NCBI GenBank assembly: GCA_002413745.1
Contig: DHXP01000079.1
Span: 1 to 36,534 of the forward strand
DNA: 36,534 bases
Direction: 5' to 3'
Origin: Flavobacterium sp. UBA5153
Lineage (GTDB): Bacteria; Bacteroidota; Bacteroidia; Flavobacteriales; Flavobacteriaceae
The notes under the pieces were generated by a model. That model saw only the letters and a list, made by a program, of their open reading frames with translations, had not been told where the DNA came from and did not search any database. The position numbers and the translations under genes are program-made. Shown here piece by piece: positions 1-36,534 of the stretch. Numbering within the stretch: position 1 is the stretch's first letter; each line of letters starts with the position of its first letter.

Positions 1-170
1 AGTTTTTTTAAACTATTTTTTAAGTCGCTGTAATCCTGCGTTTTGTAGATGAAAGTTTTTCCTCTCCCCGACCATCTCCGAAGGAAAGAGTGACGAAATG
101 GAGATTCTTTACAGTTCATAATTGTAGAATATTCTATCTTAATATAGAAGGTGGGAAAGGAAATCGACTA
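1..170. other. Intergenic stretch, no gene seen
   Basis: I see no credible coding frame here. A short inverted repeat (atctcc with ggagat, around 85-105) is the only local structure. The stretch may be the downstream region of a gene lying left of the window. A rightward frame that can be read at 225-413 runs straight through the 58-bp palindrome and resembles no protein, so it is not called. Confidence 0.5.
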
Positions 171-252
171 CTGCGTTAGGGATAGCAGCGGAAAGCCCGC
201 AGCAAAATGGAATGAAATGGAATTTTGAGAGGACTTGCAGTGAATAGCCCGA
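171..252 (+). ncRNA. Candidate structured RNA element upstream of a terminator
   Basis: GC-richer block inside AT-rich DNA, starting CTGCGTTAGGGATAGCAGCG and continuing with GGAAAGCCCGCAG; CTGCG at 171-175 can pair with CGCAG at 198-202. A second GC-rich part (ggacttgcagtgaatagccc) lies at 231-250, directly before the 58-bp palindrome. From memory, blocks with GCGTTAGGGAT...GCGGAAAGCCCG recur between genes in Flavobacterium and may correspond to a described Bacteroidetes RNA motif such as Flavo-1, but I cannot verify that. The strand is inferred from the following terminator. Confidence 0.35.
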
Positions 253-310
253 CCGTTTATAAAACAAGAGGCTGTATCCCGCGGGATACAGCCTCTTGTT
301 TTATAAACGG
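253..310. terminator. Perfect 58-bp palindrome, probable bidirectional terminator
   Basis: The arms 253-281 and 282-310 are exact reverse complements (29 bp each), with no unpaired centre. The inner part is GC-rich (GGCTGTATCCCG) and the outer part contains AAAACAAGAGG with its complement CCTCTTGTTTT, so either strand gives a GC-rich stem followed by a T-rich 3' arm. It lies 17 bp past the stop of the leftward gene at 327 and just after the rightward candidate RNA, so it could end transcription from both sides. Confidence 0.75.
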
Positions 311-326
311 GAACGTCCAAAAGAAT

Positions 327-1004
327 TTACTTGTTTATTTTTATGGCTTTTGCTACCCAAAAATCGTTGAGATTATTATAATCTATGGGAGTTGCTGGGG
401 GTTGATCTATTAACCGTCCTGAATCAAATGCCCTTACTAATATGGTTTCTATTAAATAATCTTCGTTGACTTCATAGGGTACGTATTGTGTTTTCAAGTT
501 GATGTCAAACATTTTGGCTGTTGTGTTAGACCAAAAGGCTTTCCAACCACTTTTCAGGTTTTTTACCAGTTCATAGGTTGTAGTGCCTGTTTGGCGATGA
601 ATTAACTTCACCAATATTTGCCCTTGTTTCCGGGAGAGTTTTTTGAGTTTGGCTTCAAATTCATTGGAAAGGTAATCCTCGACTATCTTGAAATATTTCT
701 TTTTGTCTTTATTAGTCGTGAGACTTGCCATTCCTTTATTTAGTGTAGTCAATCGTTCAGAAGCTAATTTCGCATAAGGGTAAGTTGCATAAACTCGGTT
801 TCGTAGGAGTAGGAACTGTTTTTGAGCTTCAGGATCGAGTTTTTCTTTGTAAATCGTTATTTCTTCTAATTGTATGGTGTCGCCAAATATTGAGTCTTTC
901 TCAGTTAAGACATATCCCGCTCGGGTTGTATCCTTTTGGATTACCTGTGCATTGACTGAAATTGATACGAAAAAGAAAAACAAGAAAAATTCAATAATCT
1001 TCAT
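327..1004 (-). CDS. DUF4294 domain-containing exported protein
   Basis: Encodes 225 aa from the chosen ATG at 1004. An upstream in-frame ATG at 1028 would add eight residues before the signal peptide, and it overlaps the probable -7 box at 1026-1033, so the shorter form is preferred. Residues 1-20 (MKIIEFFLFFFFVSISVNAQ) form a Sec signal peptide ending in a typical flavobacterial AQ cleavage site. The mature part is charged and helical, with a conserved-looking segment around TYPYAKLASERLTTLNKG and an RKQGQILVKLIHRQTG motif, which I recognise as DUF4294 of Bacteroidetes. The function is unknown; no catalytic residues are evident. It is divergent from the M42 peptidase gene at 1090, an arrangement I recall from other flavobacteria. 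The 58-bp palindrome lies just downstream. Confidence 0.8.
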   Translation of the reverse strand: MKIIEFFLFFFFVSISVNAQVIQKDTTRAGYVLTEKDSIFGDTIQLEEITIYKEKLDPEAQKQFLLLRNRVYATYPYAKLASERLTTLNKGMASLTTNKDKKKYFKIVEDYLSNEFEAKLKKLSRKQGQILVKLIHRQTGTTTYELVKNLKSGWKAFWSNTTAKMFDINLKTQYVPYEVNEDYLIETILVRAFDSGRLIDQPPATPIDYNNLNDFWVAKAIKINK

Positions 1005-1025
1005 CTGGTAAAAAATTTTATGACA

Positions 1026-1033
1026 CAAAATTA
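1026..1033 (-). promoter_or_regulatory. Probable -7 box for the DUF4294 gene
   Basis: On the minus strand the sequence reads TAATTTTG, matching the Bacteroidetes -7 consensus TAnnTTTG. No TTTG at the expected distance is obvious; one lies about 25 bp upstream, longer than usual. The implied transcript start is about 15 nt before the ATG at 1004. Confidence 0.4.
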
Positions 1034-1089
1034 TACATTATATGTGCAACTGTAATACCAAATTTATAATTTAGCAAAAAAATAATTTT

Positions 1090-2184
1090 ATGAGTTCAAA
1101 ATCGATATTAAAAAAGTCGTCACTAACGTTTTTAGAAAACTATCTTAACAACGCCTCGCCAACAGGCTATGAAAGTAGTGGCCAAAAACTTTGGATGGAA
1201 TATGTAAAACCTTATGTAGATACTTTTATTACGGATACTTATGGATCTGCTGTGGGAATCATCAATCCAGACGCCGCCTATAAAGTGGTCATTGAAGGTC
1301 ATGCCGATGAAATTTCTTGGTATGTGAATTACATTACGGATGACGGATTAATTTACGTGATCAGAAATGGCGGTTCCGATCACCAAATTGCCCCTTCAAA
1401 ACGGGTAAATATTCACACCAAAAAAGGAATTGTAAAAGGAGTTTTTGGTTGGCCAGCCATTCACACCCGAAATCGCAGTAAAGATAAAGAAGAAGCTGCT
1501 AAAGTTGATAATTTATTTATTGACATCGGTTGTGCCAAAAAAGAAGAAGTAGATGCATTGGGCGTTCATGTAGGTTGCGTAATTACCTATCCGGATGAAT
1601 TTATGGTTTTGAACGAAAACAAATTTGTTTGTCGTGCCATTGATAACCGTATGGGAGGTTTCATGATTGCCGAAGTAGCTCGTTTACTTCATGAAAACAA
1701 TATAAAACTACCTTTTGGATTATACATTACCAATTCAGTTCAAGAAGAAGTTGGACTTCGCGGAGCCGAAATGATTACCAAAACCATCAAACCCAATGTG
1801 GCAATTATAACCGATGTATGCCATGATTCTACCACTCCAATGATTGAAAAGAAAATTGAGGGGGAAATAAAAATCGGAAAAGGCCCGGTTATTACGTATG
1901 CGCCAGCAGTCCAGAATAATTTGAGAGAACTCATCTTAACGACTGCCGAAGACAAAAAAATTCCATTTCAGCGATTAGCTTCTTCCCGTGTTACCGGTAC
2001 CGATACCGATGCATTTGCTTACAGCAATGGCGGCGTGGCTTCGGCATTGATTTCTTTGCCTTTGCGATACATGCACACGACGGTCGAAATGGTGCATCGT
2101 GACGATGTCGAAAACGTAATAAAATTGATTTATGAAACTTTATTAAAAATGGAAAACAACGAAACTTATTCCTATTTTAAATAA
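1090..2184 (+). CDS. M42 family metallopeptidase (aminopeptidase / FrvX-YsdC type)
   Basis: A 364-aa cytosolic metallo-aminopeptidase of the M42 family, which removes N-terminal residues from peptides using two metal ions and usually forms large oligomers. The expected ligands and catalytic residues are visible: H71 and D73 in EGHADEIS, D185 in AIDNRMGG, the E219-E220 pair in SVQEEVGLRGAE, D242 in ITDVCHDS and H329 in RYMHTTVE. There is no signal peptide and the length is normal for the family. The start ATG follows an A-rich leader typical of weak flavobacterial ribosome sites. It is divergent from the DUF4294 gene. Substrate specificity cannot be told from sequence. Confidence 0.93.
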   Translation: MSSKSILKKSSLTFLENYLNNASPTGYESSGQKLWMEYVKPYVDTFITDTYGSAVGIINPDAAYKVVIEGHADEISWYVNYITDDGLIYVIRNGGSDHQIAPSKRVNIHTKKGIVKGVFGWPAIHTRNRSKDKEEAAKVDNLFIDIGCAKKEEVDALGVHVGCVITYPDEFMVLNENKFVCRAIDNRMGGFMIAEVARLLHENNIKLPFGLYITNSVQEEVGLRGAEMITKTIKPNVAIITDVCHDSTTPMIEKKIEGEIKIGKGPVITYAPAVQNNLRELILTTAEDKKIPFQRLASSRVTGTDTDAFAYSNGGVASALISLPLRYMHTTVEMVHRDDVENVIKLIYETLLKMENNETYSYFK

Positions 2185-2200
2185 TTAGATCATTACAAGA

Positions 2201-2233
2201 AACGAAGCAATCTGACCGATAGGTTGCTTCGTT
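2201..2233 (+). terminator. Stem-loop after the M42 peptidase gene
   Basis: aacgaagcaa at 2201-2210 pairs perfectly with ttgcttcgtt at 2224-2233 across a 13-nt loop, followed by a pyrimidine-rich tract (cctttc). It lies 16 nt after the stop codon. The T tract is poor, so termination efficiency is uncertain. Confidence 0.5.
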
Positions 2234-2243
2234 CCTTTCAACA

Positions 2244-2262
2244 ACAGGTTTTCAAAACCTGT
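2244..2262. repeat. Short palindrome of a dispersed flavobacterial type
   Basis: acaggtttt and aaaacctgt flank a single c, making a tight 19-bp hairpin between the M42 gene and the response regulator. Sequences of the form ACAGGTTTTnAAAACCTGT recur between genes in flavobacteria, as I recall. It may be part of the terminator region or a remnant repeat. Confidence 0.45.
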
Positions 2263-2299
2263 CAGACTAAAAAAAGCCACAATTCAAAAATCTATTTCC

Positions 2300-2980
2300 A
2301 TGAAAATACTATTGCTTGAAGATGATTTTACTTTATCAAGGGAAATTGTGGCTTTTTTTACTTCAAAATCCTTTGAATGTATACCTTATTATGATGGCTC
2401 GTTACTTCTCAAAAAATACAAACCCAATGATTATGATTTAATCATTCTTGACATTAACGTTCCTGGCAAAAACGGAATTGAAGTATGCAAAGTCATTAGA
2501 GAATTTGACAAAAAGACACCAATCATTATGTTAACCGCCTTTAGTGAAATTGAGGACAAACTAACTTCTTTCGAAAATGGTGCCGATGATTATCTTATAA
2601 AACCATTTCATTTTGAAGAATTATTTGCCAGAGTAACATCGCTTTTGCGCAGAAAAGAAATTCCGCAGCAAATACCAGAAAGAATTATCATTCAGGATTT
2701 AGAAATTCTGGAAAATGAAATGAAAGTTTTTCGATCAGGAGAAGAAATCAAATTGACCCCAAAAGAATTTAAACTCATTTTGATTTTGGCAAATGCCAAT
2801 GGAGGTGTGGTTTCAAAACAATTCATTGCAGAAAAACTTTGGGACTATCATATAGAAACCAATCAAAATACAATTGAGGTTTATATCAATTTTTTACGAA
2901 AAAAAATAGATAAAGAACATCCTGTAAAATTGATACACACTAAAATTGGTTATGGTTATTATTTAAAAGATACCGAATGA
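2300..2980 (+). CDS. OmpR-family response regulator of the metal-efflux locus
   Basis: A 226-aa cytoplasmic two-component regulator. Receiver domain at about 1-118: acidic pocket D8 and D9, phospho-acceptor D51 in LIILDINVPGKNG, switch threonine T79 in MLTAF and K101 in YLIKPF. The C-terminal winged helix at about 128-223 has the KLTPKEFKLI start and the IHTKIGYGYY end typical of Trans_Reg_C. The stop codon overlaps the start of the histidine kinase gene (ATGA overlap), so the pair is translationally coupled. The TolC/adaptor/RND pump genes follow directly, which suggests a CzcR/CusR-like role in switching on efflux in response to metal. The metal sensed is not decidable from sequence. Confidence 0.93.
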   Translation: MKILLLEDDFTLSREIVAFFTSKSFECIPYYDGSLLLKKYKPNDYDLIILDINVPGKNGIEVCKVIREFDKKTPIIMLTAFSEIEDKLTSFENGADDYLIKPFHFEELFARVTSLLRRKEIPQQIPERIIIQDLEILENEMKVFRSGEEIKLTPKEFKLILILANANGGVVSKQFIAEKLWDYHIETNQNTIEVYINFLRKKIDKEHPVKLIHTKIGYGYYLKDTE

Positions 2981-4341
2981 CATTAAAAAATCGAATCTCG
3001 CTACTGGTAAGTTTGCTTTTTACGGTCTTATTTGGCTTGGCTTCCACATTTATCTTTGTCCTATATTCCAATTTCAGAAAAGAAGAATTCCGAGACAGGT
3101 TAGAAATCAAGGCGCTTTCAAGCGTTAAATTACTGGCAAATGTTAAGGAAGCGGATCGCCAATTATTAAAAATGATTGACCAAAATTCAATCAATCAATT
3201 GCTCGATGAAAAAACATTAATTTTTGATTCTAATTATAAACTCATTTATAGCAGTATTGACGATGCAAAAATAAATTGGTCGATTGAAGATTTAAAAGAC
3301 TTAAAAAAACAAAAGTCTTTCTTCAAAAAACAAGGCGATTACGAGGTTTTTGGCATTTTTTATGAAATAAACAATAAAAATTTCTACATACTGATTTCCG
3401 CACCAGATAATTATGGCAACAGCAAATTACTTTATCTGAGGTTTATTCTCATCCTTTCCTATCTCTTTTTTACAACTATATGTTGGATCGTGACTTCATA
3501 TACAGTCAAAAAAGCAATGAGTCCTTTAGGTTCGTTTCATCAAAAAATAAAAAATATAAACGAAAATAATTTAGATACCCGAGTTGAAGTAAAAAGCAAT
3601 AAAAATGAAATTGATTTGATTGCCAATGAATTCAATTTCATGATGGATCGAATTGAAATTTCGTATCAAAAACAAAAAGAATTCACGGCTCATGCCTCGC
3701 ACGAACTTAGGACTCCATTATCTCGAATCACATCTCAAATCGAGAATTATGTTGCCAAAAAAGAAACCGACAATAAAACCAAAAATTTCCTTAACACCAT
3801 ACTTTCTGATGTCAACCAGTTAACAGAACTGATCCATTCCCTATTGATTTTATCAGAACTGGACAACAAAAAATATGACCAGAAGGAATCGCATCGATTG
3901 GATGAAATCCTGTTTTCATCCATTGAAAAACTGAACAAAACCTTTCCCGACTTTCTTATTCACTTTGAAATCGAAGAAAATGAAAATCTGGATTCTTTGT
4001 TGGAAATACAGGGAAATAAAACTTTATTGGAAATTGCAATTAGTAATATTCTCAAAAATGCATGCGTTTATTCGGATAACAAGCAAGCAAAAGTCAAAAT
4101 TAGTTGCGACGAAAATCAAAACCTGATTATATCCGTTTCTAACACGGGAATCACACTTAGTGAAAAAGAGCAAAAAACCCTTTTTGAACCTTTTATGCGA
4201 GGTGAAAACTCAAAAGGAACTGCTGGATTTGGACTCGGATTACGCATTGTACAACGTATACTTACACTTCATAACGCAAAAATAGTTTATAGTATTCCTA
4301 GCGAAAACACTAACTTATTCCAACTAATATTTCATTTTTAA
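2977..4341 (+). CDS. Sensor histidine kinase partner of the metal-efflux regulator
   Basis: A 454-aa membrane kinase. Transmembrane helix 1 at about 9-30, a periplasmic domain at about 31-150, transmembrane helix 2 at about 152-174, then HAMP (about 175-230) and HisKA with H242 in ASHELRTPLSRI. The HATPase domain has N357 and N361 in ISNILKNACVYS, SNTGI in place of the usual DxGxG box, and a good GFGLGLRIV G2 box. It is expected to sense a periplasmic signal and phosphorylate D51 of the upstream regulator, whose gene overlaps it by 4 bp. The periplasmic domain shows no cysteine or histidine cluster that would betray a metal, so the ligand remains open. The weakened G1 box (N in place of D) is the only oddity. 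Confidence 0.92.
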   Translation: MTLKNRISLLVSLLFTVLFGLASTFIFVLYSNFRKEEFRDRLEIKALSSVKLLANVKEADRQLLKMIDQNSINQLLDEKTLIFDSNYKLIYSSIDDAKINWSIEDLKDLKKQKSFFKKQGDYEVFGIFYEINNKNFYILISAPDNYGNSKLLYLRFILILSYLFFTTICWIVTSYTVKKAMSPLGSFHQKIKNINENNLDTRVEVKSNKNEIDLIANEFNFMMDRIEISYQKQKEFTAHASHELRTPLSRITSQIENYVAKKETDNKTKNFLNTILSDVNQLTELIHSLLILSELDNKKYDQKESHRLDEILFSSIEKLNKTFPDFLIHFEIEENENLDSLLEIQGNKTLLEIAISNILKNACVYSDNKQAKVKISCDENQNLIISVSNTGITLSEKEQKTLFEPFMRGENSKGTAGFGLGLRIVQRILTLHNAKIVYSIPSENTNLFQLIFHF

Positions 4342-4348
4342 GCAGTTT

Positions 4349-4395
4349 TTAAGTATCACATTAAGGCATATTAAAGCCTATTGACGGCACCTTTG
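4349..4395 (+). promoter_or_regulatory. Candidate control region of the efflux operon
   Basis: Three TTAA-G boxes are spaced at near-helical intervals (ttaagt 4349, ttaagg 4361, ttaaag 4371). The last two lie in a 10-bp tandem repeat, ttaaggcata / ttaaagccta, identical at 8 of 10 positions. A CACCTTTG at 4388-4395, one base off the TAnnTTTG -7 consensus, lies 20 bp before the ATG of the TolC gene. OmpR-type regulators commonly bind tandem direct repeats upstream of -33, so these boxes are reasonable sites for the regulator at 2300. This is inference. Confidence 0.4.
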
Positions 4396-4415
4396 TATCT
4401 AAATAAAATGATACA

Positions 4416-5663
4416 ATGAAAAAAATATTAGGATTCCTACTGCTCTTATTTGCAAATCAGATTGTTGTCGCCCAAAAAACAATTACACTTCAAGATTGTG
4501 AAAGCCAGTTTCTGAAAAATAATTTGGTATTGTTAGCCGCACATTACAATATTGATGCGTCAAAAGCGCTGACGATTCAAGCACGAATTTGGGACAATCC
4601 CAGTTTCAGCGCCGACCTTAATGCGTATAATCCCGGAAATAATAAATATTTTGATATTGGCGTGAATGGTCAAAAAGCCTTTTCTATCCAGCAAATTATT
4701 TATATGGGCGGAAAAAAACACAATGAAATCCAACTGGCCAAAACCAATGAACAAATTGCCGAATTGCAATTCAATGATCTGCTTCGGTCATTAAAATTAC
4801 AATTAAGAAAAAGCTTCTTCGTCGTCTATTTTAATTCCAAAAACCTTGAAAATATTGACAAACAAATTTATCATATCCAAGAACTTGTCAATTCCTACAC
4901 CATTCAAGCCCAAAAAGGGAATATAGCCTTGAAGGAATTAGTTCGTTTGCAATCCTTATTCCTGAATTTAAAAAATGACAGAAACGAAATCATAAACAGC
5001 TCCATCGAAGAACAGGCAAACTTGAAATTATTGCTTGGCGAGAATGAAAATATCGTCCCTCAAATGAACGACAATGACATTAATAAATATTCTAAAAACA
5101 GTGCATTTGACGAAAAAACATTGGAAGAATTGGCCATGGCAAACAGGCCCGACTATTTGCAAAACCAAAAAAACATTGAAGCCAATGAATGGAATGTAAA
5201 GCTTCAAAAATCACTTTCTATTCCTGACATCACATTTGGCGCAGGTTTTGACCAACGCAGCGGAGCCTTCAATAATCAGGTAGACGCCCTAATTGGGATT
5301 CCGTTACCCCTTTGGAACAAAAACAAGGGAAATATAAAAGTTTCAAAAGCCATTTTGGATCAATCCAAAGCCGAGAAACAAAATGCCACATTGCAATTAC
5401 AGACCGAAATTTCTGCGTCTTATTCTAAATGGATGGAAGCAGCAAAAAACTACTACGAATTAAAGCCGCAAAACGTTTCCGATTTTGAAATCGTTTACAA
5501 TGGAGTTTTGGAAAATTTCCAAAAAAGAAATATCAGCCTACTGGAATTCACGGATTTTATGGAAAGCTACAATCAGGCTGCGACACAAATGAACGAATTA
5601 AAGAAAAAAGTGGTGATTTCAGGCGAAGAATTAAACAATACTATTAACAAAGATTTATTTTAA
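4416..5663 (+). CDS. TolC-family outer membrane efflux channel (CzcC-like)
   Basis: A 415-aa outer membrane factor. Signal peptide at residues 1-20 (MKKILGFLLLLFANQIVVAQ). The rest is long amphipathic helices in two repeats, rich in Q, N and E as in TolC coiled coils, with the LPLWNKNKG segment typical of CzcC-like members in the second half. It should form the trimeric exit duct for the adaptor and RND pump encoded next. The gap to the adaptor gene is 13 nt, so the three genes form one operon. The length fits the CzcC group. The gene symbol is left blank because the metal specificity is not proven. Confidence 0.88.
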   Translation: MKKILGFLLLLFANQIVVAQKTITLQDCESQFLKNNLVLLAAHYNIDASKALTIQARIWDNPSFSADLNAYNPGNNKYFDIGVNGQKAFSIQQIIYMGGKKHNEIQLAKTNEQIAELQFNDLLRSLKLQLRKSFFVVYFNSKNLENIDKQIYHIQELVNSYTIQAQKGNIALKELVRLQSLFLNLKNDRNEIINSSIEEQANLKLLLGENENIVPQMNDNDINKYSKNSAFDEKTLEELAMANRPDYLQNQKNIEANEWNVKLQKSLSIPDITFGAGFDQRSGAFNNQVDALIGIPLPLWNKNKGNIKVSKAILDQSKAEKQNATLQLQTEISASYSKWMEAAKNYYELKPQNVSDFEIVYNGVLENFQKRNISLLEFTDFMESYNQAATQMNELKKKVVISGEELNNTINKDLF

Positions 5664-5676
5664 ATTAAAAAAAATT

Positions 5677-6762
5677 ATGAAATATAAAGCAATCATAGGA
5701 ATCGCATTTATTGCACTTTCATTTGCAAGTTGTAAAAAGGCAGAAGAAAATCAAGATACCGAAGCAACTTTTGTTTTGAGTGACAATATGTTAAAGACAA
5801 CAACGACAGCTTTGACCACGACACAAATTTTGAAAAATGAATTGAATTTTTACGGAAAAATCACTGCCGATAACAACAAACGCATCGATGTATATCCACT
5901 TGTAGGTGGGAACGTTGTTAAAGTAAACGTTGAATTGGGTGATTATGTAAAAAAAGGGCAAGTGCTTGCCGTAATCAAAAGTACCGATATTGCTGATTTT
6001 GAAAAACAAATGGTTGATGCCAAAAGCAATTTGATTGTTGCCAAAAACAATCTGAAGGTGGCCCAAGAATTATTCGAAGGAAAACTAAATGCCGAAAGGG
6101 ATGTTCTCGAGGCAAAAGGGGAATTCGAAAAAGCGCAATCTCAATTGAACCGTATTCAGGAAACCTTCAAAATATATAATATCAAGGCGGGTTCCATTTA
6201 TGATGTAACGGCACCGATAAGTGGATTCATTATCCAAAAAAGCATTAATCAGGATATGCTTTTAAGAAGCGACCGTTCGGAGAATATTTTTGATATTGCC
6301 GAAATCAACGAAGTTTGGGCTATTGCAAATGTCAATGAAAGTGACATCAGCAAAGTAAAATTAGGGGAAGATGCAGCAATAACCACTTTGAGCTACCCCG
6401 ATAAAGTATTCAAAGGAAAAGTGGACAAAATTTTTAATGTTATCGATCCCCAGACCAAAGCCATGAATGCCAGGGTAAAACTTCAAAACACGGATTTTCT
6501 CTTGAAACCAGATATGAATGCGAGCATCAAATTGTCATTTAATGAAAACGAATCAATGCTTTCCGTACCAAGTTCTGCCATCATTTTTGATAAAAGTAAA
6601 AACTTCGTCATGATTTTCAAAGACAGAAACAATATCGAAACCAGACCGGTGGAAGTGTATAGACAAGTAGGAGATATTACTTATGTTTCAAGTGGTTTGA
6701 AAGAAAACGAAAAGGTAATTACCACAAATCAATTGTTTATTTATGATGCTTTAAACGATTAA
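5677..6762 (+). CDS. RND efflux periplasmic adaptor lipoprotein (CzcB-like)
   Basis: A 361-aa membrane-fusion protein. The N-terminus MKYKAIIGIAFIALSFASC ends in a lipobox with Cys19, so it is a lipoprotein. A biotinyl-lipoyl-like half motif (VVKVNVELGDYVKKGQVLA) is followed by a helical hairpin at about 105-160 and the returning half GSIYDVTAPISGFI, then a beta-barrel and membrane-proximal domain. It bridges the RND pump in the inner membrane and the TolC channel. The stop is 3 nt before the pump start codon, so expression is tightly coupled. There is no long His-rich metal-binding extension as in some CzcB or CusB proteins. Confidence 0.9.
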   Translation: MKYKAIIGIAFIALSFASCKKAEENQDTEATFVLSDNMLKTTTTALTTTQILKNELNFYGKITADNNKRIDVYPLVGGNVVKVNVELGDYVKKGQVLAVIKSTDIADFEKQMVDAKSNLIVAKNNLKVAQELFEGKLNAERDVLEAKGEFEKAQSQLNRIQETFKIYNIKAGSIYDVTAPISGFIIQKSINQDMLLRSDRSENIFDIAEINEVWAIANVNESDISKVKLGEDAAITTLSYPDKVFKGKVDKIFNVIDPQTKAMNARVKLQNTDFLLKPDMNASIKLSFNENESMLSVPSSAIIFDKSKNFVMIFKDRNNIETRPVEVYRQVGDITYVSSGLKENEKVITTNQLFIYDALND

Positions 6763-6765
6763 ACC

Positions 6766-9700
6766 ATGAACAAATTCATTAAAAATATTATTGCTTTTTC
6801 ATTAAAGAATAAAGCATTTACCTTCTTTTGGGTAGGAATATTGGCAGTTGCAGGATTTATATCTTTCAAAAATATGCCCATTGAGGCATTTCCTGATGTG
6901 ACCAACACACAAATTATCATTGTAAACCAATGGAACGGACGAAGTGCTGAGGAAATTGAACGTTTTGTGACCTCACCTATCGAAATTTCGATGAATTCGG
7001 TTCAGAAAAAAACTAGCGTTCGCAGTATCACTATGTTTGGTTTATCGGTTATCAAAATCATTTTTGACGATGGTGTCGATGACGCTTTTGCACGCCAACA
7101 AGTTAATAATTTATTGAAAAATGTTTCGTTACCGGATGGAGTTGTGCCAGATGTGCAGCCGCCTTATGGCCCTACCGGAGAGATTTTTAGATATGTCTTA
7201 AAAAGCAAAAATCGTGACAGTAGAGATTTATTGACCTTACAAAGCTGGGTAATTGACAGACAATTGAGAGCCATTCCTGGAGTTGCCGATTTAGTGGCTT
7301 TTGGCGGACAGGAAAAAACATACGAAGTTGGGGTTGATCCGGTAAAATTAGCCAAATATAATATTACACCATTGCAGGTTTTTGATGCCGTGAATGGAAG
7401 TAATCTAAATGTTGGCGGAGACGTTATCGAAAAAAATGGGCAAGCGTATGTTGTTCGTGGCGTTGGTTTATTAAAATCTATCTCAGACATCGAAAACATA
7501 ATTGTTGATGACGCCAACGGAAATCCGATATTGGTCAAAAACTTGGCAAATGTCTATGAAAGTTCCATGCCCAGAGTTGGCCAAGCAGGATTAAATGGCA
7601 ATGACGATGTGGTCGAAGGAATTGTTGTTATGCGAAAAGGGGAAAATGCAAAAGAGGTTTTGGCATTGGTAAAAGCAAAAGTAGACGAATTAAACAATGG
7701 CATATTACCGAAAGACGTGAAAATGGAAACGTTTTATGACCGTGATAATTTGATGAATTTCACTACAGAAACCGTAATGCACAATTTACTGGAAGGTATT
7801 ATTCTGGTTACCTGTATCGTTTTCCTTTTTATGGCCGATTGGCGTACCACCTTTACCGTTTCAATCGTGATTCCATTAGCCTTGCTTTTTGCCTTTCTAT
7901 GCTTGAAATTGATGGGAATGAGTGCGAATTTATTGAGTTTGGGAGCTGTCGATTTTGGTATTATCATAGATGGCGCGGTCGTCATGGTCGAGGGGTTATT
8001 TGTGGTTCTCGACCATAAAGCAAACGCCGTTGGAATGGATAAATTCAACAAACTGGCCAAAGGAAGTCTGATCAAAAAAACAGGAACGGAAATGGGCAAA
8101 GCTATTTTCTTTTCAAAATTGATCATCATTACCGCTTTGCTTCCTATCTTTTCATTCCAAAAAGTGGAAGGGAAAATGTTCTCTCCTTTAGCTTACACAC
8201 TGGGATTTGCATTGGTTGGTGCCTTGATTTTCACGCTTACTTTAGTGCCAGTTTTATCGCACATTCTTTTGAATAAAAATGTAAAAGAAAAACACAATCC
8301 GTTTGTGAATTTCTGGGACAGAATTGTCAGTAAAGGATTTGCCTGGACTTTTAAACATAAAGTAAAAGCTTTATCTGCCTCAATGATTTTATTGGTTGTC
8401 GTGTTTTTCTCGGCCACTTTCTTGGGAACAGAATTCTTGCCACAATTAAATGAAGGAGCTCTTTGGGTGGAAGCAAAATTGCCAATGAGTACCAGTTTGA
8501 CCCAAACCGTAAAAACAACCACTGAATTGAGAAAAGAGTTACAATCTTTTCCTGAGGTAACCGGAGTACTTTCGCAGATGGGACGAAGTAACGATGGAAC
8601 CGATCCAAGTGGTTTTTATTATGTGCAGATGCAGGTGAATTTGAAACCAAAAGGAGAATGGAAACGCAAAATTACCCAAGATGAATTGGTGGATCAAATG
8701 GACAAAAAGCTTAAAAAACACCAGGGAATTATTTACAACTATTCTCAACCCATAATCGACAATGTTGAAGAAGCCGTTGCCGGAATAAACGCAGCAAATG
8801 CCGTTAAAATTTATGGTCCTGATTTAGATAAACTTGACGTATTAGCGAATACCGTTCTCAACAAAATTCAAAATGTTCCAGGCATAAAAGATGTCGGAAT
8901 TTTACGAAACGTTGGACAACCCGAAATCAGTGTCGTTCTTGATAGAGAAAAAATGGCAGCTTATGGCGTGACTTTGAAAGATGCCCAAGCCGTTTTGGAA
9001 CTCGCATTTGGCGGAAAAACCGCCACCGAAAAATACGAAGGTGAGAAAAAATTTGATGTCAGGGTGCGATATGCCAAAGAATATCGTAAAGATGAAAAAG
9101 ACATTGGTGAATTGAAAGTACCAACAATCAGCGGAGCAAAAATTCCATTGAAAGAAATATCAGAAGTCAAAAAAATTACGGGACCCGCATTTATTTTCAG
9201 GGACAATACCAAACGATTTATCGGGGTAAAATTTTCGGTAAGAGATCGAGATTTGGGAAGTACCATTGCCGATGCGCAATCCAGAGTCGCCAAACTAAAA
9301 TTACCGAACGGTTATACGGTAGGTTGGACAGGCGAATTTGAAAACCAAGTGCGGGCCAGTGCAAGGTTAGGACAAGTGGTACCAATAAGTTTAATAGGGA
9401 TATTTGTTTTACTGTTTATTTTATTCGGAAACATCAAAGATTCGCTTTTGGTTTTGACCAATGTTCCTTTTGCAATCATTGGAGGAATTATTGCGCTTCA
9501 CTTAACGAGAATGAATTTCGGAATCTCCGCAGGAGTTGGATTCATCGCCTTACTTGGAATTTGCATCCAAAATGGAGTAATATTAATTACTGAATTTCAC
9601 AATAATCTGAAAGCCAAGTTTAGTTTACAGGAATCTATTTTCATGGGAGTAAAAGCCAGAACACGAGCCGTTATTATGACAGCTTTGATGGCGTCAATTG

Positions 9701-9864
9701 GATTAATGCCAGCTGCCATTTCTACAGGAATTGGTTCTGAATCCCAAAAACCTCTGGCAATCGTTATCATCGGTGGTTTGATTACGGCAACGATTTTGAC
9801 CTTATTAGTATTCCCAATTATTTTCTGGGTTTTCAATAGGAAAAAACACGCACCGATAGAATAA
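6766..9864 (+). CDS. Heavy-metal RND efflux pump, CusA/CzcA family
   Basis: A 1032-aa inner-membrane proton-driven pump. An N-terminal membrane helix is followed by porter domains, a central membrane bundle at about 338-500, a second porter region and the last helices at about 870-1025; PIEAFPDVTN and WNGRSAEEIE near the N-terminus are heavy-metal RND hallmarks. The TM4 motif GAVDFGIIIDGAVVMVEG keeps D396, D402 and E409, the pattern I associate with divalent-cation pumps (Co/Zn/Cd/Ni, CzcA group) rather than monovalent Cu/Ag pumps, which lack this full set. With the two preceding genes it makes a complete tripartite exporter, with the two-component pair likely controlling it. A strong palindromic terminator follows. 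Confidence 0.95.
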   Translation: MNKFIKNIIAFSLKNKAFTFFWVGILAVAGFISFKNMPIEAFPDVTNTQIIIVNQWNGRSAEEIERFVTSPIEISMNSVQKKTSVRSITMFGLSVIKIIFDDGVDDAFARQQVNNLLKNVSLPDGVVPDVQPPYGPTGEIFRYVLKSKNRDSRDLLTLQSWVIDRQLRAIPGVADLVAFGGQEKTYEVGVDPVKLAKYNITPLQVFDAVNGSNLNVGGDVIEKNGQAYVVRGVGLLKSISDIENIIVDDANGNPILVKNLANVYESSMPRVGQAGLNGNDDVVEGIVVMRKGENAKEVLALVKAKVDELNNGILPKDVKMETFYDRDNLMNFTTETVMHNLLEGIILVTCIVFLFMADWRTTFTVSIVIPLALLFAFLCLKLMGMSANLLSLGAVDFGIIIDGAVVMVEGLFVVLDHKANAVGMDKFNKLAKGSLIKKTGTEMGKAIFFSKLIIITALLPIFSFQKVEGKMFSPLAYTLGFALVGALIFTLTLVPVLSHILLNKNVKEKHNPFVNFWDRIVSKGFAWTFKHKVKALSASMILLVVVFFSATFLGTEFLPQLNEGALWVEAKLPMSTSLTQTVKTTTELRKELQSFPEVTGVLSQMGRSNDGTDPSGFYYVQMQVNLKPKGEWKRKITQDELVDQMDKKLKKHQGIIYNYSQPIIDNVEEAVAGINAANAVKIYGPDLDKLDVLANTVLNKIQNVPGIKDVGILRNVGQPEISVVLDREKMAAYGVTLKDAQAVLELAFGGKTATEKYEGEKKFDVRVRYAKEYRKDEKDIGELKVPTISGAKIPLKEISEVKKITGPAFIFRDNTKRFIGVKFSVRDRDLGSTIADAQSRVAKLKLPNGYTVGWTGEFENQVRASARLGQVVPISLIGIFVLLFILFGNIKDSLLVLTNVPFAIIGGIIALHLTRMNFGISAGVGFIALLGICIQNGVILITEFHNNLKAKFSLQESIFMGVKARTRAVIMTALMASIGLMPAAISTGIGSESQKPLAIVIIGGLITATILTLLVFPIIFWVFNRKKHAPIE

Positions 9865-9882
9865 TATTTAAAAATTGGAACA

Positions 9883-9922
9883 AAAAAAACCGCAATTCTA
9901 AATTTAGAATTGCGGTTTTTTT
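9883..9922. terminator. Bidirectional terminator between the pump gene and purC
   Basis: Perfect 40-bp palindrome: arms 9883-9902 and 9903-9922, core ccgcaattctaaa with its complement, flanked by A-runs on the left and T-runs on the right. It reads as a GC-containing stem with a U tail on both strands, exactly between two converging genes. Confidence 0.92.
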
Positions 9923-9942
9923 AATGACTTTTGGTCAAATAT

Positions 9943-10896
9943 CTATCCTCTACTCTCCAAATAAGCCAAAACGTTTTTCTCAATTCGCTCGTAAATATTG
10001 GTAACATCCGCTTTTACAAATTTTTCTCCCAGAATATTTTCATATAATTCAATGTATCTTTCCGAAACTGTTTCGATATATTCATCGGTCATTTCAGGAA
10101 TTTGTTGCCCTTCCTGACCTTGAAAACCATTTTCGATTAACCAGCGGCGCACAAACTCTTTCGACAATTGTTTTTGCTCCTCTCCTCTATCTTGTCTTTC
10201 TTGGTAGCCTTCGGAATAGAAATAACGGGAAGAATCCGGGGTGTGGATTTCGTCAATAAGAACAATTTTCCCTTCCTTGGTTTTGCCAAATTCATATTTG
10301 GTATCCACCAAAATCAATCCGCGACTGGCGGCGATTTCGGTTCCTCTTTGAAACAATGCTCTGGTGTATTTTTCTAAAACTAAATAATCTTCTTCGGCAA
10401 CAATTCCTTTCGACAAAATCTCCTCACGTGAAATATCTTCATCGTGTGAACCATTATCCGCTTTTGTAGTTGGCGTAATAATCGGTTCCGGGAATTTATC
10501 ATTTTCTTTCAATCCTTCAGCCATAGTAACTCCACAAATTTCTCTTTTTCCTGCTGCATATTCGCGAGCGGCGTGACCTGATACATATCCACGAATCACC
10601 ATTTCGACCTTGAAAGGTTCACATAAATGACCAACGGCTACATTAGGATCTGGTGTTGCAATTAACCAATTTGGAACAATATCTTGAGTCAATTCCATAA
10701 ATTTGGTGGCAATTTGGTTCAGGATTTGCCCTTTGTACGGAATCCCTTTTGGCAAAACCACATCAAAAGCCGAAAGCCTGTCGGTGGCTACCATAACCAA
10801 AAGTTCATCGTTGATATTGTAAACTTCTCTTACTTTTCCGCGATAAACCGATTTTTGATTGGGAAAATTGAAGTTGGTTGTTGTTATTGTGTTCAT
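9943..10896 (-). CDS. purC: Phosphoribosylaminoimidazole-succinocarboxamide synthase
   Basis: A 317-aa cytosolic enzyme of purine synthesis that joins CAIR and aspartate with ATP to make SAICAR. Family motifs are clear: [12 protein letters not shown] near the N-terminus, [39 protein letters not shown] and [12 protein letters not shown]. It is longer than the ~237-aa proteobacterial enzyme and matches the long form found in Bacteroidetes and in yeast. It is the leftmost of a run of minus-strand genes, but it has its own promoter at 10952-10983. No other purine gene is in the window, so purC is not in a pur cluster here. Confidence 0.96.
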
Positions 10897-10951
10897 TGTC
10901 GTAGTTAATTGTTGTTTACTTCGTCAGTTAGGTCCATCGACCTCGTGTGTA

Positions 10952-10983
10952 CAAAAATAGGTTGTTTTGCAGAGATACACAAA
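10952..10983 (-). promoter_or_regulatory. purC promoter, Bacteroidetes type
   Basis: Minus strand: -33 TTTG at 10983-10980, a 20-bp spacer, then -7 TATTTTTG at 10959-10952, a full match to TTTG-N(19-20)-TAnnTTTG. The implied start lies about 50 nt before the purC ATG. Confidence 0.65.
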
Positions 10984-11048
10984 ATTGTTCGAAAGATATC
11001 CAAAGAAAAAAATGAACAGCTATTTATGTTTTAAAACTTATAATTTAT

Positions 11049-13397
11049 TTACTTCTTAAGAAGCGTGGTGTTAAACAAATTCAAGATTCGGCTATATTCA
11101 TCAATCCACGAATAGGTTTGCACAAAACCGTGGCTCTCTACGGGAAAGGAAGAAAGACTCCAATTCTTTTTACCCAACTCTACAAATCGTTGGGACAAAC
11201 GGACAATATCTTTGTATTCTACATTGTTATCGACCATTCCGTGGAGCATTAGTAAATTGCCTTCTAAATTTTCGGCAAAATAGATTGGAGAGCTTTTTTT
11301 GTAGGCATCGGGATCCGTTTCCGGGAAATTAAGAATATTTCCCGTATAACCATGATTGTAGTGTGCCCAATCTGTCACCGAACGCAAAGCAGCACCTGAT
11401 GCAAATTCTTTTGGAGCGGTAAGCATCGCCATCAAGGTAATGAAACCACCATAAGAGCCTCCGTAAATACCTACCCTATTAGCATCTATTCCATAATTAT
11501 CAACCAAATATTTTTTGCCATCTATTTGATCCGATAAATCTTTTCCACCCATAAAACGATAAATTCCGGTTCTAAAATCACGCCCATAACCATCACTGGC
11601 TCTATAATCTATATCTAAAATGGTATACCCCAAATCTGCCAATAAATTATTGAACATATATTCCCTATGGTAATTACTCCAATAATTATGTGCATCTTGC
11701 AAATAGCCGGCGCCGTGAACAAAGAGTATTGCCGCCTTATTAGCATAGGTCGTTTGCGGTTGATACAATCTTGCGTAAACCATAGTGCCATCTTGCGCTT
11801 TGAAAGTAATCACTTCGGGCGCACGCCACGGATATGCTTTAAAATTTTCGGTAGTAGAAAAAGTGATTTGACGAAGTGTTGTGTTCTTTTTATTATCGGC
11901 AATATACAATTCCCAAGGTTTATTTTTATAGGAATAACGCACCAATAGTGTGCTTTCATCTGGAGACAAACTGGCCTCGTGTGCTCCATCATTTATCAGA
12001 ATTGGTTGTAAAACAGCATCAGAAACATTTAACGTATAGAAATTTCTGTTACCCGGATGTGTTGTGTTTGTAGTTAAATAAAATGTCTTCTTGTCTTTTG
12101 ACAAATTCACGTCTCGAACTTCCCAATTCCCTTTTGTAAGCTGTGTTTTCTTTTTTGACTTTAGATTATAGGTGTATAAATGAGAATATCCCGACTCTTC
12201 CGATTGGAAATAAATGGTTTCGTTATCCCAAAGAAAACCAAGTGTTCCCGAATCAAAAGAATAGGAAGAAATTCCGGACCCGCCAATCCAAGCCTCGTCG
12301 TGTTGATGCTCAATTTCCTCGAATGTCCCTTTTTCCAAATTCAGGTTTACCAACCAACGGTCTTTATTGTCTTGACTTCGAATTTCGGCTACTGCAAACG
12401 AACCATCCTGATTATAAATAGGCTCTTGGACAACAATCAGTTTATCTGCTTTCTCCCTGTTTTTTAGTTTTTCATACAATTCAAAATATTTAGGCGTATC
12501 CTGAATATGACTCAATGACGAAAAATTCATAAAGTAAACAGTATCTTTTGCAATGTTATTTATCCCAAATTTTGTTGCTACCAGGTTGTTTTCAGAAACT
12601 TTTTCTCTTGTGTTTGGTATTTGATTATAACCATCCGCAGTAATGAAAACTTCCATTTTTTCCTTTTTATCCTCCTTTTTTTCTGTCAGTCTAAAGGTTG
12701 CAAAATCACCTTTCGGGCTTGCTTTTAGACTCCCAAAAACATCTTTATCATAATAATATGCTTTTGGAAAATCTGATTTCACGCTTTTAGATTTTGCCTC
12801 ATTCCATTTCTTCTTCGCATCCTGATCCCTTATGAATTGGAATAATTCTTTTTGCTGGTTTTTTAAAAAGGACTCTTTATTAGATTCTGCGTCCTGATCT
12901 TTTCCTTGCTTGAAATTCGTTATTTGCAGAATAGTTCCTTCTTTAGTATTGTACTTAAATAGGTTTTCATTTTGTTCAAAAAATAATATTCCATCTTCAA
13001 AACCCAACTGCAAATTTGAAACAGAATTACTTTGTTGATAGAGTTTTTTTGTCGTTTTGTTTTTTATGGCGTAAGAAAATAAAACTCCTTCGTCTAAATA
13101 ATAAACCAAATCAGATGTTGCATTTCTTTTAAAATCCAATTTAGAAAATGCTCCTTCATTTACCGGAGCAAGTTGTGGTTTTGCCAGACCTTTTTCCCAA
13201 AAATAAGTACTTGAACCCAGTTCATTATTTGGATTCCATTCAAAATATATTTTTTTACCATCCAAAGACCAACGCGCGTTTTCGGGTTGAGCACCAATAA
13301 AAGCATCTCCTTTCATAATGTCCTCCAACTTCAAATTCTGGCTTTGGCTCGTTATTGCAAAGGCAAAACAAACAAGTGCGAAAAAAAATTTATTCAT
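11049..13397 (-). CDS. Exported S9-family serine peptidase (prolyl oligopeptidase / DPP IV-like)
   Basis: 782 aa. Signal peptide 1-20 (MNKFFFALVCFAFAITSQSQ). Residues about 25-520 form a beta-propeller of WD/PD40-like blades (SLDGKKIYF, SPKGDFATF, SKDKKTFYL, SPDESTLLV). The C-terminal alpha/beta hydrolase carries the triad S648 in GIYGGSYGGF, D723 in LHGMVDNN and H756 in VESHGF. It probably trims dipeptides or cleaves proline-containing peptides in the periplasm. There is no C-terminal type IX sorting domain, so it is not expected on the cell surface. A charged insertion around 160-205 (KQGKDQDAESNKESF) interrupts the propeller; I recall related flavobacterial proteins with similar insertions. 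It is followed by purC, which has its own promoter. Confidence 0.92.
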   Translation of the reverse strand: MNKFFFALVCFAFAITSQSQNLKLEDIMKGDAFIGAQPENARWSLDGKKIYFEWNPNNELGSSTYFWEKGLAKPQLAPVNEGAFSKLDFKRNATSDLVYYLDEGVLFSYAIKNKTTKKLYQQSNSVSNLQLGFEDGILFFEQNENLFKYNTKEGTILQITNFKQGKDQDAESNKESFLKNQQKELFQFIRDQDAKKKWNEAKSKSVKSDFPKAYYYDKDVFGSLKASPKGDFATFRLTEKKEDKKEKMEVFITADGYNQIPNTREKVSENNLVATKFGINNIAKDTVYFMNFSSLSHIQDTPKYFELYEKLKNREKADKLIVVQEPIYNQDGSFAVAEIRSQDNKDRWLVNLNLEKGTFEEIEHQHDEAWIGGSGISSYSFDSGTLGFLWDNETIYFQSEESGYSHLYTYNLKSKKKTQLTKGNWEVRDVNLSKDKKTFYLTTNTTHPGNRNFYTLNVSDAVLQPILINDGAHEASLSPDESTLLVRYSYKNKPWELYIADNKKNTTLRQITFSTTENFKAYPWRAPEVITFKAQDGTMVYARLYQPQTTYANKAAILFVHGAGYLQDAHNYWSNYHREYMFNNLLADLGYTILDIDYRASDGYGRDFRTGIYRFMGGKDLSDQIDGKKYLVDNYGIDANRVGIYGGSYGGFITLMAMLTAPKEFASGAALRSVTDWAHYNHGYTGNILNFPETDPDAYKKSSPIYFAENLEGNLLMLHGMVDNNVEYKDIVRLSQRFVELGKKNWSLSSFPVESHGFVQTYSWIDEYSRILNLFNTTLLKK

Positions 13398-13419
13398 TTT
13401 ATTTAAGATTATGTTTCAA

Positions 13420-13427
13420 CAAAAATA
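13420..13427 (-). promoter_or_regulatory. Probable -7 box for the S9 peptidase gene
   Basis: Minus strand TATTTTTG, an exact TAnnTTTG match, 23 nt from the ATG. No TTTG or TTG stands at the expected -33 position; a long T run (minus strand) is there instead. Confidence 0.4.
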
Positions 13428-13468
13428 CACTTTGGAAAGTAATAAAAAAAAATGTTCCTATTTTAGGA

Positions 13469-14302
13469 TTAATCAACCACCGGAACAGCAGTCTTCAATA
13501 TTTTTTGGGACAGGTATTTTGCCACACCATCATTGTCATTGGTAGAAATCACCTCTAAATGGGAAAGTTTACTTTTCAAGCTTTCGACGGCATTTTCCAT
13601 AATCAAGGCTTTCCCAGTGGCAATAAGCATTTTTTCGTCATTGAATCCGTCTCCAAAAGATAGGGTTTCCTCGAAAGTAAAATTCTCTTTTTCCAAAATT
13701 TTCAAAATTGCTACACTTTTATCCACGGATTTATCCATAAATTCAAGACAAAACGGAAGACTAAAGGCGTGACTAAAATCATCCGAATGGTCTACCAGAA
13801 TTCTGTCCCTTAATTCCACCAATTTTTGATGACTATCGTGTGTGAAAAACAATTTTATGGCACTCAAATCTTCAACAAATTTAAAATCGACTATTTCGGG
13901 CGGATAGTTTATAACAGTTTGAAAACTATTCAACTTTTTATTTTCCTTATTCGTTTGCCAAACTTCCTCTTTGAATAATACCGTCGTAAACTCTGGATCA
14001 ATATCTAAATCTAAAACCGATTTTATGGCATCGTTTTTTATGTCGAAAGAATATAGCAATTCTTTTGTAGGCGAATGAATCCGCGCTCCATTCGATGTCA
14101 CCAAATAAACCGGACAACCCAAACTTTCAACAATAGGCAAAGCATCAAGATGATGACGACCCGTGGCGACAATTATTAAATAATTTTCTTTATGAAGTTG
14201 TTGAAAAACGGTTTTGGTGTATTCGGAAATTTGATGTTTTGTATTGAGTAAAGTGCCGTCTAAATCGCTTATTACAACTTTAATTTTTTCTTTTTTAACC
14301 AT
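13469..14302 (-). CDS. Cof-type HAD-IIB hydrolase
   Basis: A 277-aa cytosolic phosphatase of the haloacid dehalogenase superfamily, subfamily IIB. Motif I is ISDLDGTLLNT with nucleophile D13 and acid/base D15. Motif II lies near VATGRHH. K195 is a candidate for motif III. Motif IV is FGDGFNDEKML with D218 and D222. The cap domain lies between motifs II and III. Family members act on sugar phosphates, FMN or pyridoxal phosphate; the substrate here is unknown. It has its own promoter and is followed on the same strand by the S9 peptidase gene after 71 bp, so some co-transcription is possible. Confidence 0.9.
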   Translation of the reverse strand: MVKKEKIKVVISDLDGTLLNTKHQISEYTKTVFQQLHKENYLIIVATGRHHLDALPIVESLGCPVYLVTSNGARIHSPTKELLYSFDIKNDAIKSVLDLDIDPEFTTVLFKEEVWQTNKENKKLNSFQTVINYPPEIVDFKFVEDLSAIKLFFTHDSHQKLVELRDRILVDHSDDFSHAFSLPFCLEFMDKSVDKSVAILKILEKENFTFEETLSFGDGFNDEKMLIATGKALIMENAVESLKSKLSHLEVISTNDNDGVAKYLSQKILKTAVPVVD

Positions 14303-14328
14303 TTTTTAAATTCCAATTTTAAGAAAGG

Positions 14329-14360
14329 CAAATTTACTTTATATCGAAGAGATAAACAAA
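14329..14360 (-). promoter_or_regulatory. Promoter of the HAD hydrolase gene
   Basis: Minus strand -33 TTTG at 14360-14357, 20-bp spacer, -7 TAAATTTG at 14336-14329, matching the Bacteroidetes consensus. It lies between the RAYT stop and the HAD start. Confidence 0.6.
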
Positions 14361-14391
14361 GAAAAAACACCAAACCATTGCTCCGAAAAAA

Positions 14392-14853
14392 TCAATCCAA
14401 CCATTCAAACAAATATTCGTCCTTGTATTCTACTTCGAATTTTTCCAGAAATTCAATATATTCTTCTTTGAACGATTTCTTCTGATGATGATTTTTTTGA
14501 TTTCTAATGTAATTTACCACATTGTCAATTTGGCTGAAACCGTATGAAAACGCACCAAATCCTTCTTGCCAATAAAATGGAATCTTTGTCAATTGCTTTT
14601 CATTGATAAAAAAATTACTGGATTTTTTAATTTCCCTAACCAAATCCGAAAGGCAGCAATTTGGTTTCATTCCAATAAAAATATGAATATGGTCGGGCAT
14701 TCCGTTTATGGCAATCAATTTCTGTCCCTTGTTTTGAATAATTCCCGTTATATATTTATACAATTCCTCTTCCCAAGATTCGTGAATCAATGCTTTCCGA
14801 TTTTGAACCGAAAAAACAACTTGAATGTATAATTGGGAATAAGTATCGGCCAT
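14392..14853 (-). CDS. REP-associated tyrosine transposase (RAYT), IS200/IS605 Y1 type
   Basis: A 153-aa HUH single-strand transposase. The metal-binding HUH motif is H55-I-H57 in MPDHIHIF; the catalytic tyrosine is most likely Y115 in DNVVNYIRNQKNHHQ. The N-terminus TYSQLYIQVVFSVQNR is typical of TnpA-REP proteins. It appears intact. No tnpB lies beside it and no IS605 end hairpins enclose it tightly, but a cluster of short palindromes lies immediately upstream (14872-15077). That fits a domesticated RAYT that acts on REP-like repeats rather than a self-moving IS. No promoter was recognised. Confidence 0.88.
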   Translation of the reverse strand: MADTYSQLYIQVVFSVQNRKALIHESWEEELYKYITGIIQNKGQKLIAINGMPDHIHIFIGMKPNCCLSDLVREIKKSSNFFINEKQLTKIPFYWQEGFGAFSYGFSQIDNVVNYIRNQKNHHQKKSFKEEYIEFLEKFEVEYKDEYLFEWLD

Positions 14854-14871
14854 TGTAATTTGATTTGATTC

Positions 14872-15077
14872 AAAAATCCCAAAGGGATTTTATGTTTATA
14901 GAAAAACAATTATTGATTTAAAAATCCCGGAGGGATTTCATGTTTATAGAAAAAACAATTATCGAATTACGGGTTCGACCCCAGCTGGGGTCGAATATTA
15001 CATTGGACAATTACATATAAACATTGGCTCTTTTATAAACATTTAACGTTCTATAAACATTGAACGGCTCTGCCGTT
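14872..15077. repeat. REP-like palindrome array beside the RAYT gene
   Basis: Two direct copies of a ~42-bp unit at 14872-14913 and 14920-14962 each begin with a hairpin (aaatccc-nnn-gggattt) and continue ATGTTTATAGAAAAA(A)CAATTAT; only a few bases differ. A perfect 22-bp palindrome follows at 14974-14995 (ttcgaccccag and its complement). Then TATAAACATT occurs three times at exactly 18-bp intervals (15016, 15034, 15052); its first nine bases are the reverse complement of ATGTTTATA in the first units. The array ends with the hairpin aacggc-tct-gccgtt at 15063-15077. It fills the space between the RAYT and phoH genes. Confidence 0.75.
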
Positions 15078-15096
15078 TTTATAAAAATGTTGTATT

Positions 15097-16047
15097 TCAA
15101 TCATTATTCTCAATCATCTTATACGCATCAATTACTTTTTTAACCAAGCGATGGCGCACAATATCTTTGTCGTCAAGGTAAACAATTCCTATCCCTTCCA
15201 AATCTTTCAAAACCAAAATCGCTTCTTTCAACCCGGAAATCGTTCTTCGTGGCAAATCGACTTGTCCTGGATCACCGGTAATCATAAACTTGGCGCTTTT
15301 TCCCATGCGGGTCAGGAACATTTTCATTTGGGAATGGGTGGTGTTTTGGGCTTCGTCAAGAATCACGAAAGCATTATCCAAAGTTCTTCCTCGCATAAAT
15401 GCCAATGGCGCAATCTGGATAATTCCCTTCAAAATATAATCTTCTAGTTTTTCGTTGGGCAACATATCGCGTAAGGCATCATACAAAGGTTGCATATAGG
15501 GATCGAGTTTTTCCTTCATGTCACCGGGAAGAAAACCAAGATTTTCTCCAGCTTCGACCGCTGGACGAGTCAATATGATTCGCTTGACTTGCTTTTCTTT
15601 CAATGCTTTCACCGCCATGGCAACACCAGTGTAAGTCTTTCCGGTACCAGCCGGACCAACGGCAAAAACCATATCGTTTTTGTTCATAGTTTCGACCAAC
15701 AATTGCTGGTTTGGCGTCATGGCTTTGATAATTTTTCCACCAACACCGTGTACTAATATTTTGTCGTTGTCAAAGACCTTACGATCTTCGTGACTACCAC
15801 CCATAATAACCCGCTCAATGACATTGTTGTCAATGTTATTGTAACGAGTAAAATGCAGCATTAATCGGTTGAAGCGGTTCTCGAATTCATCCAGCACTTC
15901 TTTTTCGCCAAAAGCCTTCAAGGTAGTTCCTCGGGCAACAATCTTCAATTTAGGATAGTACTTTTTAATTGTTTCAAGATGAGTGTCTTGAGCGCCCCAA
16001 AAATCTTTTGGAGCGATGTCTATGAGCTCGATGATTCTTTCGTTCAA
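15097..16047 (-). CDS. PhoH family ATPase
   Basis: A 316-aa cytosolic P-loop ATPase. An N-terminal KH-like region (about 15-90) precedes the ATPase domain with Walker A GPAGTGKT at 131-138 and Walker B FVILDEAQ with D231 and E232; TRPAVEAGENLGFLPGD and ITGDPGQVDLP are family signatures. PhoH proteins are linked to RNA metabolism and often act near YbeY, which is not in this window. The only start that keeps the typical MNERIIEL N-terminus is a TTG at 16047; no ATG lies close enough upstream or downstream. A TAAATTTG on the minus strand at 16103-16110 may be its -7 box. Confidence 0.93.
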   Translation of the reverse strand: MNERIIELIDIAPKDFWGAQDTHLETIKKYYPKLKIVARGTTLKAFGEKEVLDEFENRFNRLMLHFTRYNNIDNNVIERVIMGGSHEDRKVFDNDKILVHGVGGKIIKAMTPNQQLLVETMNKNDMVFAVGPAGTGKTYTGVAMAVKALKEKQVKRIILTRPAVEAGENLGFLPGDMKEKLDPYMQPLYDALRDMLPNEKLEDYILKGIIQIAPLAFMRGRTLDNAFVILDEAQNTTHSQMKMFLTRMGKSAKFMITGDPGQVDLPRRTISGLKEAILVLKDLEGIGIVYLDDKDIVRHRLVKKVIDAYKMIENND

Positions 16048-16087
16048 ATGGTATAGTTTTAAGTATTAAATAATCGTCGATAATTAT

Positions 16088-16110
16088 TAGCTTTGCATTT
16101 CTCAAATTTA
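16088..16110. promoter_or_regulatory. Divergent -7 boxes for phoH and the 16154 gene
   Basis: Plus strand TAGCTTTG at 16088-16095 points to the gene at 16154; minus strand TAAATTTG at 16110-16103 points to phoH. Both match TAnnTTTG. Neither has an obvious TTTG at the right distance, so the calls rest on the -7 boxes alone. The transcripts would overlap slightly at their 5' ends. Confidence 0.4.
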
Positions 16111-16153
16111 ATGAGTTTTAAGTTCCGTTTCCTTTTTATTTATAAACAATTTT

Positions 16154-16981
16154 ATGTCAATAATTACCCTTACCACCGATTACGGCTTGAAAGACCACTT
16201 TGTTGGTGCGTTGAAAGGGAAGATTTTATCGGAATATCCCGAAGCCTCGATTATTGATATTTCTCATCATATTGACGCATTCAACACTGTTGAAGCAAGT
16301 TACATTATTGGAGCTGCCTATTCCAGTTTTCCAAAAGGCACCGTGCATCTCATTGGCGTTGATATGGAATGGAACAAGGAAAACCAACATATTGTGATGC
16401 AATGGAACGATCATTATTTTATTGCTGCCGATAATGGTATTTTGAGTATGCTTTCGCAAAAAATTGTTCCCCAGAAAATAGTCGCCATCAATATTCACGA
16501 CCGTTTGCCCAATGATGCCACCGATTTGGACGTTTTCGTAAAAGTCGCTTGTCATATTGCCAAAGGCGGTTTGCTAAACGTTATTGGCAAAGAAATAAAA
16601 ACCATCAAACAAGTAACCGATTTGCAAGCCGTTGCTGCCGATGACGGAAATTCCTTGAAAGGATACGTAATTTACATTGACCATTTTGGTAATGTGGTGA
16701 CCAATATTTCAAAAAAGCAGTTTCTGGAAGTTGCCAAAGGAAGACCTTACGAGATTGTCTTGAGAACCAAAAACATCAAAACCATTCTGCCTAATTATTC
16801 CGCGATTGCGAGTTCTGATAAATATCCCATCAAATATTATGAAGGCGAAAAACTGGCCATTTTCAACGAGGCGGGTTTTCTTGAAATAGCCATTTTCAGG
16901 AGCAATCCATCCAAAGTAGGTTCAGCCAATAGCTTGCTGGGATTGAATTATAGGGATGGTATCACAATAAAATTTGTTTGA
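16154..16981 (+). CDS. SAM hydroxide adenosyltransferase family protein (DUF62)
   Basis: A 275-aa cytosolic protein of the family that includes SAM-dependent chlorinase/fluorinase and, far more commonly, enzymes that hydrolyse S-adenosylmethionine to adenosine and methionine. The family start TLTTDYGLKDHFVGALKG (D9), the IIDISHHIDAFN segment, and the C-terminal domain signature YIDHFGNVVTNIS are all present. The usual physiological reaction is hydrolysis; halogenation is restricted to a few actinomycete members. It is divergent from phoH and followed by a hairpin repeat and the small monooxygenase-like gene on the same strand. Confidence 0.9.
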   Translation: MSIITLTTDYGLKDHFVGALKGKILSEYPEASIIDISHHIDAFNTVEASYIIGAAYSSFPKGTVHLIGVDMEWNKENQHIVMQWNDHYFIAADNGILSMLSQKIVPQKIVAINIHDRLPNDATDLDVFVKVACHIAKGGLLNVIGKEIKTIKQVTDLQAVAADDGNSLKGYVIYIDHFGNVVTNISKKQFLEVAKGRPYEIVLRTKNIKTILPNYSAIASSDKYPIKYYEGEKLAIFNEAGFLEIAIFRSNPSKVGSANSLLGLNYRDGITIKFV

Positions 16982-16982
16982 A

Positions 16983-17006
16983 GTTTAAAGTTGAGCAACT
17001 TTGAAC
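16983..17006 (+). repeat. GAGC-loop intergenic hairpin, copy 1
   Basis: gtttaaagtt at 16983-16992, loop gagc, aactttgaac at 16997-17006: a 10-bp stem with one T-G wobble, directly after the stop codon of the DUF62 gene. A second copy with the same loop occurs at 17346. It may be a terminator or RNA-processing hairpin, but no U tract follows. Confidence 0.6.
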
Positions 17007-17038
17007 TTTTTAAACTTTAAACCTTAAACAAAAAAACA

Positions 17039-17335
17039 ATGTTCATACGAATAGTAAAAATGTCCTTTCACGAAGAAAATATTCCTGCTTTTTTGGAAAA
17101 TTTCGAATTAATGAAAGACAAAATACGAAACGCGCCGGGAAACCGTTTATTGGAACTGTATCAAGACAAAACCAACAAAAGTATTTTCTTTACGTATAGT
17201 TATTGGGAAACCGAAGAAGATTTGGAAAATTACAGAAAATCGGAACTTTTCAATACAGTTTGGACATATACCAAGAAGTTATTCAACGACAAACCCGAAG
17301 CGTGGAGCGTCAACAAATTAGTTTCTTTAGTTTAA
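17039..17335 (+). CDS. Antibiotic biosynthesis monooxygenase (ABM) domain protein
   Basis: A 98-aa single-domain ferredoxin-like protein. It starts MFIRIVKMSFHEENIPAFLENFE and contains the FFTYSYWETEEDLENYRKSELFNTVW segment typical of ABM / putative quinol monooxygenases, with W216-type aromatic context replaced here by YSYW. Such proteins usually form dimers; many have no known substrate. It lies between two copies of the GAGC-loop hairpin and upstream of gldF, with 72 bp to the gldF start, so it may share a transcript with gldFG. No promoter of its own was clear. Functional annotation beyond the fold is weak. Confidence 0.82.
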   Translation: MFIRIVKMSFHEENIPAFLENFELMKDKIRNAPGNRLLELYQDKTNKSIFFTYSYWETEEDLENYRKSELFNTVWTYTKKLFNDKPEAWSVNKLVSLV

Positions 17336-17345
17336 CGTTTTTTTT

Positions 17346-17389
17346 GTTTCAAGTTGAGCAACCTGAAACCTGAAACCTGAAACCTGAAA
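17346..17389 (+). repeat. GAGC-loop hairpin copy 2 plus four tandem CCTGAAA heptamers
   Basis: gtttcaagtt at 17346-17355, loop gagc, aacctgaaac at 17360-17369. Compared with copy 1, one pair changes from A-T to C-G on both sides, a compensatory change. The right arm runs into four perfect tandem copies of cctgaaa (17362-17389) just upstream of gldF. Confidence 0.7.
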
Positions 17390-17407
17390 CTTTAAACAAA
17401 TTAAAGA

Positions 17408-18133
17408 ATGAAATCAATAGTATTACGAGAAATAAAATCCTTTTTTGGTTCGCCAATTGGTTATTTGGTGATTGCCGTTTTCCTGATTGGGAATGGATTG
17501 TTCCTTTGGGTTTTCGAAGGAGAATACAATATTTTAAACAGCGGTTTTGCCGATTTAAGTCCGTTTTTTACTTTGGCACCTTGGATTCTGATTTTCTTGA
17601 TTCCTGCCGTTACGATGCGCAGTTTTTCGGATGAAAAAAAGCAGGGAACATTGGAATTGTTGTTGACAAAACCCTTGAGCATTTGGCAAATCGTGAACGG
17701 AAAATTCCTTGGTTCCATGTTGTTGATTGTTATGGCGATTATCCCAACCTTGATTTATGTCAAGGTGATTTCCAGTTTGGGAATGCCCGAAGGAAACATC
17801 GATATGGGCAGCACAATGGGTTCTTATTTTGGATTATTATTCCTGATTGCCGCTTATTCCGCCATAGGAATATTCACTTCTACCCTTTCCGAAAATCAAA
17901 TTGTGGCATTTATCGTAGCGGTGTTTTTATGCTTCTTTTTTTACTTTGGATTTGAAAGTTTAGCAACGATTATCCCGAGTTTTAGAGGCATAATTTCAGC
18001 TTTTGGAATGCAAGACCATTTCAAAAGTATGGGTCGTGGCGTGATTGACACTCGTGATGTTATCTATTTTGCAAGTGTAACGGTACTGTTTCTTTCGTTC
18101 ACTGTGTATAATCTAAAATCTGTTAAATCGTAA
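17408..18133 (+). CDS. gldF: Gliding motility ABC transporter permease GldF
   Basis: A 241-aa ABC-2 type integral membrane protein. It starts MKSIVLREIKSFFGSPIGYLV, as in F. johnsoniae GldF, and has about six membrane helices (roughly 18-38, 57-77, 103-125, 140-160, 167-190, 218-236). VTMRSFSDEKKQGTLELLLTKPLS is the ABC-2 cytoplasmic loop signature. With GldG and the ATPase GldA (not in the window) it forms a transporter needed for gliding in F. johnsoniae, though not in all gliding Bacteroidetes. The stop overlaps the gldG start in TAATG, so the two are translationally coupled. Confidence 0.94.
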   Translation: MKSIVLREIKSFFGSPIGYLVIAVFLIGNGLFLWVFEGEYNILNSGFADLSPFFTLAPWILIFLIPAVTMRSFSDEKKQGTLELLLTKPLSIWQIVNGKFLGSMLLIVMAIIPTLIYVKVISSLGMPEGNIDMGSTMGSYFGLLFLIAAYSAIGIFTSTLSENQIVAFIVAVFLCFFFYFGFESLATIIPSFRGIISAFGMQDHFKSMGRGVIDTRDVIYFASVTVLFLSFTVYNLKSVKS

Positions 18134-19818
18134 TGACAACTTCCAATAAAAAAAATATAAAATCCCTGCTGATTGTCATTGCCGTTCTATTGTTTTTGAA
18201 TGTAATAAGTAATGGTTTTTTCCATCGTTTCGATTTGACCAAAGACAAAAGATTCACCCTTTCGACTACTTCCTTGAATATTGTCAAGCAAGTGCAAAAT
18301 CCGCTGTACATCAAAATTTATTTGCAAGGTGATCTACCGGCCGAATTCAAGCGTTTACAGAGTGAAACCCAAGATTTATTGGAAGAATTTCAGGCACGTA
18401 ACAAGAATATTGTCTTCGAATTTGTTGATCCTTTGGAAAACAAAGACGAAAGTATGGACAACATCAAAGAATTGTATCGAAAAGGTCTCACGCCAATAAA
18501 CATAACCGTTGACGACAAAGGAAAACAATCACAAGCAATGGTTTTTCCTTGGGCGATTGCGGTTTACAACAACAAAGAAGTCAATATTCCTTTGTTGAAA
18601 AATATTATGGGAGCTTCAACGACCCAAAAAGTGATTGGATCCGTGCAACATCTGGAATATTCCATTGCCGATGCCATCAATAAAATCACGAAAGAAAAGC
18701 AGAAAAAAGTTGCGGTAATCAAAGGAAACGGGGAACTCAAGGATATTTACATTGCCAAATTCCTGATGCAAGTACGGGAAAGTTACCACATTGGACCATT
18801 CACTTTGGATTCGGTGGCAAAAAACCCGATTGGAAGTTTGGAAGCTTTAGAAAAATATGATTTGGCTATTATTGCCAAACCGACAGAGCAATTTTCGGAT
18901 GCCGAGAAACAAGTTTTGGACCAATATATCATCAATGGAGGCAAAACTTTGTGGCTTGTTGACCAAGTGGCGATGGAAATGGACAGTTTGTATAATTCAA
19001 CCGGTTCCACTTTGGCGTATCCCAGGGATTTGAATTTGAACGATATGTTCTTCAAATATGGATTTAGAATTAATCCCGATTTGGTAAAAGACGAGAGAGG
19101 AAGCCCCATAAAACTGGCTTCTGGCGACCAAGGAAGCGCCACCCAATATCAGGAATTCATTTGGAAATTTGCACCTCTGGTTTATCCCGAAAACAAACAT
19201 CCAATCGTGAAAAATTTGGGAGGAATCAAGTTCGATTTTGCCAATCCCATCGACACTTTAAAGAACGGAATCAAGAAAACCGTTTTGTTGCAATCCTCCA
19301 AATATTCAATAAAAATAGGTTCTCCGGCAGAAATCAATTTGAATATGGTTGCCGAAGAAACGTCTCCAAATGATTACTTAAACAAGGGAAATATTCCGCT
19401 TTCGGTTTTATTGGAAGGTTCCTTTCATTCGGTGTTTGAAAATAGGGTTTTGCCATTCGACCAGAAAACATTTGAAGCCAAAGGAAAAGACAATAAAATG
19501 ATCGTGATTTCGGACGGCGATTTGATACGAAACCAATTGGATAAAAACTTTCAACCCGTAGAGTTAGGCTACGATCAAAGATCCGGAAATTTGTATGACA
19601 ACAAAGATTTTCTGCTGAATTGTGTCAATTATCTGCTGGATGACAATGGACTTATTAACATTCGAAGCAGAGATCTCAACCTGCCTTTATTGGATAAAGA
19701 AAAAGTGTATCAGAATTACAGCTTTATACAATTCATAACTATCGGGCTTCCAATTCTAATTTTACTGATTTTTGGTATTCTATTTACCTACTTTCGAAAA
19801 AGAAAATACAGCAAATAG
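18133..19818 (+). CDS. gldG: Gliding motility ABC transporter component GldG
   Basis: A 561-aa protein with one N-terminal membrane helix (about 12-30), a large extracytoplasmic domain and one C-terminal helix (about 533-554) followed by the basic tail FRKRKYSK. RFDLTKDKRFTLSTTS right after the first helix and the ABC_transp_aux-like region around AVIKGNGELKDIY identify GldG. The F. johnsoniae counterpart works with GldF and GldA. The start codon overlaps the gldF stop by one base. dnaN follows with its own promoter. Confidence 0.94.
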   Translation: MTTSNKKNIKSLLIVIAVLLFLNVISNGFFHRFDLTKDKRFTLSTTSLNIVKQVQNPLYIKIYLQGDLPAEFKRLQSETQDLLEEFQARNKNIVFEFVDPLENKDESMDNIKELYRKGLTPINITVDDKGKQSQAMVFPWAIAVYNNKEVNIPLLKNIMGASTTQKVIGSVQHLEYSIADAINKITKEKQKKVAVIKGNGELKDIYIAKFLMQVRESYHIGPFTLDSVAKNPIGSLEALEKYDLAIIAKPTEQFSDAEKQVLDQYIINGGKTLWLVDQVAMEMDSLYNSTGSTLAYPRDLNLNDMFFKYGFRINPDLVKDERGSPIKLASGDQGSATQYQEFIWKFAPLVYPENKHPIVKNLGGIKFDFANPIDTLKNGIKKTVLLQSSKYSIKIGSPAEINLNMVAEETSPNDYLNKGNIPLSVLLEGSFHSVFENRVLPFDQKTFEAKGKDNKMIVISDGDLIRNQLDKNFQPVELGYDQRSGNLYDNKDFLLNCVNYLLDDNGLINIRSRDLNLPLLDKEKVYQNYSFIQFITIGLPILILLIFGILFTYFRKRKYSK

Positions 19819-19857
19819 ATGTTAATAAAAAAATTTAAATAGTAAAAGAGTTTACGA

Positions 19858-19865
19858 TATATTTG
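19858..19865 (+). promoter_or_regulatory. Probable -7 box of dnaN
   Basis: TATATTTG, an exact match to TAnnTTTG, 62 bp upstream of the dnaN ATG and 39 bp after the gldG stop. The -33 region holds TTTA rather than TTTG. It lets dnaN be expressed apart from gldFG. Confidence 0.5.
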
Positions 19866-19927
19866 TAGAATGTATACTATTTTAAAATCAGGAAAATATA
19901 TACACCACAAAAAATAAAACAAAACAG

Positions 19928-21046
19928 ATGAAATTTATAGTATCGAGTTCGTACTTATTAAAACAATTACAAGTTTTAGGAAGCGTTATCAACAGTAGCA
20001 ATACTTTACCCATTTTAGATAATTTCCTATTTGAATTAGACCATAAAGCATTGACCGTTTCGGCTTCTGATTTGGAAACTACAATGTCAGCCACTTTAGA
20101 CATTGATTCCACCAGTAAAGGAAGCGTTGCCGTTCCCGCAAAATTGCTTTTGGAAATCTTGAAAACCTTTCCGGAACAACCTTTAACTTTTACGGTTGAA
20201 GAAAATAGCACGATTGAAATTAGCTCCAATTCTGGAAAATATGCTTTGGCTTATGCCCCTGGTGACGAGTTTCCAAAATCAGTGAACTTAGACGAACCTT
20301 CAGTAACTTTAGTTCCTGCCGATGTTTTGGCAACAGCCATAAGCAAAACTATCTTTGCCGCCGGAAACGATGATTTGCGCCCGGTGATGTCTGGTGTTTT
20401 CTTCCAATTTTCTCCACAGGGATTGACTTTTGTAGCCACTGATGCACATAAATTAGTAAAATATGCGCGAACCGATGTAACCGCCTCGCAAGTGGCCGAT
20501 TTTATTATGCCAAAGAAACCTTTGACCATTTTAAAAAATATTCTTGCCACTTCGGATGCCGAAGTAAAAATTGAATACAACGATTCGAATGCCACTTTTT
20601 CTTTTGATAATTATATTTTAATGTGCCGCTTGATTGATGGAAAATATCCAAATTATGAAGCCGTAATCCCAAAAGAAAATCCAAATAAATTGATGATTGA
20701 CCGTTCCCAGTTTTTGAGTTCTGTTCGTCGTGTTGCGATTTTTTCGAACAAAACAACACACCAAATTCGATTGAAAATTGCCGGTGCCGAATTGAATATT
20801 TCAGCTGAAGACATTGATTACTCCAACAAAGCCGAAGAAAGATTGACATGTGATTATCAAGGTGATGACATGCAAATAGGATACAATTCCCGTTTCCTTA
20901 TCGAAATGTTGACCAACCTACAATCCGATATGATAATGCTTGAAATGTCTTTACCAAATAGAGCCGGAATTCTAACTCCTGTAGATGGTTTAGAAGATGG
21001 CGAAACCGTGACAATGCTGGTAATGCCAGTAATGTTGAATAACTAA
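19928..21046 (+). CDS. dnaN: DNA polymerase III sliding clamp (beta subunit)
   Basis: 372 aa, the normal length for the ring-forming processivity clamp that holds replicative polymerase and repair enzymes on DNA. The three repeated clamp domains are evident (about 1-120, 125-245, 250-372). Landmarks include MKFIVSSSYLLKQLQVLGSV at the N-terminus, NTLPILDNFLFE, FVATDAHKLVKY in the second domain, DGKYPNYEAVIP, and the C-terminal VMPVMLNN ending. It is not next to dnaA or gyrB here; it stands after gldFG with its own promoter and a good terminator. Confidence 0.97.
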   Translation: MKFIVSSSYLLKQLQVLGSVINSSNTLPILDNFLFELDHKALTVSASDLETTMSATLDIDSTSKGSVAVPAKLLLEILKTFPEQPLTFTVEENSTIEISSNSGKYALAYAPGDEFPKSVNLDEPSVTLVPADVLATAISKTIFAAGNDDLRPVMSGVFFQFSPQGLTFVATDAHKLVKYARTDVTASQVADFIMPKKPLTILKNILATSDAEVKIEYNDSNATFSFDNYILMCRLIDGKYPNYEAVIPKENPNKLMIDRSQFLSSVRRVAIFSNKTTHQIRLKIAGAELNISAEDIDYSNKAEERLTCDYQGDDMQIGYNSRFLIEMLTNLQSDMIMLEMSLPNRAGILTPVDGLEDGETVTMLVMPVMLNN

Positions 21047-21097
21047 TTATGTTTTAACACATAACTAACCAAAACCAACCAAACCATTTTTATTTTT

Positions 21098-21133
21098 AAA
21101 CCCGCAATTTCTATGGAAGCTGCGGGTTTTTTA
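21098..21133 (+). terminator. Rho-independent terminator of dnaN
   Basis: aaacccgca at 21098-21106 pairs with tgcgggttt at 21121-21129 around a 14-nt loop, followed by further T residues (ggttttttat). It lies between two converging genes and may also act on the leftward MutS-like gene, since an A-rich flank is on the other side. Confidence 0.9.
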
Positions 21134-21135
21134 TA

Positions 21136-22908
21136 TTAAATGATACCCATTTTTTTCATCAAGAAGGTAGCACTTTTATTCTTGCAAATTCCATTGCGAA
21201 GGGTGTAATCAAAAAATAAATCGTTGTTTACAATTTCAACTTCAAAACATTTATTCGCTAGTTGATCTGGATACTCATTTGTTGTAAGACAAACTTCTAT
21301 ATCGTGGGTGGCAATGGCTCCAATAGCTTTTTTTCCAATCACCTTTTTTATGACTTCGATAGTTCCATTTCTTTTATCATCAGAATTAGTTCCTCGCAAA
21401 ATTTCGTCTAATAAAACAAAAGCAGCACCTTTTTCTAATTCATCCATAATTTGTTTTAAACGCTTGATTTCGGCAAAAAAGTAAGATTCGCTATCCGACA
21501 AAGAATCAGACAATCGCATCGAAACCAAAACAGGCAAGGGATGCACATCCGCCTTGGTTGCACAAACTGGCGCTCCCATCCCCGTTAAAACCATATTAAT
21601 TCCTAAACTTCTAAGAAAAGTACTTTTCCCTGACATATTAGAACCTGTTAAAATCAGGAAAGATTGAGGTTGAAAACGAATAGCATTCCCTACTCGATTT
21701 TTAGAATTGAGCAAAGGATGACTTAAATCAGAAAATGAAATTTCGTTGTTTGTATTCAAATTAGGGAAAACAAAATTTGGATTATTATAGGATATATTGG
21801 CTAAGCTATTCAACATTTCGAATTCACCAATAACATCCAGCCAATCTTCAAGTGCATCGGCATGTTCTTTTTTCCATAAAATCAGGTTTTTTAAGACATG
21901 TATGTTAAACAAAAATGTTCCGTTGAATAGAATGGCAGTTACAAAATTCCCAATACTATCCATATTCGAAAACAAGTTGGCCAATTTTTTGAGATGAATG
22001 CTGGCATTTTCTTTTTTGAAAGTCAGTTGTTTTTGCAAATCAATCAATTTGTTGGATTGAAAAGTTTCTTCCTCTATTTTTTGCAACAACAAACCATATT
22101 GGGCAATGATTTTATCAATGTTAGAAGCATTGGCAATTTCGATTTGGATTCGCTTTAAAAACTTTCCTAAAAAGCCTAAATTGAAAACAAAAAGCAAACT
22201 TATATAATTTAAAAAAATAGCATTTGAAGTAATCAAATAAGCCAATGAAATACCTATAAAAAGACTTGGAGCCAGAAACGAAATCCAAATAGTAGTTTTT
22301 GTCAATGGCGCACTCTCAAATTTACTCCACTTCAATAATGACGAATAACTAGTTGCATCGTCCTGACTTATTTTGGCCAAAGCCAAAAACTCCTGACGCC
22401 AATCTAGTTTGTTTGCCAATTCTTTTATCGCTTCTTGATTTCTAAGAATTTCATCATTTGCTAAAAGAGTTAGACATTGTTTTGCCAATGTTTTTTTACC
22501 GATATAAGTTGCTGTTCTATTGAGGTTTTGAAATAAAGAATGCGTACCAAAAATATCCAAATCATAGGCATACGGATGATAAAAATCATTAAACTCGGCT
22601 CCATTTTCAAAAGGAATTGCTACTTTTTCTAAATAGGATAATTCATTTTTATTGATGTCCAACAGTGTTTCGGTTATTTTTCTTTGAAATTGCAATTTAG
22701 AGTGCATTCGCATTAAAATGACAAAAATAATAAAAAATATAGCTGCTAAAAAAAGTAAAGACACGCTGTTATTTTTTAAATAATAATACAGCATGCCTAA
22801 AAAAAGGAAAATACTCATCAATCGAAATAGACTGATTGTATTGTATTTGGTTTTAATTGTATTGAGATCCTGATTGTAGCGAGTGCTATTTGATTCGTAT
22901 CTTTTCAT
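21136..22908 (-). CDS. Membrane-anchored MutS-like ATPase
   Basis: 590 aa. The C-terminal MutS-family ATPase domain (about 385-590) has Walker A in LTGSNMSGKST (K428), the LSDSLSDSESYFFAEIKRL signature, Walker B FVLLDEILRGTNSDD (D501, E502) and the H535 switch in ATHD. There is no mismatch-recognition or connector domain as in MutS. Instead, hydrophobic helices occur at about 28-43, 49-66, 205-227 and 230-248, so the protein is probably tethered to the inner membrane, with the ATPase in the cytoplasm. Similar MutS-related proteins are, I believe, widespread in Bacteroidetes, but their function is unknown. It has its own promoter and is convergent with dnaN. Confidence 0.85.
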   Translation of the reverse strand: MKRYESNSTRYNQDLNTIKTKYNTISLFRLMSIFLFLGMLYYYLKNNSVSLLFLAAIFFIIFVILMRMHSKLQFQRKITETLLDINKNELSYLEKVAIPFENGAEFNDFYHPYAYDLDIFGTHSLFQNLNRTATYIGKKTLAKQCLTLLANDEILRNQEAIKELANKLDWRQEFLALAKISQDDATSYSSLLKWSKFESAPLTKTTIWISFLAPSLFIGISLAYLITSNAIFLNYISLLFVFNLGFLGKFLKRIQIEIANASNIDKIIAQYGLLLQKIEEETFQSNKLIDLQKQLTFKKENASIHLKKLANLFSNMDSIGNFVTAILFNGTFLFNIHVLKNLILWKKEHADALEDWLDVIGEFEMLNSLANISYNNPNFVFPNLNTNNEISFSDLSHPLLNSKNRVGNAIRFQPQSFLILTGSNMSGKSTFLRSLGINMVLTGMGAPVCATKADVHPLPVLVSMRLSDSLSDSESYFFAEIKRLKQIMDELEKGAAFVLLDEILRGTNSDDKRNGTIEVIKKVIGKKAIGAIATHDIEVCLTTNEYPDQLANKCFEVEIVNNDLFFDYTLRNGICKNKSATFLMKKMGII

Positions 22909-22926
22909 AATTCAACTTAAGAATCA

Positions 22927-22956
22927 CAAATATAGGATTCCCTACTTCAAATACAA
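22927..22956 (-). promoter_or_regulatory. Promoter of the MutS-like gene
   Basis: Minus strand: -33 ATTG (TTG at 22956-22954), 19-bp spacer, -7 TATATTTG at 22934-22927. The start would be about 12 nt before the ATG at 22908. Confidence 0.6.
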
Positions 22957-23153
22957 TTAGAAAATCATATAATAAAAAAGGTTCTATCCCAAATCGTGCG
23001 GGTATTACCATAAAACAATTATTCAGAAAAAAAATAAATTTTAAAACTATAACCCACACAAATAAGGGTAGAACCATAAAAAATAATCCGAATAAAATTT
23101 CACTCCACTAAGTACATTACCCAAACCCCAAATTCAATAAAAATTAAGTTTTT

Positions 23154-23984
23154 TTACTCGTGCATTGCAAGAATCGGAATATCTAATCTGTTCGAAAATT
23201 TTTGGACTAGACTTGGCCGAAACAATTCCACAAAAAAGTTTTTTTTGTAAGTATTCATTGCCAAAACATCAATTTCTTTAAATAATATAAAATCTATAAT
23301 TGTTCCTTTTATGTCATTGCTTGGAATTATTGAAAATATTACTGGTTCCTCTGCAAACTCTTCCTCCCAATGTTTTATTGTAGCTTCTGAAACATCAGAA
23401 TCACTGGTTTTTACGTATAGACTTCTTACTTTGGCACCCATTTTTTTGGCGATTTTCAACACATCTTTAAGTGCTTTTTTATCTTTACTTCTATATCGTG
23501 TAGTAAAACCAATGGTTTCAATTTTTTTGAATTTTGCTTCCAATGGCACACTTAATACAGGTACGTCAACAGCGGTTAAAACAGTGCCGGTGTTCGTCCC
23601 CATAAAAAAGGCTTCCCATCCAGTCGCACCGGAAGTACCCATTACCACAAAATCTATTTTGTCTTCCTTGATTGATTTTTTAATATTGTAAAGCAAACTA
23701 CCGTCCATAAGCCTGTGTCTCATTTTTATTTTATCCAGATTTCGTTCTTCGGCAATGGCACGAAGTTTGGGAATTTCGTCTTTAAACATATCAAACTGGG
23801 ACAGCTGAATGGAATCAAAAATGACATTATAATTCTCGGGGAAAAATTGGTTGTCATATATTGGCAATTCAAATGTGTGTAATAAAATAAGTTCTCCTTG
23901 AACTATTTTTGCAAATTCCAAAGCATGCACAAAAGCATTGTTGGCAACTTCGGAAAAATCTGTGGGAAACAAAATCTTTTTCAT
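23154..23984 (-). CDS. Universal stress protein, tandem UspA domains
   Basis: 276 aa with two UspA-like domains. The first (about 1-142) starts MKKILFPTDFSEVANNAFVHALEFA and ends with the nucleotide-binding pattern GTSGATGWEAFFMGTNTG followed by VPVLSVP. The second (about 150-276) has the same fold cues but lacks the glycine-rich ATP motif (MNTYKKNFFVELFRP), so probably only the first binds ATP. It is cytosolic, with no signal peptide. Such proteins are commonly induced by stress or growth arrest. A -7 box lies just upstream; a 170-bp AT-rich gap separates it from the MutS-like gene. Confidence 0.9.
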   Translation of the reverse strand: MKKILFPTDFSEVANNAFVHALEFAKIVQGELILLHTFELPIYDNQFFPENYNVIFDSIQLSQFDMFKDEIPKLRAIAEERNLDKIKMRHRLMDGSLLYNIKKSIKEDKIDFVVMGTSGATGWEAFFMGTNTGTVLTAVDVPVLSVPLEAKFKKIETIGFTTRYRSKDKKALKDVLKIAKKMGAKVRSLYVKTSDSDVSEATIKHWEEEFAEEPVIFSIIPSNDIKGTIIDFILFKEIDVLAMNTYKKNFFVELFRPSLVQKFSNRLDIPILAMHE

Positions 23985-24012
23985 TTTAGTACGATTTAAA
24001 GTTGTTATCTAC

Positions 24013-24020
24013 CAAAGATA
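24013..24020 (-). promoter_or_regulatory. Probable -7 box of the universal stress protein gene
   Basis: Minus strand TATCTTTG, an exact TAnnTTTG match, 29 nt before the ATG at 23984. The nearest TTTTG is only 11 bp upstream, so the -33 element is unclear. Confidence 0.45.
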
Positions 24021-24127
24021 AATAAAAAAATCAAAACATAAAGTAATAATTGTCAGATGTTTATTATATTTTAATTGAAAAAAAATGAGCCAACATCATT
24101 TTAAAATCGATACTTATCTAGATTTAT

Positions 24128-24135
24128 TACCTTTG
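24128..24135 (+). promoter_or_regulatory. Probable -7 box of mnmE
   Basis: TACCTTTG matches TAnnTTTG exactly and predicts a start near 24142, 12 nt before the ATG at 24154. It lies downstream of the in-frame ATG at 24085, which argues that the 24085 start is not used. Confidence 0.5.
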
Positions 24136-24153
24136 CAATCTAGAACAAAAAAT

Positions 24154-25542
24154 ATGTTACACAACGATTCCATAGTAGCACTCGCCACGCCTTCAGGTGC
24201 AGGGGCAATTGCCATAATTCGAATTTCAGGAGAGGATGCCATTACTATCGGAAATTCTGTTTTTCAATCCATCAAAGGAAAAGATTTAACCCAACAAAAA
24301 TCCCACACTTTGCATTTGGGCCATATTGTGGACGCTACTAAAACGCTTGACGAAGTTTTGGTTTCTATTTTCAAAGATCCGCATTCGTACACTGGCGAAA
24401 ATACTATCGAAATTTCCTGTCACGGTTCCACTTATATTCAGCAGCAAATTATTCAACTATTGCTTCGTAAAGGGTGCCGAATGGCAAATCCGGGTGAATT
24501 TACCCTGAGAGCCTTTCTAAACGGCAAACTCGATTTGTCACAAGCCGAAGCCGTTGCCGATTTAATTTCGTCGGACAACGAAGCTTCGCACCAAATTGCG
24601 ATGCAACAAATGCGTGGCGGTTTCTCTAACGAAATAGCTAAATTACGTGAAGAATTATTAAATTTTGCTTCCTTGATTGAATTAGAATTAGACTTTGCCG
24701 AAGAAGATGTAGAATTTGCCGATAGAACACAATTTCACGAATTATTGAACCGAATCGAGTTTGTTTTGAAACGCTTGATTGATTCATTTGCGGTTGGAAA
24801 CGTCATCAAAAACGGAATTCCTGTCGCCATTGTGGGTGAGCCTAATGTGGGGAAATCAACTTTATTGAACGCTTTATTAAACGAGGAACGTGCAATAGTT
24901 TCAGAAATTGCCGGAACAACACGGGACACTATTGAAGATGAATTGGTTATTGGCGGCATTGGATTTCGATTTATCGACACGGCCGGAATTCGAGATACCC
25001 AAGATGTTATAGAAAATATTGGTATCCGAAAAACTTTCGAAAAAATAGAACAAGCCCAAGTTGTGGTCTTTCTTTTTGACAGTTCCGAGTTCAAAGTTTC
25101 AGGTTTAAAATTGAAAGTGGAATTGGAGAAAATACGGAATCAGTTTCCTTTAAAGCCTCTAATTATTATTGGAAATAAAGCTGATAAATTGGATGAAGCC
25201 GAAATCCAAAATCTAAAATCCAAAATCCCAAATATTCTGCTTCTTTCGGCAAAAAAAAATATTGGCGTTGAGGATTTAAAAAACCAACTGCTTTCATTTG
25301 TAAATACGGGTGCGTTGCGCAATAACGAAACCATTGTCACCAACACGCGTCATTATGATTCCTTATTGAAAGCTTTGGAAGCGATTCAAAAAGTGAAATT
25401 CGGACTGCAAACCGATCTGCCTAGCGACTTGATGGCGATAGACATTAAAGAAGCTTTGTATCATTTTGGAATGATTACCGGACAAGTGACCAATGATGAG
25501 CTTTTAGGTAACATTTTCGCTAATTTCTGCATCGGGAAGTAA
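24154..25542 (+). CDS. mnmE: tRNA-modifying GTPase MnmE
   Basis: 462 aa from the ATG at 24154; an in-frame ATG at 24085 would add 23 residues unlike the family and upstream of a probable -7 box, so it is not used. MnmE with MnmG adds the carboxymethylaminomethyl group to wobble uridine 34 of tRNAs. The start MLHNDSIVALATPSGAGAIA is the formyl-THF-binding domain; the inserted G domain shows GEPNVGKST, DTAG and GNKADKLD; the C-terminal end is the catalytic FCIGK with the conserved Cys. The last 18 bp are repeated at 31901-31918, where an integrated element ends; the gene remains intact because the element carries its own copy of these codons. Confidence 0.96.
   Translation: MLHNDSIVALATPSGAGAIAIIRISGEDAITIGNSVFQSIKGKDLTQQKSHTLHLGHIVDATKTLDEVLVSIFKDPHSYTGENTIEISCHGSTYIQQQIIQLLLRKGCRMANPGEFTLRAFLNGKLDLSQAEAVADLISSDNEASHQIAMQQMRGGFSNEIAKLREELLNFASLIELELDFAEEDVEFADRTQFHELLNRIEFVLKRLIDSFAVGNVIKNGIPVAIVGEPNVGKSTLLNALLNEERAIVSEIAGTTRDTIEDELVIGGIGFRFIDTAGIRDTQDVIENIGIRKTFEKIEQAQVVVFLFDSSEFKVSGLKLKVELEKIRNQFPLKPLIIIGNKADKLDEAEIQNLKSKIPNILLLSAKKNIGVEDLKNQLLSFVNTGALRNNETIVTNTRHYDSLLKALEAIQKVKFGLQTDLPSDLMAIDIKEALYHFGMITGQVTNDELLGNIFANFCIGK
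25525..25542 (+). other. attL: left 18-bp core at the mnmE 3' end
   Basis: TTCTGCATCGGGAAGTAA, the last six codons of mnmE (FCIGK-stop). It matches TTCTGCATCGGAAAGTAA at 31901-31918 at 17 of 18 positions; the single difference, GGG versus GGA, is silent. Flanking sequence on either side does not match, as expected for a site-specific integration core. Confidence 0.88.
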
Positions 25543-25622
25543 TCTACATTATTAAACCATCATATTTCTACGTTCCAAGTGCTATAAACAAAGGGATTTC
25601 TATGTATTGATAGATGACTTTG

Positions 25623-25665
25623 TTTACCCTTATTTACCCTATTCGTGCTACTAATCGTGTTACTA
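25623..25665 (+). repeat. Direct repeats near attL, candidate integrase/excisionase arm sites
   Basis: tttaccct occurs at 25623-25630 and 25633-25640 (10-bp period). It is followed by tcgtgctacta at 25643-25653 and tcgtgttacta at 25655-25665 (12-bp period, one difference). The spacing is close to one DNA turn, suiting side-by-side protein binding. The rest of 25543-25806 holds no gene; further TTAC or GTAAC motifs occur at 25739 and near 25783. Similar TTACTAAT occurs upstream of the integrase and beside attR. Confidence 0.5.
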
Positions 25666-25806
25666 TGTTTTGTAAATCGATATTTTTTATGAATTTTATG
25701 ATACCATAGTCCGTAAAGTGGCTTCTACATTGAGTTGTTACTTACAGATAGCGTTTTAGTCGATAAACAAAGGAAAATCATATAGTAACAAAGACAGTAA
25801 GTAATA

Positions 25807-26139
25807 ATGAGTCATTTACAAATCAAAAGAATTTGTGTAGTCTGTAAAGAAGAATTTACAGCAAAAAGTAGTAAAGGTATCTATTGTTCTTCAATATGTT
25901 TTAAGAGAAATTATAGAAAACTACAAAAAGAAAATACGGTTGTAATTCCAAAGGTAAAACTAATTATTACCAAAGAGAATTTACAGAATAAACATTATTT
26001 ATCCGTTAAAGATGCAGTTGTATTCTTTGAAATTTCAGAGGTAACTTTACGTAGAAAAATCAAAGAGAATAATTTGAAATATGTTAGTTTGAAAAATAGA
26101 TTTTTGTTTTTGAAGTCAGATTTAGAGAGAGTTATTTAA
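25807..26139 (+). CDS. Small zinc-ribbon plus helix-turn-helix protein
   Basis: 110 aa. The N-terminal part has a C-X2-C...C-X3-C arrangement (C10, C13, C27, C31) in RICVVCKEEFT...YCSSIC, a likely zinc ribbon. The C-terminal half (about 62-110) reads YLSVKDAVVFFEISEVTLRR followed by FLKSDLERVI, the helix-turn-helix-wing pattern of MerR/excisionase-type DNA binders. It is the first gene inside the element, next to attL and its repeats, so an accessory recombination role (excision factor) or a regulator is possible. It converges on the Rep-like gene with only 10 bp between stops. I do not recognise a named family for the fusion. Confidence 0.7.
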   Translation: MSHLQIKRICVVCKEEFTAKSSKGIYCSSICFKRNYRKLQKENTVVIPKVKLIITKENLQNKHYLSVKDAVVFFEISEVTLRRKIKENNLKYVSLKNRFLFLKSDLERVI

Positions 26140-26149
26140 AATATAATAA

Positions 26150-27133
26150 TCAATTATCATAGTCTTCATCATCATAATTTTCATCGTAATAGTAATCTTC
26201 ATCAAAATCATCTTCGTCATCTTTAGTTTTCTTCTTACCCTTTTTTCTAATAGGTAAATCAGAAAACTTTATTACTCCTCTTTTTTTTTCTTCCCTTTTG
26301 TTAAAATCATCTTCTTTAAAGATATTATTTTCACTTTGTTTAATAGTATATAATTCTGAAATATCTACGGCTTCCAAAGGAGGTATTTTGATTTCTTCTT
26401 CTGTTTTAAAATCAGCTTTTTTGGAGATACTTTTTTTAACTATTTCTTCAGTTTTTAACTCTGAATTTTGGTTCAGCTTATTTTGTTCGCCTTCAAAAAT
26501 ATTGTCAAAATCATCAATAGAATTCTCTGCATTTCTACTAAATTCAACAGTTCTAATAACTTTTTGGTTTTTATAATATCCATAATTTACTTCATAAACT
26601 TTTAAAAAATCGTACTCAAATAGTAGTTTTGTCCAATTGGTAATACTACCAACACTTACATTCATTATTTTTGAGGTCGTTTCTCTCTTTTTTATATATC
26701 CATTTGGCGTTTTACTCAAAGTATTATATTCTCCCCATAGTAATTTTGCACCCGTTGTCAATTCTGAATGATTAAAAATCTCAAAAGGAAGAATACACTC
26801 ACTTACATATTTCGATTGTTTTTCTTCGTTGATTGTTAAAATTTCTACACTCTTTAATTTATCAGTTAAACGATGTATTCTTTTATCTTCATCATCTTTT
26901 ACTAAATATCCTTTTTTAATTAAACTTTTTCTACAAAGTCCGACGATATTTGAGTGTACTGATAATAATTCTCCAATATCTACATTGGTATAAATATTAT
27001 AACCTTTTTTTGAATTATAAGTATAATCCAATGATAAAATTAGTTTTTCGTTGTCTGACAACTCTCTGTTTGTTAGTATTTTAGGAGATACTTTTATATT
27101 AATCCTTTTGTTAAATTTCACTTGTTTTTCCAT
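26150..27133 (-). CDS. Rep-like protein with two winged-helix-like repeats and an acidic tail
   Basis: 327 aa. Two similar segments, about 18-85 (LTNRELSDNEKLILSLDYTYN...NIYTNVDIGELLSVHSNIVG) and about 115-185 (FNHSELTTGAKLLWGEYNTLS...IKKRETTSKIMNVSVGSITN), each look like a replication-initiator or HTH_36-type winged helix. A charged linker follows, and the last ~30 residues are extremely acidic (DEDDFDEDYYYDENYDDEDY). The gene starts beside the long noncoding region with iteron-like repeats, the layout of iteron-controlled replicons, so replication initiation is the favoured guess. A repressor role is also possible. A TAGATTTG on the minus strand at 27188-27195 may be its -7 box. Confidence 0.65.
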   Translation of the reverse strand: MEKQVKFNKRINIKVSPKILTNRELSDNEKLILSLDYTYNSKKGYNIYTNVDIGELLSVHSNIVGLCRKSLIKKGYLVKDDEDKRIHRLTDKLKSVEILTINEEKQSKYVSECILPFEIFNHSELTTGAKLLWGEYNTLSKTPNGYIKKRETTSKIMNVSVGSITNWTKLLFEYDFLKVYEVNYGYYKNQKVIRTVEFSRNAENSIDDFDNIFEGEQNKLNQNSELKTEEIVKKSISKKADFKTEEEIKIPPLEAVDISELYTIKQSENNIFKEDDFNKREEKKRGVIKFSDLPIRKKGKKKTKDDEDDFDEDYYYDENYDDEDYDN

Positions 27134-27203
27134 AAAAAATGACTACTTTGTACTACTACAAATGGTTATACCACTTATTCAAAGGTGCAAATCTATAAAA
27201 ATA

Positions 27204-27288
27204 CCACTAATTTTGTTCTTCTACCTCACTTATTTTAATTTACTACCACACCAATTTTGTACTTCTTTCTCACCAATTTTGGTCTTAT
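27204..27288. repeat. Three iteron-like imperfect direct repeats
   Basis: ccactaattttgttcttct at 27204-27222, acaccaattttgtacttct at 27248-27266 and caccaattttggtcttat at 27271-27288 share the core CAC(C/T)AATTTTGnnCTT, all in the same direction. They lie 70-155 bp upstream of the Rep-like start codon and next to its possible -7 box, where a Rep protein could bind for initiation or autorepression. Confidence 0.5.
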
Positions 27289-27502
27289 ATATAATAATCT
27301 ATTCAATAAGACTAAATAAATAGATTAAAAAATAAAACAATTAGTCAAACGATTAACATCGTTACTCTTTAATTTTTTCTACTACTTCCCTTTGAATGAA
27401 CTACTACTCAAAATATCGTTTTTGAATATCCTCTTTTATTCTACTACACTACTACTTTTGTATAAATTATAGATTATTCTTTTTCCTTTGAAAATAATTA
27501 CC

Positions 27503-27557
27503 ATTAATCTCTTACTGCTATTATCACTTCCACTAATAACAGCAGTAAGAGATTAAT
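27503..27557. repeat. Large stem-loop, 22-bp arms
   Basis: Left arm 27503-27524 and right arm 27536-27557 are complementary at 21 of 22 positions (core TTAATCTCTTACTGCT), with an 11-nt loop cacttccacta. It has no T tract and lies more than 350 bp from any gene end, so it does not look like a terminator. It could be an origin hairpin or a recombination/transfer site. Confidence 0.6.
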
Positions 27558-27937
27558 ACTAATAAAAAATGTAAGTATTTAATATTCAAATACTATTGAT
27601 TATTCCTGCTTTGAATAATTGTTTACTTCACAAAAAAGAGACAAATATTCCTTTGAATGAAAATAACAATATTGTACATCGTAAAATTGCTTTTTGGTAT
27701 AAAGTATCAATTAATAGATTAAAATTGTTGTAACTTATTAAAAACGGTATTGTAGTTAATTTTAAACGATTAAATAAAAACTAAAATCAAATACAGTAAA
27801 AAAATATTAAAAAATAAAGGTTGATTCACAACAACTTAAAACCTTTGAAATATCGGTTATATTCTGTGTTAAGAAAGTAATCTATGGTTTATGGAAAATA
27901 CAAAGTAGGTTATTTTATAGGGTTTACTGTTGTTTGT

Positions 27938-27976
27938 GTTACTAATTAGGGGGGACTTTACACCATAATTAGTAAC
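27938..27976 (+). promoter_or_regulatory. Inverted repeat with a G6 loop directly upstream of the integrase gene
   Basis: gttactaatta at 27938-27948 and taattagtaac at 27966-27976 are perfect complements (11 bp) around a 17-nt loop that starts with six G residues. It ends 16 bp before the integrase ATG at 27993, so an RNA hairpin here would shield the ribosome site, and as DNA it could be an operator. The half site GTTACTAAT recurs near both ends of the element. Confidence 0.55.
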
Positions 27977-27992
27977 CAAAAAAGAGTAAACG

Positions 27993-29132
27993 ATGAAAAT
28001 CTATTTATCAGTACGTAAAGGACAACAATCCAAAAAGAGTTTAGAAAAGGGGAAACCAAAAATGAATAGTTTGTTTTTGATGTACCATGATGAAGAAAAT
28101 AAAAAAAGGAACTATGAGTTTTTGAGACTTTACCTCTACGATAAACCGAAAAACTTTTTAGAAAAAGAACACAACAAAGAAACCCAGTTATTAGCTGAAT
28201 CGATAAGAGCTCAAAAAATATTGGATTTACAAAGTAGGAAGCACGGATTTGTAAGTAGTGTGAGCGGTAAAATAGGTTTTTTAGAATATTTTAAACAAAT
28301 ATCAGATAAAAAATGTGAAGTAAATGGAACTTGGGGAGCGTGGTTAAGTACTTACAAACATCTAAACAGCTTTTGCAAAGGAAAGGATATTCAACTTTCC
28401 AAAATAGATGATTTCTTTTTGGAGAATTTTAAAATATATCTATTGACAAATAAAATATCATCACACGGTGGAAAATTATCTCAGAACTCTGCATTATCAT
28501 ACTTCAATAAAGTGAAAACAGCTTTGAAAGAAGCTTACCAAAGTAAGATGATTTGTGAAAATCCGTCTATGAGAGTAAAAAGTATTAAAGAGAAAGAAAC
28601 CAGTAGACAATATTTAACTTTGGGGGAACTGCAAATATTAGTTAAAACGGACTGCGATTATCCAATAATGAAAGAAGCATTTGTTTTTAGTGTATTAACT
28701 GGATTGAGGTTTTCAGACATAAAATCATTACGATGGAAAAACATCACTTTTGACAAACTAAATGGTTATATGCTCAAGTTTACTCAACAAAAAACTAAAG
28801 GAGTAGAACATCTTCCGATAAGTGAACAAGCGGTTAAAAATCTAGGGGAACGAAAAAAGGATGATGATTTAATCTTTGAAGATTTAATCTACAGTGCCTA
28901 CCACAACAAAATACTACATAAGTGGATCTCTAATGCTGGAATTGATAAACATATTACATTTCACTGCGCTCGACATAGTTTTGCCACACTACAATTAACA
29001 ATGGATACCGACATCTATACAGTCAGTAAATTATTAGGACACCGCCATTTGAGAACGACTGAAATCTACGCAAAAGTGATAGATAAAAAGAAAATTGACG
29101 CAGTAGCAAATATGCCTGATTTGTACTTATAA
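27993..29132 (+). CDS. Tyrosine-type site-specific integrase
   Basis: 379 aa, the usual size for Bacteroidetes mobile-element integrases. An N-terminal arm-binding segment (about 1-85, with MNSLFLMYHDEENKKRNYEFL) is followed by a SAM-like core-binding domain (about 93-185) and the catalytic domain (about 205-375). Active-site residues: R239 in LTGLRFSDIKSLRW, a Lys in the QQKTKG beta-hairpin (about 267-269), H324 and R327 in FHCARHSFAT, H350 in LLGHRHLRTTEIY and nucleophile Y359. All are present, so it should be active. It most likely recognises the 18-bp mnmE core. The inverted repeat just upstream probably controls it. Confidence 0.95.
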   Translation: MKIYLSVRKGQQSKKSLEKGKPKMNSLFLMYHDEENKKRNYEFLRLYLYDKPKNFLEKEHNKETQLLAESIRAQKILDLQSRKHGFVSSVSGKIGFLEYFKQISDKKCEVNGTWGAWLSTYKHLNSFCKGKDIQLSKIDDFFLENFKIYLLTNKISSHGGKLSQNSALSYFNKVKTALKEAYQSKMICENPSMRVKSIKEKETSRQYLTLGELQILVKTDCDYPIMKEAFVFSVLTGLRFSDIKSLRWKNITFDKLNGYMLKFTQQKTKGVEHLPISEQAVKNLGERKKDDDLIFEDLIYSAYHNKILHKWISNAGIDKHITFHCARHSFATLQLTMDTDIYTVSKLLGHRHLRTTEIYAKVIDKKKIDAVANMPDLYL

Positions 29133-29257
29133 GAGTATTTTTTATAATAGAAAAATCGTTCCTTTTATCTCATCTATTACTACTGTAATTATTTGAAAGA
29201 TAATATTTAATCGAAAAATTGAAAACGAAAAGATTAAACATTAAAAATCAATTAATT

Positions 29258-29530
29258 ATGGTAGCTAATAGTACACCAAAAGAAGTAGTAGAACTAATTA
29301 AAATAAGAGGTTTTGCCAACACATTAGAAGCATCAATTTATTTAGGAAAGAGCATTCATTATATAAGAAGACTGTCGAGGGATAAAGTCTTAATCTCATA
29401 TAAACCAAACGGAAAATGTATCTATTTTAAAATTGAAGATTTAGACTGCTTTCTATTGAGTAATAAACGACTTAACCGAGAAAACATAACACAAAAAGCG
29501 GCTAAATATTTATTCAATAATAGGAAATAA
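29258..29530 (+). CDS. Excisionase-like helix-turn-helix protein
   Basis: 90 aa from the ATG at 29258; a TTG start at 29219 could add 13 basic residues but is less likely. The region FANTLEASIYLGKSIHYIRRLSRDKVLISYKPNGKCIYFKIEDL is the MerR-like HTH of excisionase/DNA-binding domain proteins, in which the KIEDL helix follows a short wing. It directly follows the integrase on the same strand, the usual place for a recombination directionality factor in Bacteroidetes elements. There is a second HTH protein at the attL end, so which of the two drives excision is open. Confidence 0.75.
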   Translation: MVANSTPKEVVELIKIRGFANTLEASIYLGKSIHYIRRLSRDKVLISYKPNGKCIYFKIEDLDCFLLSNKRLNRENITQKAAKYLFNNRK

Positions 29531-29603
29531 CAAACTCTTTATTCTGATTGGTGCTTTAACATCTTTTACTATAATAGTCTGAATAATTTATGAATTTAAC
29601 ACA

Positions 29604-29843
29604 TTACAGTGGACTATCTGGAAGAAAATCCTTTGGGGAACATTCAAATATTTCTGCTAATTTGTTGATATGTGATAGATTATACTTAGCTCTGGATTTT
29701 GAACTCTCAATATCTCCAATAAAACCGATAGAAAGATTCAAAGCATAGGACAACTCTTTTTGAGATATATTTTTCTCTAACCTCATTCTTCTCACTGTAT
29801 CGATAACATACTGCTCTATTGGTTCTAAACTTGGATTGTCCAT
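29604..29843 (-). CDS. XRE-family transcriptional regulator
   Basis: 79 aa, almost entirely one Cro/C1-type HTH (about 13-73): RRMRLEKNISQKELSYALNLSIGFIGDIESSKSRA with the usual QKELS start of the second helix, and a C-terminal AEIFECSPKDFLPD. It is divergent from the exported-protein gene at 29943. The 100-bp gap holds a near-perfect 20-bp operator overlapping where the -33 boxes of both genes would be. I infer that it represses its own gene and the cargo, with release of repression on an unknown signal. Confidence 0.9.
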   Translation of the reverse strand: MDNPSLEPIEQYVIDTVRRMRLEKNISQKELSYALNLSIGFIGDIESSKSRAKYNLSHINKLAEIFECSPKDFLPDSPL

Positions 29844-29887
29844 AAATAAATCATTTGGACAAAGTGAGTTAATGCCTAAAAAATATT

Positions 29888-29907
29888 CACTCGTACATAT
29901 ACGAGTG
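29888..29907. promoter_or_regulatory. Operator palindrome between the XRE gene and the cargo
   Basis: CACTCGTACATATACGAGTG: 8-bp arms CACTCGTA and TACGAGTG with a 4-bp CATA centre, perfect dyad symmetry. Rightward, a GATATTTG at 29922-29929 (one base off TAnnTTTG) is the likely -7 box of the 29943 gene; leftward, TCACTTTG around 29860 is a weaker -7 candidate for the regulator. The palindrome falls about 20 bp from each, in the -33 zone of both. Confidence 0.7.
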
Positions 29908-29942
29908 TTTGAAAAAATGTTGATATTTGTAAAAAAAACATT

Positions 29943-30983
29943 ATGAAGTATATTTTAATCTTAACATTTAGTTTGTGTTTTACAAACTCAATACAATCTC
30001 AAGAATTCGGTAATATGGGGAATATTGAGCACTTTTTTAACTTAAACAAAAAAGAACTCGATTCAACAATAAAAGACAATGGCTATCATTTTAACCCCAA
30101 GAATAGCTTGAATGGAATTTACAGTTATATAAAAAAATCAAACGACAAACGTTTTGAATATATAGTGAACTTTAAATATAAAGGAAATACTTTGACAAGT
30201 TTTAGTTGGGATGATGATTTGGCACATGGAAGTTTTATTGTTAATGATATTGGAAATGATGATTATAAAGTTAATGAAAGTAAAACAGATGATTCATTAG
30301 GAATAATTTATTTAGAATCGTTAGATAAGGATTTAGATGTAATAATCTTTAAAACAATACCACAATTACAAAAAGGAATGATATCATTCCATCTATTTAA
30401 ACGTTCAGTTGCATATCCTATTTCAATCAAAAAAAATAGTTCAAAAAAACAAATTGAGAAAGTAGAAAAAATAGATTCGAAAAAAATAATCGAAGAGAAA
30501 AAGAAAGAAGGAATTCCTAATAACACAAAGAAAAATATTGTGAAAAACGGTTTTAATATTCCTATAAAATCTAATATGGAAGAAGTTCCTGGACCAAAAA
30601 CAGAAGAAGATAGTAAACCAAAAATTTATGACAAAAATTTAGATTATATTGTTTTTCAAAGTTCAGCAGTTGTATGGAAAAAACCAAACGAGGGAACATC
30701 TGTTGACAAATCTATATGGACATTAACATTAACCCCTAAAGATTTTCTGATGAAAAGTATGAATTATGAAAAAAAATTCAAAATTACGAATGTTAAATAT
30801 GATGAAGATTTCCAAATGCAAAAATTTGAATTAGCAGACGAAACTACTGCACATACATTTAACTTACTCATATCATATACTTTGGAAACAAAAAGTTATA
30901 ATGTAATAGTTCAATCTATTAATTATAAGGAAGAATACCAATTTCAAGGAGTTGTAGGGAAAGAAAAGATATTTCAAAAATAA
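29943..30983 (+). CDS. Exported protein of unknown function, element cargo
   Basis: 346 aa. Signal peptide 1-20 (MKYILILTFSLCFTNSIQSQ). The mature N-terminal half (about 21-155) has alternating short strands (FEYIVNFKYKGNTLTSFSWDDD) suggestive of a beta-rich domain. It is followed by a charged K/E linker (about 160-215) and a second beta-rich domain (about 225-346, IVFQSSAVVWKKPNEG). I recognise neither. There are no cysteine pairs, lipobox or sorting tail, so it is predicted to be periplasmic. It is the first gene controlled by the XRE operator. No homology to known toxins or immunity proteins is evident by eye. Confidence 0.7.
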   Translation: MKYILILTFSLCFTNSIQSQEFGNMGNIEHFFNLNKKELDSTIKDNGYHFNPKNSLNGIYSYIKKSNDKRFEYIVNFKYKGNTLTSFSWDDDLAHGSFIVNDIGNDDYKVNESKTDDSLGIIYLESLDKDLDVIIFKTIPQLQKGMISFHLFKRSVAYPISIKKNSSKKQIEKVEKIDSKKIIEEKKKEGIPNNTKKNIVKNGFNIPIKSNMEEVPGPKTEEDSKPKIYDKNLDYIVFQSSAVVWKKPNEGTSVDKSIWTLTLTPKDFLMKSMNYEKKFKITNVKYDEDFQMQKFELADETTAHTFNLLISYTLETKSYNVIVQSINYKEEYQFQGVVGKEKIFQK

Positions 30984-31012
30984 ATAATATTGTATTTTTA
31001 ATTCATAAACCC

Positions 31013-31035
31013 TTTGTAATTCAGATTATTACAAA
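31013..31035. promoter_or_regulatory. Inverted repeat before the 31051 gene
   Basis: tttgtaat at 31013-31020 and attacaaa at 31028-31035 are perfect complements with a 7-nt centre, ending 15 bp before the ATG at 31051. It could be a binding site or a small RNA hairpin covering the ribosome site. No T run follows, so a terminator is unlikely. Confidence 0.4.
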
Positions 31036-31050
31036 CACACTCTTTAAAAT

Positions 31051-31803
31051 ATGAACCTGTTAAAACATATTCAAAGACTAATAAATTATGGGAGAAGTGT
31101 TAAAGAATCAGCAAACGAAAACATTTGTAAAAACCAACAAATAAAGAAGTTAACTATTCCTCAAATACACGATTTATCCGCTATTATTCAGAGAAATCAA
31201 GCTTTAGTAATAAATGGAGGTTGCAGATTTGATTCTTTGACTGAAACCGATAATATAATTTTAAAAAAATATGGAGTAGATTTAGATCAATTATATTTCG
31301 AAAGTAAGAATACCATATTTACTTCTTTTCATTTTGGTTTAATTTCTGATTCTTTGAAAGAGTTAGAATTTGTCGATAAACTTACGTACAACAATTTATA
31401 CGTTCATATTTCCAAAGGGAGGTATATTCCGCTCTCTCAAAAAGAGATTGCTGTTATAAACCATATTAGAACACAATCTTTATCACATTTGCAATCTGTT
31501 GAAAATAAAATCTTCCAAGATGTCAATCAAATACTTCCAGATACATCAAGAGCAACTCAAGAAACCTTCATTAGAGAAGAAGTTGAAAAAGGGTATCGTG
31601 ACGGCAAGACCACAAGACAAATAGCGAGTGAGATAGCCCATAAAACAGGAGATTGGAGTAGCGATTTTGATAAAACAGTACAGTTTTTGTCCACTCACAT
31701 TGAATACAAAGAAATAAACTCAAATCTAATAATGAACAAAACTACTGTAAAACTTCGTCCAAAAATTAGAGCTTTCATTAATGGTAAAGAAGTGTGGGTA
31801 TAA
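31051..31803 (+). CDS. Protein resembling phage Mu F-type head morphogenesis proteins, element cargo
   Basis: 250 aa, cytosolic. LTETDNIILKKYGVDLDQLY, then FTSFHFGLISDSLKEL, then a central helical part and FIREEVEKGYRDGKTTRQIASEIAHKTGDWSSDFDKTVQF resemble the N-terminal part of Mu gpF / minor capsid head morphogenesis proteins as I remember them, where a GkTtrqIA..igh.tgdW.rD...ia.TE pattern recurs. The usual following arginine- or histidine-rich segment is missing and the protein stops after ~35 more residues. This is recall, not a search. No other capsid, portal or terminase gene lies nearby, so if the match is real it is an orphan. It lies 67 bp after the exported cargo gene. Confidence 0.45.
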   Translation: MNLLKHIQRLINYGRSVKESANENICKNQQIKKLTIPQIHDLSAIIQRNQALVINGGCRFDSLTETDNIILKKYGVDLDQLYFESKNTIFTSFHFGLISDSLKELEFVDKLTYNNLYVHISKGRYIPLSQKEIAVINHIRTQSLSHLQSVENKIFQDVNQILPDTSRATQETFIREEVEKGYRDGKTTRQIASEIAHKTGDWSSDFDKTVQFLSTHIEYKEINSNLIMNKTTVKLRPKIRAFINGKEVWV

Positions 31804-31863
31804 TAGAAAAACAGGTTTGAATCGAAATTTGTAAAAGTGTGTTTTTTACTAATCAGGATACTA

Positions 31864-31871
31864 TATCTTTG
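31864..31871 (+). promoter_or_regulatory. Possible outward promoter -7 box at the right end of the element
   Basis: TATCTTTG, an exact TAnnTTTG match, 30 bp inside attR and pointing into the flanking genes (YdjM-like remnant, then the 2H phosphoesterase). No clear -33 TTTG. In the circular form it would read across the joined att site toward the zinc-ribbon/HTH gene. Confidence 0.35.
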
Positions 31872-31900
31872 TAATCTCACTAAAACAAAGAAATTACATA

Positions 31901-31918
31901 TTCTGCATCGGAAAGTAA
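31901..31918 (+). other. attR: right 18-bp core
   Basis: TTCTGCATCGGAAAGTAA, which still reads FCIGK-stop in frame though it is cut off from mnmE. It differs from the attL copy by one base. The YdjM-like remnant starts 9 bp after it, consistent with its being the gene that stood downstream of mnmE before insertion. Confidence 0.88.
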
Positions 31919-31926
31919 GCTGATAA

Positions 31927-32019
31927 ATGAATTCTTTAACCCAAATCGTTTTAGGAATTACCGTAGCCGAATTATATGCCGGCAATGAACTTAAAAACAG
32001 AAGATTTTTAAACGATTAA
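31927..32019 (+). pseudogene. Truncated YdjM-like metal-dependent hydrolase remnant
   Basis: 30 codons: MNSLTQIVLGITVAELYAGN then ELKNRRFLND and stop. The first ~25 residues match the N-terminus I know from YdjM/DUF457-type membrane metal-dependent hydrolases (MNSLTQIVLGAAVGE...GNKIGNRA), but the rest of the expected few hundred residues is gone. It probably results from a deletion after attR. It could still be translated as a short peptide. Confidence 0.65.
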
Positions 32020-32046
32020 AGGGGAATCAAGTATAAATCATACCCT

Positions 32047-32607
32047 ATGGAAAAGCATTATTCGATTGTAATCTACCCATCGGAGGCCATTATTGATTTG
32101 GTTAAATCCATGAAAGAAGGATTGGCCAAGGAAGTGGGTTGGTTCCACAGTAAAAATTCTGTGGGTCATATCACCATTTGTCTATTCAAAGCTACTGATG
32201 AAGCAATTGAAAATATTAAAAATCAATTAAGCAGCGTGTGTGACACTTTGGCGCCGGTTGAAGTTTGTATGGATGAATTTGGTTCCTATCCCAATGGCGC
32301 GTTTTTTATTTCGCCCGACCAAGATTCTAAAAGCAGTCTGATGCCCATAATGAAACGGATCCAGGAATCGCTTCATAACCTGAATATGCAAAAAAGTGAT
32401 GATCCGCATCTGTCCATTGCAAGAAGGTTAACTCCTCAAAAGCTGGAAATAGCTAAAAGTTTGTTTACCTTAATAGACGTGCATTTTTTGTGTGACAGTA
32501 TTGTTTTGCGAAAGTTTGATGAGAATATAAAACAGTTTGCCGTAACCGATACGTTTAAATTCAAAGGTAATCCACAACCGGATCTAATACAGCGAATGCT
32601 TTTTTAG
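32047..32607 (+). CDS. 2'-5' RNA ligase family protein (2H phosphoesterase)
   Basis: A 186-aa cytosolic protein. The two H-x-[ST] motifs that define the 2H superfamily are present: H41-I-T43 in GHITICLF and H121-L-S123 in DPHLSIARRL. Members act on 2',5' or cyclic phosphodiester bonds in RNA or nucleotides (LigT/ThpR, CPDase); the exact substrate here is unknown. It is not part of a visible operon; the nearest upstream genes are the YdjM-like remnant and the element. About 275 bp of AT-rich noncoding DNA follow before the next gene, in which I see no clear feature. Confidence 0.88.
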   Translation: MEKHYSIVIYPSEAIIDLVKSMKEGLAKEVGWFHSKNSVGHITICLFKATDEAIENIKNQLSSVCDTLAPVEVCMDEFGSYPNGAFFISPDQDSKSSLMPIMKRIQESLHNLNMQKSDDPHLSIARRLTPQKLEIAKSLFTLIDVHFLCDSIVLRKFDENIKQFAVTDTFKFKGNPQPDLIQRMLF

Positions 32608-32882
32608 TTGTCAATTTCCCTAAATGCAACAAACAACACTTTAGAAAATATACCATTAAAATCCGATTTTGGAATGATCAACCTCATACCCATTTGAATG
32701 AAAGCAAATAAGCGAACATCTTACTCAAAATCAAAAAAACTTCTTATAAACAAGAATTTTTTATTTGAAAAATTGTTTTAAAGATAACATAAGTTGCATT
32801 TATATGTGTTTTTTTTTGCCTAAAATTGTAACTCGTTAAAAAACATTTTTTGACTAAAAAAATTTCTATAATCCTAAAATTT

Positions 32883-35687
32883 ATGAAAACGGTTTTACAA
32901 TTACTACTATTATCCCTTTTGACCGCTTGCAGTTTTAAAAATATGCCAACAAATAAACCCTTGTGGATTATTTCGGCACCTAGCGGAAATCAAATAACGA
33001 AAATTGATAAAAACGGGAAAACCGTGATTCCCAATGGTCGATTTATAACTCCCGGAGGAAATAATATTATGACTGCGCCACACCCTTATGGATTGACCTT
33101 GAGTCCAAACGGGAATGTTGCCGTTACCGCTAATTCTGGTACCAATCCCCTATCGATTACAATCATAAAAGATATTTTATCAAAAAATCCAGAGGTACGA
33201 CAAATTCCTCCAGGCCCAGCAACTGATAAGGGCGTTTTGGCTTCGGTATTTATGGGATTAGCCATATCTCCCGACAATCAAACCGTTTATGTTTCCGGCG
33301 GACAAACCAACAAAATTTATTTGTTTGACGTGAATTCCGGTGCCAAAAAGGATTCTATAGATTGTTCTTCTCATTCTGAAAATACCGATTATTCCCACGG
33401 ATACATTGGCGATATGAAGATGTCAAAAGATGGAAAAACACTTTATGCAGTAGACCAAATTGGTTTCAGAATGGTTGTTTTGGACACTGAAACAAAAATG
33501 CTCAAATATTCCGTACCGGTGGGTCGTTATCCGTTTGGGATTTGTTTGTCGCCAGACGAAAAAAAGGCCTATGTTGCCAATGTGGGAATGTTTGAATATT
33601 CATACATAAAAGACGGAAAAGGAAAAGATGCCAAGATTAAGCCCATCGCTTATCCCGCTTTTGCCTACGGTTCGAAAGAAATGGAAAATGGTATCGAAAA
33701 TGATTCAGTTTCTATTAAAGGTTTGGGCGAAATGAATGCTATCGAAGCTTTTTCAGTTTTTGCAATTAATCTTGAAAATTTACAGCAACCCAAAGTGGTT
33801 GCAAAAATTAAAACCGGACATTTGGTTGGAGCATTGGTCGAAGGCATTCCTGCCGTGGGCGGTTCTAGCCCCAACTCAATTGTCGCCACAAATGAATATG
33901 TGTTTGTGAGTAATGGAACCAATGATAACATTTCAGTGATTTCTATCGAAAAAGATTCCGTTGTCAATACCATTTCTCTTAAACCAGATGATCGAATGAA
34001 GCAATTTCGGGGAGTTATCCCTTTTGGATTGGCTTTAAGTCCCGACCAAAAACGATTATATGTTGCTGAATCCGGAATAAATGCCATTGCAGTTATCAAT
34101 GTATCTGACCAAAAAGTCTTAGGGCATATTCCTGCCGGATGGTTTCCTTCGAAAATTGAGGTAAGCAAGGATGGAAAAAAACTGATTATTGCCAATGCCA
34201 AAGGTTTTGGGAGTGGCCCTAACGGAGGAGCTTCATATAAACTGGGTGCAGATGGCAGTTATATTGGATCGTTAATGAAAGGAACAGTACAAATAGTCGA
34301 CATCCCAAAAGATAAGGACTTAGATATGTTTACTAAAAAAGTCGTTTCAAATAACTTTCAATTTACCAATGCTGCTGATCCAATTTTTAAAAGCCGGCAG
34401 AATAATCCAATACCGCTTTATCCGGGAGAAAAAGAAAGTCCGATAAAACACATCGTATTTATTTCGAAGGAAAACAGAACGTATGATGAAATCTTCGGTC
34501 AGATAAAAAAAGGGAACGGAGACCCAACTATAGCACGATATGGCAGGAATGCCTCCTTTTCGAACAAAAAGAAAACAGACTCCGTTTCAAACGCAACAGT
34601 TATGCCCAACCACTTGGCTTTGGCAAGACAATTCAGCATTTCAGACAATTTTTATGTTGATTCAGATGTCTCCGCCGATGGTCATCGATGGCTGACCAAT
34701 ACCTATCCCAACGAATGGTGCGAAACCGCCACGGCCGCCAGTTATGGAGGAAACAGAAAATTTAAGGAAGGCTCAAAAGCTCCGGGTGTTTTTGCCATGA
34801 ACGGTGCCGCAGGAGCCATTTACCCCGAAGATTACAATGAGGCCGGTTCTTTATGGGATCACTTGGGACGCCATAATATAAATTTCTATAATTTTGGTTT
34901 TAGCATCATGTTTGAACCCGCGCTTTACAAACCGGAATATAAATATACCGGCATCAAACAATTTGTCAATTTTCCAATGCCAAAACCTCTATTTGATCGG
35001 ACTTCTAAAATGTATCCAACCTTCAATATGGAAATACCGGATCAATTCAGAATTAGCCAATTTATTAAAGAGTTTAATGCGAAATGGATTAACGGACAAG
35101 AAGTTATGCCTCCGTTTACAACCGTTATTATTCCGAATGATCACGGAGCCGAAGATCGTCCAGATACCGAATATCCGTTCAGGGAAAGTTATATGGCCGA
35201 CAATGATTTGGCCGTGGGACGTATTGTAGAATTCCTCTCAAAAACCCCTTATTGGAAAAATATGCTGATTGTAATTACCGAAGATGATGCACAAAACGGC
35301 GTAGACCATATTGATGCGCACAGAAGTGTGCTTATGCTAATTTCTCCTTGGATAAAAAGAGATTATGTAGGTCATGTGCACTATAGTTTTGGTAGTTTGT
35401 TTAAATCGTTTTGGAATATTTTGGATATGCCTTACTTAAATCAATATGATGCTGGTGCGACAGATTTAAGCGACCTTTTCGACACCACTCCAAACTATAC
35501 ACCTTACAATGCTGTAGAAATTGATTCCAGAATCTTTGATCCTCAAAAAGCGCTAGCTCCATTTGATGAAAAATTCGATTGGAAATCAGTGAAAGGATCT
35601 ACAAAAATTGATGATGAGGAAGATATGTTTCAGGAAAGCAAAGAACAGGATAAAAACCGTTTAGAAAACAGGGAAAAGAAAAAATAG
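32883..35687 (+). CDS. Lipoprotein: YncE-like beta-propeller fused to an alkaline-phosphatase-like phosphoesterase
   Basis: 934 aa from the ATG at 32883; a TTG at 32850 would only add residues before the signal peptide. MKTVLQLLLLSLLTAC is a lipoprotein signal with lipobox Cys16, so the protein is probably anchored on the periplasmic side of a membrane or exported. Residues about 25-490 are YVTN/YncE propeller blades (PHPYGLTLSPNGNVAVTANS, YPFGICLSPDEKKAYVANVG, IPFGLALSPDQKRLYVAESG). From about 520 a phosphoesterase domain begins with ENRTYDEIFGQ and includes SDNFYVDSDVSADGHRW and ITEDDAQNGVDHIDAHRS, the metal/phosphate-site motifs of the phospholipase C / acid phosphatase family. It probably cleaves phosphate esters for phosphate scavenging; the propeller's ligand is unknown. 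The C-terminus is highly charged. Confidence 0.9.
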   Translation: MKTVLQLLLLSLLTACSFKNMPTNKPLWIISAPSGNQITKIDKNGKTVIPNGRFITPGGNNIMTAPHPYGLTLSPNGNVAVTANSGTNPLSITIIKDILSKNPEVRQIPPGPATDKGVLASVFMGLAISPDNQTVYVSGGQTNKIYLFDVNSGAKKDSIDCSSHSENTDYSHGYIGDMKMSKDGKTLYAVDQIGFRMVVLDTETKMLKYSVPVGRYPFGICLSPDEKKAYVANVGMFEYSYIKDGKGKDAKIKPIAYPAFAYGSKEMENGIENDSVSIKGLGEMNAIEAFSVFAINLENLQQPKVVAKIKTGHLVGALVEGIPAVGGSSPNSIVATNEYVFVSNGTNDNISVISIEKDSVVNTISLKPDDRMKQFRGVIPFGLALSPDQKRLYVAESGINAIAVINVSDQKVLGHIPAGWFPSKIEVSKDGKKLIIANAKGFGSGPNGGASYKLGADGSYIGSLMKGTVQIVDIPKDKDLDMFTKKVVSNNFQFTNAADPIFKSRQNNPIPLYPGEKESPIKHIVFISKENRTYDEIFGQIKKGNGDPTIARYGRNASFSNKKKTDSVSNATVMPNHLALARQFSISDNFYVDSDVSADGHRWLTNTYPNEWCETATAASYGGNRKFKEGSKAPGVFAMNGAAGAIYPEDYNEAGSLWDHLGRHNINFYNFGFSIMFEPALYKPEYKYTGIKQFVNFPMPKPLFDRTSKMYPTFNMEIPDQFRISQFIKEFNAKWINGQEVMPPFTTVIIPNDHGAEDRPDTEYPFRESYMADNDLAVGRIVEFLSKTPYWKNMLIVITEDDAQNGVDHIDAHRSVLMLISPWIKRDYVGHVHYSFGSLFKSFWNILDMPYLNQYDAGATDLSDLFDTTPNYTPYNAVEIDSRIFDPQKALAPFDEKFDWKSVKGSTKIDDEEDMFQESKEQDKNRLENREKKK

Positions 35688-35805
35688 ACATCTAGACTTG
35701 TTAACTTGACAATGCACAATATTCGATGCCGAAACCTTTTTTAAAAACCTGTAACTCCCCCGATTCTACTCTGGCAGAAACATGATGTTAACGTAATCAT
35801 AATTA

Positions 35806-35836
35806 TTTGAAAACTCGCTGAAAATCAGTACCTTTA
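35806..35836 (+). promoter_or_regulatory. Promoter of the phosphoribosyltransferase gene
   Basis: TTTG at 35806-35809, exactly 19 bp, then TACCTTTA at 35829-35836, one base off TAnnTTTG. The implied start lies about 33 nt before the ATG at 35877. Confidence 0.65.
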
Positions 35837-35876
35837 TGGTAGAAATTATGATATTTAATCATATCAATCTTGAATT

Positions 35877-36512
35877 ATGTACAACGAAACCCTTAAAGAT
35901 AGAATAGAAGCCGGTATGCTGCTTTCGGATAAATTAAAAAAGTATCAGGGCAGCAACACGATAATTCTTGCCGTTCCCAGAGGAGGAGTTCCTGTGGGAT
36001 ACGTGATTGCAAAAAGTTTAAATCTTCCTTTGGATATAGTTCTCTCAAAAAAAATACCACACCCTTCTAACAAGGAATTTGCCATTGGCGCCGTGTCTAT
36101 GGATTCTATGATTTTGGATGAACATCCAGAAATTCCGAACGATTACATCGACGAAGAAGTCATTCGTCTCAGGAAATCGTTACAAGAAAAATATGAACTC
36201 TATATGGGCAATCGAAAGCCTCTTGATATAAAAGGAAAAAATGTAATTGTGGTTGATGATGGAATAGCGACAGGAAATACCTTGTTAGCAAGCATCGCTA
36301 TGTTACGAAAAAGAAAACCTGAAAAAATAATAGTGGCAGTACCAGTCATCCCTTATGACACAGTAAAAGTGTTCCAACAAAAAACAGACGAGTTTGTCTA
36401 TCTTATAGCTTCAAAATATTTTAGAGGTGTGGGAGGATTTTATGAGGAATTTAATCAAGTGGAAGACGATGAAGTGATTCGACTGTTGAGAGATGCAGAT
36501 AATATCAAATAG
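35877..36512 (+). CDS. Phosphoribosyltransferase family protein
   Basis: A 211-aa cytosolic protein of the type I PRTase fold. The PRPP loop is VVDDGIATGNT at 125-135, with the acidic pair D127-D128; AVPRGGVPVG near residue 32 and SKKIPHPSNKEFAIGAV at 57-73 match the group of standalone, unassigned PRTases related to the erythromycin-esterase-linked PRTase domain. The nucleobase or other acceptor is unknown. It has its own promoter and is the last gene in the window. Confidence 0.9.
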   Translation: MYNETLKDRIEAGMLLSDKLKKYQGSNTIILAVPRGGVPVGYVIAKSLNLPLDIVLSKKIPHPSNKEFAIGAVSMDSMILDEHPEIPNDYIDEEVIRLRKSLQEKYELYMGNRKPLDIKGKNVIVVDDGIATGNTLLASIAMLRKRKPEKIIVAVPVIPYDTVKVFQQKTDEFVYLIASKYFRGVGGFYEEFNQVEDDEVIRLLRDADNIK

Positions 36513-36534
36513 TAATACCGCTAGTTATTTCAAA

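Follow-up and report, generated by a model that had tools for sequence, protein, structure and literature searches.

The DNA analysed here, referred to below as the window, is a stretch of 36,534 nucleotides from Flavobacterium sp. UBA5153. At the 3' end of mnmE it carries an element of ~6.4 kb, which spans positions 25525-31918 from core to core and contains seven ORFs, those listed being open. The features of the locus are given below, with related genomes and loci designated by G and L numbers, respectively.

24085..25542, plus strand: mnmE, the target gene (NF003661, 2.3e-118; TIGR00450, 4.5e-118), with a reading frame complete through the attL core
25525..25542, plus strand: attL core TTCTGCATCGGGAAGTAA, the end of mnmE, spelling FCIGK-stop
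25543..25806: left arm, aligned with the left ends of G030 and G177
25584-25594 and 25763-25773: repeats ATAAACAAAGG in the left arm, candidate arm-type sites
25618-25626: repeat CTTTGTTTA in the left arm, inverted, candidate arm-type site
25807..26139, plus strand: 110-aa protein with Cys pairs and HTH_17 (PF12728, 5.3e-6)
26150..27133, minus strand: replication-initiator-like protein (phrog_19658, 7e-4, a weak match)
27134..27992: AT-rich stretch without an ORF of at least 100 aa
27993..29132, plus strand: tyrosine integrase, 379 aa, Arm-DNA-bind_5, SAM_5 and Phage_integrase (PF00589, 8.1e-21)
29258..29530, plus strand: HTH_17 excisionase-like protein (PF12728, 0.002; TIGR01764, 0.0033; both below the curated cut-offs)
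29604..29843, minus strand: Cro/C1-type HTH repressor-like protein (PF13443, 3.4e-8)
29943..30983, plus strand: cargo 1, 346 aa, with an apparent signal peptide (by eye)
31051..31803, plus strand: cargo 2, 250 aa, homologue of a 313-aa phage minor-head-like protein
31844..31900: conserved right end, a block common to G030, G177 and G585
31901..31918, plus strand: attR core TTCTGCATCGGAAAGTAA, probably the former tail of mnmE
31927..32019, plus strand: fragment (30 codons) of a YdjM-like gene, so named in a preliminary description of this DNA and without a Pfam match
32047..32607, plus strand: LigT / 2'-5' RNA ligase-like gene (PF13563, 2.2e-13)
32850..35687, plus strand: YncE-like / phosphoesterase-like gene, named by resemblance

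The att cores form direct repeats at both ends of the element; they lie on the same strand and agree in 17 of 18 bases, the sole difference being located at base 12. Searching the window for the core with up to three mismatches returned just the pair at 25525 and 31901, while shuffled windows gave on average 0.06 matches and none of 100 shuffles yielded two at this threshold. A search of the whole genome with up to two mismatches revealed one extra site, which resides on a different contig and carries 2 mismatches. The core-to-core interval has a G+C content of 27.3% as compared to 35.9% in the remaining window. These data confirm the preliminary description, according to which two copies of the mnmE 3' end bound an AT-rich stretch bearing an integrase, the latter being a complete tyrosine integrase. 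That both copies encode the MnmE C-terminus holds for the left copy, which belongs to mnmE, but not for the right one, which spells FCIGK-stop and is joined to no mnmE frame. Among fetched mnmE loci without this integrase, GGAAAGTAA is the most frequent tail (8 of 19). In G585 (L371) and G030 (L064), a similar left end is likewise preceded by the final 9 bp of the attL core; this does not apply to G177, whose sister element has GGAAAATAA at both its cores. The last bases of the attL core are thought to be element-derived. The core tail tracks the element lineage imperfectly, as it is variable inside one left-end lineage (L093, L095), and placement of the crossover in the window depends on one variable base.

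The integrase carries R239, K267, H324, R327, H350 and Y359 (RKHRHY), which we take to be the catalytic set, and the repeats in the left arm may represent arm-type sites bound by this protein. The 110-aa protein has tblastn matches in 30 of 40 same-genus loci (L064-L103) as well as in many loci of the phylum and is a candidate directionality or integrase-partner factor. The AT-rich stretch includes a 28-nt inverted repeat (27497-27524 / 27536-27563, 89%), possibly an origin or a terminator. The excisionase-like ORF is listed from 29219, but homologues favour a start at 29258; its product is 92% identical to the counterpart in G585. For cargo 1, profile searches gave no confident family match, and no relative was detected among the viral contigs or plasmids searched. 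Cargo 2 matches L380, L381 and L382 with 60%, 54% and 49% identity, respectively, over residues 34-214. It is devoid of ~90 middle residues of the 313-aa homologue, comprising the MuF-like Cys/His part, and retains the reading frame and the C-terminal 15 residues. Phages encoding the 313-aa homologue include Chryseobacterium phage MA9V-3. No relative of cargo 2 was found in 377 other genomes of the genus.

Sister elements occupy the same site elsewhere. G585, which is another species, harbours an element of 12.1 kb (L371:542-12702) with both ends recognisable and different cargo. Its integrase is 96% identical to that of the window at the amino acid level, the nucleotide identity amounts to 91.5% over window positions 27441-29938, and the Cys-pair/HTH_17 gene and the repressor region are shared. 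Identity is 83.9% over mnmE plus the left end, that is, the left end in the window sits in a stretch no closer to G585 than mnmE itself; at the other side, window positions 31844-31919 are 84% identical to the G585 right end, up to the core. G177 contains an 11.3-kb element adjoining mnmE (integrase 83%), and G030 an 8.2-kb element between two cores (integrase 86%). The module on the Rep-like side differs between sister elements, including G585. Comparison of these sequences indicates that the two genes preceding the right end are exchangeable cargo: at this position, the G585 sister encodes a Tmn/YobI-ATPase-type NTPase together with 587-aa and 375-aa proteins, and a Tmn-like NTPase is likewise among the cargo of G177. 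Some of the related elements contain genes similar to anti-phage defences. At least two cores are present somewhere in the genome in 96 of 299 same-genus genomes. Runs of cores, observed in G030, G157, G191 and G585 (three cores in the latter) and reaching up to four cores, suggest tandem arrays. Distances between cores are 19.0 kb in G598, 65.6 kb in G615 and 128.6 kb for a larger stretch in G030.

G165 (L114) and G654 (L369) each have one exact core per genome and a gene of the window's right flank near mnmE, and the fetched stretches contain no match to this integrase. Both thus represent unoccupied sites, with a gene order different from that in the window. In G165, similarity (89%) to the YncE-like gene starts ~165 bp past the mnmE stop codon, whereas in G654 the LigT-like gene lies 2.1 kb from mnmE and its frame is broken. 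A junction of mnmE with the YdjM-like gene across a single core, as envisaged in the preliminary description, was found in none of the relatives opened: near mnmE, the single-core relatives have the LigT-like or the YncE-like gene, and in G585 and G598 the YdjM-like gene is found after the right core. The YdjM-like gene is intact (331 aa) in G585 and G178, the LigT-like gene lies past a right core in G019, G038, G585 and G615, and flank genes of the window recur beyond a right core in G585, G598, G615, G038 and G019. The differing gene order in the single-core relatives, the broken LigT frame in G654 and the truncated YdjM-like gene in the window indicate that the right flank has been changing. 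Genomes retrieved by a right-flank search (398 genomes) were rejected as empty sites, as the core preceding the YdjM-like gene lies away from mnmE or this gene has no core. G652 was likewise rejected; it has one core on the mnmE contig and one on another contig, but the sequence at its left end is similar to that of elements.

As proposed before, similar integrases were sought beside mnmE, and indeed 70 of the 80 top-ranking loci in the genome collection have the integrase directly 3' of mnmE. In viral contigs (n=80), integrases of the group with an upstream core were found beside mnmE in 11 cases and with the core only in 29. The mnmE end appears to be commonly used as an integration site by related elements throughout Bacteroidota. 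In a Seonamhaeicola locus, the integrase has PriCT_2/DUF3987 and BT4734-like genes in its vicinity; such genes are frequent in Bacteroidota mobile elements. In a quick integrase tree, which has SH-aLRT support only and long branches flagged in the outgroup, the label 'other' partly denotes an undetermined target. Two loci so labelled deserve mention: L168 is an mnmE element with an inverted integrase, and the other integrase copy of L239 adjoins mnmE. Within the limited flanks searched, neither the dnaK tail nor the der tail was detected a second time, so that the evidence for retargeting to these tails is adjacency.

Taken together, our data argue with high confidence for a 6.4-kb site-specific integrative element with its own tyrosine integrase, which joined its 18-bp core to the end of mnmE. 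There is strong support for insertion into the final codons of mnmE under preservation of its reading frame, namely from the single-core relatives, the sister with recognisable ends in another species, two-core loci with other contents and the position of the integrase group, mostly beside mnmE. Our best reading is a satellite-like integrative element, presumably also in its lifestyle, that swaps the last codons of mnmE. The integrase would recombine the element-borne core with the matching mnmE end. Strand exchange within the core would retain the element's last codons on mnmE (attL, ...GGGAAGTAA) and displace the former mnmE tail (...GGAAAGTAA) to the right end (attR); with the element's copy left on mnmE, MnmE still ends in FCIGK-stop. 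Excision may be driven by one or both HTH_17 proteins, the Cro-like protein may keep the element quiet and the Rep-like protein may replicate the circle. Activity of the element, the exact crossover and the roles of the HTH proteins are inferred.

A decayed prophage, with the truncated head gene as a relic and the remainder lost by deletion between the att sites, is an unlikely alternative. The derivation of cargo 2 from a phage minor-head-like gene of which a part is missing, as well as the occurrence of the integrase group in viral contigs, would fit this scenario. However, sisters of 8-12 kb whose ends and backbone are similar hold other cargo at the position of the head gene, no virion family was found among those of their ORFs that were scanned, and the ORFs listed for the window element are open, with cargo 2 retaining its frame and C-terminus. 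Even less probable is an SGI1-like element capable of conjugation or mobilisation (ICE or IME): the target is that of SGI1, the larger between-core stretches of G615 and G030 could be conjugative and the Seonamhaeicola locus has the genes mentioned above, but searches with the seven ORFs gave no match to relaxase, coupling protein or T4SS families, and 6.4 kb is very small for such an element.

There is very little room for the idea that the right core is a remnant of another element and that the present content came by a separate route. In G019, two identical cores occur at a spacing of 9.4 kb in the absence of this integrase, showing that cores can outlive or precede integrases, and the core runs point in the same direction. 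Nevertheless, the right end in the window resembles the ends of G585, G030 and G177 up to the core, and thus the integrase and both ends form a unit, which largely refutes this rival. The genes between the G019 cores differ from those in the window; relatives lacking the integrase but holding both copies and the same genes, which would have spoken against integration, were not encountered. Finally, chance or local duplication of the mnmE tail, to which just 18 bp with one mismatch might point, has a negligible probability and is refuted by the shuffled windows; the arrangement moreover recurs in other species and genera.

Beyond the integrative element itself, a wider scenario can be sketched, which we regard as doubtful in its entirety. 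The mnmE tail might be the ancestral and still the main site of a Bacteroidota-wide integrase clade that temperate phages have in common with small satellite-like elements and large islands. These carriers would pile up in arrays and exchange their anti-phage cargo, and side branches of the clade would have moved to the dnaK and der tails. The weapon of the window element would be the minor-head protein without its MuF-like middle and with both ends kept, a decoy poisoning head assembly of infecting or helper phages. The cargo may have an anti-phage role, and cargo 2 is perhaps a phage-blocking decoy; if so, this would be a simple way of turning a phage part against phages. Given the two Tmn-like examples, the mnmE tail merits a search for anti-phage cargo in Bacteroidota. 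The integrase group keeps mostly to one protein gene, and its members are candidates for tools that place DNA behind a conserved gene and leave this gene intact.

The literature searched, as far as accessible, knows the mnmE-tail target for gammaproteobacterial islands only, and it now extends to a second phylum. No Bacteroidota element in mnmE is described there, though a catalogue of such sites may hold an entry; a Riemerella island sits in an Arg-tRNA gene according to the portion available (PMC6764341). Like phage satellites, as portrayed in the accessible part of PMC13376191, the window element is small and att-bounded and combines integrase, regulator and replication-like genes (the Rep match being weak, 7e-4). 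Unlike them, it is with 6.4 kb slightly under the 7-20 kb quoted there and carries a part-deleted head-like gene. The single hint at induction and packaging by a helper phage, or at interference with it, is the descent of cargo 2 from a phage head-like gene. The dusA-targeting integrases, in the sections of PMC4482086 at hand, also form a family dedicated to a single conserved tRNA-modification gene, and they occur in prophages and islands; they use the 5' end of dusA, whereas the window integrase uses the mnmE 3' end. The same target is used by the SGI1 group (SGI1, PGI1, PGI2, AGI1 and further clusters), for which the available text of PMC9035990 gives an 18-bp att that covers the final codons of mnmE/trmE. 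The statement in the preliminary description that SGI1 uses the same target is supported: attL of the SGI1 cluster (PMC9035990) ends in GGGAAGTAA as in the window, and E. coli K-12 has TTCTGTATTGGTAAGTAA. Further traits given for the SGI1 group in these sources agree with our reading of the window element and its relatives: the attL tail stems from the element and the attR tail from the chromosome (PMC9035990), int is combined with xis (HTH_17 xis in a related island, PMC7449626) and tandem arrays form with other islands at the same site. The SGI1 backbone of 26-28 ORFs is mobilised by IncA/IncC plasmids, as stated in the accessible part of PMC12217951, while searches of the seven internal ORFs of the window element against Pfam, NCBIfam and PHROGs brought up nothing of such a backbone and no family of transfer proteins. 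The SGI1 group is reported from Gammaproteobacteria in these sources, and the window element belongs to Bacteroidota; convergence of unrelated elements on the mnmE target appears plausible.

The two 18-bp copies of the mnmE end lie at 25525–25542 (attL) and 31901–31918 (attR), where the preliminary description had placed them, on the same strand and with a single difference at base 12. No core match beyond these two was found in the window when up to three mismatches were allowed, and two matches at this tolerance were reached in none of 100 shuffled sequences; in the whole genome, one further core site (up to two mismatches) is located on a contig other than the 66.7-kb contig that contains the window. 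The AT-richness of the interval and the presence of an integrase in it were likewise borne out: G+C content is 27.3% between the cores versus 35.9% in the rest of the window, and the integrase is recognized by three protein families. From left to right, the 6.4-kb candidate element comprises:

25525–25542: end of mnmE, left edge of the element; its last codons form the attL core
after attL: left arm, in which AAACAAAG-like motifs recur
after the left arm: 110-aa Cys-pair and HTH_17 protein
opposite strand: replication-initiator-like protein (weak match, phrog_19658, 7e-4)
directly before the integrase: 860-bp stretch without long ORFs
after this stretch: integrase (PF00589, PF13102, PF17293)
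after the integrase: second small HTH_17 protein
after the latter, opposite strand: Cro/C1-like protein
after the Cro/C1-like gene: two cargo genes (cargo 1, 346 aa; cargo 2, 250 aa)
after the cargo genes: conserved right end, then the attR core at 31901–31918

A 28-nt inverted repeat (89%) at 27497–27563, inside the ORF-poor stretch, is a possible replication origin or terminator. Relaxase or conjugation families had no match among the seven internal ORFs.

Further integrases beside mnmE, proposed earlier as a check, proved to be frequent: mnmE lies directly upstream in 70 of the best 80 loci analysed out of at least 570 confirmed in the genome collection, albeit in a ranking biased to the core-side kind because the query alignment was made of 14 core-adjacent integrases. 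The other loci showed a core alone (n = 4), no room (n = 1) or neither (n = 5), and two of the last five (L168 and L239) carry mnmE elements in different layouts. A second core fell inside the fetched flank in 7 of the 80, and all titles are from Bacteroidota save one ‘uncultured bacterium’. Integrase relatives occur in 114 of 299 same-genus genomes (E ≤ 1e-40) and in 51 of 296 phylum-wide genomes (E ≤ 1e-60), counts that also take in integrases away from mnmE. Counted by hand at any location, not only at mnmE, one or more copies of the core pattern are present in 280 of the 299 same-genus genomes and two or more in 96 (123 extra copies), and a reversed control pattern gave 30 matches in 28 of them (by-eye count). 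Of 196 integrase loci in viral contigs, the best 80 had mnmE upstream in 11 cases, a core alone in 29, no room in 34 and neither in 6. In one core-only viral contig (L270), genes of viral families precede the core, an arrangement that an attP would be expected to show; in two others (L280, L297) matches among the scanned ORFs lie downstream of the core only, the single upstream ORF scanned in each having no family match. In addition, same-strand runs of cores in four genomes (G030, G157, G191, G585) suggest tandem arrays of stacked elements. In G030, contig C56 (L066, L104–L113, L064) has four cores on one strand, at 61834, 190449, 250009 and 258233, spanning ~196 kb; three integrases of the window-element family and an extra Cys-pair/HTH_17 gene were observed among them. 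In Seonamhaeicola algicola, a prokaryotic Argonaute gene (L188:17795–19906; PADLOC pAgo, 4e-283) is situated less than 7 kb from an mnmE-side integrase; the right core was not seen in this locus, and the gene is at most a candidate for element membership.

A quick tree was computed from 119 integrases, that is 209 sequences minus those at least 80% alike, from which duplicates (L034–L063), sequences below 300 aa and those without upstream room had been dropped beforehand, own-genome outgroups being kept. One supported group contains 113 of them, including all 89 with mnmE, and the mnmE label required 13 changes as compared to 26.8 in shuffles (as low in 0 of 500); the rooting is too weak for calling mnmE the ancestral target. 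Eight dnaK-side integrases form one nested branch together with one sequence of no assigned target, and the single der-side sequence retained falls within the same larger group. Sister integrases were observed in other Flavobacterium genomes 3' of dnaK (416–424 aa; L144, L145, L147, L150, L151) and directly 3' of der (401–405 aa; L152, L155). A search of the short flanks for a second copy of the dnaK or der tail was negative, so that adjacency is the basis for these targets; it suggests that the tails of further conserved genes have become targets.

The first element of G585, 12.1 kb in size, shares 91.5% nucleotide identity with the window element over 27441–29938 and 84% at the right end (31844–31919, reaching the core), and the integrases are 96% identical, whereas MnmE is 92% identical over residues 23–485 and mnmE plus left end 83.9% at the nucleotide level. 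Higher similarity between the species in part of the backbone than in mnmE fits horizontal movement, although this does not hold for the left end, which is no closer than mnmE. Cargo differs: G585 encodes a YobI-ATPase/Tmn protein (PF20693, 2.8e-108; PADLOC Tmn, 9.3e-71) with a 587-aa and a 375-aa partner. The 11.3-kb element of G177 likewise encodes a Tmn-like protein (7.9e-78), together with another one that, by eye, begins like the 587-aa partner, and the 8.2-kb element of G030 has a DUF4365 protein. The element ends beside both cores are alignable among the window, G030 and G177.

The direct mnmE-YdjM junction predicted for strains lacking the element is absent from every relative opened. 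G165 and G654 each have one exact core in the genome; the integrase is unmatched on the mnmE contig of G165 and in the 9-kb stretch fetched from G654. In G165, 89% similarity to the gene at 32850–35687 starts ~165 bp past the mnmE stop, and in G654 LigT lies 2.1 kb beyond mnmE with a broken frame. LigT/YdjM flank genes follow a right-hand core in G585 (contig C33, cores at 23041, 35184 and 100924), G598, G615 and G038 (19.0, 65.6 and 12.2 kb between cores, respectively). G019 (L121) has two identical exact cores 9.4 kb apart, at 14079 and 4679, with LigT beyond as in the window; between them the integrase family has no match and G+C is host-like, so that this stretch looks like an integrase-less or decayed element. 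The YdjM-like gene of the window (31927–32019) is a 30-codon fragment, the gene being intact (331 aa) in G585 and G178 (L356, L357). The missing junction, the G019 cores without integrase and the YdjM fragment stand against the simplest insertion picture.

Cargo 1 had no relatives in the family profiles, viral contigs or plasmids searched, and cargo 2 none among 377 other same-genus genomes. Cargo 2 has homologues in two viral contigs, both of 313 aa, and in Chryseobacterium phage MA9V-3, an ORF of 311–312 aa (60, 54 and 49% identity over residues 34–214). The C-terminus matches as well (11 of the final 15 residues for L380), and ~90 residues in between, which contain CxxC and HPYCRC motifs in the homologues, are absent from cargo 2. 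The L381 homologue, near a terminase-like ORF and an endolysin, is weakly similar to Phage_Mu_F (0.079) and a minor head PHROG (0.001), mostly within the part absent from cargo 2; the L380 homologue matched neither, and the annotation of MA9V-3 lists both this gene and the adjacent ones as hypothetical. We infer that cargo 2 is a part-deleted minor-head-like protein, which, hypothetically, could block head assembly.

In SGI1-related elements, the final 9 bp are reported to match the element attP in the case of attL and the old trmE end in the case of attR (PMC9035990). A corresponding crossover fits the window element: its attL tail, GGGAAGTAA, is also found ahead of a similar left end in G585 and G030, and GGAAAGTAA, the tail of its attR, is the most frequent one in fetched mnmE loci lacking this integrase (8 of 19). 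GGAAAGTAR tails are carried by 7 of 52 fetched same-genus loci with this integrase versus 11 of 19 without, the Fisher p of 0.0004 being descriptive because of non-random samples, shared lineages and element-like left ends in some of the 19 (L119, L120, L127). Against this crossover, the core tail is not constant inside one left-end lineage (L093, L095), and G177 carries GGAAAATAA at both cores. The mnmE end of E. coli K-12, TTCTGTATTGGTAAGTAA, equals the window attL at 15 of 18 positions, and codons of the conserved C-terminus are thus able to serve as a common target in distant phyla. For this target, the literature found, with subscription papers and element catalogues mostly outside the search, names gammaproteobacterial islands only. 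In E. coli itself, 776 of 5374 genomes with an mnmE match have no place covering 80% of an 800-bp query; in the last nine of these listed, the match breaks off at most 2 bases away from the end of mnmE, where the annotation of the three genomes opened gives an injected effector gene. Taken together, the site appears to work as in SGI1, but the window element shows no sign of belonging to the SGI1-related elements, its seven internal ORFs having no match to a transfer gene, and its layout resembles that of phage satellites.
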